A stretch of DNA of 64,000 nucleotides, taken from assembly GCA_016934955.1 (NCBI GenBank), contig JAFGRY010000049.1:228008-292007 (forward strand), read 5' to 3'. A model generated the notes under the pieces. That model searched no databases and had not been told where the DNA came from. It was given only the letters and a program-made list of their open reading frames with translations. Position 1 is the stretch's first letter. Each line of letters starts with the position of its first letter. Position numbers and translations under genes: made by a program. Origin of the DNA: a bacterium (GTDB lineage: Bacteria > Zhuqueibacterota > QNDG01 > JAGLOF01). Of this stretch, positions 1-64,000 are shown in pieces.

Positions 1-1729
1 AGATACGGACCATTTCCCGCCCCCGTCGGGGATCGAGTGCTGCAAGAATCGCGGCGGCGGCCCAGACGGGCAGCAGGATGATCGCGACTGCCAGATCGAA
101 CACCCGCTTGCAGCAGGCGTTTACCTCCCTGTACAGGGCCGGGCTGTAGGTGAGCACCCTGCCACCGCAGCTCATGTACGCCGGAGCGAACCCGGTAATG
201 TGCCCGGGATCGGGCACAGCCACGGCCGTATCGATATGGTCGGTTCTGCAGGCGAACAGTGTCAGTAATATAGTCTTTTCCTGCACCTTTTCAAAAGGAA
301 AAATGATTTCTTCGGCACGGTGCTCTCGTGCGAGACGCGGCAGATCCTCACTGGAACCGAGCTGCAGAACATCGTCGAGGCCTGCCTCCGCCCCTCGGTT
401 CCAGACTGTGTACCCGAGAATTCGGCGGCCGCAGCGGGGGTGATCGCCGATCCAGCGGGTGACCCCCCGTATGGAATCCTCCTCCCCGGCCAGAATAACG
501 GGAGTCCCCGGTATCGTCTTGCTCATCTCGCGCAGGATACGGAACACGAGATACCTCCAGCCCGATATAAAGAGCGTGTCGAGGACGGCCGCGGTGACCA
601 GCACCTGGCGGGAAAACGCGAACTGGGGAAAAAAGAAGGTGACGGCGGCGTTGAGAATCAAACCGGACAGAACGGCGGCGGCGGGTGTCAGATGTCCGGG
701 GCGGGGCCGTCCGTAAAGGCCCGCGCCGCTGAAGACGGCGGTCCACACGAGCGTGTAGACCCCGTTGATGAGCAGGTATGCCGTCCAGTGGCGAAGGTCG
801 CCGAACCGGATGAGAAGCGCCCCGGCCAGGCCCGCCTGCAGGAAGAGGCAGTCGGCCAGCCAGTAGCGAACGATCGCCAGAGGATGGATCAGGTATGCAA
901 GCAGCTGTTTTATCCAGATGCCGGCGATTATCACCGGTTTGGGAATGGACCAGGAATTGGTGAAATGCTTGCGCACAAAGACGTACATGGCGTCATAGAA
1001 CATCTTCAGGCCGGCGAAGGAGCGTCCGGAACCGCTTTTTCCCTTGTAGTGAACGATGCGCGTGCCCGGCAGATAAAAAATCTTCCAGCCCCGGGCGCGA
1101 ATGCGAAAGCACCAGTCCAGATCTTCACCGTACATGAAAAAAGACTCGTCGAGAGGGCCGGCCTGCTCCGCCGCTTCTCTGCGCACCACCATGAACGATC
1201 CCGAAATCGCCTCGACTTCACTAATCTCGTTCTCGTCCAGATAGGTGACATTGTACCGCCCGAACAGGCGGCTTTTCGGGAAAAGGGCGCTGAGCCCGGC
1301 GAGTTTCGTGAATGCAACCCAGGGAGTGGGATAACTTCTGCGGCAGGCCGGCTGCAGCGTCCCGTCCGGGTTGATTATTTTACACCCCGCCATCCCGGCT
1401 TCGGGATGACCCTCGAGAAAATCGACGCACACCTGAAAGGTGTCATCCATAATGAGCGTATCGGGATTGACGAGTGCGATCCAGCGTCCTGACGCCATCC
1501 CCAGGCCCTGATTGCTGGCCCGGGCGAACCCGCGGTTCTCCCGGTTTGTCACCAGGGAGACCGACGGAAATTCCCGCTGAACCATGACGACGCTTCCGTC
1601 GGGGGAATTGTTGTCGACGACGATTATCTCGGCGTCGAAACCCGCGAGGGAGCGCAGCAGCGAACGCAGGCACTGGCGCAGATAATCCCTGACATTGTAG
1701 CTGACGATTATGACTGAGAAATCGGCCAT
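1..1729 (-). CDS. GT2 glycosyltransferase fused to polyprenyl glycosylphosphotransferase-like module (3' end cut)
   Basis: About 576 codons are visible; the C-terminus lies beyond the left edge, so the ORF track missed it. The first ~300 residues are a GT-A family 2 glycosyltransferase: IIVSYNVRDYL at the N-terminus, VVDNNSPDGS, the VNPDTLIMD acid motif, and FFMYGEDLDWCFR. They are followed by four to five hydrophobic segments (~320-430), a Rossmann-like stretch (TPVILAGEED) as in CoA_binding_3 domains of sugar transferases, and the start of a conserved KRVFDLAVAIILLPVW membrane segment typical of undecaprenyl-phosphate sugar transferases. The start is ATG 5 bp after the stop of the polyprenyl-P-mannose synthase gene, so it is the visible end of the long glycan operon. 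Likely role: initiating and extending a lipid-linked glycan at the inner membrane. The GT2 part is certain, the phosphotransferase part likely. Confidence 0.8.
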   Translation of the reverse strand, partial: MADFSVIIVSYNVRDYLRQCLRSLLRSLAGFDAEIIVVDNNSPDGSVVMVQREFPSVSLVTNRENRGFARASNQGLGMASGRWIALVNPDTLIMDDTFQVCVDFLEGHPEAGMAGCKIINPDGTLQPACRRSYPTPWVAFTKLAGLSALFPKSRLFGRYNVTYLDENEISEVEAISGSFMVVRREAAEQAGPLDESFFMYGEDLDWCFRIRARGWKIFYLPGTRIVHYKGKSGSGRSFAGLKMFYDAMYVFVRKHFTNSWSIPKPVIIAGIWIKQLLAYLIHPLAIVRYWLADCLFLQAGLAGALLIRFGDLRHWTAYLLINGVYTLVWTAVFSGAGLYGRPRPGHLTPAAAVLSGLILNAAVTFFFPQFAFSRQVLVTAAVLDTLFISGWRYLVFRILREMSKTIPGTPVILAGEEDSIRGVTRWIGDHPRCGRRILGYTVWNRGAEAGLDDVLQLGSSEDLPRLAREHRAEEIIFPFEKVQEKTILLTLFACRTDHIDTAVAVPDPGHITGFAPAYMSCGGRVLTYSPALYREVNACCKRVFDLAVAIILLPVWAAAAILAALDPRRGREMVRI

Positions 1730-1734
1730 AGGTG

Positions 1735-2481
1735 CTAGAGTTTTCCCAGGAGGCTGAGGATCCTGAGTTTCCAGACCTTCCATGCGGCTTCATGGATAAT
1801 CCCGGAGGTCATCTTGGAGGAACCGACCTCCCGGTCCATGAAGATAATCGGGATCTCTTTGATCGAAAACCCCTGTTTATAGACTTTGAAATTCATCTCG
1901 ATCTGAAAACAGTATCCGTCCGAGCTGATCTTGTCGAGATCGATGGATTCGAGGACCCGCCGCTTGAAACATTTGAAGCCGCTGGTCGCATCCTGAATAG
2001 GCATACCGGTAACGATACGGGTGTAGAGATTGGCCGACCAGGAGAGCAGCAGCCTCGACATCGGCCAGTTAATGACATTGACACCGGAAATGTAGCGTGA
2101 GCCGATGACCAGGTCGTACCGTTCCGCCTCCCGCAAAAACGCCGGAACGGCGCCGGGGTCATGGGAAAAATCGGCATCCATCTCGAAAATGTACTCGTAT
2201 TCCCGTTCCAGTGCCCAGCGAAACCCCGCCACGTAGGCGGTGCCCAGTCCGAGTTTTCCATCCCGTTCCATGAGCTCAATCCGTCCGGGATGGATCTGCT
2301 GGAGCGCCCGCACCGCATCCGCCGTTCCGTCGGGACTTCCATCATCGACGATGAGGATGGAGATTCGGGCATCTTTTTCCAGCACGATGGGAAGGAGTCT
2401 GCGCACATTGTCAACTTCATTGTATGTCGGTATGATGATCAGGACCGACGCGCCTGTCGGGTTCGCTTGTGTCACTGACAT
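1735..2481 (-). CDS. Polyprenyl-phosphate mannose synthase-like GT2 (Dpm1 type)
   Basis: 248 aa, a soluble single-domain GT2 of the length of eukaryotic Dpm1, with no C-terminal membrane segments. Motifs in order: IIPTYNEVDNV near residue 16, VDDGSPDGT, EMDADFSHDP (DXD metal/nucleotide site), GSRYISG, and SGFKCFKR, the hallmark of dolichol-phosphate mannose synthases. The expected reaction is transfer of mannose from GDP-mannose (or glucose from UDP-glucose) to a polyprenyl phosphate on the cytoplasmic face, giving the donor used by GT-C enzymes. The two DUF2723 GT-C-like proteins in the same operon are natural users and ManC at 55 kb could supply GDP-mannose. The family is clear; the sugar is inferred. 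Confidence 0.85.
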   Translation of the reverse strand: MSVTQANPTGASVLIIIPTYNEVDNVRRLLPIVLEKDARISILIVDDGSPDGTADAVRALQQIHPGRIELMERDGKLGLGTAYVAGFRWALEREYEYIFEMDADFSHDPGAVPAFLREAERYDLVIGSRYISGVNVINWPMSRLLLSWSANLYTRIVTGMPIQDATSGFKCFKRRVLESIDLDKISSDGYCFQIEMNFKVYKQGFSIKEIPIIFMDREVGSSKMTSGIIHEAAWKVWKLRILSLLGKL

Positions 2482-2493
2482 TGTCTCCGCTGG

Positions 2494-2967
2494 TTACAGT
2501 TTTGCTCCCTGCTCGCGGAATGTACGCAGCTTTTCCCGGATTTCGGGATAGGAAGCACCCATGATATGAGCGGCGAGCACGGCGCTGTTCTTCGCCCCTG
2601 CCGATCCGATTGCAACGGTCGCCACCGGAATGCCGGGGGGCATCTGTACGATTGAATACAGGGCGTCAACGCCGTTCAGGGCGGAACCCTCAAGGGGAAC
2701 ACCGATAACGGGGAGAATCGTTTTTGCCGCGACAACGCCGGGAAGCGCGGCGGCCATGCCTGCACCGGCGATGATGACATCGTATCCATCCGATTCGGCG
2801 GCCGCTACCACTGCATCGAGTTTCGCGGCATTTCGATGAGCGGAGATGACCTGCATATCATAGGTGATTCCGAAATAGTCAAGAAATGGTCCCGCTTTTT
2901 CCATTACCGGCATGTCCGAAGTGCTGCCCATGAGGACCAGCACTTTCGGACCTGTCCTGTTCGTCAT
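2494..2967 (-). CDS. purE: N5-carboxyaminoimidazole ribonucleotide mutase (PurE)
   Basis: 157 aa, normal length for class I PurE, which interconverts N5-CAIR and CAIR in purine synthesis. Visible motifs are MGSTSDMPVM near residue 13 (phosphate loop), SAHRN near 42 with the catalytic His, and GAGMAAALPGVVA followed by PVIGVP. The start ATG overlaps the stop of the DUF4837 gene by one base (TAATG), so the two are translationally coupled. No purK is present in the window; purE sits alone inside a glycan operon. Identification is firm. Confidence 0.95.
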   Translation of the reverse strand: MTNRTGPKVLVLMGSTSDMPVMEKAGPFLDYFGITYDMQVISAHRNAAKLDAVVAAAESDGYDVIIAGAGMAAALPGVVAAKTILPVIGVPLEGSALNGVDALYSIVQMPPGIPVATVAIGSAGAKNSAVLAAHIMGASYPEIREKLRTFREQGAKL

Positions 2968-3989
2968 TATTCAGTCTCCATGTCAAATATTGTTTTAAAC
3001 GAGTGGGCAATGATATCAAGCCGTTTCAGATAGGGAAGTTTATCTCTGTTCGGCGCGTACACGGCAAGGTCGATCATATAGATGCGTTTGGTGTACTCGT
3101 CGTAGAACGTGTAATTCCTGAACGGGCCGCCGGCGATTTTATCGTCATTGCCCCAGAGGCCGGTGGTGATGATCGCCGGACGGCCGAGAAACTCGCCGTG
3201 ATAGGAGAACAGATAGCTGCTTTCAACGTAATCACCGCTGTAGTATTTGGCGCCGACCCGGTTTCGCTCACCGACGACCCATCGTTCATTGAGATCCGAT
3301 TCCCGCCCTCCGTCGATCCAGCGGATGAATATCCACCGTTCCGGAAAAATTCTGCGGAACCACATGAATCCTTCATCGGGAAATTCCTGGGGAATGAAAA
3401 AATCATGCTGCATTCTCAGCGACCAGTTGTAGGTGGACATGAGCCTGGATGCCAGCGCCTTCTGTTCGCGCCGTTTGTACATGATCTTTTTAATTCTGTC
3501 GGTGACCACATCATCGAGCGTATCGAAGATAAGCCCCGAGTTCGCTTCCATGATCCTGCCGAGGGTTTCAGCATCCTTGCCAACGAGAATGAGCATGAAC
3601 TGGTCCCTGGACCACTGGCCCTCCTGGGTGATCAGGAAACGGTCGCCCCTCTCGACCTGGGCCCTGATTTCCGGATTGGAAACGACTTTATTAACGATCT
3701 CCCCGACCCTGCCTCTGGAGTCGAGGGTTGCCACCAGAACGAGATATTTGTACTTGGTATAGCGGGTAAAATCCTCTTCCGAGACGTGGACCAGCGTGTA
3801 AGCGGTCTCTTTCTGCGGCGTGCGGGTAACCCGTTCAAATACACGGGAGAGATCGGGATGAAGCCGGTCCCAGTCAGCCTGGTCGGCCATAACAGCGACG
3901 ACCCCTTCGGTTTCCCATGAATTGGGAAGTAGTCCGCAGGCGGCACCAGTGACCGCCAGAATAACGATGAACAGCAACGCCTTCTTCAT
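2967..3989 (-). CDS. DUF4837 family exported protein
   Basis: 340 aa with a hydrophobic N-terminal signal (KKALLFIVILAVTGAAC). The Cys could be lipidated, but the lipobox is imperfect (G-A-A-C), so lipoprotein status is uncertain. The mature part matches my memory of DUF4837, a mixed alpha/beta envelope family of FCB bacteria: VGEIVNKVVSNPEIR, a Trp-rich WFRRIFPERWIFIRW stretch, and a C-terminal AHSFKTIF. No enzymatic motif is visible. The ATG is preceded by AGGAG at 7 nt, and its first bases overlap the stop of the upstream flippase-like gene (ATGA). Confidence 0.7.
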   Translation of the reverse strand: MKKALLFIVILAVTGAACGLLPNSWETEGVVAVMADQADWDRLHPDLSRVFERVTRTPQKETAYTLVHVSEEDFTRYTKYKYLVLVATLDSRGRVGEIVNKVVSNPEIRAQVERGDRFLITQEGQWSRDQFMLILVGKDAETLGRIMEANSGLIFDTLDDVVTDRIKKIMYKRREQKALASRLMSTYNWSLRMQHDFFIPQEFPDEGFMWFRRIFPERWIFIRWIDGGRESDLNERWVVGERNRVGAKYYSGDYVESSYLFSYHGEFLGRPAIITTGLWGNDDKIAGGPFRNYTFYDEYTKRIYMIDLAVYAPNRDKLPYLKRLDIIAHSFKTIFDMETE

Positions 3990-4951
3990 GATGCATCTCC
4001 TGTACCATGGTGATGGACCGAACGCAGAGAAAAAATGACTCCACCCGGCAGCGAGGTAAACACCGCGACCAGGTAGGCCATGAACAGAAAGGTGAACGAC
4101 GGCTCCCCCCCCACACCCGCTGAGGCGAAAAGCACCATGCCCAGCCGTTCTCTGACGCCCAGGCCGCCGATGCTGACCGGAACCGAGGCCGCTATGGCGA
4201 TAACCGGTATGAATATGAGAAAATAAAGGGGCGACACCGTGACTCCGACGGACCTGGAAAGCAGATAGATTGTTGTAATTCGCAGCACCTGTACCGTGCA
4301 GGCAATGGCCAGAATGCGGAGAGCGAAGGCGCCATCGCGACTGAACTCCCCCACGGTGTGATGGATGGTCTGCAGTGAGACCTGTATCTTGCCGGGGACA
4401 ATTCTGCCGAAGAGCCGCCGGACGAGCACTGCGGTCCTGCTGCTGAAGAGCAGCAGCAACGCCGCGGCCCAGCCCGCCGGAATAACGAGCATGAGGAGGA
4501 TGAGCGGGGGGGTCAGCGCCCCGGTGAACAGCAGTCCGGGGAAGGTCGCAACCGCCAGAAAGGACATCATGAACAGGCCGGCGAATCGGTCGATGAAGAC
4601 GGCTGAGAACGCGGCGCTTCCGTTCCTGCTGACCCTTCTGACATCGAGGGTTCTGAACACATCGCCCCCGAGACTGCTGGGGAGAAAATTATTGAAAAAG
4701 AGTCCGATGAAGTAGAATGAGAGCGCCCTGCTGAACGGGATTCCGATCCCTGTGTACTCCAGCAGCAGCCACCACTGGCAGGCGCCGATGAGATAACTGA
4801 GGAAAAATATGCCGATGCCCGCGGCGATCCAGGCCGGGTCCGCCTGTGCGAACTGCGCAAAGATGGCAGCGACACCGATGGATCTCAGTGTGAGGGCGAC
4901 GAGAACAGCGCTGATGACTATTTTCAGCAGGGTTGTAAGCGTTCGTTTTAT
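3986..4951 (-). CDS. Lysylphosphatidylglycerol synthase TM-like flippase (UPF0104/AglD family), apparent AUA start
   Basis: The ORF track begins at an internal GTG (4660), but the frame stays open to the stop of the upstream GT2 gene and clearly codes for the missing first ~97 residues (a KR-rich start, TM1, WWLLLEYTGIGIPF, NNFLPSSLGGD before VFRTLDV). This gives a 321-aa, full-length polytopic protein with the family hallmarks NFLPSSLGGDVFR and SIGGLGVRE. No ATG, GTG or TTG lies in the extension. The only start with a good ribosome site is ATA at 4951, preceded by AGAGG at 6 nt and followed by AAA CGA, as in a typical M-K-R start. Proteins of this family are integral inner-membrane proteins often found with glycan or lipid-carrier genes. 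Transport or flipping of a lipid-linked intermediate is inferred. Confidence 0.75.
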   Translation of the reverse strand: MKRTLTTLLKIVISAVLVALTLRSIGVAAIFAQFAQADPAWIAAGIGIFFLSYLIGACQWWLLLEYTGIGIPFSRALSFYFIGLFFNNFLPSSLGGDVFRTLDVRRVSRNGSAAFSAVFIDRFAGLFMMSFLAVATFPGLLFTGALTPPLILLMLVIPAGWAAALLLLFSSRTAVLVRRLFGRIVPGKIQVSLQTIHHTVGEFSRDGAFALRILAIACTVQVLRITTIYLLSRSVGVTVSPLYFLIFIPVIAIAASVPVSIGGLGVRERLGMVLFASAGVGGEPSFTFLFMAYLVAVFTSLPGGVIFSLRSVHHHGTGDAS

Positions 4952-4972
4952 GGCAGACCTCTTTTTGCGTGA

Positions 4973-6016
4973 TCAATATCCGAGCTGCCCGGCAGACCGC
5001 AGCCGCTTGAAAAAGCAGGCGACGACAATACTTCCCCGGTACATGCGCCGGAGGATCACCCTCTCGTTACAGCCGGCCGGTGCGGGCCCTTTTCTCCCCC
5101 TGGCGATGGTTTTCGGCATTCTGCAGGCGCCGATAAAACCGGAAACAACAGCCGCAGCCCGCTTGAAGTCGAGCGTAACCAACGAAGCAACGATCGTTAC
5201 GGCTTCGAACAGCAATCGCACGGGAAACAGTAACACAAGAGCGGGCAGCGAGAGGTTTCGCAGCAGCATCAGGAGGTTGTTTCGGTGATTCAACACCATT
5301 TTCCTGTAGCTGTCGCTGCCGAGTGTGCCTCCCGACTGATGATACACGCGGGAAACGGGCTGGGACATGATTCGGTACCCGGCCCGCTGCAGGCGCCAGC
5401 AGAGATCGATTTCTTCCATATGGGCGAAAAAATCATCTTCCAGAAATCCGGCTTCCCTGACCGCCGCGGTACGGTACAGCGAGGCGGCGCCCGATGCCCA
5501 GAACAGGGGTGCGGAACGGTCGTACTGTCCGTGATCCTCTTCAAGATGGCCGAAGAGCCGGCCCCGGGCAAACGGGTAGCCCAGGATATCGATCTCACCC
5601 CCGGCTCCCCCTGAATAATCGAATCGGTCGCGGCGGTAAAAATCGAGGATTTTCGGCTGAACGGCCGCAATTGCCGGATCGCTTTCCGCCAGGGTGACCA
5701 GGGGCGCAAGCCAGTCCGGCTCCGGCTCGGCATCGTTGTTGAGCAGGACGACATAGGGCGTACGGGCGCACCTGATGCCGAGATTGCAGCCTGAGGCAAA
5801 CCCCAGGTTGGTCCCGGAGCGGACAATGACCGTGCCTCTTCTTCCTTCAGCCTCCTGAATACTGCCGTCGTCACAGCCGTTGTCGACGATGATGACCTGA
5901 AAGGAAGGATAACGGGTTTTTTCCAGTGCATCGAGACAGCCGGTCAGGAGCCCGTGTCCCCGCCAGTGGGGAATGATCACGCTGATATCCGGTAAGGCAG
6001 CAGGCATCGACGGCAC
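4973..6016 (-). CDS. GT2 family glycosyltransferase (rhamnosyltransferase-like)
   Basis: 347 aa. GT-A motifs: VIIPHWRGHGL near residue 14, VDNGCDDGS, GFASGCNLGI, NNDAEPEPDWL (acid motif), and FFAHMEEIDLCWRLQRAGY, the ED-box region of WbbL-like rhamnosyltransferases. A hydrophobic stretch near residues 255-280 probably anchors it to the inner membrane. The annotated GTG (6016) directly abuts the TGA of the preceding DUF2723 gene; an ATG three codons later is equally possible. It probably adds a sugar to the glycan made by this operon; donor and acceptor are unknown. Confidence 0.85.
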   Translation of the reverse strand: MPSMPAALPDISVIIPHWRGHGLLTGCLDALEKTRYPSFQVIIVDNGCDDGSIQEAEGRRGTVIVRSGTNLGFASGCNLGIRCARTPYVVLLNNDAEPEPDWLAPLVTLAESDPAIAAVQPKILDFYRRDRFDYSGGAGGEIDILGYPFARGRLFGHLEEDHGQYDRSAPLFWASGAASLYRTAAVREAGFLEDDFFAHMEEIDLCWRLQRAGYRIMSQPVSRVYHQSGGTLGSDSYRKMVLNHRNNLLMLLRNLSLPALVLLFPVRLLFEAVTIVASLVTLDFKRAAAVVSGFIGACRMPKTIARGRKGPAPAGCNERVILRRMYRGSIVVACFFKRLRSAGQLGY

Positions 6017-8698
6017 TCAGGATTCAGGACCATTGTCCGTAAGCTCATCGAGCTTGCTCTTCATATACTGGTCACCGGGATTGAGTGCCACCCAGTTCAT
6101 CAGGAACGTAATCGCCTTTTCAGTCTGGCCGCTCTTCTCCAGCATGTAGACAAGCGCGGACGCGGTGGATCTGTCCCGGGAATTCAGTTCGAGAAGCCCT
6201 CGATATATGGTCTTGGCCGCTTCATAATCGTTGAAACGGTCCGTATAGTAATAATGGGCGATAAACCGCTGTTCATCGATACTGGTCTGTCTGCCGGGAA
6301 TGATCCGCTCGGCGCGCTCCCTGTGCTCTGCGGGGAGGCCGGCGGCCTGGAACTGATCGGCAACCCGCAGGGCCATGGTCTGCGACGGATAGAGAATGGT
6401 GCTGTCCGGGATCAGCGTGTCCATGGTCTCAAGCACCTCCCCCGCCTTATCCTGCATATCGGCCCGCAGGTAACTGCGGGAGAGCTCGATGAACGCCATG
6501 CGAAGATTGATGAAGAGCCTGATAATGCTGTTGTTGTAGTAGACATCGGGATTTCCGAGATTTCTGTACTGGAACTTCTCCAGAAGGTTTCTTTCCAGAA
6601 TATCCCGTTCCACATCGGGCACCGGGTACGGCATAAGTTTGTTGGTGAGGCCGTCGAGCCGGAAATAGCGGTCCAGCCCCAGGAGGCTTTCCTGAGAAAC
6701 GGTCGTGGCAAAATAGACCGGACGTCTCCACTGGTTGACGATGATAATACGCAGCACCATGAGATCCTTGACCATGAGGATGCTGGGATTGTTTTCCGGG
6801 TAGGTCGGCGGAATGTTGAATTTCACGGTATCAGGCATGGCGATGCGGTAATTGGAACCGTATTTTGCCCGCAGACGGCTCAATTCGCGGTCAAGCTCGG
6901 CCCGGGAGACAGGCAGTTCAAAAGGAGTGACCTCCCACTGCTGCGGATGAAGCTGGTCGATCCTGGCGTCGTCCATGGCGATATCGATGCGCGGTTCCTG
7001 ATCCCGCAGCTGCTTGATATACCAGGGGGTATTTAGCAGGGAGAGGCAGACGACGCGCACATCCTTTCGCACACCGTACACTTCCTGCAGGAACCAGAGG
7101 GGGAACGTGTCGTTGTCGCCGTTGGTGAAGAGAATAGCATCCTCTTCGCACGACTGCAGCATGTTGTAGGAGTAGTCGTAGGCCACATAGTTGCCCGACC
7201 GGTCATGGCTGTGAAAATTGAACGCGAACATATTGACGGGCACGGCCAGGAAAAGCAGCACAATCACCGCTCCCGACAGCACCCGCTTCAACGCCGTTCT
7301 GCTGCGGATCGCGGTTTCCACGGTTTCAAGAAGCGCGGCCATGCCGATGCCGATCCAGAGGGCGAAGGCGAAAAAACTGCCCACGTAGGAGTAGTCCCGT
7401 TCCCGGGGCTGGGGATCGACCTGGTTGAGATAGATAATGATCGCATAGCCGGTGATGAAAAAGAGGACGAGCACGGTTAGCGCCCGCTTCCAGTCTTTGA
7501 AAAAATGGTGAATGGCACCCCACAGCCCCACGATGAACGGCAGTCCGTAGAGACCGCGAAGGCTCACCATTTCGACCACCCGGTCAAGATAATCGACTGT
7601 CAGGCCCTTGCCGATGAACTGCCAGCCGAAGTAGCGGGTGAACATCATGTGCACCTGGTAACGCCAGAAATCAGCTTTGCGGTAGAGGAAGGTCAGGAAC
7701 ATGTCCTCCTCCCCGTACTGCTTTCTGGCCAGATAATCCTGCAGCCGTTCCCAGGTGCTGGGATCGTTCTCATTGATCGGCGGGGCCAGTCCCGCCCGCA
7801 GATAGATGACATAGTAAATGGAATAGGTAATGACGATGAGGCCCGGAATGATCCACCAGACCTTGAACACATAGCGGTCCTTGAAATAGATGTAGGCCAT
7901 GGTCGCGATCAGCCAGATCAGTCCGAACCATTTCAGGAATTGGCCGGCCTGCAGCTGATGCGCCTGAAGCTGCTGGTAGGTCATGCCGACCGGGTTGAAC
8001 TGAAAGAAGAGCACATACAGGATGAGCGGCACCGCGGCCTGGAGGGTGATCAGCAGCAGCAGTCTTCTCACCTGCAGATTGTCATGGAAAAGGGCGATCA
8101 TCAGGACCACCGGGAATGCGAGAATATTCAGCAGGTGAACGCCGATGGCAAGTCCGAAAAGGTAAAAGATGATGAGAATCAGGAGCATATTACCCTCTCT
8201 GCGGGCGCGCTCACCCCAGTAGAGCGCAAGCCAGACGACCAGGGCGGTAAAGAACATGGAAAACGCGTACACTTCGGCTTCCACGGCGTTGAACCAGAAG
8301 CTGTCGCTGAAGGCGAACGCCAGGGCGCCGAATCCGGCGCTTGCATAGAGAATCAGCCGGTCCTCCAGTGTGCGGGCGCTGCCGCGCCAGCGGCGGATGA
8401 GCTGCTCGATCACGAGATAGGTGAGAAGCACGGTTACCGCGCTCACAAACACGGAGAACAGGTTCACCCGCAGTCCGATATCCCCGGCAAGCGGCAGCAG
8501 CGTGAGCAGCCGTCCGATGAGCAGATACAGGGGCGCACCGGGAGGATGCATCACGCTCAAGGTGTAGGAGCAGGCGATAAATTCGCCGCAGTCCCAGAAT
8601 GATGTGGTGGGGGCGACCGTTCGCAGATAGGTCAGGAAAGCGATGATGAAGACGATAGCCCCTCCCGCCCGGAGCCAGAGACGATTGCTAGCGTTCAT
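6017..8698 (-). CDS. DUF2723 multi-span membrane protein with C-terminal TPR-like region (copy 2)
   Basis: 893 aa. I place the start at ATG 8698 (GGAG at about 8 nt) rather than at the track's upstream GTG (8722); it then overlaps the previous gene by 11 bp. About twelve membrane segments fill residues 1-480. The N-terminal signature is SFWDCGEFIACSY, with the acidic residues expected in the first periplasmic loop of GT-C enzymes, followed by HPPGAPLYLLIGR. A periplasmic part and a TPR-like helical tail (AKTIYRGLLELNSRDR..., ending in MNWVALNPGDQY) follow. DUF2723 contains TMEM260, reported as a protein O-mannosyltransferase, so a polyprenyl-P-sugar-dependent transferase is the leading idea. 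It is a close tandem paralog of the upstream gene. Confidence 0.85.
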   Translation of the reverse strand: MNASNRLWLRAGGAIVFIIAFLTYLRTVAPTTSFWDCGEFIACSYTLSVMHPPGAPLYLLIGRLLTLLPLAGDIGLRVNLFSVFVSAVTVLLTYLVIEQLIRRWRGSARTLEDRLILYASAGFGALAFAFSDSFWFNAVEAEVYAFSMFFTALVVWLALYWGERARREGNMLLILIIFYLFGLAIGVHLLNILAFPVVLMIALFHDNLQVRRLLLLITLQAAVPLILYVLFFQFNPVGMTYQQLQAHQLQAGQFLKWFGLIWLIATMAYIYFKDRYVFKVWWIIPGLIVITYSIYYVIYLRAGLAPPINENDPSTWERLQDYLARKQYGEEDMFLTFLYRKADFWRYQVHMMFTRYFGWQFIGKGLTVDYLDRVVEMVSLRGLYGLPFIVGLWGAIHHFFKDWKRALTVLVLFFITGYAIIIYLNQVDPQPRERDYSYVGSFFAFALWIGIGMAALLETVETAIRSRTALKRVLSGAVIVLLFLAVPVNMFAFNFHSHDRSGNYVAYDYSYNMLQSCEEDAILFTNGDNDTFPLWFLQEVYGVRKDVRVVCLSLLNTPWYIKQLRDQEPRIDIAMDDARIDQLHPQQWEVTPFELPVSRAELDRELSRLRAKYGSNYRIAMPDTVKFNIPPTYPENNPSILMVKDLMVLRIIIVNQWRRPVYFATTVSQESLLGLDRYFRLDGLTNKLMPYPVPDVERDILERNLLEKFQYRNLGNPDVYYNNSIIRLFINLRMAFIELSRSYLRADMQDKAGEVLETMDTLIPDSTILYPSQTMALRVADQFQAAGLPAEHRERAERIIPGRQTSIDEQRFIAHYYYTDRFNDYEAAKTIYRGLLELNSRDRSTASALVYMLEKSGQTEKAITFLMNWVALNPGDQYMKSKLDELTDNGPES

Positions 8699-11429
8699 TC
8701 TTTTCTCCAATAGGTTGTACACCTGAATCGGAGGCTGTGCTGCTGTCGGCGGCCTCTTCAGCCATGGCCATGATCCGTTTCAGTTCGGCCTTGGCGTTGG
8801 GATCGGTGGGGTGTCCTGCGATCCACTCCTGCAGAAGCGCGATCGCCTTGTCGTACTGGCCCGACCAGACATAGATCTGGGCCAGATATGAATACGCTTC
8901 CACATCGTTAGCGTTTCCGTCGATGATCTCGAGGAGGATTTCTTCCGCTCTCCCCCACTCCTGCATCACCCGCGCGTAGTAGTCGGCGAGACCGAACCGG
9001 GTGCGACGGTCCGGAGTGAATCCCGGGACCACGTTCTGCAGCCGCCGCTCCAGATCGGGATCCTCGCCCACTTTCTGATAAAAACTCGCGAGGAACATGG
9101 CGCTCTGCTCCGATCCGAAGGGCACCACCGCTTCAGGAATGCGTTCCTCCAGCGCCTCGAGCACGTTGCGGGCCTCCTCGATGTTATTGTTGACGATGTA
9201 GTGCTGGGCAAGCTGCTGAAATGCCGAACGGTAGTTTTGCAGGAGTTTCGTCGACCCGAGATTGATGAATACAGAGGGATTGTCGAGGTTTCGGTAGCGG
9301 TATTTGTCCATGAGATTCGTCGTGAGAATCTCCGGATCAATGGATTCCGGCTTATAGGGACAGACACGATAGGCGAGTCCGTCCATTCGCAGGTATTCAT
9401 CCAGGCCGGCTTTTGAATCCTGGGCAACGGTCACCGCGATATAAATGGGACGTTTCCAGCGGTTCGCGTTCAGTATCTGCATCAGCATCAGATCCTGCAC
9501 CCTCAGCAGCTTGTGAGTGCCCACGGTGAAGGTCGGCTGCAGATTGAATACCATATCTTCCTGCAGCGTTTCCAGCTCTCGTTCACTCAGGCGGGGTTTC
9601 AGGCTGTCTATCACCTCGCCGGGAACGGGCACCGAGATGTCCGCCGCTTTCCAGGCCATGGGCTGTATCGCTTCGATGGCCTGATCGCTCATTGCCACCG
9701 GCACTTTCGGCTCCTCGTGCTTCAGCTGTTTTATATACCAGGGCGTGTTGAGAAGCGACAGGTTGACCACCCGCACATCTTTACGGACTCCTTCCACTTC
9801 CTGGAGGTACCAGAGAGGAAAGGTGTCGTTATCGCCGTTGGTGAAGATAATCGCGTCTTTTTCACAGGTTTGCAGCAGGTTGTAACTGTAATCGCTCGCG
9901 ATATAGTTCCCCTGCCGGTCATGGCTGTGAAAATTGAAAGAAAAGAGGTTTACCGGCACCGCTGCCAGCAGCAGGATCACCGCCGCCGCGTAGGCCGCTT
10001 TTTTCAGTCCCTCACGATTGTGAAACGCCCGGGAGATCCATTCAAGTATGCCGGCCATGCCGATACCGATCCAGATCGAGAAAGCGAAAAAACTTCCCAC
10101 ATATGAATAGTCCCGCTCCCGCGGCTGGGGATCTTTCTGGTCGAGATAGATGATGATGGCATACCCGGTCGCCAGGAAAAGAATAAATACTGCCAGGGCC
10201 CGTTTCCAGTCCTTGTAGAAATGGTGCACCGCGCCCCAGAGGCCGACGATAAAGGGCAGGCCCATGAGCCCGCGGAAGCTGATCACGTCTCTCACGCGGT
10301 CATACGCGTCGAGCACGACCCCCTGTCCGATAAACTGCCAGCCGAAATAACGGGTGTACATGAAATGTATCTGATAGCGCCAGAAGTCGGCTTTGCGGTA
10401 TAAAAAGGTGAGAAACATGTCCTCTTCGCCGTACTGCTTGCGCGCCAGGTAGTCCTGCATGGCGGTCCAGGTGCTGGGGTTGTTCTCGTTGATCGGCGGG
10501 TTGAGCCCGGCCCGCAGATAGATGACAAGGTATACCGAATAGCTGATGAGAATGAGCCCGGGAACGATCCACCAGGCTTTGAAGACATAGCGGTCTTTCG
10601 TGTATATATACACCATCGTGGCGGTTACCCAGGCAAGGCCGAACCACTTGAGAAAGGAGGCGGCTTTCGCCTGGTGCGCGACCAGCTGCTCATATCCCAT
10701 TTTCGAGGGATCGAACTGATAAAAGACCACATAGAGCAGCATGGGCAGCAGGGCCTGTACGGTGATCAGCATGAGCAGCCTGCGCACATGGATATTGTCG
10801 TGAAAATAGGCGATGAGGATCACAAAGGGAAAGGCCAGGATGTTCAGCAGATGAACCCCGATAGCGAGCCCGAACAGATAGAAAATAAAAAAGATAAGCA
10901 GCAGTCCGCTCTCCCTGCGGCTGTGTTCTCCCCAGTACAGGGCGAGCCAGACAACCAGCGCGGTGAAGAGCATGGAGAACGCGTACACTTCAGCTTCCAC
11001 GGCATTGAACCAGAAGCTGTCGGTGAAAGCGAAGGCCAGGGCGCCGAAGGCGGCGCTGCCGTAAATGATCAGCCGGTCTTCCAGATGTTTCGCTTCCCCG
11101 CGCCAGCGCCTGATCAGCTGTTCGATCACCAGAAACGTGAGAAGAATAGTCGCGGCGCTGACAAATACGGAAAAGAGATTGACCCGAAGTCCGATATCGC
11201 CGACAATGGGGACCATTGTGAGTATCCGTCCAATGAGCAGATAGAGCGGCGCTCCCGGGGGATGCATGACGCTCAGCTGATAGGAACAGGCGATAAATTC
11301 TCCGCAATCCCAGAACGAGGTGGTCGGTGCGACGCTTCTCAGATAGGTCAGATACGATATAACAAAGACGACGCCGCCCATGATCCAGAGCCAGCGCCGG
11401 TTAATCAGTCGGGTGTCCTGTTCCATCAA
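8688..11429 (-). CDS. DUF2723 multi-span membrane protein with C-terminal TPR-like region (copy 1)
   Basis: 913 aa and the first gene of the operon, behind the promoter near 11470-11495. Order of parts: short cytosolic N-terminus, SFWDCGEFIACSYQLSVMHPPG (quoted in part) near residue 40, about twelve membrane segments, a conserved RERDYSYVGSFFAF block, a periplasmic NGDNDTFPLWYLQEVEGVRKD block, and a C-terminal TPR-like solenoid (AYSYLAQIYVWSGQYDKAI). The same blocks occur in the downstream copy, so the pair arose by tandem duplication, but the C-terminal thirds differ, suggesting different acceptors. Membership of DUF2723 is firm; the transferase role is inferred. Confidence 0.87.
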   Translation of the reverse strand: MMEQDTRLINRRWLWIMGGVVFVISYLTYLRSVAPTTSFWDCGEFIACSYQLSVMHPPGAPLYLLIGRILTMVPIVGDIGLRVNLFSVFVSAATILLTFLVIEQLIRRWRGEAKHLEDRLIIYGSAAFGALAFAFTDSFWFNAVEAEVYAFSMLFTALVVWLALYWGEHSRRESGLLLIFFIFYLFGLAIGVHLLNILAFPFVILIAYFHDNIHVRRLLMLITVQALLPMLLYVVFYQFDPSKMGYEQLVAHQAKAASFLKWFGLAWVTATMVYIYTKDRYVFKAWWIVPGLILISYSVYLVIYLRAGLNPPINENNPSTWTAMQDYLARKQYGEEDMFLTFLYRKADFWRYQIHFMYTRYFGWQFIGQGVVLDAYDRVRDVISFRGLMGLPFIVGLWGAVHHFYKDWKRALAVFILFLATGYAIIIYLDQKDPQPRERDYSYVGSFFAFSIWIGIGMAGILEWISRAFHNREGLKKAAYAAAVILLLAAVPVNLFSFNFHSHDRQGNYIASDYSYNLLQTCEKDAIIFTNGDNDTFPLWYLQEVEGVRKDVRVVNLSLLNTPWYIKQLKHEEPKVPVAMSDQAIEAIQPMAWKAADISVPVPGEVIDSLKPRLSERELETLQEDMVFNLQPTFTVGTHKLLRVQDLMLMQILNANRWKRPIYIAVTVAQDSKAGLDEYLRMDGLAYRVCPYKPESIDPEILTTNLMDKYRYRNLDNPSVFINLGSTKLLQNYRSAFQQLAQHYIVNNNIEEARNVLEALEERIPEAVVPFGSEQSAMFLASFYQKVGEDPDLERRLQNVVPGFTPDRRTRFGLADYYARVMQEWGRAEEILLEIIDGNANDVEAYSYLAQIYVWSGQYDKAIALLQEWIAGHPTDPNAKAELKRIMAMAEEAADSSTASDSGVQPIGEKNER

Positions 11430-11466
11430 TGCCTCCCCAGTAGGTGCCGATTAATATTAAAATGTA

Positions 11467-11495
11467 AATCTACAATTATTCATATACAATTACAA
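11467..11495 (-). promoter_or_regulatory. Promoter of the glycan operon
   Basis: On the minus strand TTGTAA (11490-11495), a 17 nt spacer and TAGATT (11467-11472) lie about 40 bp upstream of the first DUF2723 gene in an AT-rich patch. It is the only convincing promoter in the gap after recG. Confidence 0.55.
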
Positions 11496-11533
11496 GCGTT
11501 TGTTTTGCCTGAAGCCGTCCGCCCGTCCCCGGA

Positions 11534-13633
11534 TCAGCCGATTTTCAGAAGCCCCCCTCTTCCATGAGCGCTCCAGCGCTCGAGGGCGTCTTTCAGCGGC
11601 CGGTGTTCCCCTTTTTCCAGAAGCGCGTCAGCCGATATGATGTCATGGGCCGTGTTTCTCGCCCTCTCGATCACCGGTCCATCGGTTGCGAGACTGGCGA
11701 GTTTCAGGCCCAGGTCGCCGTGCTGCCGGGTTCCGAACAGCTCCCCGGGCCCGCGTATTTCGAGATCTTTCTCGGCGATTTTAAATCCGTCATCGGTGTT
11801 CACCATCGTCTCGATGCGGCTGAGAGCCGTTTCGGTGATATATGACGGGGTCATGAGAATACAGGTCGACCGTTGCGGCCCGCGTCCGATCCGGCCTCTC
11901 AGCTGATGCAGCTGGGGCAGCCCGAACCGTTCCGCATGCTCGACAAGCATGACGGTAGCGTTGGGCACATCCACGCCGACTTCTATAACGGTTGTACTCA
12001 CGAGAATCCTGGTCGTTCCGGATTTAAAATCGGCCATGATCCGGTCTTTCTCGTCGGCGCTGAGGCGGCCGTGCAGGAGCGCCACCCGGAATTCCGGAAA
12101 TACTGATGACGAAAGCAGCTCATAGCCGGCGGTCGCGTCGGCGAGATCGAGTTTTTCCGACTCCTCGACCAGGGGATACACTATGTAGGCCTGCCGGCCC
12201 GCGGCCGCCTCACTGCGAATGAATTCGTAGACACGCTCCCGGGCCTCATCCTTGCGCCAGGCCGTGCGAACCGGCAGCCGGCCCGGAGGACGTTCATCCA
12301 GGATCGAGACGTCGAGATCACCGTAAAGGGTCAATGCCAGGGTTCTGGGTATCGGTGTGGCGGTCATGACGAGGGCATGGGTGGTGACCCCCTTGCGGCG
12401 AAGCACGGCCCGCTGCATGACCCCGAACCGATGCTGTTCATCGATAATGACCAGGGCAAGCCTGTCAAATGTCACCGACTGCTGCACCAGGGCATGGGTT
12501 CCCACCGCGATATCGGCCGCGCCTGATTCGATGGCGGTCAGCGATTCCTGCTTGTCACGGGCGGCGGTCCCTCCCTTGAGGAGAACGATGCGGAGATCGA
12601 GTCCGCCGAGCATCCGCTGCAGGGTGAGGTAATGCTGTTCCGCGAGGATTTCCGTCGGCGCCATCAGTGCCGCCTGATATCCGCTCTCCACCGCCGCGAG
12701 CATAGCCATCACGGCCACCAGGGTTTTTCCCGAACCGACATCGCCCTGCAGCATTCTGTTCATCGGCCGGCCCGAGGAGGTGTCGCGCTGAATATCCTCC
12801 ACGGCCCGCCGCTGGGCACCGGTGAGGGAGAAGGGCAATCCATCCAGGAACCGCCGGTGAAGCATTCCGTCCGCAGTGAAACGATGACCGGTCAGCTCCT
12901 GTTCCCGTCGTTTCCGTTCCCTGGCGAGGGAAAGCTGGATAAAAAACAGCTCATCGAATACGAGCCGTTCCCGGGCCCGGGCGCACGCCTCCCAGTCGGA
13001 GGGAAAATGGATCGCGGCCAGGGCGTCGGCCAGAGGCTGCAGGCCCAGGGCGCGGCGCTGCGTCTCGGGCAGCGGATCGGTGACCTCCGGAATGATCTGT
13101 TTCAGAAACGGCTGCATGACCCGCCTGAATCCGCGGCTGTCGAGACCGGCGCGGGACAGTTTTTCGGTGGAGGAATACATGGGGATGATCCCTCCCGTAT
13201 GGATCTGGTCACCGTCGGATTCGTCGGAGATGAGGTCGTATTCCGGATGTACGAGCTGCAGTCCGCCCCTGTAGCGCTTGATTCTGCCGCTGAAGGCCAC
13301 CGTCTGCCCGGGAGTGAATACCTTGCGTATATAGGACACGCCCTGAAACCAGACACAGTCAATCGTCCCGCTTCCGTCGCTGAGCATGAGCGTGAACCGG
13401 TCCCTGCGCCCCTTGCGAATGCCGCAGGAGACCACCGTTCCCACAACGGTGACATCGTCATCGTCCTGCAGACTGCCGAGGGGTGCCTGGCGGGAGCGGT
13501 CCAGGTAGCGGCGGGGATAGTGCCGCAGCAGGTCTTCCGCGGTATGCATGCCGACTCCCGCGAGCAGAGCCGACCGTTTCGGTCCGATGCCCTTTATAAA
13601 CTGTATGTCCGTATGCAGCTGAATAGCGCCCAC
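11534..13633 (-). CDS. recG: ATP-dependent DNA helicase RecG
   Basis: 699 aa, typical RecG length. An N-terminal wedge/OB-fold (FIKGIGPKRSALLAGVGMHTAEDLL, then VVGTVVSCGIRKG) is followed by the superfamily 2 helicase core: LQGDVGSGKT (Walker A, ~299), IIDEQHRFGVMQR (DEQH box, ~398), MTATPIPRTLALTLYGDLD (motif III), and QLRGRIGRG (motif VI). It remodels stalled replication forks and branched DNA in the cytoplasm. The start appears to be GTG, 16 bp after the DUF4139 gene, so it is probably the third gene of the valS transcript. Confidence 0.97.
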   Translation of the reverse strand: MGAIQLHTDIQFIKGIGPKRSALLAGVGMHTAEDLLRHYPRRYLDRSRQAPLGSLQDDDDVTVVGTVVSCGIRKGRRDRFTLMLSDGSGTIDCVWFQGVSYIRKVFTPGQTVAFSGRIKRYRGGLQLVHPEYDLISDESDGDQIHTGGIIPMYSSTEKLSRAGLDSRGFRRVMQPFLKQIIPEVTDPLPETQRRALGLQPLADALAAIHFPSDWEACARARERLVFDELFFIQLSLARERKRREQELTGHRFTADGMLHRRFLDGLPFSLTGAQRRAVEDIQRDTSSGRPMNRMLQGDVGSGKTLVAVMAMLAAVESGYQAALMAPTEILAEQHYLTLQRMLGGLDLRIVLLKGGTAARDKQESLTAIESGAADIAVGTHALVQQSVTFDRLALVIIDEQHRFGVMQRAVLRRKGVTTHALVMTATPIPRTLALTLYGDLDVSILDERPPGRLPVRTAWRKDEARERVYEFIRSEAAAGRQAYIVYPLVEESEKLDLADATAGYELLSSSVFPEFRVALLHGRLSADEKDRIMADFKSGTTRILVSTTVIEVGVDVPNATVMLVEHAERFGLPQLHQLRGRIGRGPQRSTCILMTPSYITETALSRIETMVNTDDGFKIAEKDLEIRGPGELFGTRQHGDLGLKLASLATDGPVIERARNTAHDIISADALLEKGEHRPLKDALERWSAHGRGGLLKIG

Positions 13634-13649
13634 CCGCCGGAAAACAGCA

Positions 13650-14996
13650 TCAGTACTGAATAAACAGTTTGTAGGAGAGCGTCGCTTCCCTGTCAGGAGG
13701 GACGGTCACCCTGAATTCGAACCGGGTGGCATCCTTTTTTTCAAACGGGAGCGTGCTTTCCAGTATATCCCAGTCACCCCAGGCGTGTTCACAGACGGTG
13801 ACATCCACGGACCCACGCTTTCTGTTGCGAATGGTGATCTCGTACAGCTCCTCCCGGGAACGTTCGCTCACGGCCGTGACCTCTTTTCTGACCCGTTCAC
13901 CGACGACATCGAACACATTCCCGAGAAACAGCCTGATTTTCTCATTTTTCGGCGTGTGGTCGATCATGTCTTCGCCGATGAACTGCAGGGTGCCGTCACT
14001 GTCGGTTTTATACACGCGCACCTTTCCCCTCGGCAGGGGAATACCGAGGCCGTTCCCGGTGCTGTTCACAACTTCCATCTCGACCCGCACCCTGGTGTCG
14101 TAGCGTGCCCCGTCATATATGTATATTTTCTCGCTGGCGCAGGCGGTGGAGGGAAAGAGCGACAGCTGCTTGATCTGCCGGTCCCTCACATCGGCGGTCC
14201 GCTGAAGCGTGTACATGTGGTATTCGAAAAACTCCTTTTCCTCGAACTGGGGAGCCGCGGATTCCGCCATCATGACCGCCCCGTTCTTGTAGACGGCCGG
14301 TGTCCGCCGGTCGCTCACGAGATTCACGTCGCCGGCGATCAGCTTGAGGGTTGCATTGCTGTATGTTTTTCCGGACTGGTTGTCGATGGACACCCAGCCG
14401 GCAAGATCGAGCCGGTCGTCCCCTTCGTTGACGACTCCTACATATTCGGCATGCCAGAAGATGCCGCGGGTGAGATATTCGATGCGTGTCTTCTGAACGG
14501 CGGGACCGGAATTGCGGACGAGCCAGTTTAGTGTCGGCCTGGAGACGAGCCCCTCCGGCAGGGCCGGAAAATAAAAATGCTGGATAGCCGCCGCGCGCAG
14601 TATCGTAATGTCACCGGAGTCGCCGCTGAGTACGACGTCGCCGCCGGAGACGCTCAGAAGCGTGCCCTGGAAGGTATCGCCGTTTTCCGTGACCACCCGA
14701 ATGGCATTGTCGATATACTTGCTCATCACTTTTACGGCATCCACCAGGTCATATTCGAAGTTCTGCTCCAGCACCTCGAATTTACCGGGGGCGGTCAATG
14801 ACGAGCAGTGGACGGAGGTGGGATCTATCCTGGATGCCACATCGGTAAAGGAAACGGGGACGACCCCCTGTCCGACGCTGAATGTCCGCACGTCGCGCAC
14901 CAGCGCCAGGTCCTGATTGTAGATCGTGAGGGCGATGTCCTGCGCCCACCCCGCCGCGGCAGTCAGCAGCAGCGGGACCATGGTTGCCAATTTCAT
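13650..14996 (-). CDS. DUF4139 domain exported protein
   Basis: 448 aa from ATG 14996, chosen over the track start (15023) because AGGAGG sits 6 nt upstream and the next codons give a normal signal peptide (MKLATMVPLLLTAAAGWAQ). The mature protein is beta-rich and matches DUF4139: IYNQDLALVRDVR at the N-terminus, HAEYVGVVN and WVSIDNQSGKTYSNATLKLIAGDVN in the centre, and a C-terminal SYKLFIQY. No catalytic residues are evident. It is encoded between valS and recG in the same direction with short gaps. Periplasmic or surface location is inferred from the signal. Confidence 0.75.
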   Translation of the reverse strand: MKLATMVPLLLTAAAGWAQDIALTIYNQDLALVRDVRTFSVGQGVVPVSFTDVASRIDPTSVHCSSLTAPGKFEVLEQNFEYDLVDAVKVMSKYIDNAIRVVTENGDTFQGTLLSVSGGDVVLSGDSGDITILRAAAIQHFYFPALPEGLVSRPTLNWLVRNSGPAVQKTRIEYLTRGIFWHAEYVGVVNEGDDRLDLAGWVSIDNQSGKTYSNATLKLIAGDVNLVSDRRTPAVYKNGAVMMAESAAPQFEEKEFFEYHMYTLQRTADVRDRQIKQLSLFPSTACASEKIYIYDGARYDTRVRVEMEVVNSTGNGLGIPLPRGKVRVYKTDSDGTLQFIGEDMIDHTPKNEKIRLFLGNVFDVVGERVRKEVTAVSERSREELYEITIRNRKRGSVDVTVCEHAWGDWDILESTLPFEKKDATRFEFRVTVPPDREATLSYKLFIQY

Positions 14997-15029
14997 CGCA
15001 TGCCTCCTCTTCCCTGCATACACACGGTA

Positions 15030-17762
15030 TCAGCGGGTATTGGTGAGGGTGGTTACATTCTCTTCCAGTTTTACGAGTTTTTCCCGAAAATCGTCCTGTT
15101 TGCGCTGTTCCTTCTCCACCACATCCGCGGGCGCCCTTTCGACAAAGGATCGATTGCTCAGTTTCTTGTCCTGGGCGGCGAGCTGGGTCCGCAGCCTGGT
15201 GATCTCCTTCTCTATCCGGGAGCGCTCTTTCTCGAGATCGATGAGTCCTCCCAGCGGAATATAGAGCTCGCAATCGCCAAGGACCGCGGCCGCGGACGCC
15301 TCCGGCTTTGCGATATCCGGTCCGGCCACGATCCGGTCGATGCCGCCGAGACGTTCGACATAGAGACGGTTTTCCAGCAGCTCTTCCACAGGGGCTGAAG
15401 GACCCTTTATGTGGAGATCCGCTTTCCGTTCCGCCGGAATATTCATCTCCCCCCTGATATTCCGAATGGCGCTTATCGCATCCATGATCCGCTTCATCTT
15501 CCTCTCCGCCTCGGTGTCAACGGCCGCCGGATCGGCGACGGGATAGGGCTGCAGCATGATGGATGGGGCCTTCTCCCCGGACGCCTGGCGCGGCAGCGAC
15601 TGCCAGATCTCTTCGGTGATAAAGGGCAGAATCGGATGCAGCAGCCGCAGAGTGGCTTCGAGCACGTGCAGCAGCACCGTTTTTGTGGCCAGCTGCTGAT
15701 CCGCGTCATTGGAATCATAGAGACGGGGTTTTGCCAGTTCCAGGTACCAGTCACAAAACTCGCCCCAGACGAACCCGTAGATGTACCTGGTGGCTTCGTT
15801 GAAACGGAAGGAATCCATCTCCCTGCGGGCCGTGACTATTGTCTCCTGCAGGCGGCTGAGGATCCAGCGGTCGGCGATGCTCAGAGCGCCGGCTGCGCGC
15901 TCGAGAGAAGCGTCTCCGTCCATATCCGCGATATTCATGAGCACGAAGCGGGATGCGTTCCAGAGCTTGTTGCAGAACTTCTGCCCCATCTCGACAAGGG
16001 TGTGATCAAAGAAGATATCGCCGCCCAGAGGAGTGAGATAGACCATGGTGATCCGGACCGCGTCCGCTCCGTAGGCGGGAACCCCCTGCTTGTAGGAGGG
16101 GTTTTCTGCGGCGAACTCCCGCACGGTCTCCTTGTCCGCGCCCTGAATAAGCCAGAGCGGATCAGGGGAATTGCCCAGGGATTTGGACATTTTTCTTCCC
16201 GAGAGATCCCGTATCATGCCGTTAAAATAGACGTCGCGAAAGGGAATATCACCCATGAACTCCAGGGATGCCATGATCATGCGGGCGACCCAGAAGAAAA
16301 TGATATCCGGACCGGTGACAAGAGAATCGGTGGGGAAAAACGCTTTCAGATCTGCGGTCTCCTCAGGCCAGCCCAGGGTGCTGAACGGCCAGAGCCAGGA
16401 AGAAAACCAGGTGTCGAGCACATCCGGGTCCTGCTCGAGCCTGCCGCTGCCGCACTCACGGCAGGATTCGGGATCGGCGCGGTAAGCGAAACTGTGCCCG
16501 TTCTCACAGGTCCAGACCGGTACCCGGTGTCCCCACCATATCTGCCTGCTGATGCACCAGTCGCGAATATTCTCCATCCAGTGAAAATAGGTTTCCTCCC
16601 AGTGTTTCGGGTGGAACGAGATGCGCCCTGCCCGCACCGCTGCAACAGCCGGTTTCGCCAGGGGCGCCATCTTCACGAACCACTGATCAGACAGGTGGGG
16701 CTCTACCACGGTGTCGCACCGGTAGCATTTGGGTATCGGTGTCTGCCGGGGCTCTTCACCCTTGAGAAGGTCGAGTTCGGCGAGATCCTGAACGATCTTT
16801 TTTCTGGCCGCAAACCGGTCCAGGCCCGCATAGGCGCCGCCTGCTTCATTGATCACGCCGTTGGCGTCGATGACGGAAATCAGGGGCAGGCCGTGCCGTT
16901 CGGCAACCGCGAAATCGTTGAAGTCGTGGGCCGGGGTTATTTTCACAGCACCGCTTCCTTTCTCCGGATCGGCGTGTTCGTCGGCGATGACCGGAATCAG
17001 CCGCCCGGTCAGCGGCAGCCTGACCTGCCTGCCCACGAGATCCCGGTACCGTTCGTCATCGGGATGCACGGCTACCGCCGTGTCCCCGAGCATCGTCTCG
17101 GGTCTCGTTGTTGATACGGTGATCGATCCCCGGCCCCCCTCAAGCGGATAGATGATATGCCAGAATGTCCCGTTCACATCGTCATTCGGCGCCTCTTCAT
17201 CGGAAAGGGCGGTATGACAGCGGGGACACCAGTTGATGAGCCGTCTGCCGCGGTAGATGAGCCCCTTTTCATACAGCCGCACGAACACCTCCCGCACCGC
17301 CCGGCTGAGCCCTTCATCCATGGTGAACCGCTCACGCTCCCAGTCGCAGGATGCGCCCAGCATCTTCAGCTGCTGTAAAATGATGCCACCGTATTTTTCC
17401 TTCCATTCCCACACCTTTTCCACCAGTTTCTCACGTCCGAGGTCATGGCGGCTGACGCCTTCATCCTGCAGGGCGGCCTCGACTTTGTTCTGCGTGGCGA
17501 TGCCCGCATGATCGGTTCCCGGAAGCCAGAGCGCCTTGCGGCCGTCCATCCGTTTCCAGCGGATGATCAGATCCTGAAGGGTATTGTTGAGAATGTGCCC
17601 CATGGTCAGCATGCCGGTGACGTTGGGAGGGGGAATCATAATCGTGTAGGGCGCTTCGGCCGCACCGGCGTCAGGGTGAAAAAAGCCGTGTTCGGACCAG
17701 TAGGCGTACCACCTGGATTCAACGGTCAGGGGATTGTAGGTTTTATCGAGACTCTTGTTCAT
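15030..17762 (-). CDS. valS: Valyl-tRNA synthetase
   Basis: 910 aa class I synthetase that charges tRNA-Val. The HIGH motif is GHIL in PPPNVTGMLTMGHILNN (residues ~45-60) and KMSKS is intact in GRKMSKSLGN (~524). The editing domain has the expected STTRPETMLGDTAVAVHP, and the C-terminal ~65 residues form the ValS coiled coil (LEKERSRIEKEITRL). First gene of the valS-DUF4139-recG unit, with a promoter 50-80 bp upstream. A 567-aa plus-strand ORF over this gene is a shadow. Confidence 0.98.
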   Translation of the reverse strand: MNKSLDKTYNPLTVESRWYAYWSEHGFFHPDAGAAEAPYTIMIPPPNVTGMLTMGHILNNTLQDLIIRWKRMDGRKALWLPGTDHAGIATQNKVEAALQDEGVSRHDLGREKLVEKVWEWKEKYGGIILQQLKMLGASCDWERERFTMDEGLSRAVREVFVRLYEKGLIYRGRRLINWCPRCHTALSDEEAPNDDVNGTFWHIIYPLEGGRGSITVSTTRPETMLGDTAVAVHPDDERYRDLVGRQVRLPLTGRLIPVIADEHADPEKGSGAVKITPAHDFNDFAVAERHGLPLISVIDANGVINEAGGAYAGLDRFAARKKIVQDLAELDLLKGEEPRQTPIPKCYRCDTVVEPHLSDQWFVKMAPLAKPAVAAVRAGRISFHPKHWEETYFHWMENIRDWCISRQIWWGHRVPVWTCENGHSFAYRADPESCRECGSGRLEQDPDVLDTWFSSWLWPFSTLGWPEETADLKAFFPTDSLVTGPDIIFFWVARMIMASLEFMGDIPFRDVYFNGMIRDLSGRKMSKSLGNSPDPLWLIQGADKETVREFAAENPSYKQGVPAYGADAVRITMVYLTPLGGDIFFDHTLVEMGQKFCNKLWNASRFVLMNIADMDGDASLERAAGALSIADRWILSRLQETIVTARREMDSFRFNEATRYIYGFVWGEFCDWYLELAKPRLYDSNDADQQLATKTVLLHVLEATLRLLHPILPFITEEIWQSLPRQASGEKAPSIMLQPYPVADPAAVDTEAERKMKRIMDAISAIRNIRGEMNIPAERKADLHIKGPSAPVEELLENRLYVERLGGIDRIVAGPDIAKPEASAAAVLGDCELYIPLGGLIDLEKERSRIEKEITRLRTQLAAQDKKLSNRSFVERAPADVVEKEQRKQDDFREKLVKLEENVTTLTNTR

Positions 17763-17999
17763 ACGCGGGTGACTCCGTCTATACTGTATTTGATTATGAA
17801 AAATAGATTTAAAGGTAAAAAGAAATCATCGTTAAGTCAATCGATTTCATAGCAGAAGAATGAAAATGCACGCCCCGGATGACCGCCTGCACGACGGCGA
17901 TGGGCGTGCATTGCCGGGACCGGCGCCCGATCCGAGAACCGGCCTCGGCTCAGTGGTAAAATTGTGTAACCTTTTGCCCAATTTGTTGTATATTATTGT
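17763..17999. other. Divergent intergenic region between valS and the ABC permease gene
   Basis: The left part is AT-rich and holds the valS promoter. The middle (17870-17950) is GC-rich without a convincing ORF on codon grounds; the overlapping short ORFs on both strands look like chance. Just before the permease start the sequence is TTGTTGTATATTATTGTATG: a TATATT hexamer ends only 5 bp from the ATG and no Shine-Dalgarno is present, so this gene may be leaderless or start further downstream. Confidence 0.4.
17812..17840 (-). promoter_or_regulatory. Promoter of valS
   Basis: Minus strand TTGACT (17835-17840), 17 nt spacer and TACCTT (17812-17817), about 50 bp before the valS start codon. 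Confidence 0.5.
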
Positions 18000-19409
18000 A
18001 TGTCTATCCGGAGCCTCTTTCAGCTGGCCCTGCTTCGCCTTCACTCGGCGGCGGTATCCCGCGGGCTGTCACTCTCACTGTCACTGATTTCAACGTGCGC
18101 GGCCGCGGCCTTCGCGGGGGCTGCCCTGCTGCTGTTTCTCCTTGCGGCAGGCACGGGAGGCGGGTCAGCCGAGGCTGAGCGATTCTGGAACGTGTACATC
18201 GAACACTACGTTCCTGCCTTTCTCCTGATCATTATTTTCTGGTTCGTCTCACTCTTTCAGGTGCGCCGGCACCGAAGCGGTGAACAGGTGCTGCTCAACA
18301 CGCTTCCCCTCCGCGCGTCCGCCCACACCGGCCTCGGGTATCTGCACACCCTGTTCGGCTCATTCTGGGTGGAGGCCGGCGTCACCGTCCTCTTCATCCT
18401 GAGTTCGCGAACCGTTTCCGCGGCCTTCACCGCCCGTATCATCTGGCTGTCCGCCTGTATCTATTTCACCGCGGCGGCTGCATCCACGGCAGCCGAGTCT
18501 TTCATGGAGACCGGCCGCTCCATAACTGAAGGTCCGCCGCGGGGCCGGGCACCCGCTCTGGCCATGACCGGCTCCTACCTGGCCCTGCACGGCATGCTCG
18601 TTGCCATGTCTCCTTTCCTCACGGGATTGAAACCACTGGGTATCGGTACGTTTTTCCTTTTCTCACTGACGGCACTGCTGCTCACCGCCGCGACCCGGCG
18701 GATGCGCCTGAACAGACAGCGTCCGTCCTCGGCCGCTGCGGGCGGCGGCTACGCCCGGGACGCGGCCGGACGGCCGCGTTTCACGGGGCTGCCTCCCGCC
18801 CTGCTCTTCGCCTGGAAAAATATCCTCTTTTTCCTGCACGGCAGACAGGCGGTGCGTTCGTTCTTTTCAGCCGCCCTGCTGATATCGGTGCTGTTCAGCC
18901 TGGTCATGAACAATCAATCCGCGTCGGACCGGACCGCCCTGCTGCTCTTCTTAACAGTTTCGATATTCACCATCCTGGCATACCGCGGACAGTCCTGTCT
19001 CAGCCCGCAGAATGAGCCATCCTCTCTCATCTACACACTGCCGGTAACCCGCGCCATGCTCTTTTTCGGCATGGGCATTCCCGTGTATATCAACGGACTT
19101 GCCGTCGCCGCGGTGTTCACCTGCATGCTTGTCGTCACCGGGGCGTCACCCGCCGCGGCAGTGAGATTTCTGGCGGTATCAGGAGCTGCCGGAGCCGCCG
19201 TGACCTCTGTCGCGGCCCGGTGCGCGGTACGGAGCTATCCGGACCGGGAGAAAGCCGCCTCGTCATTCTGGATAGCACTGGGAGCGGTCTCGCTCCCGAT
19301 GATCATCTTCTATCCCTTCTGGCTGCCGATTCTGCTTGCCTGGTCTCTGTTCCAGCAATTCATCGGCAGCAAACGGTTTTTCTTTCAGCGGGAGGAATGC
19401 AGCTCATGA
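18000..19409 (+). CDS. ABC transporter permease-like membrane protein
   Basis: 469 aa, strongly hydrophobic, with roughly 10-12 membrane segments (for example AFLLIIIFWFVSLFQ near 70 and MLFFGMGIPVYINGLAVAAV near 360). Amphipathic loops are rich in Arg. No ATP-binding motif is present; its last codons overlap the start of an ABC ATPase gene (ATGA), so it is most likely the membrane half of that exporter. The translation start is uncertain because no ribosome site precedes the ATG. Substrate unknown. Confidence 0.7.
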   Translation: MSIRSLFQLALLRLHSAAVSRGLSLSLSLISTCAAAAFAGAALLLFLLAAGTGGGSAEAERFWNVYIEHYVPAFLLIIIFWFVSLFQVRRHRSGEQVLLNTLPLRASAHTGLGYLHTLFGSFWVEAGVTVLFILSSRTVSAAFTARIIWLSACIYFTAAAASTAAESFMETGRSITEGPPRGRAPALAMTGSYLALHGMLVAMSPFLTGLKPLGIGTFFLFSLTALLLTAATRRMRLNRQRPSSAAAGGGYARDAAGRPRFTGLPPALLFAWKNILFFLHGRQAVRSFFSAALLISVLFSLVMNNQSASDRTALLLFLTVSIFTILAYRGQSCLSPQNEPSSLIYTLPVTRAMLFFGMGIPVYINGLAVAAVFTCMLVVTGASPAAAVRFLAVSGAAGAAVTSVAARCAVRSYPDREKAASSFWIALGAVSLPMIIFYPFWLPILLAWSLFQQFIGSKRFFFQREECSS

Positions 19410-20155
19410 ACGGACCCATGCTCGAAGCGGCTCACCTATCGGTTCGCTTCGGAGAGACCGCGGCCCTGAACGACGTCAGCTTTGCCTGCGGCCCCGGCGA
19501 ATTCATCGGTATCACCGGGAAAAACGGCAGCGGCAAAACCACCCTGATGCGGGTTCTCTCCGGTCAGTGCCTGCCACGCACAGGCGAAGTCCGCTTTCGC
19601 GGCTGTTCAATTTACGGCAGCGCCAACACTGCCTACAAGCACTCCCTTGGTTTCGTTCATGAGAATCCCTTTCTTTACCCGTACCTGACGGTGGAAAACA
19701 TGATTCACTTCGTTGTTCGGATCAAGTCGGGTCTTGATCGTTTCGACAAGGCGGAAGCCGATCGCGTTCTCGACATCGTGTCCCTGTCCGACCAGCGGCA
19801 TATGCTTGTCAGCGACCTCTCCATGGGGATGAAGCGGCGGCTTGCTCTCGGGCTCGCGCTCATCGGCCGTCCCGCGATCATTTTTCTGGACGAGCCCTTC
19901 GTCAATATAGACTTTGAAAATCTGTACACCATCAAGGACGCTCTGACCGCGTTTGTCCGGGACGGAGGATGCGTTTTGCTCTCAACCCACATTCTCGATA
20001 CCGCGGAAAAACTCTGCAGCCGTATTCTCCTGCTTGCCGGGGGGAAAAGTGTATGCGACCTCAGGGGGACGCAACTGAGCCGGCGGCTGGCGGCTGCGGG
20101 CGGACATCTGGAACAGCTGCTGCTGGCGATCGGCGCCGGCGGCGACGGCACATGA
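19406..20155 (+). CDS. ABC transporter ATP-binding protein
   Basis: 249 aa from ATG 19406, which overlaps the permease stop (ATGA) and has GGAGG 10 nt upstream; the track's start at 19220 lies inside the permease gene. Walker A is TGKNGSGKT (~37-45), the signature loop is DLSMGMKRR (a LSMGM variant), Walker B is IIFLDEPF, and the switch His follows in LLSTHILD. The family resembles CcmA/NatA-type ATPases of two-component exporters. It should energise the adjacent permease at the inner membrane. Substrate cannot be told. Confidence 0.9.
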   Translation: MNGPMLEAAHLSVRFGETAALNDVSFACGPGEFIGITGKNGSGKTTLMRVLSGQCLPRTGEVRFRGCSIYGSANTAYKHSLGFVHENPFLYPYLTVENMIHFVVRIKSGLDRFDKAEADRVLDIVSLSDQRHMLVSDLSMGMKRRLALGLALIGRPAIIFLDEPFVNIDFENLYTIKDALTAFVRDGGCVLLSTHILDTAEKLCSRILLLAGGKSVCDLRGTQLSRRLAAAGGHLEQLLLAIGAGGDGT

Positions 20156-20247
20156 TCCTATTTAGAACTTTTTTTGTGGTGTTCTTTTATTTCTTTCCGT
20201 ATATTAAGCGGAGGTCATTTCCCTGAACACTTAGTTGAGGAGTTCAC

Positions 20248-22791
20248 GTGAAGAATCGATTACTGCCACTGATCCTCGCTCTGCTTCTCTCTCCCCTCAC
20301 GGGACTTGATGCGGGCACAACCGGTATTCTCGAAGGGTATGTACGAAACCAGGAAACCGGCGCGCCGCTCCACGGGGTCAACGTGATCATCGTCGGAACC
20401 CGTCTCGGCACGTCAACCAACGCAGATGGATTTTTCCGCATTCACAACATTCCGGCGGGCACCTATTCCGTAACGTTTCGCATGATCGGATTCACTCATC
20501 TCACGGTCAACAAGGTCGTCATTCAGACCGACCTCAAGACTTCCCTGAGCGATATCACCCTCATGGAAACATCCGTGGAAACGGAGGGCGTCGTGATCGA
20601 AGCCGTACGCCCCCTTATCCAGAAAGACATAACCGGCAGCACCATTCGGGTCGCGGAGAAGCGGATCGCCCACATGCCGGTAAACACGGTGACCGAGATA
20701 CTCTCCGTACAGACCGGCGTCACCGATGAAGGCAATGTCCGGGGAGGCAAATCCTCGGAGGTGCAGTTTCTCATCGACGGCATGCCGGTAAAGGACATGA
20801 TGACGGGAAAAACCGACCTCTACCTGCCCCGGAATGCGGTAACGCAGATGGGCATCCATACGGGCGGCTTCAATTCCCAGTACGGAAACGCCCTGTCCGG
20901 CATTGTCAATATCATCACCAAAAGCGGGAGCAACACTCCGGTGAGTGATATCCAGGTCGAAAGCGACGGGTACCCCGGATTCACCCAGCAAAGCATGAGC
21001 CGGCGCCTCGAGGCGACAGCCGGCGGAGCGCTGGCCAGGGATCGGGTGTACTATTTTCTCGCCGCCGATCTCCACCACAGTTCCGGCCGCTGGTGGCAGG
21101 ATTTCGAAGCGGCGAACGAACAGGGCGCCGATTTCACCTTTCCCCTCTCCCGTTCCTATTCGGGCTTCGCAAAACTGGACGCCCATATCAACCCGGAACA
21201 CCGGTTTTCCACCCAGGTGCTCTTTACGGATCACGCCTGGCGCGATTACGAATTCAGCTGGCGTTACAATCTTGACGGCCTGCCCGCCCGCCGGACCCGT
21301 GTCTTCCGGTGGGCCGCCGTCTGGTCCCATTTTCTCTCAAAAAACACCTTTTACAGCCTGGATGTCAGCTATAACATGCTGCAGAACCGTATCAACGACC
21401 GGCCGAAAGACGAATTGACATTCGAACCGTGGGAATACGATTTTTATCTGCAGTATATCATCAGCGGCACCCGCTCATGGTGGGCCGATACCCGCCAGGG
21501 AATCCTCACCCTCAAGGGCGACCTTTCGAGCCAGATCGCCGATCTTCATTTCATTAAAATGGGCTTTCAGACCCAGCTCTTCGACATTCACGGCGACATC
21601 ATCAAGTACGAACCACAGACAACCTATTTCGGGAAACCGCTTATCGACGAACCGATGCTCAATTTCAGCACCACCTACGACTACTATCCCCGTATGGGGA
21701 GCCTCTATCTGCAGGACAGAATCGAACTCACAAAGGCGGGCGGCGTCATTAATATCGGGCTTCGCTACGACTTTCTCGACCCCCGGGCAAAACGGCCCTC
21801 CATTGAACTGGTCCCGGTTTCCGAGGACGAGTACACATCGGAGATCAGCGGCTGGACCAAGGCATCGCTGAAGCAGTCGCTGAACCCCCGGTTCGGGATT
21901 TCCATTCCCCTGACCGAGAAATCATTTATCTTCGGGAATCTCGGATGGTATACCCAGTTCCCCCTCTTCCATCAGCTGTATGCAGGTATCGACAATGTGA
22001 CATTGCGGTCGGGCATGAACGTGTTGCGGGGAAATCCCGATCTCAAGGCGGAAACGAACACCACCGCGGAAATGAGCTACAAGCAGTACATGGCTTACAA
22101 CACGGTGTTTTCCCTGACCTGGTTCTCCAAGCACACCAAGAACCAGATCGACGCCAAGACATTCATTCCTTCCAACAACCGTATTTCAGGGGATTACGGG
22201 TTTGCGGAATATGTCAACAACGACCGGGCCGATGCCACCGGTTTCGAACTCGCGCTTACCCGGGAACGGGGCGAATTCATCACCGGATCCCTTTCCTACG
22301 TATACATGAAAGCGGACGGACTCAGCTCCTCGGCGGATCACGGCATCTTCATCTACCAGTGGGGATTTGAACCGATCACCAGCCTGCACCCGCTCAGCTG
22401 GGACCAGCGGCATACGCTGAAAGCAACTATATTTCTGGAATTTCCCTGGGGGTTCGATGCCGCCATCATGTGGCAGTACCATTCCCCCCGACCCTACACC
22501 TATTACCCGTCCAGCGACGGATACACGCCGGACTACCCCGATCTGGCTTTCATTCCCAACAACGAACGGATGAGCGATTACAACCTGACCAATATACGCC
22601 TGACCCAGAACGTCAGCACCGGATTGCCGTTCGTCAAAGAAGCGTCCGTCTATCTCGACATCAGAAACCTTTTCAACCGTCAGAACGTTGTCTGGATGGA
22701 CGCTTCCGGCAGGATCGGCGGCGAACTGGGGGATCCGGGCGCCTGGGGCATAGGGCGCAGAACCCATCTCGGCGTGCGAATCACGTTCTGA
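20248..22791 (+). CDS. TonB-dependent receptor with carboxypeptidase-regulatory-like N-terminus
   Basis: 847 aa outer-membrane beta-barrel. A signal peptide (LPLILALLLSPLTGLDAG) is followed by a CarboxypepD_reg-like beta-sandwich (~27-110: GYVRNQETGAPLHGVNVIIVGT), a plug domain (~115-225: VQTGVTDEGNVRGGKSSEVQFLIDG, then GNALSGIVNIITKSG), and a barrel ending in an aromatic-terminated strand (THLGVRITF). This architecture is common in Bacteroidota and relatives. A TATATT hexamer at 20200-20205 may be its -10. Two small exported paralogs follow directly, suggesting a three-gene surface uptake or assembly unit. Substrate unknown; no SusD gene is nearby. Confidence 0.9.
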   Translation: MKNRLLPLILALLLSPLTGLDAGTTGILEGYVRNQETGAPLHGVNVIIVGTRLGTSTNADGFFRIHNIPAGTYSVTFRMIGFTHLTVNKVVIQTDLKTSLSDITLMETSVETEGVVIEAVRPLIQKDITGSTIRVAEKRIAHMPVNTVTEILSVQTGVTDEGNVRGGKSSEVQFLIDGMPVKDMMTGKTDLYLPRNAVTQMGIHTGGFNSQYGNALSGIVNIITKSGSNTPVSDIQVESDGYPGFTQQSMSRRLEATAGGALARDRVYYFLAADLHHSSGRWWQDFEAANEQGADFTFPLSRSYSGFAKLDAHINPEHRFSTQVLFTDHAWRDYEFSWRYNLDGLPARRTRVFRWAAVWSHFLSKNTFYSLDVSYNMLQNRINDRPKDELTFEPWEYDFYLQYIISGTRSWWADTRQGILTLKGDLSSQIADLHFIKMGFQTQLFDIHGDIIKYEPQTTYFGKPLIDEPMLNFSTTYDYYPRMGSLYLQDRIELTKAGGVINIGLRYDFLDPRAKRPSIELVPVSEDEYTSEISGWTKASLKQSLNPRFGISIPLTEKSFIFGNLGWYTQFPLFHQLYAGIDNVTLRSGMNVLRGNPDLKAETNTTAEMSYKQYMAYNTVFSLTWFSKHTKNQIDAKTFIPSNNRISGDYGFAEYVNNDRADATGFELALTRERGEFITGSLSYVYMKADGLSSSADHGIFIYQWGFEPITSLHPLSWDQRHTLKATIFLEFPWGFDAAIMWQYHSPRPYTYYPSSDGYTPDYPDLAFIPNNERMSDYNLTNIRLTQNVSTGLPFVKEASVYLDIRNLFNRQNVVWMDASGRIGGELGDPGAWGIGRRTHLGVRITF

Positions 22792-22831
22792 TTTCCAGTA
22801 CTCGATCACTCTGCATACGGGAGAGATTTCC

Positions 22832-23482
22832 ATGTTACATGACAAAAGAATCCTGGCCGCTGCCGCAGCCCGCCTGGGCAGAACCTGTGCACTGCTCCTC
22901 TTTGCCATGATGAGTCTCGGCAGCGACTGTGATGAGTCGCTTCCTGCCTACGAAGAACCCGAAAACGCGCTGCAGCTGGACCTCTACACCTCCGCTCCGG
23001 AGCCGATGCGTCTTCGCTACGACAAGATCAGGATCATGGGGGGCGTCGCGGCGCTTTCATTCGACCTTGACCTTTCGAATCAGTTCGACGAGACGATTTC
23101 AGGAGCCATGCCCGCACGAATCGGCCGTCTCGATATCTCCTGGGATGACGACTCAGAAGTGATCGCTTCCCTGGACATTACCCACGAGGATGAAAAAGGG
23201 ACGAATTATTTCAATCCCTTGCACCCGGTCATGCTGGATCCGGGAGACACCGCCTCTTTTCTGGTTATTTGGAGGAGCTTTCAGGATAACCGGGGTACCT
23301 ATCTCTGGCAATACGCCGGCATGGGTGAGGATACTGAAGACGATCTGCACATTTATCACAATCATCTTCCCATGCAGTTCACCGTCACCGCCCACATGCA
23401 GCCGGTCGAAGGCGGTCCCGTGGTCTACGCCCGGGAATATCCCATCGTCATCACTTTCTATGATTTTGAGATGAAACAGTGA
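22832..23482 (+). CDS. Small exported protein, first of a tandem paralog pair
   Basis: 216 aa; I recognise no family. A hydrophobic segment (ALLLFAMMSLGS) is followed by DCDESLPAYEEPENALQLDLYT. The Cys could be lipidated, but D at -1 makes the lipobox poor. The mature part alternates hydrophobic and polar residues (beta-sandwich-like) and contains DISWDDDSEVIASLDIT and HPVMLDPGDTASFLVIW. The next gene has the same plan, including SLGSDC-x-ESLP-x-YEEP. GGGAGAG lies 5 nt before the ATG. Its position after a TonB receptor suggests an outer-surface or periplasmic accessory role. Confidence 0.7.
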   Translation: MLHDKRILAAAAARLGRTCALLLFAMMSLGSDCDESLPAYEEPENALQLDLYTSAPEPMRLRYDKIRIMGGVAALSFDLDLSNQFDETISGAMPARIGRLDISWDDDSEVIASLDITHEDEKGTNYFNPLHPVMLDPGDTASFLVIWRSFQDNRGTYLWQYAGMGEDTEDDLHIYHNHLPMQFTVTAHMQPVEGGPVVYAREYPIVITFYDFEMKQ

Positions 23483-23483
23483 C

Positions 23484-24155
23484 ATGAAAACCAAACGCCC
23501 ATACAGGACCGCCTCCGTCCTGATCATCTGCCTGTGCGGGATTTTTTCACTGGGCAGCGACTGCAGCGAATCGCTGCCGCTCTACGAGGAACCCGCTCGC
23601 GTGTTCGATCTTGCGCTCTACACCACCGAACCATCAACGAGCGCCCTGCGATATCAGACTGAACGGATCGTGATGAATAAGGCCGGCTTCTCTTTTACCC
23701 TGCTGCTGCGGTGCCTTTTCGATGAAACGCTGCAGGGTGACATGGGGCGGCCGCTTGGCAAACTCGACATCTGGTGGGACGAGAATCCCGACGTCACCAC
23801 AACGCTCGATATAACCTATGATACGGAAATGCAGAGCCAGCTCTTCTCCCCCTATCTTCCGGTGACGCTCGATCCGGGCGACAGTGCCTTTTTCCTGGTT
23901 GTCTGGAGAGATTTCAAAACCGAAAACGGTGTCAACCTCTGGGAGTATGGGACATTCGACCGGCTGACCTCCGACGATCTTCATACCTACTACAACTACA
24001 AGCCGATGTCCTTCACCGCCGAAGCCTGGATACAGCCTATCGAGAACGGGCCGGTAATCAGGTCCGAAGAGTTGCCCTTTGCGATTACGTTCTACAGCAT
24101 ACAGAGCGAAGAGGACACACTCTCCGTCGCCCGTCCTCCGGTCTGCCGGCCCTGA
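23484..24155 (+). CDS. Small exported protein, second of a tandem paralog pair
   Basis: 223 aa, starting 1 bp after the stop of its paralog. The signal-like segment SVLIICLCGIFSLGS precedes DCSESLPLYEEPARVFDLALYT; the body contains LDIWWDENPDVTTTLDIT and LPVTLDPGDSAFFLVVW, matching the first copy. The C-terminus has an extra ~17 residues ending in Arg/Pro. Function unknown. Both copies keep the DPGD-x-A-x-FLV-x-W block, the best candidate for a structural core or ligand site. Confidence 0.7.
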   Translation: MKTKRPYRTASVLIICLCGIFSLGSDCSESLPLYEEPARVFDLALYTTEPSTSALRYQTERIVMNKAGFSFTLLLRCLFDETLQGDMGRPLGKLDIWWDENPDVTTTLDITYDTEMQSQLFSPYLPVTLDPGDSAFFLVVWRDFKTENGVNLWEYGTFDRLTSDDLHTYYNYKPMSFTAEAWIQPIENGPVIRSEELPFAITFYSIQSEEDTLSVARPPVCRP

Positions 24156-24196
24156 CACCTCCTGCCCCGCCGGGAGCCGCCGTATCGTTTTTTCCG

Positions 24197-24225
24197 TTGA
24201 TAAAATAGAAGTGATTTTGTACCTT
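24197..24225 (+). promoter_or_regulatory. Promoter of the SpoIIE-type phosphatase gene
   Basis: TTGATA (24197-24202), 17 nt spacer, TACCTT (24220-24225). Transcription would start around 24231-24233, exactly where the long hairpin begins. Confidence 0.55.
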
Positions 24226-24230
24226 CATAA

Positions 24231-24266
24231 GGATCCGCGCCGGACCGTTCCGTCCGGCGCGGATCC
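24231..24266 (+). repeat. Perfect 15-bp inverted repeat in the phosphatase leader
   Basis: GGATCCGCGCCGGAC, a 6-nt CGTTCC loop, then the exact reverse complement. There is no T-tract, so it is not an intrinsic terminator. It falls at the 5' end of the predicted transcript and about 35 bp before the start codon, so it could be an mRNA-stabilising cap hairpin, a translational control element or an operator. Confidence 0.6.
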
Positions 24267-24301
24267 TCGGCAGTCGCCACCGCAGAAAAGCGAGTCAGGA
24301 C

Positions 24302-25408
24302 ATGAGTGCAGGCACATCACATCAGCACGACACCCCGCGCATCGGCAGGACCCTCTTGAATGATCTGCAGACGGGCAACCTGAAGCGGACGTTCATGCAG
24401 GACATGCGGGATATCTACCACTTCTACATCGACAGGGACCAGAAGAAACGTCTGCGCGAAATGGGAAAGATCAAGGCCTTTTTCATCCTCGCCTGGTGGA
24501 TTCTGAAAAGCCTTTTTTTCAAACTCACTCCCCTTCGACGGGTGATGCTCGTCGTAAGCCTGATCCTTTCCGCCCAGACGAGCACCGTCACTATCGGGAA
24601 CTCCGATGTCGGCGTCGATTTCGACATGATCGGGCGGATCATCCTGCTAATGATTCTTCTGCTCGAGCTCAAGGACAAACTGCTGGCCAGAAGCGAGCTG
24701 GCCGCGGGCCGATCGGTCCAGAGTTCCTTCATTCCCCCTGAGGCGCCGTCGATTCCGGGCTGGGATATCTATCTCTGTTCCCGGCCGGCAAACGACGTGG
24801 GCGGCGACCTGATCGACTACATGCCCCTTCACCCGGGCACGTGGGGCTTTGCCATCGGTGACGTTGCCGGAAAAGGACTGGGCGCGGCCCTGCTCATGGC
24901 CCGCATGATCGCCACCCTGAGATCGATCGCTCCCGCCCACGAGTCTCTCACCGGTCTCTGTAACGCGGTGAACACGATTTTCTGCAGGGACGGCATTCCC
25001 AGCCGTTTCATCTCGCTGCTCTACCTGCACCTTCGTCCCGAATCGGGATCGATCGAATTCGTCAATGCCGGACACATGCCCCCGATAATTGCGGCCGAAA
25101 AAGGTCCGCGGGAACTGGGCAAAGGCGGCCCCGCCATCGGCCTGACCAGGAATGCGGTGTTCCAGCAGTCGACACTGACCGTAGGCACGGGTGAATTTCT
25201 CGTTCTCTACTCCGACGGTGTCATCGATGCGGTCAACAGCAGAGGTGAATTTTTCGGCCAGGACCGCTTCAGAGATATCCTCGGGACCATCGGCCGGCGC
25301 TCCGCCCGGGCCGCCGGGGAAACGATTTTCGCCGCTATAGACCGTTTTGCAGGAACAGCCAGGCAGTCGGACGACATCTCACTGCTGCTGCTGAAACGGA
25401 CCGGATGA
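24302..25408 (+). CDS. PP2C-type serine phosphatase, SpoIIE/RsbU family, membrane-attached
   Basis: 368 aa. The N-terminal ~150 residues carry a basic helix (FYIDRDQKKRLREMGKIK) and two hydrophobic segments (AFFILAWWILKSLFF and IGRIILLMILLLEL), so it is membrane-bound. A short linker leads to a SpoIIE domain (~150-368) with metal-binding motifs ANDVGGDLIDY, IGDVAGKGLGAALLMA, YSDGVIDAV and SDDISLLLL. RsbU-type enzymes dephosphorylate anti-anti-sigma factors and so switch sigma activity; no anti-sigma partner is encoded nearby. It has its own promoter and a long leader hairpin. The FadD-like gene follows 32 bp downstream. Confidence 0.88.
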   Translation: MSAGTSHQHDTPRIGRTLLNDLQTGNLKRTFMQDMRDIYHFYIDRDQKKRLREMGKIKAFFILAWWILKSLFFKLTPLRRVMLVVSLILSAQTSTVTIGNSDVGVDFDMIGRIILLMILLLELKDKLLARSELAAGRSVQSSFIPPEAPSIPGWDIYLCSRPANDVGGDLIDYMPLHPGTWGFAIGDVAGKGLGAALLMARMIATLRSIAPAHESLTGLCNAVNTIFCRDGIPSRFISLLYLHLRPESGSIEFVNAGHMPPIIAAEKGPRELGKGGPAIGLTRNAVFQQSTLTVGTGEFLVLYSDGVIDAVNSRGEFFGQDRFRDILGTIGRRSARAAGETIFAAIDRFAGTARQSDDISLLLLKRTG

Positions 25409-25440
25409 TCATATGATCGTATCACTTCCGAGGAGCCTTT

Positions 25441-27147
25441 ATGACACATCTGACAAAACTGACGGTAAAACAGCTCATCGAGGAGAGCGTCCGGCGCTAC
25501 GGATCCAATCCGGCGCTTGGATTTGTCGGGCAGCAGCCCATATCCTACGCCCGCCTCGGCCAGCAGATCCACTCACAGTCCACGCTGCTTCACCGTCGGG
25601 GCGTCACCCACGGTGACAGGGTGGCGATCATCAGCGAAAACATGCCCAACTGGGGGATCGCCTATTTTTCCATTCTCTATCTCGGCGCCGTAGCCGTCCC
25701 CGTGCTTCCCGATTTCCACGCCTCCGAGATCCATCATATCATTCGGCACGCCGGTGCCAAGGCGCTGTACGTGTCACGAAAGATGATGGATAAAATTGAA
25801 GATCTCTCGGATGCGGACATTTCGACGCTGATCATCATCGATGATTTCACCCTGGTCGCGCCTGAGACACGAATCGGCCGGATCAAGGACCTGATCAAGG
25901 AAGGCGGCCGGGAATACGCCAAGCTGAAGGAGAGCGCCGGGCGCGCGGCCGGGCTCATTCCCGCGGAAGTGAGGGAAACCGACCTGGCCGCGATTATCTA
26001 CACGTCCGGTACAACCGGACACTCCAAGGGCGTCATGCTCACCCACGGCAATATCATTCACAATGTGATCTCTTCCGGCGCGGTCCAGCCCGTGGGTGAC
26101 ACCGACCGCTTCCTATCCATACTGCCCCTTTCCCATACCTATGAGAACACCATAGGACTGCTGCTGCCGCTGATGCAGGGGGCGTGCATCTACTATCTCG
26201 ACCGTCCTCCGGCGGCGAACATTCTCCTGCCGGCCATGGAGAAGGTGAGGCCGACGTTCATGCTCAGTGTCCCCCTTATTCTGGAGAAGCTGTACAAAAA
26301 GAAGATCGCTCCCAGGCTGAACGTTTCCGGTATCGGCGGCCGCATTCTCTCATTGAGACCGATCCGCAAATGGCTCTCGCTCATTATCGGCAGGAAACTG
26401 ATAAAAAGTTTCGGCGGCCGGATCAAATTTTTCGGCATCGGCGGAGCCCCGCTCACGCCCGAGGTCGAGCGTTTTCTCAGAGACGCCGGATTTCCCTATG
26501 CCGTCGGGTACGGCCTCACTGAAACCGCCCCCCTGCTGGCCGGCTGCGCTCCCGGCGTCACCCGCTTTCAGTCCACCGGTCCCGCGGTCAAGGATGTGCA
26601 GCTGATCATCGCCGATCCCGATCCCCGGACCGGCGAGGGAGAAATACTCGCAAAGGGGCCGAACATAATGAAAGGCTACTACAAGGACCCCGACAGCACC
26701 CGGGCCGTGTTTACCGAAGACGGCTGGTTCAGGACCGGAGATCTCGGCACGTTCGACGCCGACGGGTACCTCTATATCAAGGGCAGGCTCAAGAATGTGA
26801 TCATCGGACCCAGCGGAGAGAACATCTATCCCGAAGAGATCGAAGCGCATCTCACCTCGTTCCCGTACGTGCTGGAAGCGATCGTGTTCAGACAGGATGA
26901 GCGGCTTATCGCCAAGGTCTATCTCAATTATGAGGAACTGGACCGGATTTTTGAACGTGAGCACCTCTCCCGTCAGCACATACGGGAAAGAATTGCGGCG
27001 CTCCTGGAAGAGATGCGGACAACCATCAACAGCCGCATTTCCGTGTATTCACGCATCCACCAGATTCTGGAACAGCCGGAACCGTTCGAAAAGACGCCTA
27101 CCCAGAAAATCAAACGCTATCTCTACCTGACGGACCGGTCCGTATGA
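25441..27147 (+). CDS. Long-chain fatty acid-CoA ligase-like AMP-forming enzyme (copy 1)
   Basis: 568 aa ANL-family adenylating enzyme. Motifs: IIYTSGTTGHSKGVMLTHGN (P-loop A3, ~180-200), FFGIGGAPL, VGYGLTETAPLLAG (A5), GWFRTGDLG (A7), and PTQKIKRYLYL with the catalytic Lys near the C-terminus. The sequence is most like the long-chain acyl-CoA/acyl-ACP synthetases; it activates a fatty acid with ATP. AGGAG lies 6 nt before the ATG. A second copy of the same type is encoded at 56.9 kb. Substrate length is not visible. Confidence 0.88.
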   Translation: MTHLTKLTVKQLIEESVRRYGSNPALGFVGQQPISYARLGQQIHSQSTLLHRRGVTHGDRVAIISENMPNWGIAYFSILYLGAVAVPVLPDFHASEIHHIIRHAGAKALYVSRKMMDKIEDLSDADISTLIIIDDFTLVAPETRIGRIKDLIKEGGREYAKLKESAGRAAGLIPAEVRETDLAAIIYTSGTTGHSKGVMLTHGNIIHNVISSGAVQPVGDTDRFLSILPLSHTYENTIGLLLPLMQGACIYYLDRPPAANILLPAMEKVRPTFMLSVPLILEKLYKKKIAPRLNVSGIGGRILSLRPIRKWLSLIIGRKLIKSFGGRIKFFGIGGAPLTPEVERFLRDAGFPYAVGYGLTETAPLLAGCAPGVTRFQSTGPAVKDVQLIIADPDPRTGEGEILAKGPNIMKGYYKDPDSTRAVFTEDGWFRTGDLGTFDADGYLYIKGRLKNVIIGPSGENIYPEEIEAHLTSFPYVLEAIVFRQDERLIAKVYLNYEELDRIFEREHLSRQHIRERIAALLEEMRTTINSRISVYSRIHQILEQPEPFEKTPTQKIKRYLYLTDRSV

Positions 27148-27160
27148 AGAGGGCGGCACC

Positions 27161-27661
27161 ATGAATCAGCGGAACATCCGGACGCTTCACCGCTGGACCG
27201 CCATTGCAACGGCGCTGCCCTTTGCCTGTGTCGTGCTCAGCGGGATCCTGCTGCAGCTGAAGAAAGAGTTCTCCTGGATTCAGCCCCGCACTCTGTCGGG
27301 TTCAGATGGCGGCGGGCCGCTGCTGACCCTTGATTCCCTGCTGGCCCTGTCCGCCGCTGTTCCGGAAGCGGACGTAGCAGGCTGGAATGATGTCGAACGG
27401 ATCGACATCAGGCCGGACAAACGTATCGCCAAAATCCGCTGCAGGAATCACCGTGAACTGCAGATCGACCTGCACAGCGGCGAGGTGCTGTCCTCCCGGT
27501 TCCGGCGCAGCGACATCATCGAATCGGTTCATGACGGCTCGTTCATTCACCCTGCGGTCAAATACGCGGTCTTTCTTCCCTCTGGCATTGCCGTCTTCCT
27601 GCTCTGGATCACCGGACTGGTACTGGCCGGTAAACGAAAAAAACGAAGAGGTTCTTCATGA
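27161..27661 (+). CDS. PepSY-associated TM family protein (short)
   Basis: 166 aa with one N-terminal TM segment (LHRWTAIATALPFACVVLSGILLQL) that has the HRW...SG pattern of PepSY_TM proteins. A periplasmic ~80-residue PepSY-like part (IDIRPDKRIAKIRC...) contains ESVHDGSFIHPAVKYAVFLPSG, and a second TM near 135-155 ends in a KRKKRR tail. It is half the size of iron-uptake PepSY_TM proteins. Its stop overlaps the next ATG (ATGA), so it is coupled to the alkaline phosphatase. Role unknown; these proteins often accompany metal-uptake or reductase genes. Confidence 0.65.
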   Translation: MNQRNIRTLHRWTAIATALPFACVVLSGILLQLKKEFSWIQPRTLSGSDGGGPLLTLDSLLALSAAVPEADVAGWNDVERIDIRPDKRIAKIRCRNHRELQIDLHSGEVLSSRFRRSDIIESVHDGSFIHPAVKYAVFLPSGIAVFLLWITGLVLAGKRKKRRGSS

Positions 27662-28749
27662 CACACCGTTTCTCCTCCGCAGCCGCCGGCATACTGACAC
27701 TGCTGCTCCTGAGCTGCTCACCCTCACAAGACCGCGCTCCCCTGAACGTCATCCTCCTTATCGGCGACGGCATGGGCGTAGCACAGCTCACCGCGGGTAA
27801 AACCGTGAAAGGCACGATCAGCATGGAACGCTTTCCCGTCGCCGGACTCGTCACAACCCATGCCGCCGGATCGTATATTACCGATTCCGCAGCCAGCGGT
27901 ACGGCCCTGGCCACCGGTCATAAAACGGACAACGGCGTTATCGGCATGGCACCCGACCACATGGTTCTCAAAAACGTGACCGAATACGCCGAGGAATCGG
28001 GCTGTGCAACCGGTCTGGTCGCCACCAGCGCCATTACCCATGTGACTCCCGCCTGTTTTGCGGCCCATGTTCCGGAACGGCACATGTACGCCGAGGTCGC
28101 GGAAGACCTGTGTGAAAGCGGAGTCGATGTTCTCTTCGGCGGGGGCTACGGGTATTTCCTGCCCTCTTCGCACCCACAGAGCCTGCGCACGGACGATCGG
28201 AACCTGATGAAATCACTCGCCGGGACACACCGCCTCATTTACACTCCGGCAGGCCTTGACAGTCTTGCTGACTGCGAGCGTGTCGCCGGACTCTTCTATC
28301 AGGGACATCCGCCCGCAGTGCATGAGCGGAATACGACCCTCTCCGCTCTCACGGAAGCGGCCCTCTCCGTCCTGTCACGTTCCCGGCGCGGTTTCTTTCT
28401 CATGGTCGAAGGTTCCCAGATCGACTGGTCGGGGCACGACAACGACAGCCAGGGTATTATCGACGAGTTCATCGATTTCGATGACGCCGTGGGAACAGCA
28501 GCCGACTGGGCGCTTGCCCGGGGTAACACACTGGTCATCGTCGTCGCCGACCATGAGACAGGCGGATATACACTGTTAAACGGATCTATTGAGGAGCGGA
28601 CGGTTACCGAGGTTTCCTTCAGCACCTCCTATCATACGGGATCCATGGTCCCGCTCTTCGCCCTGGGTCCGGGCGCGTCTCGCTTCAGCGGTATACTTGA
28701 CAATACCGATATCGGATCACGTCTCATCGAACTGTTCCGCGGCCGCTGA
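27658..28749 (+). CDS. Alkaline phosphatase (PhoA family), probable lipoprotein
   Basis: 363 aa. The signal ends in a convincing lipobox (LLLLSC, lipidated Cys20). The catalytic region is TDSAASGTALATG, with nucleophile Ser77 between Asp and Ala; the metal loop LLIGDGMG is at 33-40 and metal-binding VADHETGGYTL near 300. The domain is shorter than E. coli PhoA (471 aa), close to compact bacterial alkaline phosphatases. It should hydrolyse phosphomonoesters outside the cytoplasm, anchored to a membrane. Coupled to the PepSY-like gene upstream. Confidence 0.9.
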   Translation: MTHRFSSAAAGILTLLLLSCSPSQDRAPLNVILLIGDGMGVAQLTAGKTVKGTISMERFPVAGLVTTHAAGSYITDSAASGTALATGHKTDNGVIGMAPDHMVLKNVTEYAEESGCATGLVATSAITHVTPACFAAHVPERHMYAEVAEDLCESGVDVLFGGGYGYFLPSSHPQSLRTDDRNLMKSLAGTHRLIYTPAGLDSLADCERVAGLFYQGHPPAVHERNTTLSALTEAALSVLSRSRRGFFLMVEGSQIDWSGHDNDSQGIIDEFIDFDDAVGTAADWALARGNTLVIVVADHETGGYTLLNGSIEERTVTEVSFSTSYHTGSMVPLFALGPGASRFSGILDNTDIGSRLIELFRGR

Positions 28750-28810
28750 AAACATGCGCACGCCCTGGAACTTCGTTTCGGGCGACTCTGAAGCCGGAAA
28801 AGAATACTGC

Positions 28811-28840
28811 TTGACATACGGATGCGATAGTCCGTATATT
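28811..28840 (+). promoter_or_regulatory. Strong promoter of the rex operon
   Basis: TTGACA (28811-28816), 18 nt spacer, TATATT (28835-28840). The Rex operator begins 2 bp after the -10, so bound Rex would block the polymerase. Confidence 0.75.
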
Positions 28841-28842
28841 GG

Positions 28843-28860
28843 TTGTGATATTTTTCACAG
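28843..28860 (+). promoter_or_regulatory. Rex operator (ROP site)
   Basis: TTGTGATATTTTTCACAG is a near-perfect match to the known Rex consensus TTGTGAAWWWWTTCACAA (half-sites TTGTGA and TCACAG, 6 nt AT spacer). It lies between the promoter and the rex start codon, 29 bp upstream of the GTG. This indicates autoregulation by NADH/NAD ratio of rex and the following TonB receptor and S-component genes. Confidence 0.85.
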
Positions 28861-28888
28861 CGCTATCATCCAGCTGACAGGAGATACG

Positions 28889-29542
28889 GTGCCCATTATT
28901 GCGGTGAAAACACTCGAACGGCTCATTCTCTACAGACGCCAGCTGCTCGCCCTGTTTTCCGAGGGAAAGAGATTCGTCTTTTCCCACGATCTCGCGGCGA
29001 TCTCCGGCTCCACGTCCGCGAAAGTGCGACGCGATCTGATGGAGATCGGATACAGTGGTTCCACTGTCAGGGGTTACGAAATCAAATCCCTGATCAGGAG
29101 CCTGGGAGATTTCATCGACGCGTCCAAACCGCTCTCGGTGATTCTTGTCGGCGCCGGAGATCTCGGCAAGGCGATTATCAGCTATTTCCTGGAACGGCGG
29201 GAAAAACTGGTTATCGCCGCCGCCTTTGACCCGGACGCCGGAAAAACGGACGGCCTGATAAGGGGCTGTCCCTGTTTTCATACCGACCGGATGCAGTCGT
29301 TCATCAGGGAGAACGACATACAGGTTGCGATTCTCGCCGTACCCGCCGGTGAGGCGCGGGCTGCCGCGGCCGCGCTTGCGGAAGCGGGAATCACCGGTAT
29401 TCTCAATTACGCCCCGGTGCGGCTGGAACTGCCGGATACCGTATATGTGGAGAACCGGGATATGTGCATGGCGCTGGAGAAAACGGCCTTTTACGCGAGG
29501 GCATCCAGGGAACGGGTAACGATGCGTGAAGGATTCAGCTGA
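28889..29542 (+). CDS. rex: Redox-sensing transcriptional repressor Rex
   Basis: 217 aa from GTG 28889, chosen because CAGGAG lies 5 nt upstream and the domain begins at once; the track's start at 28589 runs back through the promoter. Winged-helix DNA-binding part (~5-75: LERLILYRRQLLAL..., SSTSAKVRRDLMEIG-type recognition helix) precedes a Rossmann NAD(H) domain with VGAGDLGKAI (~88-96) and NYAPVRLELPDTVYVENRD near the C-terminus, as in all Rex proteins. High NADH releases Rex from DNA. The operator in front of it is plainly visible. First gene of a three-gene unit. Confidence 0.95.
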   Translation: MPIIAVKTLERLILYRRQLLALFSEGKRFVFSHDLAAISGSTSAKVRRDLMEIGYSGSTVRGYEIKSLIRSLGDFIDASKPLSVILVGAGDLGKAIISYFLERREKLVIAAAFDPDAGKTDGLIRGCPCFHTDRMQSFIRENDIQVAILAVPAGEARAAAAALAEAGITGILNYAPVRLELPDTVYVENRDMCMALEKTAFYARASRERVTMREGFS

Positions 29543-29572
29543 TCACCGTCCCTGATAATGGGGAATAGCATA

Positions 29573-31642
29573 ATGAAACCGTTTTTTTCCGGACTGCTGC
29601 CGGCCCTGCTGTGGGCCGGAATGCTGAGCGCCCAGCAGACGCAAACGGGCGCGGACAGCGCACGCCTTGCAGCCCCCACCATTGTCGTCACCGCCACCCG
29701 CTATGAAAAGAATTATCTGGAAACCCATCTGCCGGTGCGGACGGTCACTACCGGCACGCTCTGGCGGTACGGGTACGTGACAACCGGAGCGGGTATCGAA
29801 CGGGAACCGGGCGTGGCGGTGATCGGCACCGGCCCCTGGAGTCAGCAGCCGGTGGTCCGGGGACTCGCGGGTTCCCAGATTCTTTCCCTGGTTGACGGTA
29901 TGCGGCTGGAAGTGATGCGCAGTTACGGCAATCACGCGCCCCTGATCGACCCCGACATGCTGGACCGCATAGAGATCATCCGCGGCCCGGCATCGATTTT
30001 GTACGGATCTGATGCTATCGGCGGCGTCATCAATTATATCACCAAGGGCCCCCCTCCCCGGTCCAACCGGCTGCGCGTGCACGGCAGCGCGGGCACGGCC
30101 TTCGCTTCCGCCAGCAGCCTCGCGGCACAATCACTTTCCCTTTCCGCCGCCGCCCCCTCCTGGGCACTTCGCATCAGCGGGCAGCACAGGAAGGCCGGCG
30201 ACATCAGCACTCCGGACGGCCCTCTTGACAACACGGGGTATGCGGGGAGCACTTTTCAGACCTCGGTGCACATCTTTCCCGCCGTACGGCACCGCCTCGC
30301 GCTCTCCACCTCCCTGCAGCGGTTCCGGGATGTGGGTATTCCCGTGAATGCCTACGCATCGAGCGCGGCTTTTTCCCGCTACGACCGCACGCTGGGATCG
30401 TGCATCTGGACGTTTACCAACCCCGGAAAGCCGCTCGCAGGGGCGACCCTCACCGGGTATCTTCAGCAGGGATACAGAGCGTTCACCGCCCGTATCGAAG
30501 GAGTCCCTAAGGGGACACGCTTTGCCGAACAGGATCTCTCCGCTGTCCGGCACGTCAGGACAGGGGGAGCGAGCCTCCTCACCACCCTGCATATCGCCCC
30601 CGCTCACCTGGTAACGGCGGGAATCGAGGGGTATGTCACCGGTGACCGTTCCAGCCGCACCAGTGACGCGGCCATGCGGGATGCATCCGGCGCCATCGTC
30701 GCCGACCCCCCTGCCGATACCACTCCCCCGAATCCCAGGGGAAGACGCAGCGGATACGGCATCTTCATTACGGATGAATTCGTCGCCTCCGGCCGGTTCT
30801 CACTGCTCCTGGGCCTGCGGTACGACATCAACCGGACCTATGCCAGAGGAACCGAGGGAACGCTCACTCCGGAAAACAGGCATGAAACCGACCATGACTG
30901 GAGCGGCAATGCCGGAATTCTCTGGCGTCTGACCCCTTCTCTGCGCCTCACCGGGAATATCGGCCGCGCCTTCAGCTCTCCCACCCTCATGCAGCGCTAT
31001 TTCAGCGGCACCGCCCAGGTCGGCTACCTTGAAGGAAATCCGTCCCTGGGTTCGGAAAAAAGCGTCAATGTCGATGCGGGGCTCAAATGGAATACGGGAC
31101 TGTTCAGCGGGGAAGTGAGTATCTTCAGAAACCGCATCCATAACTACATCGCCATGGCACCGGTTTCAGCGGCAGCGGACAGTTTTATCTATGCCAATAT
31201 CGGGGAAGCGGCCCTCACCGGCGGGGAACTGAGAACCACCCTGCTCATCGGCCGGCGGCTCAGCTGCGGCGTCACCGCCTCTTTCGTACGCGGTGAAGAC
31301 CTGGAATTATCGGCACCGCTGCCGAAAATTCCGCCGCTCGGCGGCAGGATCACCCTCGGGTATACGTTTCCCGGCGAAACGGTGTCGCTGGAAACAACGG
31401 CAGCGCTTGTGAGCGCTCAACGCCGCACCGACCGCTACGAATCATCCACACCCGGATACCATACTTTCGATCTGAACGCGGTCATCGATGTGTCGAGCCT
31501 GCTCGCTCTCCCCCGATCCGTTTCTCTGACGGTCACCGTTACCAATCTCACCAACGAACGCTACCGGGACCACCTCTCCACCGTCACCTGGTGGCCGGCG
31601 CCGGGAAGAGACATTCGAATCGGGCTGAAAGGGATGTTTTAG
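29573..31642 (+). CDS. TonB-dependent receptor (siderophore/cofactor/metal type)
   Basis: 689 aa from ATG 29573 (GGGGA 8 nt upstream), giving a clean signal peptide ending LSAQQ; the track start adds five residues. The N-terminal plug has IVVTATRYEKNY, VVRGLAGSQILSLVDGMRLE and IEIIRGPASILYGSDAIGGVINYITK; the ~500-residue barrel ends in IGLKGMF. No carboxypeptidase-like domain is present, unlike the receptor at 20.2 kb, so this resembles heme, cobalamin or metal receptors. It is co-transcribed behind rex and followed 2 bp later by an ECF S-like gene. Substrate unknown. Confidence 0.9.
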   Translation: MKPFFSGLLPALLWAGMLSAQQTQTGADSARLAAPTIVVTATRYEKNYLETHLPVRTVTTGTLWRYGYVTTGAGIEREPGVAVIGTGPWSQQPVVRGLAGSQILSLVDGMRLEVMRSYGNHAPLIDPDMLDRIEIIRGPASILYGSDAIGGVINYITKGPPPRSNRLRVHGSAGTAFASASSLAAQSLSLSAAAPSWALRISGQHRKAGDISTPDGPLDNTGYAGSTFQTSVHIFPAVRHRLALSTSLQRFRDVGIPVNAYASSAAFSRYDRTLGSCIWTFTNPGKPLAGATLTGYLQQGYRAFTARIEGVPKGTRFAEQDLSAVRHVRTGGASLLTTLHIAPAHLVTAGIEGYVTGDRSSRTSDAAMRDASGAIVADPPADTTPPNPRGRRSGYGIFITDEFVASGRFSLLLGLRYDINRTYARGTEGTLTPENRHETDHDWSGNAGILWRLTPSLRLTGNIGRAFSSPTLMQRYFSGTAQVGYLEGNPSLGSEKSVNVDAGLKWNTGLFSGEVSIFRNRIHNYIAMAPVSAAADSFIYANIGEAALTGGELRTTLLIGRRLSCGVTASFVRGEDLELSAPLPKIPPLGGRITLGYTFPGETVSLETTAALVSAQRRTDRYESSTPGYHTFDLNAVIDVSSLLALPRSVSLTVTVTNLTNERYRDHLSTVTWWPAPGRDIRIGLKGMF

Positions 31643-31643
31643 G

Positions 31644-32177
31644 ATGCAGCAGCGGAAAACACTGCTTCTCGCCAGGCTGGGTCTGTTCACGACCCTGACA
31701 GTAGTCATGCAGCTTGCCGGACTGCCGCAGCCGGTCACCGGACCTCTGGTGAACGCGATGCTCTTTTTAACCGCCCAGCTGCTCCGGCCCCGTGATGCCG
31801 CTATTCTCGGCGTCATCACTCCAGTCACCGCCCTGGTCCGCGGCCAGCTGCCTCCGGCTCTGGCGGCCATGCTCCCCGTTATCGCCGCCGGCAACATCGC
31901 GATGGTGTACGTATTCGCCGCTGCCGCATCCCGGAAATCAGCACCATCGCGGGTGTTCGGTCTGCGCTGGACAGCAGCCGTCTCGGCCGCCTCCGCCGTG
32001 AAATTCGCCCTTCTGTACGCAGGGGTTTCGCTGCTGCTGCCGAAGCTGCTCGCCGTCAGCGTGCCGGCGCCGCTGATCGCCCTCATGAGCCTGCCCCAGC
32101 TGCTCACCGCCCTTGCCGGCGGTCTGATCAGCGGGGCCGCGATGGTCCTGCTGCAGAGAAAACAGGAAATTTCATAA
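31644..32177 (+). CDS. ECF transporter S component-like membrane protein
   Basis: 177 aa, five to six membrane segments, all hydrophobic with short loops (LTVVMQLAGLPQPVTGPLVNAMLFL at the N-terminus; ILGVITPVTALVRGQLPPALAAMLPVI). Size and the GP-x-VNA-loop pattern fit substrate-capture S components of energy-coupling factor transporters for vitamins or metals. No EcfA or EcfT gene is in the window; a shared distant module would be needed. Starting 2 bp after the TonB receptor stop, it would take over that receptor's ligand at the inner membrane. Family call moderate. Confidence 0.55.
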   Translation: MQQRKTLLLARLGLFTTLTVVMQLAGLPQPVTGPLVNAMLFLTAQLLRPRDAAILGVITPVTALVRGQLPPALAAMLPVIAAGNIAMVYVFAAAASRKSAPSRVFGLRWTAAVSAASAVKFALLYAGVSLLLPKLLAVSVPAPLIALMSLPQLLTALAGGLISGAAMVLLQRKQEIS

Positions 32178-32263
32178 TTTTCGGGAACTTTTACGATTCC
32201 GGTGCGTAAGGTATATGTAGTTATTCAATACCTATTTTTTCCTCTAAGTTCCCTCTCTTTTGT

Positions 32264-32293
32264 GGGCGAAGCGATTGCAAAATCACTTCGCCC
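32264..32293 (+). terminator. Hairpin, possible terminator of the rex operon
   Basis: GGGCGAAG-C-GAT stem, TGCAAA loop, ATC-A-CTTCGCCC return arm (11 pairs, one mismatch), followed by a pyrimidine-rich CTCTTCTTTTT rather than a clean T-run. It could instead be a leader element, but the purF promoter lies downstream of it, which favours a terminator. Confidence 0.5.
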
Positions 32294-32330
32294 CTCTTCT
32301 TTTTCAGGGTTTCAGCTGCGGATATTTCCC

Positions 32331-32359
32331 TTGCCACACAAACGTGAATTCCGTACATT
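32331..32359 (+). promoter_or_regulatory. Promoter of the purF-like gene
   Basis: TTGCCA (32331-32336), 17 nt spacer, TACATT (32354-32359), 40 bp before the start codon. Confidence 0.65.
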
Positions 32360-32398
32360 GCGGGGACACGTCCCAGCGGATTAAGCAGGAGTCCTTCC

Positions 32399-33808
32399 AT
32401 GAGCGGATTTTTCGGAGTCGTTTCCACTTCTGATTGCGTCAGCGATGTCTTCTTCGGTGCGGATTATCACTCCCATCTCGGCACCCAGCGGGGCGGCATC
32501 GCCGTGCTCGGCGACACCGGTTTCACCAGATTCATTCACGACATCACCAACACCCAGTTCCGCAGCAAATTCGACAGCGACATCGGCAAGCTTAAGGGAA
32601 ACAAAGGTCTGGGGATTATCAGCGATTACGAGGATCAGCCCATACTGGTGAGATCTCATCTCGGCACCTATGCTATTGTCACCGTCGGTGTCATTCAGAA
32701 CGCCGCCGACCTGATCCGGAAATCATTTGATAAAAAATCGACCCATTTTTCCGAAGTGCAGGCGAATCAAGTAAATCCCACCGAACTCGTCGCCAGCCTG
32801 ATCAATGAAGAGGACAATTTTACGGACGGACTGATCAGTGCCCTTGATGCCGTTGAAGGGTCATGTTCCATCCTCCTTCTTACCGATGAAGGTCTCTATG
32901 CCGCCCGGGACAAACTGGGCCGTACTCCCATAATTATCGGAAAAAAGGAGGGAGCCTGGGCCGCCTCCTCCGAATCATGCGCCTTCCCGAACCTGAACTA
33001 TGAGACCGCGGCATTCCTCGGCCCGGGCGAAATCGTACGCATTACCGAAGAGGGCATGGAACGCAAAAGGGGCCCGGGCGAACGGATGCAGATCTGTGCC
33101 TTTCTCTGGGTCTATTACGGATATCCGTCCGCGTGCTATGAAAACATCAACGTAGAGACCGTGCGCTACCGCTGCGGGGCCAGCCTGGCCCGGAACGACA
33201 CGGTTGATGCCGATATGGTGGCGGGCATTCCCGATTCCGGCACCGCCCACGCGATCGGATACGCCGTTGAATCGGGCATCCCCTACGGACGCCCCTTCGT
33301 CAAATACACTCCCACCTGGCCGAGAAGCTTCATGCCCCAGGATCAAAGCGTGCGGGACATGGTGGCCCGTATGAAACTGATCCCCATTATGGAAATCATC
33401 GCCGGCAAACGGCTGCTTTTCTGCGAGGATTCCATCGTCAGAGGCACGCAGCTGCAGGATATCGTGCAGCGGATCTTCGATTACGGCGCCGAAGAGGTGC
33501 ATATGCGGCCGGCCTGTCCGCCGCTGGTGTTCGGGTGTAAATATCTCAATTTTTCCCGCTCGCGCTCCCTTATGGATCTGGCCACGAGAAAGGCGATCAC
33601 GACCATCGAAGGCAGAAACGACGTGCATCTCGACGAGTACGCCGATCCGCGGACGGAACGGTATGCACGGATGCTTGAGGAGATAAGGAACCGGCTGAAG
33701 CTGACCAGTCTTCGCTACCAGGAGCTCGACCATCTGGTGGAATGTATCGGACTGCCGAAAGAGAAACTCTGCACCTACTGCTGGGACGGATGCGAAATCA
33801 ACAGATGA
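32399..33808 (+). CDS. Amidophosphoribosyltransferase-like protein lacking the catalytic N-terminal Cys
   Basis: 469 aa, PurF architecture: N-terminal glutamine amidotransferase class II fold (1-~230) and C-terminal phosphoribosyltransferase (~240-440) with the PRPP loop LLFCEDSIVRGTQL (~338) and a Cys-rich tail (LCTYCWDGCE). Normal PurF starts M-C-G-I, and the Cys becomes the nucleophile after Met removal; here it is M-S-G-F-F-G, so the nucleophile is Ser or absent. As I recall, a similar Cys-less variant is widespread in Bacteroidota. It may use free ammonia, another glutaminase, or have a different role. AGGAG lies 8 nt before the ATG. The last base pairs overlap mobA. Confidence 0.85.
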   Translation: MSGFFGVVSTSDCVSDVFFGADYHSHLGTQRGGIAVLGDTGFTRFIHDITNTQFRSKFDSDIGKLKGNKGLGIISDYEDQPILVRSHLGTYAIVTVGVIQNAADLIRKSFDKKSTHFSEVQANQVNPTELVASLINEEDNFTDGLISALDAVEGSCSILLLTDEGLYAARDKLGRTPIIIGKKEGAWAASSESCAFPNLNYETAAFLGPGEIVRITEEGMERKRGPGERMQICAFLWVYYGYPSACYENINVETVRYRCGASLARNDTVDADMVAGIPDSGTAHAIGYAVESGIPYGRPFVKYTPTWPRSFMPQDQSVRDMVARMKLIPIMEIIAGKRLLFCEDSIVRGTQLQDIVQRIFDYGAEEVHMRPACPPLVFGCKYLNFSRSRSLMDLATRKAITTIEGRNDVHLDEYADPRTERYARMLEEIRNRLKLTSLRYQELDHLVECIGLPKEKLCTYCWDGCEINR

Positions 33809-34401
33809 ACGGACATGCTCCCGCGGCCCAGGAGACCTGGAACGATATTACCATGGCCGTACTCTCCGGCGGCCGGAGCAGACGCTTCGGATCACCCAAG
33901 CAGCTGCATGACTGGAACGGCTGCACCCTCCTGGAACGGGCGCTGCTGCTCGCCAGCTCACTGAGCGACCGCGTCATGATTATCGGGGGTTCCGCGTACA
34001 CGGGAAATCATGCACCCGTTCCCGTATATGACGACATATATGCCGGAAACGGCCCTCTCGGGGGCATTCATACCGCCCTCGTCCGCTCCCGCTCCCCCTG
34101 GGTGGCGACCCTGCCCTGTGATATGCCCATGATGAATGCCGCGGTCTACCGTCTTCTGGCCGCCCGCAGGCATGCGGATGCACCGGTAGTCGCGATCACG
34201 GAGACGGCCCTAGAGCCGCTGATCTGCATCTGGCCGAAAAGCAGTGAGCCGTTTCTGGGGGAAAGACTGAAAAAAGGGTTGTCGGGACCGATACCGGTGC
34301 TCGACCTGCTCGGCGCGCGGCGCATAGCGGTCCACCGCGAATGTCCGTCATACGATCCCGCCTGGTTTACCAATATCAACACCCGCAGCCAGCTGCCGTA
34401 A
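33805..34401 (+). CDS. mobA: Molybdenum cofactor guanylyltransferase (MobA-like)
   Basis: 198 aa from the ATG that overlaps the PurF stop (ATGA); ATG 33790 and the track's earlier start are alternatives because no ideal ribosome site separates them. Nucleotidyltransferase motifs: LSGGRSRRFGSPK near the N-terminus (phosphate loop, conserved Lys), GPLGGIHTAL, LPCDMPMM (metal Asp), and a C-terminal WFTNINT. MobA adds GMP to molybdopterin, giving the bis-MGD cofactor that DMSO-reductase-family enzymes need. The dmsABC-torD genes lie convergently next door, which supports this over MocA or generic transferases. Confidence 0.85.
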   Translation: MNGHAPAAQETWNDITMAVLSGGRSRRFGSPKQLHDWNGCTLLERALLLASSLSDRVMIIGGSAYTGNHAPVPVYDDIYAGNGPLGGIHTALVRSRSPWVATLPCDMPMMNAAVYRLLAARRHADAPVVAITETALEPLICIWPKSSEPFLGERLKKGLSGPIPVLDLLGARRIAVHRECPSYDPAWFTNINTRSQLP

Positions 34402-34417
34402 CTGCGTTCGCCGGTCG

Positions 34418-35128
34418 TCATGCCGAACCGCCGCTCTCACAGAGGGCGGCGGCCGTCCGCTGAATTTCCGCGGTCACACCCGATACCAGCCGGACAACCC
34501 CGGGATAGAATACCGTTTCAGCGTGCTCCTCGACCCGCCTGATGAAATCGGGCAGCCAGACCGAAAGGTGGTCACCGATAAAATCACGGGCCTCCGCAGC
34601 ACACCGTCTCACCTTCTCCCGTTCGCCGCTTTCCACCGCCTCATCCATGCAGCTGCAGAGCGCAGCCAGGAACTGCAGCTCATAACCGATATGATCATCG
34701 GGAATACGATTCCGGGCGGGCACCGTCATACCGAAGCGCCGATACCGCTCCCGCACTTCCGCCGTCTGTTTCTCGAACAGCAGATGCTCTTCGGAACGGT
34801 ACACCGATTCAAAGGGCGGGGCCAGCGTGCGCTCCAGTCCGACGAACAGGCGTGTATAGTCCTGAACGAGGAGCGGCGCCAGGCCGTGATGCCATGTACC
34901 GGCGAACGATCTCAGCAGTGACATACCCTGAACCATATCGGCATGGGAGGATGGGGATTCCTGCAGCAGCACCCCGGCTGCGGCCAGGGTGTCGATCATC
35001 TCCGCTCCGGGCGGGTCGAGAAGCAGGCGTCCCAGTACTCCGGCCATCGCCCCGTACAGCACCGGTGACGCGATTTCTCCGGCGAATGAGGCGCCGTCTT
35101 CACCGGCATTCCCCTGATGCGGCATCAC
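34418..35128 (-). CDS. TorD/DmsD family molybdoenzyme chaperone
   Basis: 236 aa, all-helical. It contains the TorD-family region LLVQDYTRLFVGLERTLAPPFESVYRSEEHLLF, where E-x-x-Y (ESVY) and the preceding P-P are diagnostic, and DHIGYELQFLAALC (the D-H-x-x-x-E-L motif). These chaperones bind the twin-arginine signal of the catalytic subunit and hold it until bis-MGD is inserted. Its start overlaps the dmsC stop (ATGA), and it ends the operon. Its partner is the Tat-signal DmsA-like protein upstream. Confidence 0.85.
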   Translation of the reverse strand: MMPHQGNAGEDGASFAGEIASPVLYGAMAGVLGRLLLDPPGAEMIDTLAAAGVLLQESPSSHADMVQGMSLLRSFAGTWHHGLAPLLVQDYTRLFVGLERTLAPPFESVYRSEEHLLFEKQTAEVRERYRRFGMTVPARNRIPDDHIGYELQFLAALCSCMDEAVESGEREKVRRCAAEARDFIGDHLSVWLPDFIRRVEEHAETVFYPGVVRLVSGVTAEIQRTAAALCESGGSA

Positions 35129-35928
35129 ATGCCGCCGGCGTTCAGGTCATAGAATCCGGCACGGGTGATCAGTTCAGCGAAGACGACGGCGGCAAAAAGC
35201 AGGGTGATCCGACGGCGGCCGCACATGAACCCGGTTTCCCGCAGCGTTCCCGCGGACAGGGCGGCGCACACGACATAGACGGCGATCGCGAATAATTCAA
35301 GAACCGTCGAGATCATTCCCCGAGGCTGCATGGTCGTACGGCTGAAGAGGATGAAAATCCTGACAAGAGCGCCGGCACCGGCCGCGGCCAGGAGATACCG
35401 GTGCAGACGGCAGCCGTCCGCACCGCCGTCGACCGCGGCAAGGGAGAGAACGGCGAGGGAGCCGAGAAGAGCGGCGGTGGTGAAAAAAGAAAGCGGAGTG
35501 AGGGCGGTGTTCCAGGCGGGGATGGCCGGAATCATGTAGATACGGGACATGCAGTACACAAGGGTCAGTCCGAAGCAGCCGGTGAAAAAGGGCAGGACAC
35601 GACGCAGCGTCTCATTCTCCGGCAATTTCCAGGAAGCGGCTGAAACAAGCACCATGCCGGCGATAAACAGCAGCTGGGCGGCGATCTCTCGGCTCAGCCA
35701 GGATGAGGCGAGATTGGTGAACACGAAGACGCCCCGCAACGGCTGTCCGAGATGGAAAAAGGAGATACCGGTTCCGACGCAGGCGGCGGCAATCAGGATC
35801 AGGCCCGTCCTTTGCCTGATCGCGGGATCGATCCGCCGGGAGACCGGCGGCAGGTGCAGGACAGCGAAAGCGCCTGCAACGGTCTGGGCGATGAGCGTAT
35901 AGACCACCAGCGGCCATTCGTGCATCAC
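35125..35928 (-). CDS. dmsC: DmsC-like membrane anchor subunit
   Basis: 267 aa with about eight membrane segments. The N-terminus MMHEWPLVVYTLIAQTVAGAFA and the motif GISFFHLGQPLRG, with LASSWLSREI next, are typical of DmsC anchor subunits, which oxidise menaquinol at the outer face of the inner membrane and pass electrons to DmsB. Both ends overlap neighbours by four bases (ATGA), so B, C and the chaperone are translationally coupled. Confidence 0.85.
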   Translation of the reverse strand: MMHEWPLVVYTLIAQTVAGAFAVLHLPPVSRRIDPAIRQRTGLILIAAACVGTGISFFHLGQPLRGVFVFTNLASSWLSREIAAQLLFIAGMVLVSAASWKLPENETLRRVLPFFTGCFGLTLVYCMSRIYMIPAIPAWNTALTPLSFFTTAALLGSLAVLSLAAVDGGADGCRLHRYLLAAAGAGALVRIFILFSRTTMQPRGMISTVLELFAIAVYVVCAALSAGTLRETGFMCGRRRITLLFAAVVFAELITRAGFYDLNAGGM

Positions 35929-36542
35929 AGTTCCTCCCGGTTATTGACATGAGCGGAATCGTTGTCCGCCCGGTGCGCCTGGCGATGAGCCCTGATATAG
36001 AGATTCGGTCGTGTATGACGCGGGTCGGGCAGCGGATAGACGGTGACTGCGGGGCCGTATTTTTTCTCGAGTTCTGCCACGTCGCCGAAATCGATCGCCC
36101 GCATGGGACAGGCGGCGACACAGGCGGGGGGTGTTCCCTGTTCAAGATTGTCGATGCAGAAATTGCACTTGGTCATGACCCCGGCCCGGGCATCATACCG
36201 GGGAGCGCCGTAGGGACAGGCCCACTCGCAGTAACGGCAGCCCACGCAGCGGTCCTTATCGATGGCGACGATGCCGTCCTCCCGCTTGGTATGAGCGCCG
36301 GTGGGACAGACCTGCACGCACACGGGATTGTCGCAATGGTTGCAGGAGAGGGAAAGATTGTAACAGAACACGGTGGAAAGCCAGCTTTCACCCCGCCGGA
36401 TCCAGTCTCCGCCGGAGACCTCATAGACGCGCCGCCAGGCGGTACCCTGTTCAAGATCGTGTTTGTCCCTGCATGCCATCAGGCACGTTTTGCAGCCTGA
36501 GCAGATGCTTGAATTGATGTAAAACCCGTACTGCCTGGTCAT
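35925..36542 (-). CDS. dmsB: DmsB-like four-cluster ferredoxin subunit
   Basis: 205 aa from ATG 36542, chosen because GAGGTGA lies 6 nt upstream; the track's start adds 46 unsupported residues. Sixteen Cys in four groups bind four [4Fe-4S] clusters: CSGCKTCLMAC (~15), CNHCDNPVCVQVCP, CVGCRYCEWACP and CNFCIDN with PACVAACP. It relays electrons from the quinol-oxidising anchor to the molybdenum subunit. Order A-B-C-chaperone is that of dms operons. Confidence 0.93.
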   Translation of the reverse strand: MTRQYGFYINSSICSGCKTCLMACRDKHDLEQGTAWRRVYEVSGGDWIRRGESWLSTVFCYNLSLSCNHCDNPVCVQVCPTGAHTKREDGIVAIDKDRCVGCRYCEWACPYGAPRYDARAGVMTKCNFCIDNLEQGTPPACVAACPMRAIDFGDVAELEKKYGPAVTVYPLPDPRHTRPNLYIRAHRQAHRADNDSAHVNNREEL

Positions 36543-36589
36543 GCGTATCACCTCGCGTGGAAGGGTAAGGAACACCGCCGCGGCGGCAT

Positions 36590-38998
36590 TCAGATCTTTT
36601 CGACCTGTACCATGATCGTGTGCTGGGGATTGCCGTAGGCCAGCGGGGTCCAGCGTTCCGTTGTCAGAACGTTGACGCACCCCCGGGTATCGGTACCGTT
36701 TTCATCCGGAGTCCACCAGCCTCCCTGGGGGATATCGACCACCCCGGGCAGAATGCGGGGCGTGATCCGCACGGGCAGCGTCATCGCGCCCCTGTCATTA
36801 TAGACCCGGACCCGTTCCCCCTGCCTGATGTTCCGGGTCGCCGCGTCACGGGGATTCATGAACAGCCGCTGGGGGAACGCCTCGTTCAGCCAGTCCACGT
36901 TGTCATGGGTCGAATGAACACGCTGCATGTAATGGTGCCCGATCGCCTGGAGCGGGAACCGTTCGGCCTCTTCTCCGAAGGGGCTTTCCCATTCCTGGAT
37001 ATACTTCGGTACGGCCGGTATTTCAGCGGGCCGGTTCATGTCGTGGAGCCGTTTGGAGAAGATCTCGATTTTGCCGGAGGGCGTCGGCAGGGGATTCTTA
37101 TCCGGATCCTCCCTGAAGGATTGCAGTCCGATGGCCGGTTTTTCGACACGGTTGGAGTGCACCCCCCTGTTCGACTGTTCAAAGGAGTCGAGATCGGGTA
37201 TGTCGGGAAATCGTGTTTCCCGGTACCGGTCCACGATCCAGGAGACCCACTCCCGTTCATCGCGCCCCTCGGTGAAGGCCTCCCCCACGCCCAGGCGCCG
37301 GGCGAGGTCGGCGCAGATCGCATAATCCGACCGGGTTTCAAAGGGCGCGTCGACGACCTGGGGCATGAGCAGCACTTCATCGCCGTATTTCCAGCCGTCT
37401 TCGATGCCGTAGGTCTCGAACTGGGTGCAGGCCGGAAGCAGAATGTCCGCGAAGCGGCCGGTGGGAGTGAGAAAGTTGTCCTGCACGGCGATGAATTCAA
37501 CAAGATCTTCATCAGCGAGTATCTTCGCCGTACGGTTGACATTGGAATGCTGGTTAACGAGGGCGTTTGAAGCGACCGCGTAGATCAGTTTGATAGTATT
37601 GTCAAGACGGTCGGTCCCCCTGATGCCGGCGTTGGCCGCGGTCATCTCCTTACCCCGCAGGACCGCCTCGGTCCAGAGGAAGACGGGGATGCGCGCTTTC
37701 ACCGGATTCGAGCCCGAGGGGAATACGGTCCAGAACGGGCCTCCGTCCGGAGCCTGGGTGGCGAGACCGCTGGCCCAGCCGCCGGACACCCCGACGTTGC
37801 CGGTAATGGCGGCGAGCACCGCTCCGGCTCGCACCACCTGTTCCCCGTAGGCGCGCCGCTGCATGCCGTAGCCCTGATAGAGCATGGCCGGTTTGGTGAG
37901 GGCGTATTCCCGGGCGATCCGGATAATGGTGCGCCGGGGGACCGTGGTGATCCGTTCGGCCCAGTCCGGTGTCTTGGGAATGCCGTCCCTCGTTCCCAGT
38001 ATATAGTCGCGGTAGCTTTCGGCGTCCTCCGCGCCTCGGGGCATCTGGCTGTCGTCAAAGCCGACGCAGTAACGGTCGATGAAGGCCCTGTCGACCAGGT
38101 CCTCGGTAATCATCACCCAGGCCATGGCCGACATCATGGCCGTATCGGTTCCGGGCCGGATCGGCACCCACTCGTCGGCGAGGTTGACTGCGCTCATGGA
38201 CATGCGCGGATCGATGCAAATCACCCTGGCCCCCCGCTCCCGGGCCAGACTGATGAAATAGTCCGAGTTGGTCCCGTCACGCATCTCCGAGGGGTTCCAG
38301 CCCCACATGATGATATATTTGGAATTGAGCCAGTCCTGCCGCTGACTGCCGACCTGGAGCGTGCCGTACACATAGGGTGTGGCGATGTTGATGCAGGCCC
38401 AGGAATAACTGTTGTAGATGCCGAGACAGCCCCCGAAACAGTTCATCAGCCTGCGGGCGACGTGGCTCCCGTTGGTATTGCTGTAGCTGCCGGTGCCATA
38501 GGGCACGAACAGGGCCGAATTTCCCCAGGTATCCCTGATCCGTTTCATGGCGGCAGCGGTCGTGTCAAGGGCTTCATCCCAGGATATGCGTACGAAGCGG
38601 CCTTCTCCCCGCTTTCCGGTCCGTTTCATCGGGTATTTCAGCCGGTCGGGATGGTACTGCCGTCTTCTGTAGGCGCGTCCGCGCACACAGGGACGCAGCT
38701 GCGGATCCGCAACGTCGTCGGTCGGCCGGTCGTCCCCGTCGATTCTGACGATCATACCGTCTCTGACGTGCACTTTCAGCAGACATTTTCCGCCGCAGTT
38801 GTGGGAGGGGCATCCGACACGAACGACCCGGTCTTCCAGCCGGCTCACCGACGCGAGCATGTCGGCCGCTCCGGTGCGGCGCAGCCCCCCGGAGGCGGGC
38901 GCGCCGGCGGAGAGCGCGGCAAGAAGCGCGTTCCATTTGAGAAAATCCCGCCTGCTTACCGCTCCGGCGATGGTCATATGGGTTTTCTTGTCAGGCAT
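36590..38998 (-). CDS. dmsA: DMSO reductase-like molybdopterin catalytic subunit
   Basis: 802 aa. A twin-arginine signal (SRRDFLKWNALLAALSAG) precedes CPSHNCGGKCLLKV and a later LRPCVRGRAYR, the N-terminal [4Fe-4S] site. The core has IYNSYSWACINIATPYVYG, where the YS pair aligns with the Ser ligand region of E. coli DmsA, then DEWVPIRPGTDTAMM, the PAMLYQGYGMQR block and ITGNVGVSGG, all as in DmsA. It should reduce an S- or N-oxide (or related substrate) in the periplasm as a Tat-exported complex. GGAG sits 5 nt before the ATG. No FNR-like box is evident in the short upstream gap. Exact substrate unknown. Confidence 0.9.
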   Translation of the reverse strand: MPDKKTHMTIAGAVSRRDFLKWNALLAALSAGAPASGGLRRTGAADMLASVSRLEDRVVRVGCPSHNCGGKCLLKVHVRDGMIVRIDGDDRPTDDVADPQLRPCVRGRAYRRRQYHPDRLKYPMKRTGKRGEGRFVRISWDEALDTTAAAMKRIRDTWGNSALFVPYGTGSYSNTNGSHVARRLMNCFGGCLGIYNSYSWACINIATPYVYGTLQVGSQRQDWLNSKYIIMWGWNPSEMRDGTNSDYFISLARERGARVICIDPRMSMSAVNLADEWVPIRPGTDTAMMSAMAWVMITEDLVDRAFIDRYCVGFDDSQMPRGAEDAESYRDYILGTRDGIPKTPDWAERITTVPRRTIIRIAREYALTKPAMLYQGYGMQRRAYGEQVVRAGAVLAAITGNVGVSGGWASGLATQAPDGGPFWTVFPSGSNPVKARIPVFLWTEAVLRGKEMTAANAGIRGTDRLDNTIKLIYAVASNALVNQHSNVNRTAKILADEDLVEFIAVQDNFLTPTGRFADILLPACTQFETYGIEDGWKYGDEVLLMPQVVDAPFETRSDYAICADLARRLGVGEAFTEGRDEREWVSWIVDRYRETRFPDIPDLDSFEQSNRGVHSNRVEKPAIGLQSFREDPDKNPLPTPSGKIEIFSKRLHDMNRPAEIPAVPKYIQEWESPFGEEAERFPLQAIGHHYMQRVHSTHDNVDWLNEAFPQRLFMNPRDAATRNIRQGERVRVYNDRGAMTLPVRITPRILPGVVDIPQGGWWTPDENGTDTRGCVNVLTTERWTPLAYGNPQHTIMVQVEKI

Positions 38999-39172
38999 GG
39001 CTGCTCCGGATGTAGTGACGCGGAAACACGGCCGGGAACCGGATCCGCTCTCTTATGTGAATATCGGCTCCATGCTGTCCCCGCTTCCTGAAGCACTCTT
39101 TCAGGGAACGGGCGCAGGCGACCGGGGTCATGGTGAGTGCGCCGCGGACATCTTCCCGGTGATCACGCCCGG

Positions 39173-39718
39173 TTACCCCGGGCTGCCCCCGTCCAGGGCG
39201 TAAATGGCGGGGAGCTCCCGGTACTTTCCCGCCATGTCCAGTCCGTACCCGACGACAAATTCCGTGCCGATGCTGAATCCTGTGTATTCGGGAAGCGGCC
39301 CCGCCCTCCCGGGCCGTTCTTTGGCAAGCAGCACACAGACGCTGATCTTCGCGGCCCCTTTCACGTGGAGATGGCCGCGGACCGTCTCTAGGGTGAGACC
39401 GCTGTCGAGAATATCATCGATGAGAAGCACATCGCGGCCCTTAATGTCCAGAGTGATATCCTGAATGATACTGACCCGGCCGCTGGACCGGACATCCTCC
39501 CTGTAGGAGGAAACGGTCATGACATCGGTCAGCAGCGGCACTCCTCGACGGCTGAGTTCCCGGGACAGGTCCGCCATGAACATGAATGATCCCTTCATGA
39601 GTCCGATCAGGCAGAGTTCCCCGTCCCCGCGGTTCCGGATAATCTCCCCGGCCAGATCCCGCACCCGGCCCGCAATCCGGGGTTCGGAAATGAGCAGCGC
39701 GTATTCGGCCGGTGTCAT
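39173..39718 (-). CDS. hpt: Hypoxanthine phosphoribosyltransferase
   Basis: 181 aa, the usual family length, starting at ATG 39718, which has GAAGGG 9 nt upstream. The track's start adds 38 residues that overlap the previous gene. Motifs: LMKGSFMFMADLSREL near residue 40, the PRPP loop VLLIDDILDSGLTL (~94-107), LLAKERPGR, and FVVGYGLDMAGKYRELP at the C-terminus (purine-binding region). It salvages hypoxanthine or guanine to IMP or GMP. Last gene after the H1-like and PQQ-like genes. Confidence 0.95.
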   Translation of the reverse strand: MTPAEYALLISEPRIAGRVRDLAGEIIRNRGDGELCLIGLMKGSFMFMADLSRELSRRGVPLLTDVMTVSSYREDVRSSGRVSIIQDITLDIKGRDVLLIDDILDSGLTLETVRGHLHVKGAAKISVCVLLAKERPGRAGPLPEYTGFSIGTEFVVGYGLDMAGKYRELPAIYALDGGSPG

Positions 39719-39731
39719 CGCTGACATCCCT

Positions 39732-41216
39732 TCACTCATTTCCGTAACAGTAGAGGTAGCCGTCCCGGCATCCGATGTAGAGACGGCGGTCGTGGCATAC
39801 AGGAGTCGATTCAACGGCGACACCCGCCACATGGTCTACCAGGGTAAGGTTCCCGGCGGTATCGTAGGTAAAGAGGTAGATACCCCCGTACCCGGCGGCG
39901 ATGAGTTTGTTCCCCACCATAATGGGCGTGGAAATGGAGGGTCCGATATAGTATTTGGCGGCCAGCCGCGGCACCGCATAGGTGTGCTGCAGGTTGGGGC
40001 CCTTCACGGGCGAGGTCCGGTCCGGGTCGTTCAGGTGGAGAACGTAGAGATACCCGTCGATGCCGGCACATGCCGCCAGGGAGGGATATCCGACCATTTT
40101 CGTCTGGTGGTTGACGCAGGCCGATCCGATGAGGCCGCCCTGCCAGGACGCGAAAGCACGGTCCCCGACGGGAAAATACCATTCGACGCAGTCTCCGGCA
40201 TCCCGGGATGGATCGAGTTTGAAAAGGCCGCCGTGTCCGTCGATGTACTGTTTTTCCACCGGTACGAGAATACAGCTGTCCTCGGTGACAACCGGAGAGC
40301 CGTCCATGTCGGAACCGATGAAGAACTCCCAGTCGATGGTGCGGCTGTCGAGGCTGTACCCGTACACCCGTCCGGATCCGGCCGTGATATAGAGACGCCT
40401 GCCCAGCAGACAGGGAGACGATTCGGTGACGAGATTGCCTCCGTGAGCGGCGATATCGGCCTGTTCGTACAGCGGCAGCGTCTGGTGTATCTTCGGCTGC
40501 AGCAGTCCGTCCCTGAGCGCGGCCGCGGCCGGATCGGGGTCGAAGGAGATAAACATCCCGTTTTCGAGACCGGCATAGGCCGTGTCGTTGATGATCACCG
40601 GGGACCCGTCCATATCCCGGCTGTAGCTGTCGGTGCGCCACACATCCAGCTGCCAGAGGGGAGCGCCGCTGTCACAGGAGATACTGCGGAAACTGGGAAC
40701 GACCGGGGTGTAGAGATTGTTCCCGTACCCCCGCCGGCTCCCCTGAAGAACGGTAAGGGAGTGCCCGCCGCTGTCGGCGCCGGGATTGTGCCAGAGCGTG
40801 CCGGTGCCCTTGATCACATCGTCAAAGGCGTATTCCCAGACAACCCGGCCCGAATCGGCGTCAATTTTTTTCAGATGGTAGTCGAAGGCGCCGATCAGCA
40901 GCATCAGGCGGCCGTTTTCCCGGTAGAGCAGCGGCTGCCCGGTCCAGCCGCTGCCGGACCAGACGCGGTCTCCCTTGCGGGAGGATATATTGGTGACACC
41001 CGATCCCAGATAGCGTTTCCAGCGAAGCGAGAGAGAATCAGGGGCGAGATTGCCGTAAAAATTCCGTTCGACCCCGCCCAGGAAGGTGGGGTTGCAGAAA
41101 CTGCAGGTCACTGCCGCACTGTCAGGCGCGGTACGGGCACCGGCCGCTGCGGCAAGCAGCAGGAGCGGGACAATGAAAACGGACGGTCGGAACGGGCTGG
41201 AACCGGTCATATCCAC
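39732..41216 (-). CDS. Exported PQQ-like beta-propeller repeat protein
   Basis: 494 aa. Signal peptide near residues 12-28 (VFIVPLLLLAAAAGA). The mature part is repetitive beta-sheet: DADSGRVVWEYAFDD, the twice-seen DMDGSPV (RDMDGSPVIIND and SDMDGSPVVTED), and GGLFKLDPSRDAGD, typical of PQQ/BamB-like propeller blades. A CSFC pair just after the signal could form a disulfide or bind metal. Catalytic PQQ-dehydrogenase residues are not obvious, so it may be a binding or scaffold propeller. It lies 6 bp after the H1-like gene. Confidence 0.75.
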   Translation of the reverse strand: MDMTGSSPFRPSVFIVPLLLLAAAAGARTAPDSAAVTCSFCNPTFLGGVERNFYGNLAPDSLSLRWKRYLGSGVTNISSRKGDRVWSGSGWTGQPLLYRENGRLMLLIGAFDYHLKKIDADSGRVVWEYAFDDVIKGTGTLWHNPGADSGGHSLTVLQGSRRGYGNNLYTPVVPSFRSISCDSGAPLWQLDVWRTDSYSRDMDGSPVIINDTAYAGLENGMFISFDPDPAAAALRDGLLQPKIHQTLPLYEQADIAAHGGNLVTESSPCLLGRRLYITAGSGRVYGYSLDSRTIDWEFFIGSDMDGSPVVTEDSCILVPVEKQYIDGHGGLFKLDPSRDAGDCVEWYFPVGDRAFASWQGGLIGSACVNHQTKMVGYPSLAACAGIDGYLYVLHLNDPDRTSPVKGPNLQHTYAVPRLAAKYYIGPSISTPIMVGNKLIAAGYGGIYLFTYDTAGNLTLVDHVAGVAVESTPVCHDRRLYIGCRDGYLYCYGNE

Positions 41217-41222
41217 GTTGAT

Positions 41223-41789
41223 TCAGTTTTGTTTCCCGCGTTTGTCACCGGATGACCGTACCGGAGCTTTTTTTCCGGAAGTCGCGGTTTTTCTGCCGGC
41301 AGCGGGCTTTTTCGCGCTGGACGTCTTGCCGGCGGGTTTCCCGACGGCGGATTTCTTTTCAGCGGGGGCGGGTTTCTTTTCAGCGGCGGGTTTCTTCCCG
41401 CTCTCCGGCGTTCCGCCGGACGCGGGGGCAGCGTTCCTGCCGGCCGGGGGCGTTCGTTTTTTCTGGGCCGCTTCCGCGGTTCTCCGCGCCTGTTCCCTGA
41501 TATCGACGATCGCTTTTTCGTTCTTGGTGATCGCGGCCGTTATATGATTGATTTTTTCGATGAAGTAGCTTATGCCGTCATCATTATGGGCATCGATCCT
41601 CTTGCCGTCGCTTACCCTGACATATACCTCTCTTCCCAGCGCCTTGTAAGTCTGATCGAGTTTTCTGTTGAGGTTGAGAAGGTCGACTTTGATTTTCCCG
41701 ATCCGAGTGTACTCTTCCGTCTTGTCGGCGGCCGTGTTGACGCCGTCGAGCAGCGTTTTTTTGAGATCGTCCCAGAGAGATGACGCCAT
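41223..41789 (-). CDS. Coiled-coil protein with histone H1-like Lys/Ala/Pro tail
   Basis: 188 aa. Residues 1-~105 are helical and fairly charged (DLKKTLLDGVNTAADKTEEY, DLLNLNRKLDQTYKALGREV, then NHITAAITKNEKAIVDIREQ), resembling small phasin- or coiled-coil-type proteins. Residues 105-188 are a low-complexity basic tail built from KKPA, EKKPAPAEKK and KPAGKTSSAKKPAAGRK units, very like bacterial histone-H1-type DNA-binding proteins. AAGGAG precedes the ATG, and it has its own promoter. Nucleoid binding through the tail is inferred; the helical head may oligomerise. I do not recognise a named family. Confidence 0.7.
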   Translation of the reverse strand: MASSLWDDLKKTLLDGVNTAADKTEEYTRIGKIKVDLLNLNRKLDQTYKALGREVYVRVSDGKRIDAHNDDGISYFIEKINHITAAITKNEKAIVDIREQARRTAEAAQKKRTPPAGRNAAPASGGTPESGKKPAAEKKPAPAEKKSAVGKPAGKTSSAKKPAAGRKTATSGKKAPVRSSGDKRGKQN

Positions 41790-41828
41790 CGGGTTGCTCC
41801 TTACGGTAAATTATTGCGCGTACTGGTT

Positions 41829-41857
41829 AAATTACGAGAGTGTCAGACAAAAATCAA
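41829..41857 (-). promoter_or_regulatory. Promoter of the H1-like gene
   Basis: Minus strand TTGATT (41852-41857), 17 nt spacer, TAATTT (41829-41834), about 40 bp before the ATG. Confidence 0.55.
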
Positions 41858-41884
41858 GTGAAAAAGAGGATCGGGGGCCGAAGA

Positions 41885-41925
41885 CAAAAAAAGCCCGGAC
41901 CGATGGTGACCGCGCGGACCGGGCT
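41885..41925 (-). terminator. Intrinsic terminator of the 192-aa gene
   Basis: Minus strand AGCCCGGTCCG stem with one mismatch against CGGTCCGGGCT, followed directly by seven T. It ends transcription of the gene at 41943-42521. Confidence 0.8.
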
Positions 41926-41942
41926 CAGGGACAGGGTGCGGA

Positions 41943-42521
41943 TCAGAATTCAAAGACGACGGAATGTCTGCTGCCGTCGCTGCCGATGGCGTATACGGTA
42001 TTGAGGACGATGGAGTCGACTTTCCCCTGTTCTCCCTGAAACGGATAGTACTCGTTCGGGGGCAGGAGGGTGCGGCTGAACACATACTGCTGACCTGCAT
42101 CGATCCACTGGATCACCGTCTGCTCCGCCTGGCAGTCCACGAGATTCATGAACAATGAATCGGTGCGAAAGGTGAACGCATGCTCTTTTTGATAGGGAGG
42201 TCCACCGATGATGACCTTTCCCTGTACTTCAAGGGCACGCGCTTCTTCGTGTTCCACCGTGACGGCGAAGGTCAGGACATTCGCCTTGTCAGCTTCCAGT
42301 CCGTCGATCTCGTGCACAGCCGGAAGATACTCGGTGCCGAGGTACTCGATAATGACCCGCTGCTCCATCACCGGCGGTTCAGCCGGATTACCGGGATAGT
42401 GGTCGCATGCGGTATCGAATCCGGTGAGCAGCAGGACAAAACAGAAAAAAACACCGGCATGAATCGCCGTTGCGAACAGACGGCGCGTGGTGCTGGAGAC
42501 CAGCTTTGGTATACGTCTCAT
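41943..42521 (-). CDS. Hypothetical exported protein
   Basis: 192 aa; no family recognised. A hydrophobic segment near residues 20-35 (AGVFFCFVLLLTGFD) is followed by TACDHYPGNPAEPP, so it is probably secreted and perhaps lipidated at that Cys, although the lipobox is weak. The rest is beta-rich (RVIIEYLGTEYLP, VLTFAVTVEHEEARALEVQGKVIIGG) and ends in an alternating HSVVFEF strand, suggesting a small beta-sandwich. Monocistronic, with a clear terminator. A 9-bp inverted repeat lies in its leader. Confidence 0.6.
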   Translation of the reverse strand: MRRIPKLVSSTTRRLFATAIHAGVFFCFVLLLTGFDTACDHYPGNPAEPPVMEQRVIIEYLGTEYLPAVHEIDGLEADKANVLTFAVTVEHEEARALEVQGKVIIGGPPYQKEHAFTFRTDSLFMNLVDCQAEQTVIQWIDAGQQYVFSRTLLPPNEYYPFQGEQGKVDSIVLNTVYAIGSDGSRHSVVFEF

Positions 42522-42552
42522 TCCCCCTCCGGGTTAATACAGGCACTTTTTT

Positions 42553-42580
42553 CCCGCAGGCGGCTATTTTTGCCTGCGGG
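42553..42580 (-). repeat. 9-bp inverted repeat upstream of the 192-aa gene
   Basis: CCCGCAGGC, 10 nt, GCCTGCGGG. On the minus strand the stem is followed by six A, not T, so it is not a terminator for either direction; it lies 30-60 bp before the gene and may be a leader hairpin or binding site. Confidence 0.5.
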
Positions 42581-42709
42581 ACAGGGTAACACCCGTCTGA
42601 TGAAGCGATGTAACATCCACATAATCAGTACAATAGCAGCATTATCACATACAACGCTTCCTGATCGAACGTGTACTTCTGCAAAATGAATACCAGGGAG
42701 TGAGAGGGT

Positions 42710-42739
42710 AAAAAAAAATCCCGATTGCGTATCGGGATT
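42710..42739 (-). terminator. Terminator of tRNA-Asp
   Basis: Minus strand AATCCCGAT, ACGCA loop, ATCGGGATT and a run of T, beginning 4 bp after the tRNA. Confidence 0.9.
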
Positions 42740-42742
42740 GCG

Positions 42743-42816
42743 CGGGGTCGACGGGATTCGAACCCGCAACTTCCGGCGTGACAGGCCGGTGCTCTAACCG
42801 GTTGAACTACGACCCC
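42743..42816 (-). tRNA. tRNA-Asp (GTC)
   Basis: 74 nt. Acceptor GGGGTCG pairs perfectly with CGACCCC, discriminator G, anticodon stem CCGGC/GCCGG with loop CTGTCAC (anticodon GTC), T-arm GCGGG-TTCGAAT-CCCGT. CCA is not encoded. It has a near-consensus promoter and its own terminator, so it is a single-gene unit. Confidence 0.97.
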
Positions 42817-42838
42817 TCTCGGTGTTTTGAGAAGGAAT

Positions 42839-42867
42839 AATATAAGCACATTTTTTTCTTTTGTCAA
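42839..42867 (-). promoter_or_regulatory. Promoter of tRNA-Asp
   Basis: Minus strand TTGACA (42862-42867), 17 nt spacer, TATATT (42839-42844), one of the best promoter matches in the window. Confidence 0.85.
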
Positions 42868-42910
42868 TATTTAATTGATAAATTTTCGGATCGGTGCGGC
42901 CCGCGGCGGC

Positions 42911-42947
42911 AAAAAAAACCGCCGTCCCGGAAACCGGAACGGCGGTT
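42911..42947 (-). terminator. Terminator of the 58-aa gene
   Basis: Minus strand AACCGCCGT-T-CCGG stem, 3-nt loop, complementary arm with one mismatch, then eight T. It lies about 20 bp after the stop codon of the small gene. Confidence 0.88.
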
Positions 42948-42968
42948 GGAGCATCGACGCTCACCTGC

Positions 42969-43145
42969 TTATATGTGCACTTTATCCCAGTCAGATTTTT
43001 TCACGAATTTCGTCAGGTTGCGGCCGTCAGAGGTCTTGGCTTTGAGGGCGTACCGCTCTTTTCCAGGTTCTCCGTAGGTGACTTTTTCTACTACTTCCGC
43101 TTGGACCTTCTGCCGCAGCTTGACATCATAAAATGTGTCTTTCAT
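42969..43145 (-). CDS. 58-residue basic orphan protein
   Basis: Too short for the ORF track. GGAGG lies 6 nt before ATG 43145; the frame reads MKDTFYDVKLRQKVQAEVVE and ends KKSDWDKVHI-stop. It has a promoter (43286-43314) and a strong terminator, all good signs of a real gene. It is Lys-rich with an alternating pattern (YDVKLRQKVQAEVVEKV, ERYALKAKTSDG, NLTKFVKKSDW) that suggests a small beta-barrel or beta-hairpin fold, possibly nucleic-acid binding. I do not recognise a family. Confidence 0.8.
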   Translation of the reverse strand: MKDTFYDVKLRQKVQAEVVEKVTYGEPGKERYALKAKTSDGRNLTKFVKKSDWDKVHI

Positions 43146-43285
43146 GACATGCCTCCTTCGATAATGGTATTGTGTAAACGGTTGAACGCCTCACCAGGAC
43201 TCACTGATATTCCTGACAGCTTGTATAGCGTTTAAATGGTATTTCTGGGCGATACGATTATGTCGTTGGGGTATTTTGACTCGAT

Positions 43286-43314
43286 AATATATGAAAAAAA
43301 AACGTATTTAGCAA
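43286..43314 (-). promoter_or_regulatory. Promoter of the 58-aa gene
   Basis: Minus strand TTGCTA (43309-43314), 17 nt spacer, TATATT (43286-43291). It overlaps the terminator of the ABC-F operon, and predicts a leader of about 135 nt. Confidence 0.65.
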
Positions 43315-43324
43315 TGAGAAATAC
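43294..43324 (-). terminator. Terminator of the isochorismatase-to-ABC-F operon
   Basis: Minus strand GTATTT, 9-nt loop, AAATAC, G and nine T, 20 bp after the ABC-F stop. The stem is short (6 bp), but the T-run is long. Confidence 0.6.
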
Positions 43325-43343
43325 TACTTTTTTTTCATTTATC

Positions 43344-45310
<1,967 letters not shown>

Positions 45311-45314
<4 letters not shown>

Positions 45315-46264
45315 GCGGTGCCGGCGTCCTGAACAGCGGTGAGTCTGTAGGTATATCCCCCCTCGATCCGGCACCCGCTTCTGCGGTACCCGCGAATGTA
45401 CTGGCCGCAGTTGCTGCCGATCAGGTTCTCCTCGCGCTCACCGATGCTGAGGATGACATCATAGCCGGCGGCGGTGAGTTCTTCGATGACCGGAAAACGG
45501 TTCTCCCCCTCCCCGACCAGGGAGACGATACGGTGTTTCCTGGCCGTTGCCGTGGGATTCACGGGCGTAATCTTCACCATGAATATGTCAGGGGAAAAAA
45601 GACGGGAAAGCAGGTCGACATCCAGGGGCGACTCTTCCGAGAGGGCGAAATTCAGGGTGACCTTTCGACCGCCGGGCAGATGGAAATCAGCGCCGTAGGC
45701 AGCGATCTCGCCCAGGGACCAGGTGGCGGCCGGGATGATCCAGCGGCGCAGGGACTCATCCGTTGTATGGATGCTGAACTGCAGCTGGAACCGTTCCGGG
45801 TAATGACGGTGCCTGATCGCGAGCAGTTCCTGAAAGAACCGTTCCCGTTTCGCGGGAGCGATGGTCGAAACGGTCGGCAGCAGACCGGGAAGGGGATAAC
45901 GGCAGGGCAGGATCTCCAGTGTCTCGAGCACCCCGTCATTCAGGGCGGGCTCCCCCATGCGGGCGAACTGTATCTTGAATTTATCCACCTCCAGGGGCCG
46001 GCCGGGAAACCGGAAGCCGACCATGGCGTCTATCTGGGCGAGCATATCACGACAGCTCACCGCTCCTTCAAAGTGTCCGCCGGCATCGCAGAACCGGCAC
46101 CCCACCGGACAGCCGTAGAGGGTGGAAATTATCAGCACCCACTTTTCCCCGCGGGAAAAGGGCGGCTGCACTGATTCAACGAATTCGATCTGTTTTCCGC
46201 CGGAGGTCTCGCCGATAAACACGGTGGCGATATCCGACGCTTCTGTCCGGGCGATTATGTTCAT
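45311..46264 (-). CDS. Radical SAM enzyme, short RlmN/Cfr-like
   Basis: 317 aa. CPVGCRFC (Cys52, 56, 59; C-x3-C-x2-C) binds the [4Fe-4S]/SAM cluster. FARMGEPALN matches the M-G-E-P motif of RlmN, FSIHTTDESLRR matches its S-I-H-A region, and GSNCGQY near the C-terminus matches the D-A-A-C-G-Q-L block with the methyl-carrying Cys. The N-terminal helical RNA-binding domain of full-length RlmN (~90 residues) is missing: only ~40 residues precede the core. It probably methylates or modifies RNA, but the target may not be A2503. Coupled to neighbours by ATGA overlaps on both sides. Confidence 0.75.
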
Positions 46265-47160
46265 AGGGTACCGTTTTCGGTTCTCAGCATTTCATGAATT
46301 ATCATCGCGGCCTTCACCCCCTCGCCGGCGGCGATGGCGGCGTGGCGGTAACGGCCGTTGCCCACGTCGCCGGCAAATAACAGGCGGTCCCGCGCCGTTT
46401 CTCGCCGCGGTCCGTGTTCGGGAGCTCCTTCCAGAAACCCCAGTTCGGGAGTGCGGCCTATTGCCGGCAGTACGTAATCGGCGCGCACGATCTCCCGGCC
46501 GCCGCGGTGCTCACACAGCAATTCGCACCGCCCCTCCCCGTCGCATCCGATCCGCAGCACGCGAAAGGAAGTATGACAGGTGATCGCCTCCGCTCCGGCG
46601 GCCCGCTCCGCCAGCAGGGGCAGGCAGCGCACGGCCTCGCTTCTGCAGAGAATGGTGACCCGATTGTCCGCGGCAGCGGCGGCCAGCGCGTAATCGAACG
46701 CGGCGTCTCCGCCGCCGATCACGGCGATATGAGCGCCGGTAATGGATCCCGGCACCATGCCGTCGGCGAGAATCCGTTCTTCCGGCGCTCCGGCGACAAG
46801 GGCGGGATCGAGCCGTCGCGGCCGTGTTCCGGAGGCGATGATCACGTAACCGGAGCTGATCACGGCAGCGGCGGTCTTCAGAAGAACGAGCCGGCCCTGC
46901 CGCGAAAGAGAGATGACCGCATCCCTGAGGGGAACGATGCCGTGTGCGGTTAGCTGCTCTGCGATGCGCCCGGCAAGCTCGCGTCCGGATATGCCGCCGG
47001 GAAATCCCGGATAGTTTTCGACGAGATTGGCCTGCCGCAGCAGTCCGCCGGGTCTGTCCCGTTCGACAAGAAGGGGATCGATGCCCTGCCGCACGAGCTG
47101 CACCGCAGCGGCCGCTCCCGCCGGTCCGGCACCGATGATGGCAACCGGTACGGCGATCAC
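46261..47160 (-). CDS. Thioredoxin reductase-like flavoprotein without the redox CxxC
   Basis: 299 aa. FAD-binding IIGAGPAGAAAAVQLVRQG (~8-26), NAD(P)-binding VIGGGDAAFDYALAAAA (~147), and the terminal FAD motif LLFAGDVGNGRYRHAAIAAGEG fit the TrxB/NfrA class. In TrxB the CxxC lies between the NADPH motif and the end of the pyridine domain (usually shortly before the GGGDSA block); none is present here. It therefore more likely reduces a ferredoxin, flavodoxin or quinone; an electron donor for the adjacent radical SAM enzyme is possible. Overlaps both neighbours by ATGA. Confidence 0.8.
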   Translation of the reverse strand: MIAVPVAIIGAGPAGAAAAVQLVRQGIDPLLVERDRPGGLLRQANLVENYPGFPGGISGRELAGRIAEQLTAHGIVPLRDAVISLSRQGRLVLLKTAAAVISSGYVIIASGTRPRRLDPALVAGAPEERILADGMVPGSITGAHIAVIGGGDAAFDYALAAAAADNRVTILCRSEAVRCLPLLAERAAGAEAITCHTSFRVLRIGCDGEGRCELLCEHRGGREIVRADYVLPAIGRTPELGFLEGAPEHGPRRETARDRLLFAGDVGNGRYRHAAIAAGEGVKAAMIIHEMLRTENGTL

Positions 47161-47753
47161 GCCAGCACCTCGCAGAGATCGGCCGCGAGGCAGATGTGGG
47201 CGAACCCGTGGGCGAGATTGATCAGGGAGGCGCGGTGAAACCGGGCGCTAAAGGTCGCGGTGGCGTCAGCCGGGAAAAACACCTCGAATCCATGGACAAA
47301 CCCGCTCCGGGCCGTTGTCTCGCAGCAGAGATGGGTCATGACACCGGTGACGACGATCTGCCGCGTTCCCGTATCGTGCAGGAGCGTTTCCAGGGGAGTG
47401 CGGTAAAATGCGTCGTACTCCTCCTTGTCCAGCACCGTGCAGCCGGCGGCGTCCAGCAGGGGCGAGATTGCCGCCCGGTCCTGATCCAACAGAATGGTAT
47501 CACGCCACCACCGCCGCATCATTGTATTTCCCTGTTCCCGGTTGCCGTGCCTGGTGACGATCACCGGTCTGCCCCTGGCAATGAAAAGCGTTTTCAGACG
47601 ATTGACGGTGTCGATGATCGCCGGGGAGGACGGCACGAACGCGTGGGACTCCGGCTCGAGAAAATACCGCTGCATGTCGAGAACGAGCAGGGCGCAGGAG
47701 CCGGGATCGAGCAGGTGTGCCGGGGATGCGGGGGCCAGGCCGGCGTCCCGCAT
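47157..47753 (-). CDS. Isochorismatase family cysteine hydrolase
   Basis: 198 aa from ATG 47753. Catalytic triad visible: Asp26 in LLVLDMQRYF, Lys in VLDKEEYDAFY, Cys in GVMTHLCCETTARSG, which also carries the family's cis-peptide region. Members hydrolyse isochorismate, nicotinamide, carbamoyl or peroxyureido compounds; the substrate cannot be told. No ribosome site precedes this ATG, and the open frame continues upstream without ATG/GTG/TTG; an AAAGAG followed 6 nt later by CTG (47792) could be the true start. First gene of a four-gene overlapping operon. Confidence 0.85.
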   Translation of the reverse strand: MRDAGLAPASPAHLLDPGSCALLVLDMQRYFLEPESHAFVPSSPAIIDTVNRLKTLFIARGRPVIVTRHGNREQGNTMMRRWWRDTILLDQDRAAISPLLDAAGCTVLDKEEYDAFYRTPLETLLHDTGTRQIVVTGVMTHLCCETTARSGFVHGFEVFFPADATATFSARFHRASLINLAHGFAHICLAADLCEVLA

Positions 47754-47861
47754 GATGGCCGCGGCATCGGCGTCACTACTGCCGGGTCGCAGATATGTCT
47801 CTTTGTTCGTTTTCAGATTACAGGTCGCTTTTTTTCGTTGCTGCCGGCGTAACGGGAGTCA

Positions 47862-47890
47862 AGTTTACTAAATGAAGAGGACAATGTCAA
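47862..47890 (-). promoter_or_regulatory. Promoter of the isochorismatase-ABC-F operon
   Basis: Minus strand TTGACA (47885-47890), 17 nt spacer, TAAACT (47862-47867). It lies back to back with the tex promoter, about 10 bp apart. Confidence 0.65.
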
Positions 47891-47900
47891 TGAAAATCAC

Positions 47901-47929
47901 TTGCATTTATTGAGGTCCGCGTCTATATT
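47901..47929 (+). promoter_or_regulatory. Promoter of tex
   Basis: TTGCAT (47901-47906), 17 nt spacer, TATATT (47924-47929), about 60 bp before the GTG start. Confidence 0.75.
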
Positions 47930-47990
47930 AAACGCCTGATAAACAGCCCGCTACGAATCCCTGAAACTGACTACTGAATGAGGTCCCACG

Positions 47991-50162
47991 GTGAACGAAC
48001 AGCAGATGCACGCACATATAGCCGCTGAACTCCGCATCAGCCCCGCCCAGGTGAGCAGGACCGCCGCCCTGCTCGATGACGACAACACGGTACCGTTTAT
48101 CGCCCGTTACAGAAAGGAAGTCACCGGCAGTCTCGACGAAGAACAGATCAGGGCCGTGCAGGACCGGCTCAAATATCTGCGAACGCTGGAAGAGAGGAAG
48201 CAGTCCGTGCTCAAAAGCATTACCGAACAGGGAAAGCTGACCCCCGAACTCGAAAAGGCGATCCGGGAAGCGGACAAACTGCAGGATGTGGAGGATCTCT
48301 ATCTTCCCTACAAACCGAAACGGCGCACCCGGGCCACCGTCGCCCGGGAAAAGGGGCTGGAACCGCTGGCCCTGCTCATCATGGCCGCGGAAACCATGTC
48401 TGGGGATCCCCTGGCCGCCGCCGCAGCCTACATCGATCCGGAAAAGGGCGTGGATACCGCTGAAGATGCGCTGGCCGGGGCCTGCGACATCGTGGCCGAA
48501 ACCGTCGCTGAAAACGCCGAGATACGCAAACTGATCAGGACCGCATTTCTCGAAACCGGTGTGGTGGCCAGCGAAACCGCCGACAAGGAAAAAGCCGCCC
48601 GCGATTACGAAATGTACATGGATTTTCGGGAAGCCGTCAGAACCGTGCCGTCCTACCGGATCCTGGCCATCAACAGGGGGGAAAAAGAGGAGGCCCTCTA
48701 CGCCTGGATCGATGTGAATGACGACGAGATGATCGCGGCCGTCGAATCCGCGCTGCTGACCCCGGATTCGAAAGACATATTCACACCCTGGTACCGGGCG
48801 GCCATCGCGGACGGGTACACCAGGCTCATCGAACCGGCCATTCAGCGGGAAGTCCGCACGCTGCTGCGGGAACGCGCCGAACAGCACGCCATCGACGTGT
48901 TTTCGAAAAACCTGCGGGCCCTGCTGATGTCCCCGCCCCTGAAGGGATCGGTCATTCTCGGCATCGATCCCGGGTACCGCACCGGCTGCAAGGCCGCGGT
49001 TATCGACTCCACCGGCAAATATATCGAGGGCACCACCATCTATCCCCACGCTCCCCAGAAACAGTGGGACGCGGCGAAACGGACCCTGGCCCGACTTGTC
49101 GGTGACCACGGCGTGGACATTATCGCCATCGGAAACGGCACGGCCGGCAGGGAGACGGAACAGCTTGCCGCGGAGCTGATCGGGGAGCTGGACCGGGATC
49201 TGCACTACGCCATCGTCAACGAAGCCGGCGCATCTGTGTACAGCGCCTCCCCGGTGGCGAAGAAGGAGTTCCCCGATCTGGATGTCTCCATGCGGGGGAA
49301 CATCTCCATTGCCCGCCGTCTCCTCGACCCCCTTTCGGAACTGGTCAAGATCGATCCAAAATCCATCGGCGTGGGTCTCTACCAGCACGATGTCGACCAG
49401 AACAGGCTGGGAGAATCACTGGACGCGGTGGTCGAATCCTGCGTCAACCAGGTCGGCGTCGATCTCAACACCGCCTCCTCTTCCCTGCTGCGGTATGTGG
49501 CGGGCATCAACAGCCGCACCGCCGACAATATCGTCTCCCTGCGGGAGGAACGGGGTTTCCTCGATTCCCGCATGCTGCTCAGGGAAGTGCAGGGGCTCGG
49601 TGAAAAGGCGTTCACCCAGTGCGCCGGGTTCCTGAGGATCCCCGAGAGCGACACCCTCCTGGACCGAACGGCCGTACACCCCGAATCATACGAGGCGGCG
49701 ACCCGGCTCGTCGACTTTCTCGAACTCGATATGGAGCAGATCAAGCGGGACGGGTCGCTGCTGAAACAGCGGATCGACCGCGCCGGAAAACCGCTGGACG
49801 AGATCGCCGGTGTCTGCGGCTGCGGCCGGGAGACGCTCACGGACATCATTTCTGCCCTGGAGAAGCCGGGACGGGATCCCCGTTCGGCAATGCCCGCGCC
49901 GGTGCTGCGCAGCGATGTCCTCTCCATGGACGACCTCTACGAGGGGCTGGTGCTCAAGGGGACGGTGCGGAACGTGGTCGATTTCGGCGCCTTCGTGGAC
50001 ATCGGCGTCAAACAGGACGGACTTGTCCATTTGAGCCGGATGGCCAGGAAGTTCGTGAAGAATCCCCTGGACATCGTGTCCGTGGGAGACATCATCGACG
50101 TCAAGATACTCAGCGTCGACAAGGAACGGGGCCGGATCGCCCTCTCCATGATCCTGGACTGA
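47991..50162 (+). CDS. tex: Tex family RNA-binding transcription accessory protein
   Basis: 723 aa, GTG start with GAGGT 7 nt upstream. Domain order is that of Tex: N-terminal helical region with PFIARYRKEVTGSLDEEQIR (~37-57), DLYLPYKPKRRTRATVAREKGLEPLA, a YqgF/RuvC-like domain with LGIDPGYRTGCKAAVID (~322), two HhH motifs (GVDLNTASSSLLRYVAGIN) and a C-terminal S1 domain (GTVRNVVDFGAFVDIGVKQDGLVHLS, ~650-720). It binds RNA and acts with RNA polymerase; loss alters toxin or stress gene expression in some species. Antisense ORFs over it are shadows. Confidence 0.97.
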   Translation: MNEQQMHAHIAAELRISPAQVSRTAALLDDDNTVPFIARYRKEVTGSLDEEQIRAVQDRLKYLRTLEERKQSVLKSITEQGKLTPELEKAIREADKLQDVEDLYLPYKPKRRTRATVAREKGLEPLALLIMAAETMSGDPLAAAAAYIDPEKGVDTAEDALAGACDIVAETVAENAEIRKLIRTAFLETGVVASETADKEKAARDYEMYMDFREAVRTVPSYRILAINRGEKEEALYAWIDVNDDEMIAAVESALLTPDSKDIFTPWYRAAIADGYTRLIEPAIQREVRTLLRERAEQHAIDVFSKNLRALLMSPPLKGSVILGIDPGYRTGCKAAVIDSTGKYIEGTTIYPHAPQKQWDAAKRTLARLVGDHGVDIIAIGNGTAGRETEQLAAELIGELDRDLHYAIVNEAGASVYSASPVAKKEFPDLDVSMRGNISIARRLLDPLSELVKIDPKSIGVGLYQHDVDQNRLGESLDAVVESCVNQVGVDLNTASSSLLRYVAGINSRTADNIVSLREERGFLDSRMLLREVQGLGEKAFTQCAGFLRIPESDTLLDRTAVHPESYEAATRLVDFLELDMEQIKRDGSLLKQRIDRAGKPLDEIAGVCGCGRETLTDIISALEKPGRDPRSAMPAPVLRSDVLSMDDLYEGLVLKGTVRNVVDFGAFVDIGVKQDGLVHLSRMARKFVKNPLDIVSVGDIIDVKILSVDKERGRIALSMILD

Positions 50163-50207
50163 GCGAACCGGGGGTTCGCACCCCGGCAACGGCAAGGAGA
50201 GAGTCAC

Positions 50208-51320
50208 ATGCTCCTCTGGTACACACTTCCCCTGGCGGCGCTCGCCGCCGGATACACTTTTCTGCTGCTCGGCCTGGCCGCGCGTATCCGGGGCTATGCA
50301 CCGGCACGGGACGGTAAGGAGCTGACCATATCAGTGGTCGTTCCCGCGCATAACGAGCGGCAGCGACTGGCCCCGCTGCTCGCGGCCCTGGACGGACAGC
50401 GCTATCCCGTTCACCTGCGGGAGTACATATTCGTGGACGACCGTTCCGATGACGGGACCGGCGCCCTGCTCGCCGATTACTGCCGCGGCCGCCCCGACCG
50501 CACCCTGGTGACGATAGTTCCCGGGGAAGCGGGGCCCTCTCCCAAAAAACGGGCGATCAGCGCCGGTGTCGCGGCAGCGGCAAACGAAATCATCATCACC
50601 ACCGACGCTGATGGGGCGCCGTCCCCTGAATGGCTCGCAAACACCGCGTCCCTCTTCAGCGGGAACGTCACCATGGTCATCGGCTACGCCCCCTACCGCA
50701 CGGACGGCCCCTTCCGGACCCTGTTCCACCGCCTGCTTGCCTTCGATTACATGGCCATGGGGACCGTAGCCGCCGCCGCCGCGGCAGCCGGCTGTCCGGC
50801 AACATCGTTCGGCGCCAATCTCGCCTATCGAAAACGCAGCTTTGACGCCATCGGGGGGTTCGGAGAAGCCGCCCGCCACCTTTCCGGAGATGACGATCTG
50901 CTGGTGCACCGGTTTCAGGCCTCTTATCCGGGGACCGTCGTCTTCAACGGGGATCCCGCGGCCGCGGTGCCGAATCCGCCTCCTCCGGACTTCCGGGCTT
51001 TCGTCAGACAGCGGCTGCGCTTTTCTTCCAAGCACACGGCCTATCCGCCCCGGCTTCTTTTCTGGATGGGGCTGGTGTACTGCTTCAATCTTGCCCTGAC
51101 CGCGGGTCTGGGATGCTCTTTATTCGATGTACGGTATGCCGTTCCCGCCGCCGCGGCCCTGCTTGTCAAGGCGGGCGCCGACCTGGCACTGCTCGTCAGG
51201 GGCCGCCGCTTTCTCCGGGAACGGAACTTCATACCGCTCTACCCCCTGGCAGCCGTCCCCCACCTGCTCTATGTCGTGTTCATACCGCTGTTCGCGCGCT
51301 TCGGCTCCCGGCGCTGGTAG
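50208..51320 (+). CDS. Membrane-bound GT2 glycosyltransferase
   Basis: 370 aa. One N-terminal TM (LLWYTLPLAALAAGYTFLLLGLA), a GT-A domain with VVPAHNERQRL (~45), VDDRSDDGTGALL, TTDADGAPSPEWL (DXD), SGDDDLLVHRF and RQRLRFSSKHTAYP (the Q/R-x-x-R-W-type acceptor region), then two to three TMs. This plan fits processive or lipid-directed transferases such as ceramide- or diacylglycerol-glucosyltransferases. AAGGAG precedes the ATG. It follows tex by 45 bp, and the next gene downstream is the serine palmitoyltransferase, so glycosylation of a sphingolipid is a fair guess. Confidence 0.8.
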   Translation: MLLWYTLPLAALAAGYTFLLLGLAARIRGYAPARDGKELTISVVVPAHNERQRLAPLLAALDGQRYPVHLREYIFVDDRSDDGTGALLADYCRGRPDRTLVTIVPGEAGPSPKKRAISAGVAAAANEIIITTDADGAPSPEWLANTASLFSGNVTMVIGYAPYRTDGPFRTLFHRLLAFDYMAMGTVAAAAAAAGCPATSFGANLAYRKRSFDAIGGFGEAARHLSGDDDLLVHRFQASYPGTVVFNGDPAAAVPNPPPPDFRAFVRQRLRFSSKHTAYPPRLLFWMGLVYCFNLALTAGLGCSLFDVRYAVPAAAALLVKAGADLALLVRGRRFLRERNFIPLYPLAAVPHLLYVVFIPLFARFGSRRW

Positions 51321-51393
51321 TCCCGATTCCTGCGCGTCCGGCTGTGATCTGTCCCGTCCGGGCGCGGCAGAAAGGGCGGCGTCCAATTTGTAG

Positions 51394-51422
51394 TTGACAA
51401 TAGGTGCGGTATTGCGTATCTT
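51394..51422 (+). promoter_or_regulatory. Promoter of the spt operon
   Basis: TTGACA (51394-51399), 17 nt spacer, TATCTT (51417-51422), about 60 bp before the GTG start. Confidence 0.8.
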
Positions 51423-51484
51423 TAGTCTAATCCAAATCCAGTACATTACCAAACCTTACTATAGTATAGCCAACGGAGACGACT

Positions 51485-52669
51485 GTGGATATTTTCGAAA
51501 AATGTCATAAGTTCACGCGTGCCAAGGACGCCATCGAAGCGGGCATCTACCCCTATTTCCAGCCGATTCAATCGGGTCCGGGCTCGGAAGTGATCATTGG
51601 CGGCAGAGAACTGATCATGATCGGCAGCAACAACTATCTCGGCCTCACCGGTCACCCGAAAGTGCTCGAGGCCGCCATCCATGCCATCAAAAAGTACGGA
51701 TCAGGATGCACCGGATCCCGCTATCTGAACGGCACCCTGGATATTCACATGGAACTGGAAGAGCGGCTGGCCGCTTTCATGAAGCGGGATGCCGTGGTCT
51801 GTTTTTCAACCGGCCATCAGAGCAACCAGGGAGCGCTCTCCGCGATTATCGGGAAAAATGATATCGTATTCACCGACCGTGCCGATCACGCCTCCATCGT
51901 CGACGGCGTGCGGCTCTCCTTCGGCAGAGTGGTGAAATACCGTCATAACGACATGGACGATCTCGAACGCATGCTGAAGCGTTATGAGAATCATGAAGGC
52001 GGCAAGCTCATCGTTACGGACGGTGTGTTCAGCATGGAAGGCGATATCGTCAACCTGCCGCAGGTGGTCGCCCTGGCTGAGAAGTACGACAGCGCCGTCT
52101 ATGTGGATGACGCCCATTCTGTGGGTGTGCTCGGAAAACACGGCCGCGGCACCGCCGAGCATTTCGCGCTCGAGGACAAGGTCGATCTGAGCATGGGGAC
52201 GTTCAGCAAGTCATTCGCCTCCATCGGCGGATTCATCGCGGGAGATGAAGACGTCATCCACTACATCAAGCACATGGCCCGTTCCCTGATCTTCAGCGCC
52301 AGTCCGCCGCCGGCTTCAGTCGCAGCCGTTCTCGCCTGCCTCGACATCATCGAGGCTGAACCGGAGCGTCTGGAGAGGCTCTGGAAAAACACCAGGATGA
52401 TGAAAACCGGTTTCGACAGTCTCGGCTTCGACACCGGGCACTCGGCCACGCCTATCATTCCGATCAAGATCGGGCGGGATGAAGACTGTTTTGCCTTCTG
52501 GAAACTGCTGTTTGAAAACGGCGTCTTCGCCAACCCCGCCATCAGCCCCGCGGTGCCGCCCAACGAGGCGATCATCAGAACCAGCTACATGGCGACCCAT
52601 ACCGAAGAAGAGCTGACAAAGGTACTGGAAATATTCGCGAAACTGGGCAAGCAATTCGGTATCATTTAA
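51485..52669 (+). CDS. spt: Serine palmitoyltransferase-like alpha-oxoamine synthase
   Basis: 394 aa PLP enzyme of the AONS family, GTG start. Motifs: GSNNYLGLTGHPKV (~50), GSGCTGSRYLNGT (~73), VCFSTGHQSNQGALSAI, VDDAHSVGVLGKHGRG (~200), and TFSKSFASIGGFIAG (~240) with the PLP-binding Lys. Serine palmitoyltransferase, BioF and Kbl are close; the absence of bio genes, the Bacteroidota-type N-terminus (KCHKFTRAKDAIEAGIYPYFQPI) and the adjacent GNAT protein favour SPT, making 3-oxosphinganine from serine and acyl-CoA or acyl-ACP in the cytoplasm. Confidence 0.85.
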   Translation: MDIFEKCHKFTRAKDAIEAGIYPYFQPIQSGPGSEVIIGGRELIMIGSNNYLGLTGHPKVLEAAIHAIKKYGSGCTGSRYLNGTLDIHMELEERLAAFMKRDAVVCFSTGHQSNQGALSAIIGKNDIVFTDRADHASIVDGVRLSFGRVVKYRHNDMDDLERMLKRYENHEGGKLIVTDGVFSMEGDIVNLPQVVALAEKYDSAVYVDDAHSVGVLGKHGRGTAEHFALEDKVDLSMGTFSKSFASIGGFIAGDEDVIHYIKHMARSLIFSASPPPASVAAVLACLDIIEAEPERLERLWKNTRMMKTGFDSLGFDTGHSATPIIPIKIGRDEDCFAFWKLLFENGVFANPAISPAVPPNEAIIRTSYMATHTEEELTKVLEIFAKLGKQFGII

Positions 52670-52682
52670 CGGGAGGAAGATC

Positions 52683-53807
52683 GTGGGAGATGAATCCGTT
52701 CGCATCATTCCTGTGACCGCCGGAAAAGACTGGAAGCGGTTTGTAACATTTCCCTATCACCACTATCGCAACGACCCGAACTGGGTCCCGCACCTGCTGG
52801 TGGACCAGAAGGATCTGCTCGATTTCAGGAAACACCCCTTCTGGCGTCACGCGGACGGGCAGTATTTTCTGGCCGAAAAGAATGGAAGGGTTGCGGGGCG
52901 CATCGCCGCGATCATCGATCACAAGCACATCGAGTTCCATAACGAAAAAATCGGTTTTTTCGGATTTTTCGAAACGATCAACGACGAAACCGTCGCCTTC
53001 GCGCTGCTGGACGCGGCAAAACAGTGGCTGAAAGAGAGACATCTGCCGAGAATGCGGGGACCGCTCAATCCCTCCCAGAACGAGGAGTGCGGTCTGCTCA
53101 TCGATGCATTCGATTCCCCGCCCATGATCATGATGACCTACAATCCCCCCTATTACGTCGATCTCATCGAGTCCTACGGATTGAAGAAGGCCATGGACCT
53201 CTACGCGTACGAGGTGGACGGCACCCAGGATCCTCCCCCGAAACTGGTACGGGTGGCGGAAGAGATTCGTAAAAAACACGAACTGACCGTCCGCCCCATC
53301 GACATGAAACACTACACCCGCGACACCGAAAAAGTGTGGGAGGTCTACAACAAGGCCTGGAGTAAAAACTGGGGATTCGTGCCGTTTACCCGCGAAGAAT
53401 TCGAGCATCTGGCCAAGAACATGAAATCAGCCATTGTCCCCGAACTGGCCCTGATCGCGGAAATCGACGGGAAACCGGTGGGATTCGGCATTACCCTTCC
53501 CGATGTCAATCAGGCGCTGATCAAGCTCAACGGCAGGCTGCTGCCCTTCGGTATCTTCACGCTGCTGTACTACATGAAAAAAATCAACAGGGTGCGCATC
53601 ATCATTCTCGGAGTCATTCACGAGCACCAGCGGAAAGGCATCGATTCCATACTCTATCTCGACACCTGGCGCAACGCCGTGAAAAACGGGTTCATGTACG
53701 GGGAAATGTCCTGGATACTGGAATCCAATAAAATGATGAACCGATCGGCGAAAATGCTGCAGGGAAAAGTGTACAAGACCTACCGGCTCTACGAAATGAA
53801 GATATGA
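52683..53807 (+). CDS. GNAT-superfamily acyltransferase, candidate bacterial ceramide synthase
   Basis: 374 aa, GTG start with GGGAGG 7 nt upstream, 13 bp after the SPT stop. N-terminal half: FPYHHYRNDPNWVPHLLVDQKDLLD, then GRVAGRIAAIIDHKHIE (a GNAT-like strand) and FFGFFETIND. C-terminal half: EFEHLAKNMKS, LIAEIDGKPVGFGITLPDVN (GNAT strand-4 type) and GVIHEHQRKGIDSILYL (R/Q-x-x-G acetyl/acyl-CoA loop). To my knowledge the ceramide synthase of Caulobacter is also a large GNAT protein encoded near spt. N-acylation of a sphinganine-type amine is therefore inferred from family and context. Confidence 0.75.
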   Translation: MGDESVRIIPVTAGKDWKRFVTFPYHHYRNDPNWVPHLLVDQKDLLDFRKHPFWRHADGQYFLAEKNGRVAGRIAAIIDHKHIEFHNEKIGFFGFFETINDETVAFALLDAAKQWLKERHLPRMRGPLNPSQNEECGLLIDAFDSPPMIMMTYNPPYYVDLIESYGLKKAMDLYAYEVDGTQDPPPKLVRVAEEIRKKHELTVRPIDMKHYTRDTEKVWEVYNKAWSKNWGFVPFTREEFEHLAKNMKSAIVPELALIAEIDGKPVGFGITLPDVNQALIKLNGRLLPFGIFTLLYYMKKINRVRIIILGVIHEHQRKGIDSILYLDTWRNAVKNGFMYGEMSWILESNKMMNRSAKMLQGKVYKTYRLYEMKI

Positions 53808-54134
53808 CCGGGATGATTGTGGACACTTCCGTGAGTGATACCTGACGAGGCTGTCCTTTTTTTGCTACAGCCACAAAACTATACATTACAATGTGTTAGA
53901 AAACAGACAGCTGGCATGCTGTCTGTTTTTTTTGACAAAAGGGAGATACATAACGCTGCGGGCGTCATACAAGATATAGTGTAAGAGTTTGTAAATATGT
54001 GATTTAAACAGGGGGCTTCCGCCGCGGCATGCTTATTGCTTGCTAAAAGAACGGTTTAGTTGGGAATCGAACACCTTCTCCCGAATCACCACGCCCAGGT
54101 CCGGGCCCCCTTCCCGGATCTGGGCGCCCTTTTT
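53808..54134. other. Only gene-free stretch over 300 bp; possible structured RNA
   Basis: Between convergent genes. It begins with the spt terminator and ends with a second plus-strand terminator, with no ORF between. Nested complementary pieces are visible: GGGCGT (53960-53965) with ACGCCC (54091-54096), GTGATT (53999-54004) with AATCAC (54084-54089), and inside them GGC-TTCC-GCC, a GCATGC/GCTTGC hairpin with one mismatch, TAAA/TTTA and GGGA/TCCC. ACGCCC also pairs inside the terminator, so the two folds compete. No known RNA family was recognised. Confidence 0.35.
53902..53933 (+). terminator. Terminator of the spt-GNAT operon
   Basis: AACAGACAGC, TGGCAT loop, GCTGTCTGTT and eight T: a perfect 10-bp stem. 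Confidence 0.93.
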
Positions 54135-54135
54135 T
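54092..54135 (+). terminator. Plus-strand terminator without an obvious upstream gene
   Basis: CGCCCAGGTCCGGG, 7-nt loop, CCCGGATCTGGGCG (14 bp, one G-T pair), CCC and six T. On the minus strand the stem is not followed by T, so it does not end the zinc-ribbon gene. Confidence 0.7.
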
Positions 54136-54479
54136 CAGTCAATCCAGTAGAGAATCCGGCCGCATTGCTCACAGGTGATAAGTTCGCTGTCATCCCAGGC
54201 CCGGGCCTTGTAGGACGTAGGCTGCCTGGCGAAACAGCCGAGACAGACATCCCTGCTTACGGGAGCGATAGGACGGTGCTGTCTGGCGGCGATCCGCTGA
54301 AAGGTGCGCAGATACCGGGGATGCAGCGCGCGCTCCAGCTCCTGGATCGCCTCCTCCAGCCGGGAGAGGTTTTCCACCTGGAAACCGATGCCGCGCACGG
54401 CTTCGTCTCTCAGTTCCTGCAGCATCAGTACCAGGTCCTGGTACTGGACGAGCAGTTCCAACTGACTTTTTCCCGCCAT
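54135..54479 (-). CDS. Small C4 zinc-ribbon protein
   Basis: 114 aa. N-terminal helix pair (LLVQYQDLVLMLQELRDEAV and LSRLEEAIQELERALHP) and a C-terminal zinc ribbon CLGCF...CEQCGRILYW. This is a shortened version of the C4-type zinc-ribbon/coiled-coil (DUF164-like) proteins. Function unknown; possibly nucleic-acid or ribosome binding. Its ATG overlaps the stop of the ptsN-like gene by one base (TAATG), so it is the last gene of the manC operon. Confidence 0.7.
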   Translation of the reverse strand: MAGKSQLELLVQYQDLVLMLQELRDEAVRGIGFQVENLSRLEEAIQELERALHPRYLRTFQRIAARQHRPIAPVSRDVCLGCFARQPTSYKARAWDDSELITCEQCGRILYWID

Positions 54480-54946
54480 TATCGCAATCCCTCCTCAAGC
54501 GTCTCGATAAATTCCCCGTAGGTGCCGCATTGCAGGAGCGAGGCGCGAATGTCGTCGTTCCTCACTATTTCCACGATTTTCCCAAGAATCGGCAGATAGT
54601 GGTTATGGGTATCCTGGGGCGGCGCCACGATGAGGAAAAAGAGGTTCACCGGTTCCCCGTCCGGAGCGTTGAAGTCGACCCCCCCGGGAGAGATGCCGAC
54701 CACGATGATCACTTCACTGACCGCCAGGGTCCGGCAGTGGGGCACGGCGATATTGCGGCCGATGCTGGTGCTGCCGAGGGCCTCCCGCTTCTGCAGTGTT
54801 TCCAGGATGATAGTCTTATTTTTAATGAGACTGTTTTTCAGGAGAGGTTCCACGAGTTGCCCCAGAACACCGGCGGTCGTATCGGCATCGATGTCGGCGA
54901 CGAAAAGATGTTCCCTGAAATAGCCCAGCAACAGCTGATTCTGCAT
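54479..54946 (-). CDS. ptsN: PTS EIIA-like regulatory protein (PtsN type)
   Basis: 155 aa. Phosphorylatable His70 lies in SIGRNIAVPHCR, and PVNLFFLIVAPPQDTHNHYLPILGKIVEIV is the typical EIIA-Fru/Ntr core. No EIIB or EIIC is nearby, so it is more likely the nitrogen-type regulatory EIIA than a sugar transporter part. Encoded 12 bp after manC, so cotranscribed. Confidence 0.85.
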   Translation of the reverse strand: MQNQLLLGYFREHLFVADIDADTTAGVLGQLVEPLLKNSLIKNKTIILETLQKREALGSTSIGRNIAVPHCRTLAVSEVIIVVGISPGGVDFNAPDGEPVNLFFLIVAPPQDTHNHYLPILGKIVEIVRNDDIRASLLQCGTYGEFIETLEEGLR

Positions 54947-54958
54947 ACAGCCTCCTGT

Positions 54959-56029
54959 TTAGAGAAAGTCGGAATATTTTTTCTTGCGTATGGTTTCCAC
55001 GGCCTTTTTCACATCTTCGGCCCTGTCCCGTTTGCAGATAAGCGTCACACCGCCCTCCTTGACAACGATGAGATCCTCGCAGCCCACCAGGGCGATGATC
55101 TCGCTGTCGTTGTCCACGTAGGAATTGACCGTGTCGATACAGACCGCCCTGCCGTTTATGGCATTGCCGTCCTTGTCTTTCCTGGAGAGCAGATAGACCT
55201 GCTCCCAGCTGCCCAGATCGTTCCACTCGAAATCACCCTCGACCATCATCACATTGGCGGCTTTCTCCATTACCCCGTAATCGATGGATATATTCTTGAT
55301 CTGACGGTAGACGTTCTTGAGCACGGTCTCGTACTCGGGCTTCCCGATCACCTTGCGAATGTCCATGAGGGCGTCGTAGAGCTCGGGCAGATACTCCTCC
55401 ACGGCTTTGAGGAAGGTTGAAACCTTGAAAATGAACATGCCGCTGTTCCAGAAAAAATCGCCGCTCTCGAGGAACCGCCGGGCGGTTTCCAGATCGGGTT
55501 TTTCGGCGAAGGTCTTCACCGTGTAGGCGCTGACTTTCGAGATTTCCGCCAGCCTGGTATTCCGCTGAATGTATCCGTAACCGGTTGCCGGCCGGTCGGG
55601 GGTGATGCCGATGGTGACGAGGCTGTCGTGTTCCCGGGCGACCTGTACCCCGGCGAAGATCGTCTTTTTGAATTTCTGTTTGTTGCCGATCAGGTGATCG
55701 GCGGGCAGCACGATCATTATCGCTTCCGCGTTCCGCTTCTGAATGTGCAGCGCGGTCAGCCCCAGGCAGGGAGCCGTGTTCTTTCCTTCCGGTTCAAAAA
55801 TGAAATTCTTCTCGGGGACGGAACCGACATGTTTCAGCAGCTCGTCCCTCTGGGACCGCTGGGACACGATGTAGAGATGCTCGCCCGATGCGTAGGAACT
55901 GATACGGGATACGGTCTCCTGAATGAGGGACCGCTTCCCCTGTATGGTGAGAAACTGCTTTGATTTGGCGGCTCTGCTCCGGGGCCAGAAGCGGGTCCCG
56001 GTGCCGCCTGCCATTATGACACAATACAT
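54959..56029 (-). CDS. manC: Mannose-1-phosphate guanylyltransferase
   Basis: 356 aa. MAGGTGTRFWPRSRAAKSKQFL at the N-terminus is the guanylyltransferase signature; FIFEPEGKNTAPCLGL, VLPADHLIGN, FAEKPDLETARRFLESGDFFWNSGMFIF and a VMMVEGDFEWNDLGSW block complete the family pattern. The length fits a single-domain enzyme without the isomerase half of bifunctional ManC/AlgA. It makes GDP-mannose from mannose-1-phosphate and GTP, the likely donor for the polyprenyl-P-mannose synthase of the first operon. Confidence 0.96.
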   Translation of the reverse strand: MYCVIMAGGTGTRFWPRSRAAKSKQFLTIQGKRSLIQETVSRISSYASGEHLYIVSQRSQRDELLKHVGSVPEKNFIFEPEGKNTAPCLGLTALHIQKRNAEAIMIVLPADHLIGNKQKFKKTIFAGVQVAREHDSLVTIGITPDRPATGYGYIQRNTRLAEISKVSAYTVKTFAEKPDLETARRFLESGDFFWNSGMFIFKVSTFLKAVEEYLPELYDALMDIRKVIGKPEYETVLKNVYRQIKNISIDYGVMEKAANVMMVEGDFEWNDLGSWEQVYLLSRKDKDGNAINGRAVCIDTVNSYVDNDSEIIALVGCEDLIVVKEGGVTLICKRDRAEDVKKAVETIRKKKYSDFL

Positions 56030-56169
56030 CGGCCGATCTCCCAGGGATTGGAGGTGGTTGCACGTTCGGTGCCGTATACAATAAGGTGATATCCGGTGTG
56101 AAAAAATACGGAAAAAAATGAGCGACGGTTACAGCGGAAACAGTATGTGTTCAGTATTTTCACGGACGC

Positions 56170-56198
56170 AAAGTAAAGACAAAATATTAAAAATGCAA
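56170..56198 (-). promoter_or_regulatory. Promoter of the manC operon
   Basis: Minus strand TTGCAT (56193-56198), 17 nt spacer, TACTTT (56170-56175), overlapping the end of coaE and leaving a leader of about 130 nt. Confidence 0.5.
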
Positions 56199-56786
56199 GC
56201 CAAATAAATTCAGGAAACAGGCGCGGCTCTTCTCCCGGAGCGCGGCCGGAGTGGAATCATTGGTGATCACCAGGTGGGATCTGGAAGCTTTGCTCTCCTG
56301 GGACAGCTGCAGCCCGTCCCGGCGATGGAACTCATCCCGGGACCAGCCGCGTTCCCGGTGCAGGCGCCGGTAACGGCGTTCGTCGGGAGCGACGACGGTG
56401 ATCACCCTGTCGAACCGGTCTTCGGCGCCGCACTCGAAGAGCACGGCCATATCCGCGACGATGTAGCGGCAATCGGGGTTCGCCTTCATGTCCGCGATTG
56501 TCCGGTCCAGCAGGGCGAGCATGGGCGGCCAGACGATATCGGTCAGGTCGCGAAGACGGGCGCTGTCGGCGAAGGCCAGTTCCGCCAGCGCGGTCCTGTC
56601 GATGCGGCCGTTTACCGCCACACCGGGGCCGAAGACGGCGGCGAGCCTCCCGACGACGCCGGGGTCCCCGGCGAGAACGGAATGAGCGAGGTGATCGACG
56701 TTGATGAGACAGCCTCCCCGGGAGGCAAGCTCACGGCTGAAGGTCGTTTTTCCGGCGCCGGGATTGCCGGTGACACCAATGACCAT
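56187..56786 (-). CDS. coaE: Dephospho-CoA kinase
   Basis: 199 aa from ATG 56786, 8 nt after GGGGAG; the track start adds 34 residues of non-coding type. P-loop GVTGNPGAGKTTF (~4-16), then INVDHLAHSVL (DXD-H substrate region), MAVLFECGAEDRFDRVITVVAP and the LID region RRYRRLHRERGWSRDEFHRR. It phosphorylates dephospho-CoA in the last step of CoA synthesis. Slightly odd: the canonical IPLLFE-type motif reads MAVLFE. Confidence 0.93.
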   Translation of the reverse strand: MVIGVTGNPGAGKTTFSRELASRGGCLINVDHLAHSVLAGDPGVVGRLAAVFGPGVAVNGRIDRTALAELAFADSARLRDLTDIVWPPMLALLDRTIADMKANPDCRYIVADMAVLFECGAEDRFDRVITVVAPDERRYRRLHRERGWSRDEFHRRDGLQLSQESKASRSHLVITNDSTPAALREKSRACFLNLFGLHF

Positions 56787-56853
56787 GGATGGGCTCCCCT
56801 GGTTTTGCGGCTTCAATATACAGAACGGGCCGGGAAATAACAACCTTATTCGC

Positions 56854-56882
56854 TTGACAAAGAAAAAAAGTCGTTTTACATT
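56854..56882 (+). promoter_or_regulatory. Promoter of the second FadD-like gene
   Basis: TTGACA (56854-56859), 17 nt spacer, TACATT (56877-56882), about 40 bp before the ATG. Confidence 0.8.
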
Positions 56883-56920
56883 GAACAAAAATAGATGTCG
56901 ACATCATCATGGAGGCTGAG

Positions 56921-58603
56921 ATGACAACGGGCATGACCATCCGATCACTTATGGAAGAGAGTATCACCGCGCATCGGGATCTCCCCGCCATATCGTTCTG
57001 TGACACCACTCCCCTCACCTTCGGAAACCTGGAGGAGAACATACACAGACTGGCCGCCGACCTGCTCTCCCGCTCCGTTCAGAAGGGGGACGCCGTTGCC
57101 ATTCTCAGCGATAACTGTCCCAACTGGGTGATCGCCTACCTCGCCGCAGCCTACATCGGCGCAGTGGCCGTGCCGATATTGACCGGCTTTCCCGATTCCG
57201 ACATCCGTCACATTCTGCGCAATGCCGATGTAAAGGCACTGTTCATTTCAGACAAACTGCGCGGCAAGCTCGATGACTTCGAAAGCGATGCGCTCGGCGT
57301 CGTGTACCGTATCGAAGATTTCAGCGCCGAATATCGCAGCGCCAGGATGGCCGATGTCTACAAAAAACTGCGGGACCCGGCGGGCAGAAAGAAAAAGAGC
57401 GCGCCGTCCCCCGCAGAGATCCTTTCGGCCGCGCCCGTACCCGTTCCGGAAGACCTGGCCGCCATTATCTACACCTCGGGTACCACGGGCAGTTCCAAGG
57501 GCGTGATGCTCACCAACCGCAACATCGCCAGCGACGTGGTCAATGCCCTGAAAAAGTTCCCCCTCACCACCGACGACCGTTTTCTCTCGATTCTGCCCCT
57601 CGCCCACACGTTCGAAGCGACGGGCGGCATGCTCTGCCCGCTCGCCGCCGGTGTCAGCATTTACTACATGGAGGGGCTGCCAACCCCCCAGAAGCTGCTT
57701 GCCGCCATGTCCCGGGTCAGGCCGACGGGAGTGCTCACCGTCCCCCTGGTGGTGGACAAAATATACCGGAAGCGGGTGCTGCCAAAAATTCAGAGCAGCC
57801 GGCTTCTCAGTCTTCTCTACAGGCTTCCCGCGGTCAGGAAAACCATCAACGGCAAGGCCGGGGAAAAGATGATCGAGTCCTTCGGCGGGCAGCTGCGCTT
57901 TTTCATGTTCGGAGGCGCTGCCCTCAATCCCGACGTGGAAACCTTTATCAGGGACGCCCGCATCAGCTATTCAACCGGGTACGGCATGACCGAAACCGCG
58001 CCAATTCTCACCATCAATCCCTTCGGCCGGGTAAAAGCGGGATCCTGCGGGCAGGCGATCCCGGAAGTGACCATCTCCATCGACAGTCCCGACCCCGCCA
58101 CCGGCATCGGCGAAATCATCGTCAGGGGGCCGAACGTAATGCAGGGGTACTATAAAAATCCGGAGGCGACAAAGGAGATCATGGACGACGACGGCTGGCT
58201 GCACACCGGAGATCTCGGGTACCTCGACAAAGAAGGATATCTCTTTATAAAGGGACGGTCGAAAAACGTGATCATCGGCCCCTCCGGCGAAAACATCTTT
58301 CCGGAAATCATCGAACAGCTGCTGCTGCAGAACGAGTACATCCAGCAGGCCATCGTCTTTAAAAAAGGGCACGCGCTCACCGCAAAAGTGTACCCTGACT
58401 ACGATGTGATCGATGAGCAGTACGGCCGCCGCGATCTCAACGAAAACGAGGCGTCCGCCCTGATCGCGACCATTCTCGAGCAGGTGCGGGTGCAGACCAA
58501 CGAAAAACTGGCCGTCTTCTCCCAGCTGTCGAAGATGGAGGAATACCCCGAGCCATTCGAAATGACTCCGACCAACAAGGTAAAGCGGTATCTCTACATT
58601 TGA
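56921..58603 (+). CDS. Long-chain fatty acid-CoA ligase-like AMP-forming enzyme (copy 2)
   Basis: 560 aa from ATG 56921 (GGAGG 5 nt upstream). Motifs: IIYTSGTTGSSKGVMLTNRN, MFGGAALNPDVE, TGYGMTETAPILT, DGWLHTGDLGYLD, SGENIFPEIIEQLL and PTNKVKRYLYI at the very C-terminus. Same architecture as the enzyme at 25.4 kb, including the short C-terminus ending in KRYLY, so the two are paralogs. Probably activates fatty acids for the nearby lipid genes; acyl-ACP versus acyl-CoA product not visible. Confidence 0.88.
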   Translation: MTTGMTIRSLMEESITAHRDLPAISFCDTTPLTFGNLEENIHRLAADLLSRSVQKGDAVAILSDNCPNWVIAYLAAAYIGAVAVPILTGFPDSDIRHILRNADVKALFISDKLRGKLDDFESDALGVVYRIEDFSAEYRSARMADVYKKLRDPAGRKKKSAPSPAEILSAAPVPVPEDLAAIIYTSGTTGSSKGVMLTNRNIASDVVNALKKFPLTTDDRFLSILPLAHTFEATGGMLCPLAAGVSIYYMEGLPTPQKLLAAMSRVRPTGVLTVPLVVDKIYRKRVLPKIQSSRLLSLLYRLPAVRKTINGKAGEKMIESFGGQLRFFMFGGAALNPDVETFIRDARISYSTGYGMTETAPILTINPFGRVKAGSCGQAIPEVTISIDSPDPATGIGEIIVRGPNVMQGYYKNPEATKEIMDDDGWLHTGDLGYLDKEGYLFIKGRSKNVIIGPSGENIFPEIIEQLLLQNEYIQQAIVFKKGHALTAKVYPDYDVIDEQYGRRDLNENEASALIATILEQVRVQTNEKLAVFSQLSKMEEYPEPFEMTPTNKVKRYLYI

Positions 58604-58631
58604 ACGACATTCCGAAAGGAGCCCCGCGTTG

Positions 58632-59735
58632 ATGTCCGACTCCAGGCTCAGCGCCCTCGCCCATCTGCTTGTCGACTACTCGGTGGAAGCGCGCAGGAAC
58701 CAGAAAATCACCATTTCGGGTTCAGTGGCCGGGCTGCCCCTGGTCCGGGAAGTGTACCGTGAGGTACTCGAGGCCGGCGCTCATCCCAATCTGAGGCTCG
58801 GATTCGAAGGACAGGAAGATCTCTTCCACCGGACGGCGCAGGATCACCAGCGGGAATACGCCGACCCCTTCCAGCTCTATGAAACGAAGAACGCCGACGC
58901 CCTCATCATGATCATGCCCGGGTACAATCCGCATGAATTGACGGCGGTGTCACCCGAGGCGAAGCAGCAGGTAATCAGGGCGCGGAACCCGATCATGGAA
59001 ACGATCTTCAGCCGCTGGAGCTCGGGCGAATTCAACTGGGTCGGCACGCTCTTCCCCACCGCGGCCCTCGCTCAGGAAGCACGTATGTCCCTGCAGGACT
59101 ACACCGAGTTCGTTTTCGCCTGCATGCACATGAACGACGATGATCCGGCGGCGTTCTGGCGCGCCTTCAGCAGGGAGCAGCAGCAGCGGTGCGACCGGCT
59201 CGATCAAGCGGCTTCCATCCGCATCACCGGTGAAGACACCGACATCACCTTCTCCTGCCGGGGCCGCACCTGGATCAACTGCGACGGAAAGAACAACTTT
59301 CCGGACGGCGAAATCTTTACCGGCCCGGTTGAAGAGAGCGTCGAGGGGGCCATCCGCTTCACCTATCCGGGGATCTACCAGGGGGAAGAGATCGAGAATA
59401 TCTTTCTGCGCTTTGAACACGGCAGGGTGGTGGAGGCGACAGCGGCGAAGGGACAGAGACTGCTGGAGAAGGTGCTGGAGACCGACGAAGGATCGCGGCG
59501 CCTGGGCGAAGCCGCCATCGGCACCAACTACGGCATCGACCGTTTCAGCAAAATGATGCTCTTTGATGAAAAGATGGGCGGCACCGTGCACCTGGCGCTG
59601 GGCCGCGGCATACCCCGGAGCGGCAGCAGGAACGTATCGGCCGTTCACTGGGACATGCTCAAAGACATGAAAAACGGCGGCTGTATCTATGCCGACGGCG
59701 AGCTCATCTACCGGGACGGGCGCTTCCTCGATTGA
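58632..59735 (+). CDS. M29 family aminopeptidase (AmpS/thermophilic aminopeptidase-like)
   Basis: 367 aa; ATG 58632 chosen, but TTG three bases earlier is equally well placed after AAGGAG. Family blocks: DCDGKNNFPDGEIFTGP-type region (CDGKNNFPDGEIFTGPVEES), GEAAIGTNYGIDR, LFDEKMGGTVHLALGRG and SAVHWDMLKDMKNGG, which carry the Glu/His metal ligands of the co-catalytic dinuclear site. It should release N-terminal residues from peptides in the cytoplasm. It follows the ligase by 28 bp and is probably cotranscribed; a role in lipid synthesis is not apparent. Confidence 0.9.
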   Translation: MSDSRLSALAHLLVDYSVEARRNQKITISGSVAGLPLVREVYREVLEAGAHPNLRLGFEGQEDLFHRTAQDHQREYADPFQLYETKNADALIMIMPGYNPHELTAVSPEAKQQVIRARNPIMETIFSRWSSGEFNWVGTLFPTAALAQEARMSLQDYTEFVFACMHMNDDDPAAFWRAFSREQQQRCDRLDQAASIRITGEDTDITFSCRGRTWINCDGKNNFPDGEIFTGPVEESVEGAIRFTYPGIYQGEEIENIFLRFEHGRVVEATAAKGQRLLEKVLETDEGSRRLGEAAIGTNYGIDRFSKMMLFDEKMGGTVHLALGRGIPRSGSRNVSAVHWDMLKDMKNGGCIYADGELIYRDGRFLD

Positions 59736-59743
59736 TCAGTGCT

Positions 59744-59771
59744 TTGATTTCCCGGGATTTTTCCCTATCTT
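59744..59771 (+). promoter_or_regulatory. Promoter of the AfsA-like operon
   Basis: TTGATT (59744-59749), 16 nt spacer, TATCTT (59766-59771), directly followed by the inverted repeat. Confidence 0.5.
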
Positions 59772-59790
59772 GACCGGTGACTGCCGGTCA
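59771..59790 (+). promoter_or_regulatory. Operator-like inverted repeat before the AfsA-like gene
   Basis: TGACCGG, 6 nt, CCGGTCA: a perfect 7+7 palindrome on top of the predicted transcription start. Size and position fit a dimeric repressor site (for example TetR type), but no regulator gene is adjacent. Confidence 0.5.
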
Positions 59791-59817
59791 TGACTATCAC
59801 AGAAGAGGGGTGTAATT

Positions 59818-60378
59818 ATGCTTGAAAATCCGCTTGTCACCGCAAAGCTGGATGAATGGACCCGGGACTTCGATCTCAAAAACCAGATAAAGATCGACAA
59901 AAAGTATATCCACAAGGTCAACGACCAGAACAATTTCGTCTCCCGCATCGAACAGATCGCCAGCGGGGATGAAGACGTCTTTCTGAGTCAGGTCTATATC
60001 GACACCAGCCACCCCTACTACTTCGAACACGATTATGACCATATTCCCGGCATGATGATGATCGAGGCCGGCCGTCAGATCGGGACCGCCGTCGCCCACC
60101 TGTTCTATCACGTCTCTTTCGACACCGTGTTCATCCTCAATGAGATGACCATCCGGTTTTTCAAATACGTGGAGGTCGTCAAACCGCTGTTCATCAAATC
60201 GATGGTCCGCAACAAGCTGATGAAGCGGGACAAGCTGATCCAGATGGAGCATGACGGCCACTTCATTCAGGACGGCCGGGAAGTCGGTTACATGAGCGGC
60301 ACCTGGCAGATGTACGACAAACGGATCATCGACCGCTTCCGCAAGTCGGCCCGCAATATTTCCCTGGACATCAGCTGA
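59818..60378 (+). CDS. AfsA-like hotdog domain protein
   Basis: 186 aa. The central block IHKVNDQNNFVSRIE, DVFLSQVYIDTSHPYYFEHDYDHIPGMMMIEAGRQ (shown in parts) and FILNEMTIRFFKYVE match the A-factor biosynthesis hotdog domain: the SHPY and MMMIEAGRQ segments are the most telling. AfsA proteins of Streptomyces join a beta-ketoacyl chain to dihydroxyacetone phosphate; here there is one hotdog domain rather than two, so a related acyl transfer or a dehydratase/thioesterase role is possible. First gene of an operon with an amidohydrolase, a PlsC and an epimerase. Confidence 0.75.
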   Translation: MLENPLVTAKLDEWTRDFDLKNQIKIDKKYIHKVNDQNNFVSRIEQIASGDEDVFLSQVYIDTSHPYYFEHDYDHIPGMMMIEAGRQIGTAVAHLFYHVSFDTVFILNEMTIRFFKYVEVVKPLFIKSMVRNKLMKRDKLIQMEHDGHFIQDGREVGYMSGTWQMYDKRIIDRFRKSARNISLDIS

Positions 60379-60381
60379 TCC

Positions 60382-61305
60382 ATGGCTGTCTGTTCCTACG
60401 TCTACTGCCGCACCCGTTACAGCGACGGACGTGAACGCTGCCCCGTGTGCGGCCTTCCCGTGCACGGTACCATGCCCGGCACGACCGCCGAAGCGCTGGC
60501 GCTCGCCCCGCAGATTCCCGCCGGGATCATCGACATGCACCAGATCATCCCCGCCCGAGACGGCATGCTGGAATTGCAGCTCGCCATGATGGCGGGGCTG
60601 GGCATCGAGACAGCCCTGCTGCAGTCGGTCCCCTCCAAAGTGACCTCGATCAGCGGCAACCGTCCCCTGCGGAACATCAGGGACAGCCATCCCCGGCGGT
60701 TCATTATTTCCCATTTCATGGATCCCCGCTACCCCCTGGCGATCCGGCGGCTGCGGCAGTACCGGGAAGCGGGCGTGCGGGTGATCAAGCTGCTCCCCTG
60801 TCTCGGATACTATCCCGACGACCGCCGCTGGCACCGGTTCTTCAGCACCATGGAATCGCTGTCGATGACAGCCATGATCCACACGGGATTCATCACCGCC
60901 CGGCACAAGCAGGAAGAGCGGAACGCGGGGGTCTTTCTGAACTCGAAATACGGACAGCCCGTCTATTTCGACGTGCCCGCCCGCCGCTACCCCGGCATTC
61001 AGTTCATTCTCTGTCACATGGGCGGCTCGATCTGGACCCGCCAGGCCGCCGAGATGGTCAATCAGCACGAAAATGTGTGGGGGGACATCAGCGGATCGGG
61101 CCTGCAGGCCCTGAAACGGCTGGCCGGGGAAGAGATCGCCGTTGACTGGTCCAGACTCTTCTGGGGAAACGACTCATCACCCCTCGCCTACCCGCTCAAT
61201 CTCCGCATTCTTCACCACCACCTGGAAGCGGCGGGATTGAAGGAACTGCTGCCCGGACTGCTGCGGGACAACGCCGCCGGCTTTCTGCGGAACCACCTCG
61301 CATGA
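60382..61305 (+). CDS. Amidohydrolase family protein with N-terminal zinc ribbon
   Basis: 307 aa. N-terminal CSYVYCRTRYSDGRERCPVCG is an unusual four-Cys ribbon, followed by a TIM-barrel-like amidohydrolase-2 domain: IIDMHQIIPARDG (replacing the usual H-x-H metal pair with D-M-H), VRVIKLLPCLGYYPDD, MIHTGF, PGIQFILCHMGGS and FWGNDSSPLAYPL (terminal Asp). The loss of one His in the first motif leaves metal binding doubtful. It starts 3 bp after the AfsA-like stop, and its end overlaps plsC (ATGA). Substrate unknown. Confidence 0.7.
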   Translation: MAVCSYVYCRTRYSDGRERCPVCGLPVHGTMPGTTAEALALAPQIPAGIIDMHQIIPARDGMLELQLAMMAGLGIETALLQSVPSKVTSISGNRPLRNIRDSHPRRFIISHFMDPRYPLAIRRLRQYREAGVRVIKLLPCLGYYPDDRRWHRFFSTMESLSMTAMIHTGFITARHKQEERNAGVFLNSKYGQPVYFDVPARRYPGIQFILCHMGGSIWTRQAAEMVNQHENVWGDISGSGLQALKRLAGEEIAVDWSRLFWGNDSSPLAYPLNLRILHHHLEAAGLKELLPGLLRDNAAGFLRNHLA

Positions 61306-61919
61306 CGCCGCCGGTCAACCATCCCTTCTTTCTGGGGCTGCGGCTGCTCCTGAAAACCCTTGTCCGCGCCTGGCTCCGTATCTCACGGGGGCTCGCGGTC
61401 CTCGGCCGGGAGCATCTTCCCGCCAGACGCCGCGGCTGCATGCTCATCGCCAATCACGCCGCCTTCATCGATTCCGTGTATATCATCGCGGCGGTGCGGC
61501 CGCGCTTCACCATCTGCGGGGCCAAACCGAAATACTTTGAAAAACCCCTCAGCGGATTTCTCTTTCGAACCGCCAATATCATGAAAGTGACCGGAGAAGA
61601 TCAGTTCCTGGCGGACTGCGTTCGTCTGCTCGCGGCCGGAGAAGCCATACTCATCTACCCGGAAATGGGAAGAAATCCCGCGGGGATGGGGCCCTTCACA
61701 ACCTGGGCGGCCCGGGTCGCCCTGGAGAGCGGCGCCCCGGTAATCCCCCTCTACCTGTACGGGACCACTCAGGGGGATACGGGGAGAAAAACGCTGGCCG
61801 CGGGGCCTCCATTCACTCCCAGCGGGGACAGGGAAGCGGTCACCGCTGAATTCCGGCGGCGCATTCTCGCCTGCCGGGAACTGGTCCGCCCTCCGGAGGT
61901 GAAAGGACGGACTCAATGA
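61302..61919 (+). CDS. 1-acyl-glycerol-3-phosphate acyltransferase-like (PlsC family)
   Basis: 205 aa. Acyltransferase motif I NHAAFID (His52-x4-Asp57) and the later YPEMGRN (motif III E-G/M-type) and APVIPLYLYG (motif IV) fit PlsC. An N-terminal hydrophobic/amphipathic segment anchors it to the membrane. Overlaps both neighbours by ATGA, so acyl transfer to an unusual backbone made by the neighbouring enzymes is plausible as well as plain phosphatidate synthesis. Confidence 0.87.
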   Translation: MTPPVNHPFFLGLRLLLKTLVRAWLRISRGLAVLGREHLPARRRGCMLIANHAAFIDSVYIIAAVRPRFTICGAKPKYFEKPLSGFLFRTANIMKVTGEDQFLADCVRLLAAGEAILIYPEMGRNPAGMGPFTTWAARVALESGAPVIPLYLYGTTQGDTGRKTLAAGPPFTPSGDREAVTAEFRRRILACRELVRPPEVKGRTQ

Positions 61920-62896
61920 ACGTGCTGATCACGGGAGCGACCGGATTCATCGGCAGACACGCGGCAATGACCCTGCTGCCTGAACGGAACATCTCGGTGC
62001 GTCTGCTGCTACTCGAGTCGGAGCTGGGGCATGCCGGCGATTTCCCCGGCGCCGATATCGTGCCCGGCGACATGACCGATGCCGGCGTGCTCGCCCGGGC
62101 CGTCGACGGCTGCGATGCGGTCATTCACCTGGCCGCGAAAAACATAGACCGCGACGGCACGGGATTCACCGCCGTGAACGTGACCGCCACGGAAACGCTC
62201 TGCCGGGCAGCCGTAAGCGCCGGAGTCTCCACCTTCATCTATCTCAGCAGTGTGGGCGTATACGGGCACCACCGTCATACCAACGCCGACGAGACGGCAC
62301 CGGTGCGGCCCGACAGCGATTTCAGCCGTTCCAAGGCAGCCGCCGAGAAGATCGTGCTCGAGCACCACCTGCGCGGGGATTTCACCGCCGTGATCCTGCG
62401 CCACCGTTTCGTCTACGGCCCCGGTGACCTGCATGTCATCCCCCGCATGGTGAAAGCCGCCCGCTCCTATCCGTTCCTGATCAGCGGCGGCAGGGCGCAC
62501 ATCTCCCTGATCCTGGTCACTGAACTGGCAGCGGTCTTCCTCGCTTTTCTGCGCGGTGGCGGGGACCGGGACGAACATCCGGTCTATCATGTCACGGACG
62601 GACACCCCCTCAGGTATCGCGACCTTATCTTTCGCATCTGCGACGAATACGGGTACAAGCGTCCCCGCATCAGCATTCCCTTCCGGCTGCTCTACCTGCC
62701 GGTGAGGCTGAAGGAGCTGCTGCTGGGGATCGATCCCGAGGCGACACCATCGTCCATCTCCTCCATGCGGCTGAAGCTGGTGGCCCTTGACAACTCTTTC
62801 TCGAATGAAAAACTGCTGAAACGGTTTCCCGGGCTCTCGTTCACGCCGTTCGAGGAGGCGTTTGGAGAACTGGTGGAGTATTATCGGGAACAGTAG
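61916..62896 (+). CDS. NAD-dependent epimerase/dehydratase (3-beta-HSD-like), catalytic Tyr replaced
   Basis: 326 aa extended SDR. NAD motif GATGFIG (~7-13), VIHLAAKN, and IYLSSVGVYG (Ser triad region) are normal, but the Y-x-x-x-K catalytic pair reads F-S-R-S-K in DSDFSRSKAAAEK, so the Tyr is Phe. RHRFVYGPGD and a C-terminal basic helix fit 3-beta-hydroxysteroid dehydrogenase-like reductases. It ends the ATGA-overlapped operon. In Caulobacter the ceramide reductase CerR is, as I recall, of this atypical SDR kind; that link is a guess. Confidence 0.82.
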   Translation: MNVLITGATGFIGRHAAMTLLPERNISVRLLLLESELGHAGDFPGADIVPGDMTDAGVLARAVDGCDAVIHLAAKNIDRDGTGFTAVNVTATETLCRAAVSAGVSTFIYLSSVGVYGHHRHTNADETAPVRPDSDFSRSKAAAEKIVLEHHLRGDFTAVILRHRFVYGPGDLHVIPRMVKAARSYPFLISGGRAHISLILVTELAAVFLAFLRGGGDRDEHPVYHVTDGHPLRYRDLIFRICDEYGYKRPRISIPFRLLYLPVRLKELLLGIDPEATPSSISSMRLKLVALDNSFSNEKLLKRFPGLSFTPFEEAFGELVEYYREQ

Positions 62897-62900
62897 AGAG

Positions 62901-62942
62901 GTCGGGTATCGATCGGTATCGCTATCGGTATCGCCATCGGTC
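62901..62942 (+). repeat. Short tandem repeat of GGTATCG-type units
   Basis: GGTATCGATC, GGTATCGCTATC, GGTATCGCCATCGG: three imperfect 10-12 bp units directly after the epimerase stop codon. Confidence 0.6.
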
Positions 62943-62965
62943 TTCGGAAGGTACACACATATATT

Positions 62966-63000
62966 TCCAACGAAAAACACAAAAAACACGAAAAAAGATT
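62966..63000 (+). repeat. ACGAAAAACAC-type repeat, left copy
   Basis: TCCAACGAAAAACACAAAAA and more of the same A-rich pattern. The right copy at 63875 has the same start (TCCAACGAAA-ACAC) and orientation; together they flank the short-chain dehydrogenase gene as direct repeats. Confidence 0.55.
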
Positions 63001-63016
63001 ATTTCCAGGATAGCAA

Positions 63017-63853
63017 ATGAAACAATCACTCACCACCAAAACCGCCGTCGTCACCGGCGCCTCTTCGGGGATCGGGGCGGCCCTGGCCCGGGAACTGGCA
63101 CGGGCCGGCTGCAATATTGTAATCTTCGGACGGAGAAAGGAGCGGCTGGAAGCGCTCAGAAAAGAGCTGGAGGACACCTGCGGGGTGCGGGTGCTGCCGT
63201 TCAGTGTCGACATCAGGAATGAAAGGAAAATGGCGTCGTCGATCGAATCCGCGGCAAACACTCTGGGAACCATCGACCTGGTGTTCGCCAATGCCGGTTT
63301 CACCATCCCCGGCGCCTGCGAGCAGCTGCATCCCGACGATTACCGCACTATTTTCGATACCAATTTCTGCGGCATGCTCAACACGCTCTACCCCGCCTTT
63401 CCCCATCTGAAACAGAGCGGCGGCGTGCTGGTCATCGTGGGAAGCATTCTCGGCGAGTTCGGCATTATGGAACGGTCGGCCTATGTGGCGACGAAATTCG
63501 CCCTGCGGGGGTTCTACGAATCGGTGCGCTACGAACTGAAAGAGGCGGGGATCCGCTGCCTGCTGGCCGAACCCGGGTTCGTGAGGACGGAACTGCGGTA
63601 CATGGACAAGAAGGGGAACCGTCTGGAGGCACTGACCGACACGGCGAAAAAGAAAACATCCCACGGCATCGCCGTGTCTCCGGAAGCCGTAGCCGCGGCC
63701 ATAGTCAGAGCCATCCCATCCCGCGGCTACCGGAAACGGATCATCACCGGCCACGCCACCATCTTCGCCTTTCTCAACTGGCTCATGCCCGGCCCGCTCT
63801 CGGCGCTGGTGTATGCCAAGCGGGAGTTTTTCAGAAGGAAAGTAGTGAAATGA
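63017..63853 (+). CDS. Short-chain dehydrogenase/reductase
   Basis: 278 aa classical SDR. T-G-x-x-x-G-x-G cofactor motif TGASSGIG (~13-20), NAG in FANAG (~94), catalytic Ser in VIVGSILG, Tyr/Lys in SAYVATKFA (~156), and a PGFVRTEL motif. An Arg pair in FGRRKERLE suggests NADPH preference. A hydrophobic C-terminal stretch (FAFLNWLMPGPLSALVY) resembles membrane-associated 3-ketodihydrosphingosine reductases, an attractive fit with the SPT at 51.5 kb, though many SDRs share this. Flanked by the repeats. Confidence 0.88.
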   Translation: MKQSLTTKTAVVTGASSGIGAALARELARAGCNIVIFGRRKERLEALRKELEDTCGVRVLPFSVDIRNERKMASSIESAANTLGTIDLVFANAGFTIPGACEQLHPDDYRTIFDTNFCGMLNTLYPAFPHLKQSGGVLVIVGSILGEFGIMERSAYVATKFALRGFYESVRYELKEAGIRCLLAEPGFVRTELRYMDKKGNRLEALTDTAKKKTSHGIAVSPEAVAAAIVRAIPSRGYRKRIITGHATIFAFLNWLMPGPLSALVYAKREFFRRKVVK

Positions 63854-63874
63854 GCGATCTGCGCATTACTCATC

Positions 63875-63910
63875 TCCAACGAAAGACACGGAAAGCACGA
63901 AAAGAAGATA
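63875..63910 (+). repeat. ACGAAAGACAC-type repeat, right copy
   Basis: TCCAACGAAAGACACGGAAA followed by GCACGAAAAG, about 900 bp from and in the same direction as the left copy. Such A-rich repeats are common between genes in many environmental genomes. Confidence 0.55.
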
Positions 63911-63935
63911 GAGTAAAGTGTTAGAATTAAGCGCG

Positions 63936-63964
63936 TTGTTTACAGTTTTAGGATTTCCTATATT
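63936..63964 (+). promoter_or_regulatory. Promoter of the last, truncated gene
   Basis: TTGTTT (63936-63941), 17 nt spacer, TATATT (63959-63964), 20 bp before the ATG. Confidence 0.6.
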
Positions 63965-63984
63965 GTACGAACAGGAGGAAATCC

Positions 63985-64000
63985 ATGGTCATTCACAAAC
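63985..64000 (+). CDS. Start of a gene cut by the window end
   Basis: AGGAGG (63973-63978) followed 6 nt later by ATG GTC ATT CAC AAA C, with a promoter upstream. Only five codons (M-V-I-H-K) are visible, so nothing can be said about the product. Confidence 0.6.

Follow-up and report, generated by a model that had tools for sequence, protein, structure and literature searches.

An AfsA-type operon outside the actinobacteria

Signaling by butyrolactones (GBL) is regarded as mainly actinobacterial. One survey assigns about 93% of the proteins with an AfsA domain to gammaproteobacteria and actinobacteria (PMC7426152). What, then, does an AfsA-type gene make when it stands in an operon of an uncultured phylum outside the actinobacteria? 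The operon in question lies in a 64-kb window, the whole stretch of DNA analyzed here, which is the terminal part of contig C20 (G000:C20:228008-292007) in a 4.4-Mb assembly of 52 contigs that is about 90% complete. A preliminary description of the window had reported four coupled genes, and Pfam searches confirmed their frames and families, with all four matches above the gathering scores. They encode, on the forward strand, a one-domain AfsA-type hotdog protein of 186 aa (59818-60378, PF03756, E = 7.4e-26), a zinc-ribbon Amidohydro_2 protein of 307 aa (60382-61305, PF04909, E = 4e-18), a PlsC-type acyltransferase of 205 aa (61302-61919, PF01553, E = 1.8e-12), and an extended SDR of 326 aa (61916-62896, PF01370 [Epimerase], E = 6.9e-34). 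The coupling was also as described, with a 3-bp gap between the AfsA stop (60378) and the amidohydrolase start (60382) and 4-bp ATGA overlaps at 61302-61305 and 61916-61919. The operon is nevertheless longer than the four genes first proposed: a classical SDR of 278 aa (63017-63853, forward strand, PF00106 [adh_short], E = 1.1e-46) is its fifth gene, since it is kept in place in a second operon, found in genome G003. The spacing between the two SDR genes is 120 bp in the window and near zero in G003. Contig C20 stops shortly 3' of the fifth gene, at position 292007, where the window ends.

The intergenic DNA carries a repeat, CAACGAAA-ACAC--AAA-CACGAAAA, with one copy on each side of the classical SDR gene (62968-62994 and 63877-63903), and a 12-bp tandem repeat, ATCGGTATCGCC, at 62912-62941.

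The same five genes recur in a second genome

An AfsA gene was found in 2 of 82 genomes of the phylum, whose assemblies are incomplete: the window's own and G003, which belongs to the same order and a different family. Close matches to the amidohydrolase came from the same two phylum genomes only. Contig G003:C174 holds all five genes in unchanged order (3115-7028 of L007), with a 3-bp gap, a 1-bp overlap, a 2-bp gap, and then short spacing, so that the linkage claimed for the four genes holds in a relative. Because this gene order recurs, the five-gene set is more than a chance assembly. In operon order, the products of the two genomes are 64% (AfsA), 64% (amidohydrolase), 55% (PlsC), 60% (extended SDR), and 57% (classical SDR) identical, compared with 47% for the best pair of a control protein, the Uup-type ABC ATPase. 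The sequence comparison therefore suggests either strong constraint or horizontal spread of the operon, a choice that a single control gene leaves unsettled.

The flanks of the two operons are unlike. An M29 peptidase gene and an acyl-CoA ligase gene lie upstream in the window, and a peptidyl-prolyl-isomerase-like gene, identified by reading the sequence, lies upstream in G003. We rejected the ligase and the peptidase as operon members, as G003 has neither an M29 match nor a ligase ortholog of comparable identity and the flanks differ. The window also contains two long-chain acyl-CoA ligase-type paralogues (25453-27129 and 56909-58603) that are 45% identical to each other. In G003, the DNA that separates the operon from the upstream gene (about 2680-2950 of L007) looks by eye like a sialate O-acetylesterase-type gene fragment with stops, which suggests a rearranged insertion site. 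Searches for operon relatives found none in a phage collection and in viral contigs, and a contig scan recovered only one distant locus.

The hotdog protein aligns with AfsA

As the preliminary description had proposed, the hotdog protein aligns with AfsA and not with FabZ. It scored 91.2 bits against PF03756 (gathering score, 24), and no FabA/FabZ family match was found in Pfam or NCBIfam up to an E value of 1. We aligned the operon protein with a Mycetohabitans protein, homologues from Spirochaetota, and the two halves of Streptomyces ScbA. The signature that it keeps is H-x-x-F-[FE]-x-H...H-[VI]-P-G....E-x-x-R-Q together with an N-terminal [IV]HK motif (VHK). The conserved signature residues of the operon protein are H65, F69-E70-H71, H75, P77, E83, and R86-Q87; E83, R86, and Q87 are invariant in the alignment and line up with both ScbA halves. 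The E-x-x-R-Q residues matter for ScbA activity.

The operon protein has one hotdog and one PF03756 stretch, compared with two signature motifs in the Streptomyces proteins of 323 to 328 aa, and it scored 78.3 bits against the ScbA/BarX equivalog model NF041195 of NCBIfam, below the cutoff of 200. For these two reasons we assign it from its sequence to the AfsA family and not to the ScbA/BarX equivalogs. No recognizable sequence relative was found among solved structures. A poor structural model (pLDDT 44) matched hotdog folds only, mostly thioesterases. By analogy with its homologues, the protein is predicted to condense a 3-ketoacyl thioester with dihydroxyacetone phosphate (DHAP).

The extended SDR resembles GblE

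In GBL clusters, AfsA, ScbA, and JadW1 are named GblA and JadW2 is named GblE, while ScbB, JadW3, and BarS1 are classical SDRs. In Streptomyces plasmid records, scbA-type genes have an NAD-dependent epimerase gene as their neighbor or no more than two genes away. We built a profile from four such AfsA-linked Streptomyces epimerases and ran it against both genomes. The operon extended SDR ranked at the top in each, with 134.9 bits in the window's genome (runner-up, 76.4) and 140.9 bits in G003 (runner-up, 66.4). Its identity to the Streptomyces epimerases is 26 to 31%, which alone would not show likeness to GblE. The YxxxK site adds to the comparison: the catalytic Tyr position is Phe136 (FSRSK) in the window protein, and the site reads F...K in both operon proteins, T/V/A...R in 5 of 5 Streptomyces proteins, and Y...K in each of the 15 remaining extended SDRs that we recovered from both genomes. 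On these sequence features we class the operon extended SDR as GblE/JadW2-like. The loss of Tyr common to GblE-type SDRs offers a residue-level signature by which genuine GblE proteins may be picked out among ordinary epimerases.

As in GBL clusters, the AfsA gene of the operon is linked to a GblE/JadW2-type epimerase gene. Its classical SDR retains the catalytic Y156-x3-K160 and may be, by analogy only, the counterpart of BarS1, ScbB, and JadW3. At the level of sequence, the AfsA protein and the two SDRs together resemble the JadW1-JadW2-JadW3 set. The Streptomyces epimerase is GblE (JadW2), which is reported to be essential for GBL synthesis in Streptomyces venezuelae through a step described as unknown (PMC5735094), and a compact five-gene set with an AfsA-GblE pair would be a small expressible unit with which to probe that step.

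The amidohydrolase and the acyltransferase

The amidohydrolase shares its superfamily and most active-site positions with ACMSD-like amidohydrolases and decarboxylases (Amidohydro_2; LigW, LigJ-type hydratases, and BB4693) but differs from them by an added N-terminal zinc ribbon (CX4C...CPVCG, kept in the G003 homologue) and by HxI in place of HxH. At this first metal motif, both operon proteins read H53-Q-I55, and 11 of 11 distant homologues aligned read HxH. One ligand is thus lost, and the other metal-ligand positions, H167, H212, and D264, are kept. The nearest solved relatives are decarboxylases, hydratases, and the uncharacterized BB4693; a model made from the one sequence had a pLDDT of 39. 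A search of Spirochaetota with the amidohydrolase gave no close homologue.

The PlsC protein has an intact NHX4D motif, which reads NHAAF[IV]D in both operons, and matched TIGR00530 (E = 1.7e-9) with 37.5 bits, below the cutoff of 102.95. We found no instance of an amidohydrolase or a PlsC in described GBL clusters. MmfH of the methylenomycin-furan set, considered as a precedent for the amidohydrolase, was ruled out, as it is a flavin-type oxidoreductase.

A palindrome upstream of the operon

A perfect 7-bp inverted repeat, TGACCGG-N6-CCGGTCA, lies upstream of the operon at 59771-59790 and is a weak candidate operator. The preliminary description had placed the operon behind a palindromic operator. 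The repeat does exist, but shuffling the 95 bp of upstream DNA 500 times gave an equally good repeat in 15 cases, and the DNA upstream of the G003 operon lacks it. A promoter scan of the 59771-59790 region found nothing. No TetR gene (TetR_N match) is present on contig C20, which stops shortly after the operon, or on G003:C174; seven TetR-type proteins are encoded elsewhere in the window's genome. Given a weak, unconserved palindrome and no TetR gene on either contig, a dedicated GBL receptor system cannot be claimed. Among the genes examined next to the operon, none was identified as encoding a phosphatase.

Proposed function and alternative explanations

On balance, and with moderate confidence, we read the locus as an operon for GBL-type biosynthesis that belongs to an uncultured phylum outside the actinobacteria. 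Because a GBL enzyme core is joined to an amidohydrolase and a lipid acyltransferase, its product is probably a fatty-acylated relative of butyrolactone signals. The AfsA-like protein, with its one hotdog against the two of Streptomyces AfsA, would probably act as a homodimer and would join a 3-ketoacyl thioester to DHAP to give an acyl-C3 intermediate of the butenolide-phosphate type. The GblE-like and classical SDRs would then modify and reduce this intermediate, the amidohydrolase could add a hydrolytic or decarboxylating step, and a free hydroxyl could receive a second fatty acyl chain from PlsC, so that the product would be membrane-lipophilic. AfsA-family domains, including a Gram-negative one from Burkholderia gladioli, join 3-ketothioesters to DHAP in vitro (PMC7756379), and we infer the condensation step from the characterized homologues AfsA, MmfL, and the B. 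gladioli domain. Tailoring by the SDRs is suggested by analogy with GBL pathways. Which later step follows which, what the amidohydrolase and PlsC contribute, and whether the product acts as a signal, as an antimicrobial, or as a lipid are matters of inference only. The single hotdog, the subcutoff NF041195 score, the lack of a TetR gene and of an identified phosphatase, the presence of an amidohydrolase and a PlsC that we met in no described GBL cluster, and the count of only two operons speak against a GBL reading. The earlier suggestion of an acyl-C3 lipid or signal stands as the best reading, except that its operator is unsupported by conservation and no receptor gene is near. A bolder version, which we consider improbable, is a new class of membrane-anchored diacyl lipids or lipid signals based on AfsA chemistry, in which an acyl-C3 butyrolactone or butenolide core would carry a PlsC-added acyl chain and the metal-depleted amidohydrolase would catalyze a step new to butyrolactone pathways.

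The operon might instead serve an acyl-DHAP lipid pathway leading to an unusual membrane lipid of the phosphatidic acid type. The hotdog protein would acylate DHAP, with any ring closure only transient, the resulting acyl-DHAP would be reduced to acyl-glycerol-3-phosphate by the classical SDR, PlsC would acylate position 2, and the extended SDR and amidohydrolase would edit the beta-keto chain. The first product of AfsA is itself an acyl-DHAP ester, and the intact HX4D of PlsC, the intact YxxxK of the classical SDR, and a contig without a receptor gene all fit such a route. We nevertheless regard it as unlikely, for the GblE-like partner with its common loss of Tyr points to GBL chemistry, 3-ketoacyl-DHAP esters are expected to cyclize, and occurrence in 2 of 82 genomes is unlike a core lipid pathway. 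A complete autoinducer system, with a diffusible GBL-like signal and an ArpA/ScbR-type TetR repressor at the palindrome, would account for the AfsA and GblE-like genes and the perfect inverted repeat, and its repressor could be among the seven TetR-type proteins encoded elsewhere. It seems to us quite unlikely: ScbR genes adjoin scbA in Streptomyces loci whereas this contig has no TetR gene, the palindrome is only moderately unusual and missing from G003, and a diacylated product would be expected to diffuse poorly. Finally, the hotdog protein could be a FabZ-like dehydratase or a thioesterase in a fatty acid or polyketide tailoring operon with no tie to butyrolactones, as its fold is common to FabZ and thioesterases, its low-confidence model matches mostly thioesterases, and its glutamate position is probably shared with FabZ. 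The strong AfsA Pfam match with none to FabA/FabZ, the E-x-x-R-Q and VHK signatures, which follow AfsA, and the GblE-like nature of the linked SDR make this very unlikely, and we rejected the FabZ assignment on the Pfam match and the signature alignment.

Comparison with known systems

The GBL-type reading can be set against several AfsA-containing systems. Some AfsA-type genes have other surroundings. AfsA-type hotdog proteins, mostly of about 420 aa, are encoded in about 15 of 393 genomes of Spirochaetota, the phylum to which the Spirochaetes MAG L002 belongs, and at least one of these proteins, in L051, has a C-terminal PilZ domain (PF03756, 2e-16; PilZ, 7e-5). In several of these loci (L051:482-3217, L053:9426-12223, L054:8098-10666, L049:8624-10618, and L045:9309-11551), a classical SDR gene directly follows the AfsA-type gene, with a HAD-like protein encoded in between in L051, L053, and L054. 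Such loci would bring AfsA, a possible phosphatase, and a reductase together with a second-messenger-type domain. On Aliiroseovarius crassostreae plasmids (L039:7944-8846), a gene for a 300-aa AfsA-related protein adjoins an annotated trpA and an NAD(P)/FAD-dependent oxidoreductase gene, with UbiD/UbiX-type genes near.

Mycetohabitans rhizoxinica WP_338861454.1 is likewise a 186-aa, single-domain AfsA-related hotdog protein (32 to 37% identity over 86 to 87% of the length), but no amidohydrolase, PlsC, or SDR is annotated within 15 kb on each side of its gene. Ruegeria pomeroyi SPOA0341-0344 is a putative GBL cluster with a non-actinobacterial AfsA-domain protein; in the accessible text of its source, it has regulators and a transporter, absent from our operon, and an amidohydrolase, PlsC, and SDR are not reported (PMC7426152). 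The gladiostatin/gladiofungin synthases of B. gladioli contain a Gram-negative AfsA-type domain, a phosphorylated butenolide synthase that uses a 3-ketothioester and DHAP in vitro (PMC7756379); that domain ends a polyketide synthase, whereas the operon AfsA protein is free-standing with no polyketide synthase beside it. The closest likeness in gene content is to the GBL clusters of Streptomyces and Rhodococcus, in which an AfsA-family synthase is linked to an extended SDR without the Tyr, and some of which have a classical SDR as well (PMC5735094). The operon departs from them in its phylum, in having one hotdog rather than a tandem pair, in its added amidohydrolase and PlsC, and in lacking a neighboring ArpA/ScbR receptor gene. 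The preliminary description knew of no described pathway with this set of genes; from what we found, only the amidohydrolase and PlsC are without precedent, and the AfsA, GblE/JadW2, and classical SDR genes are a known GBL set (PMC5735094). The GBL core of the operon was already known, and its two added parts and its phylum are new.
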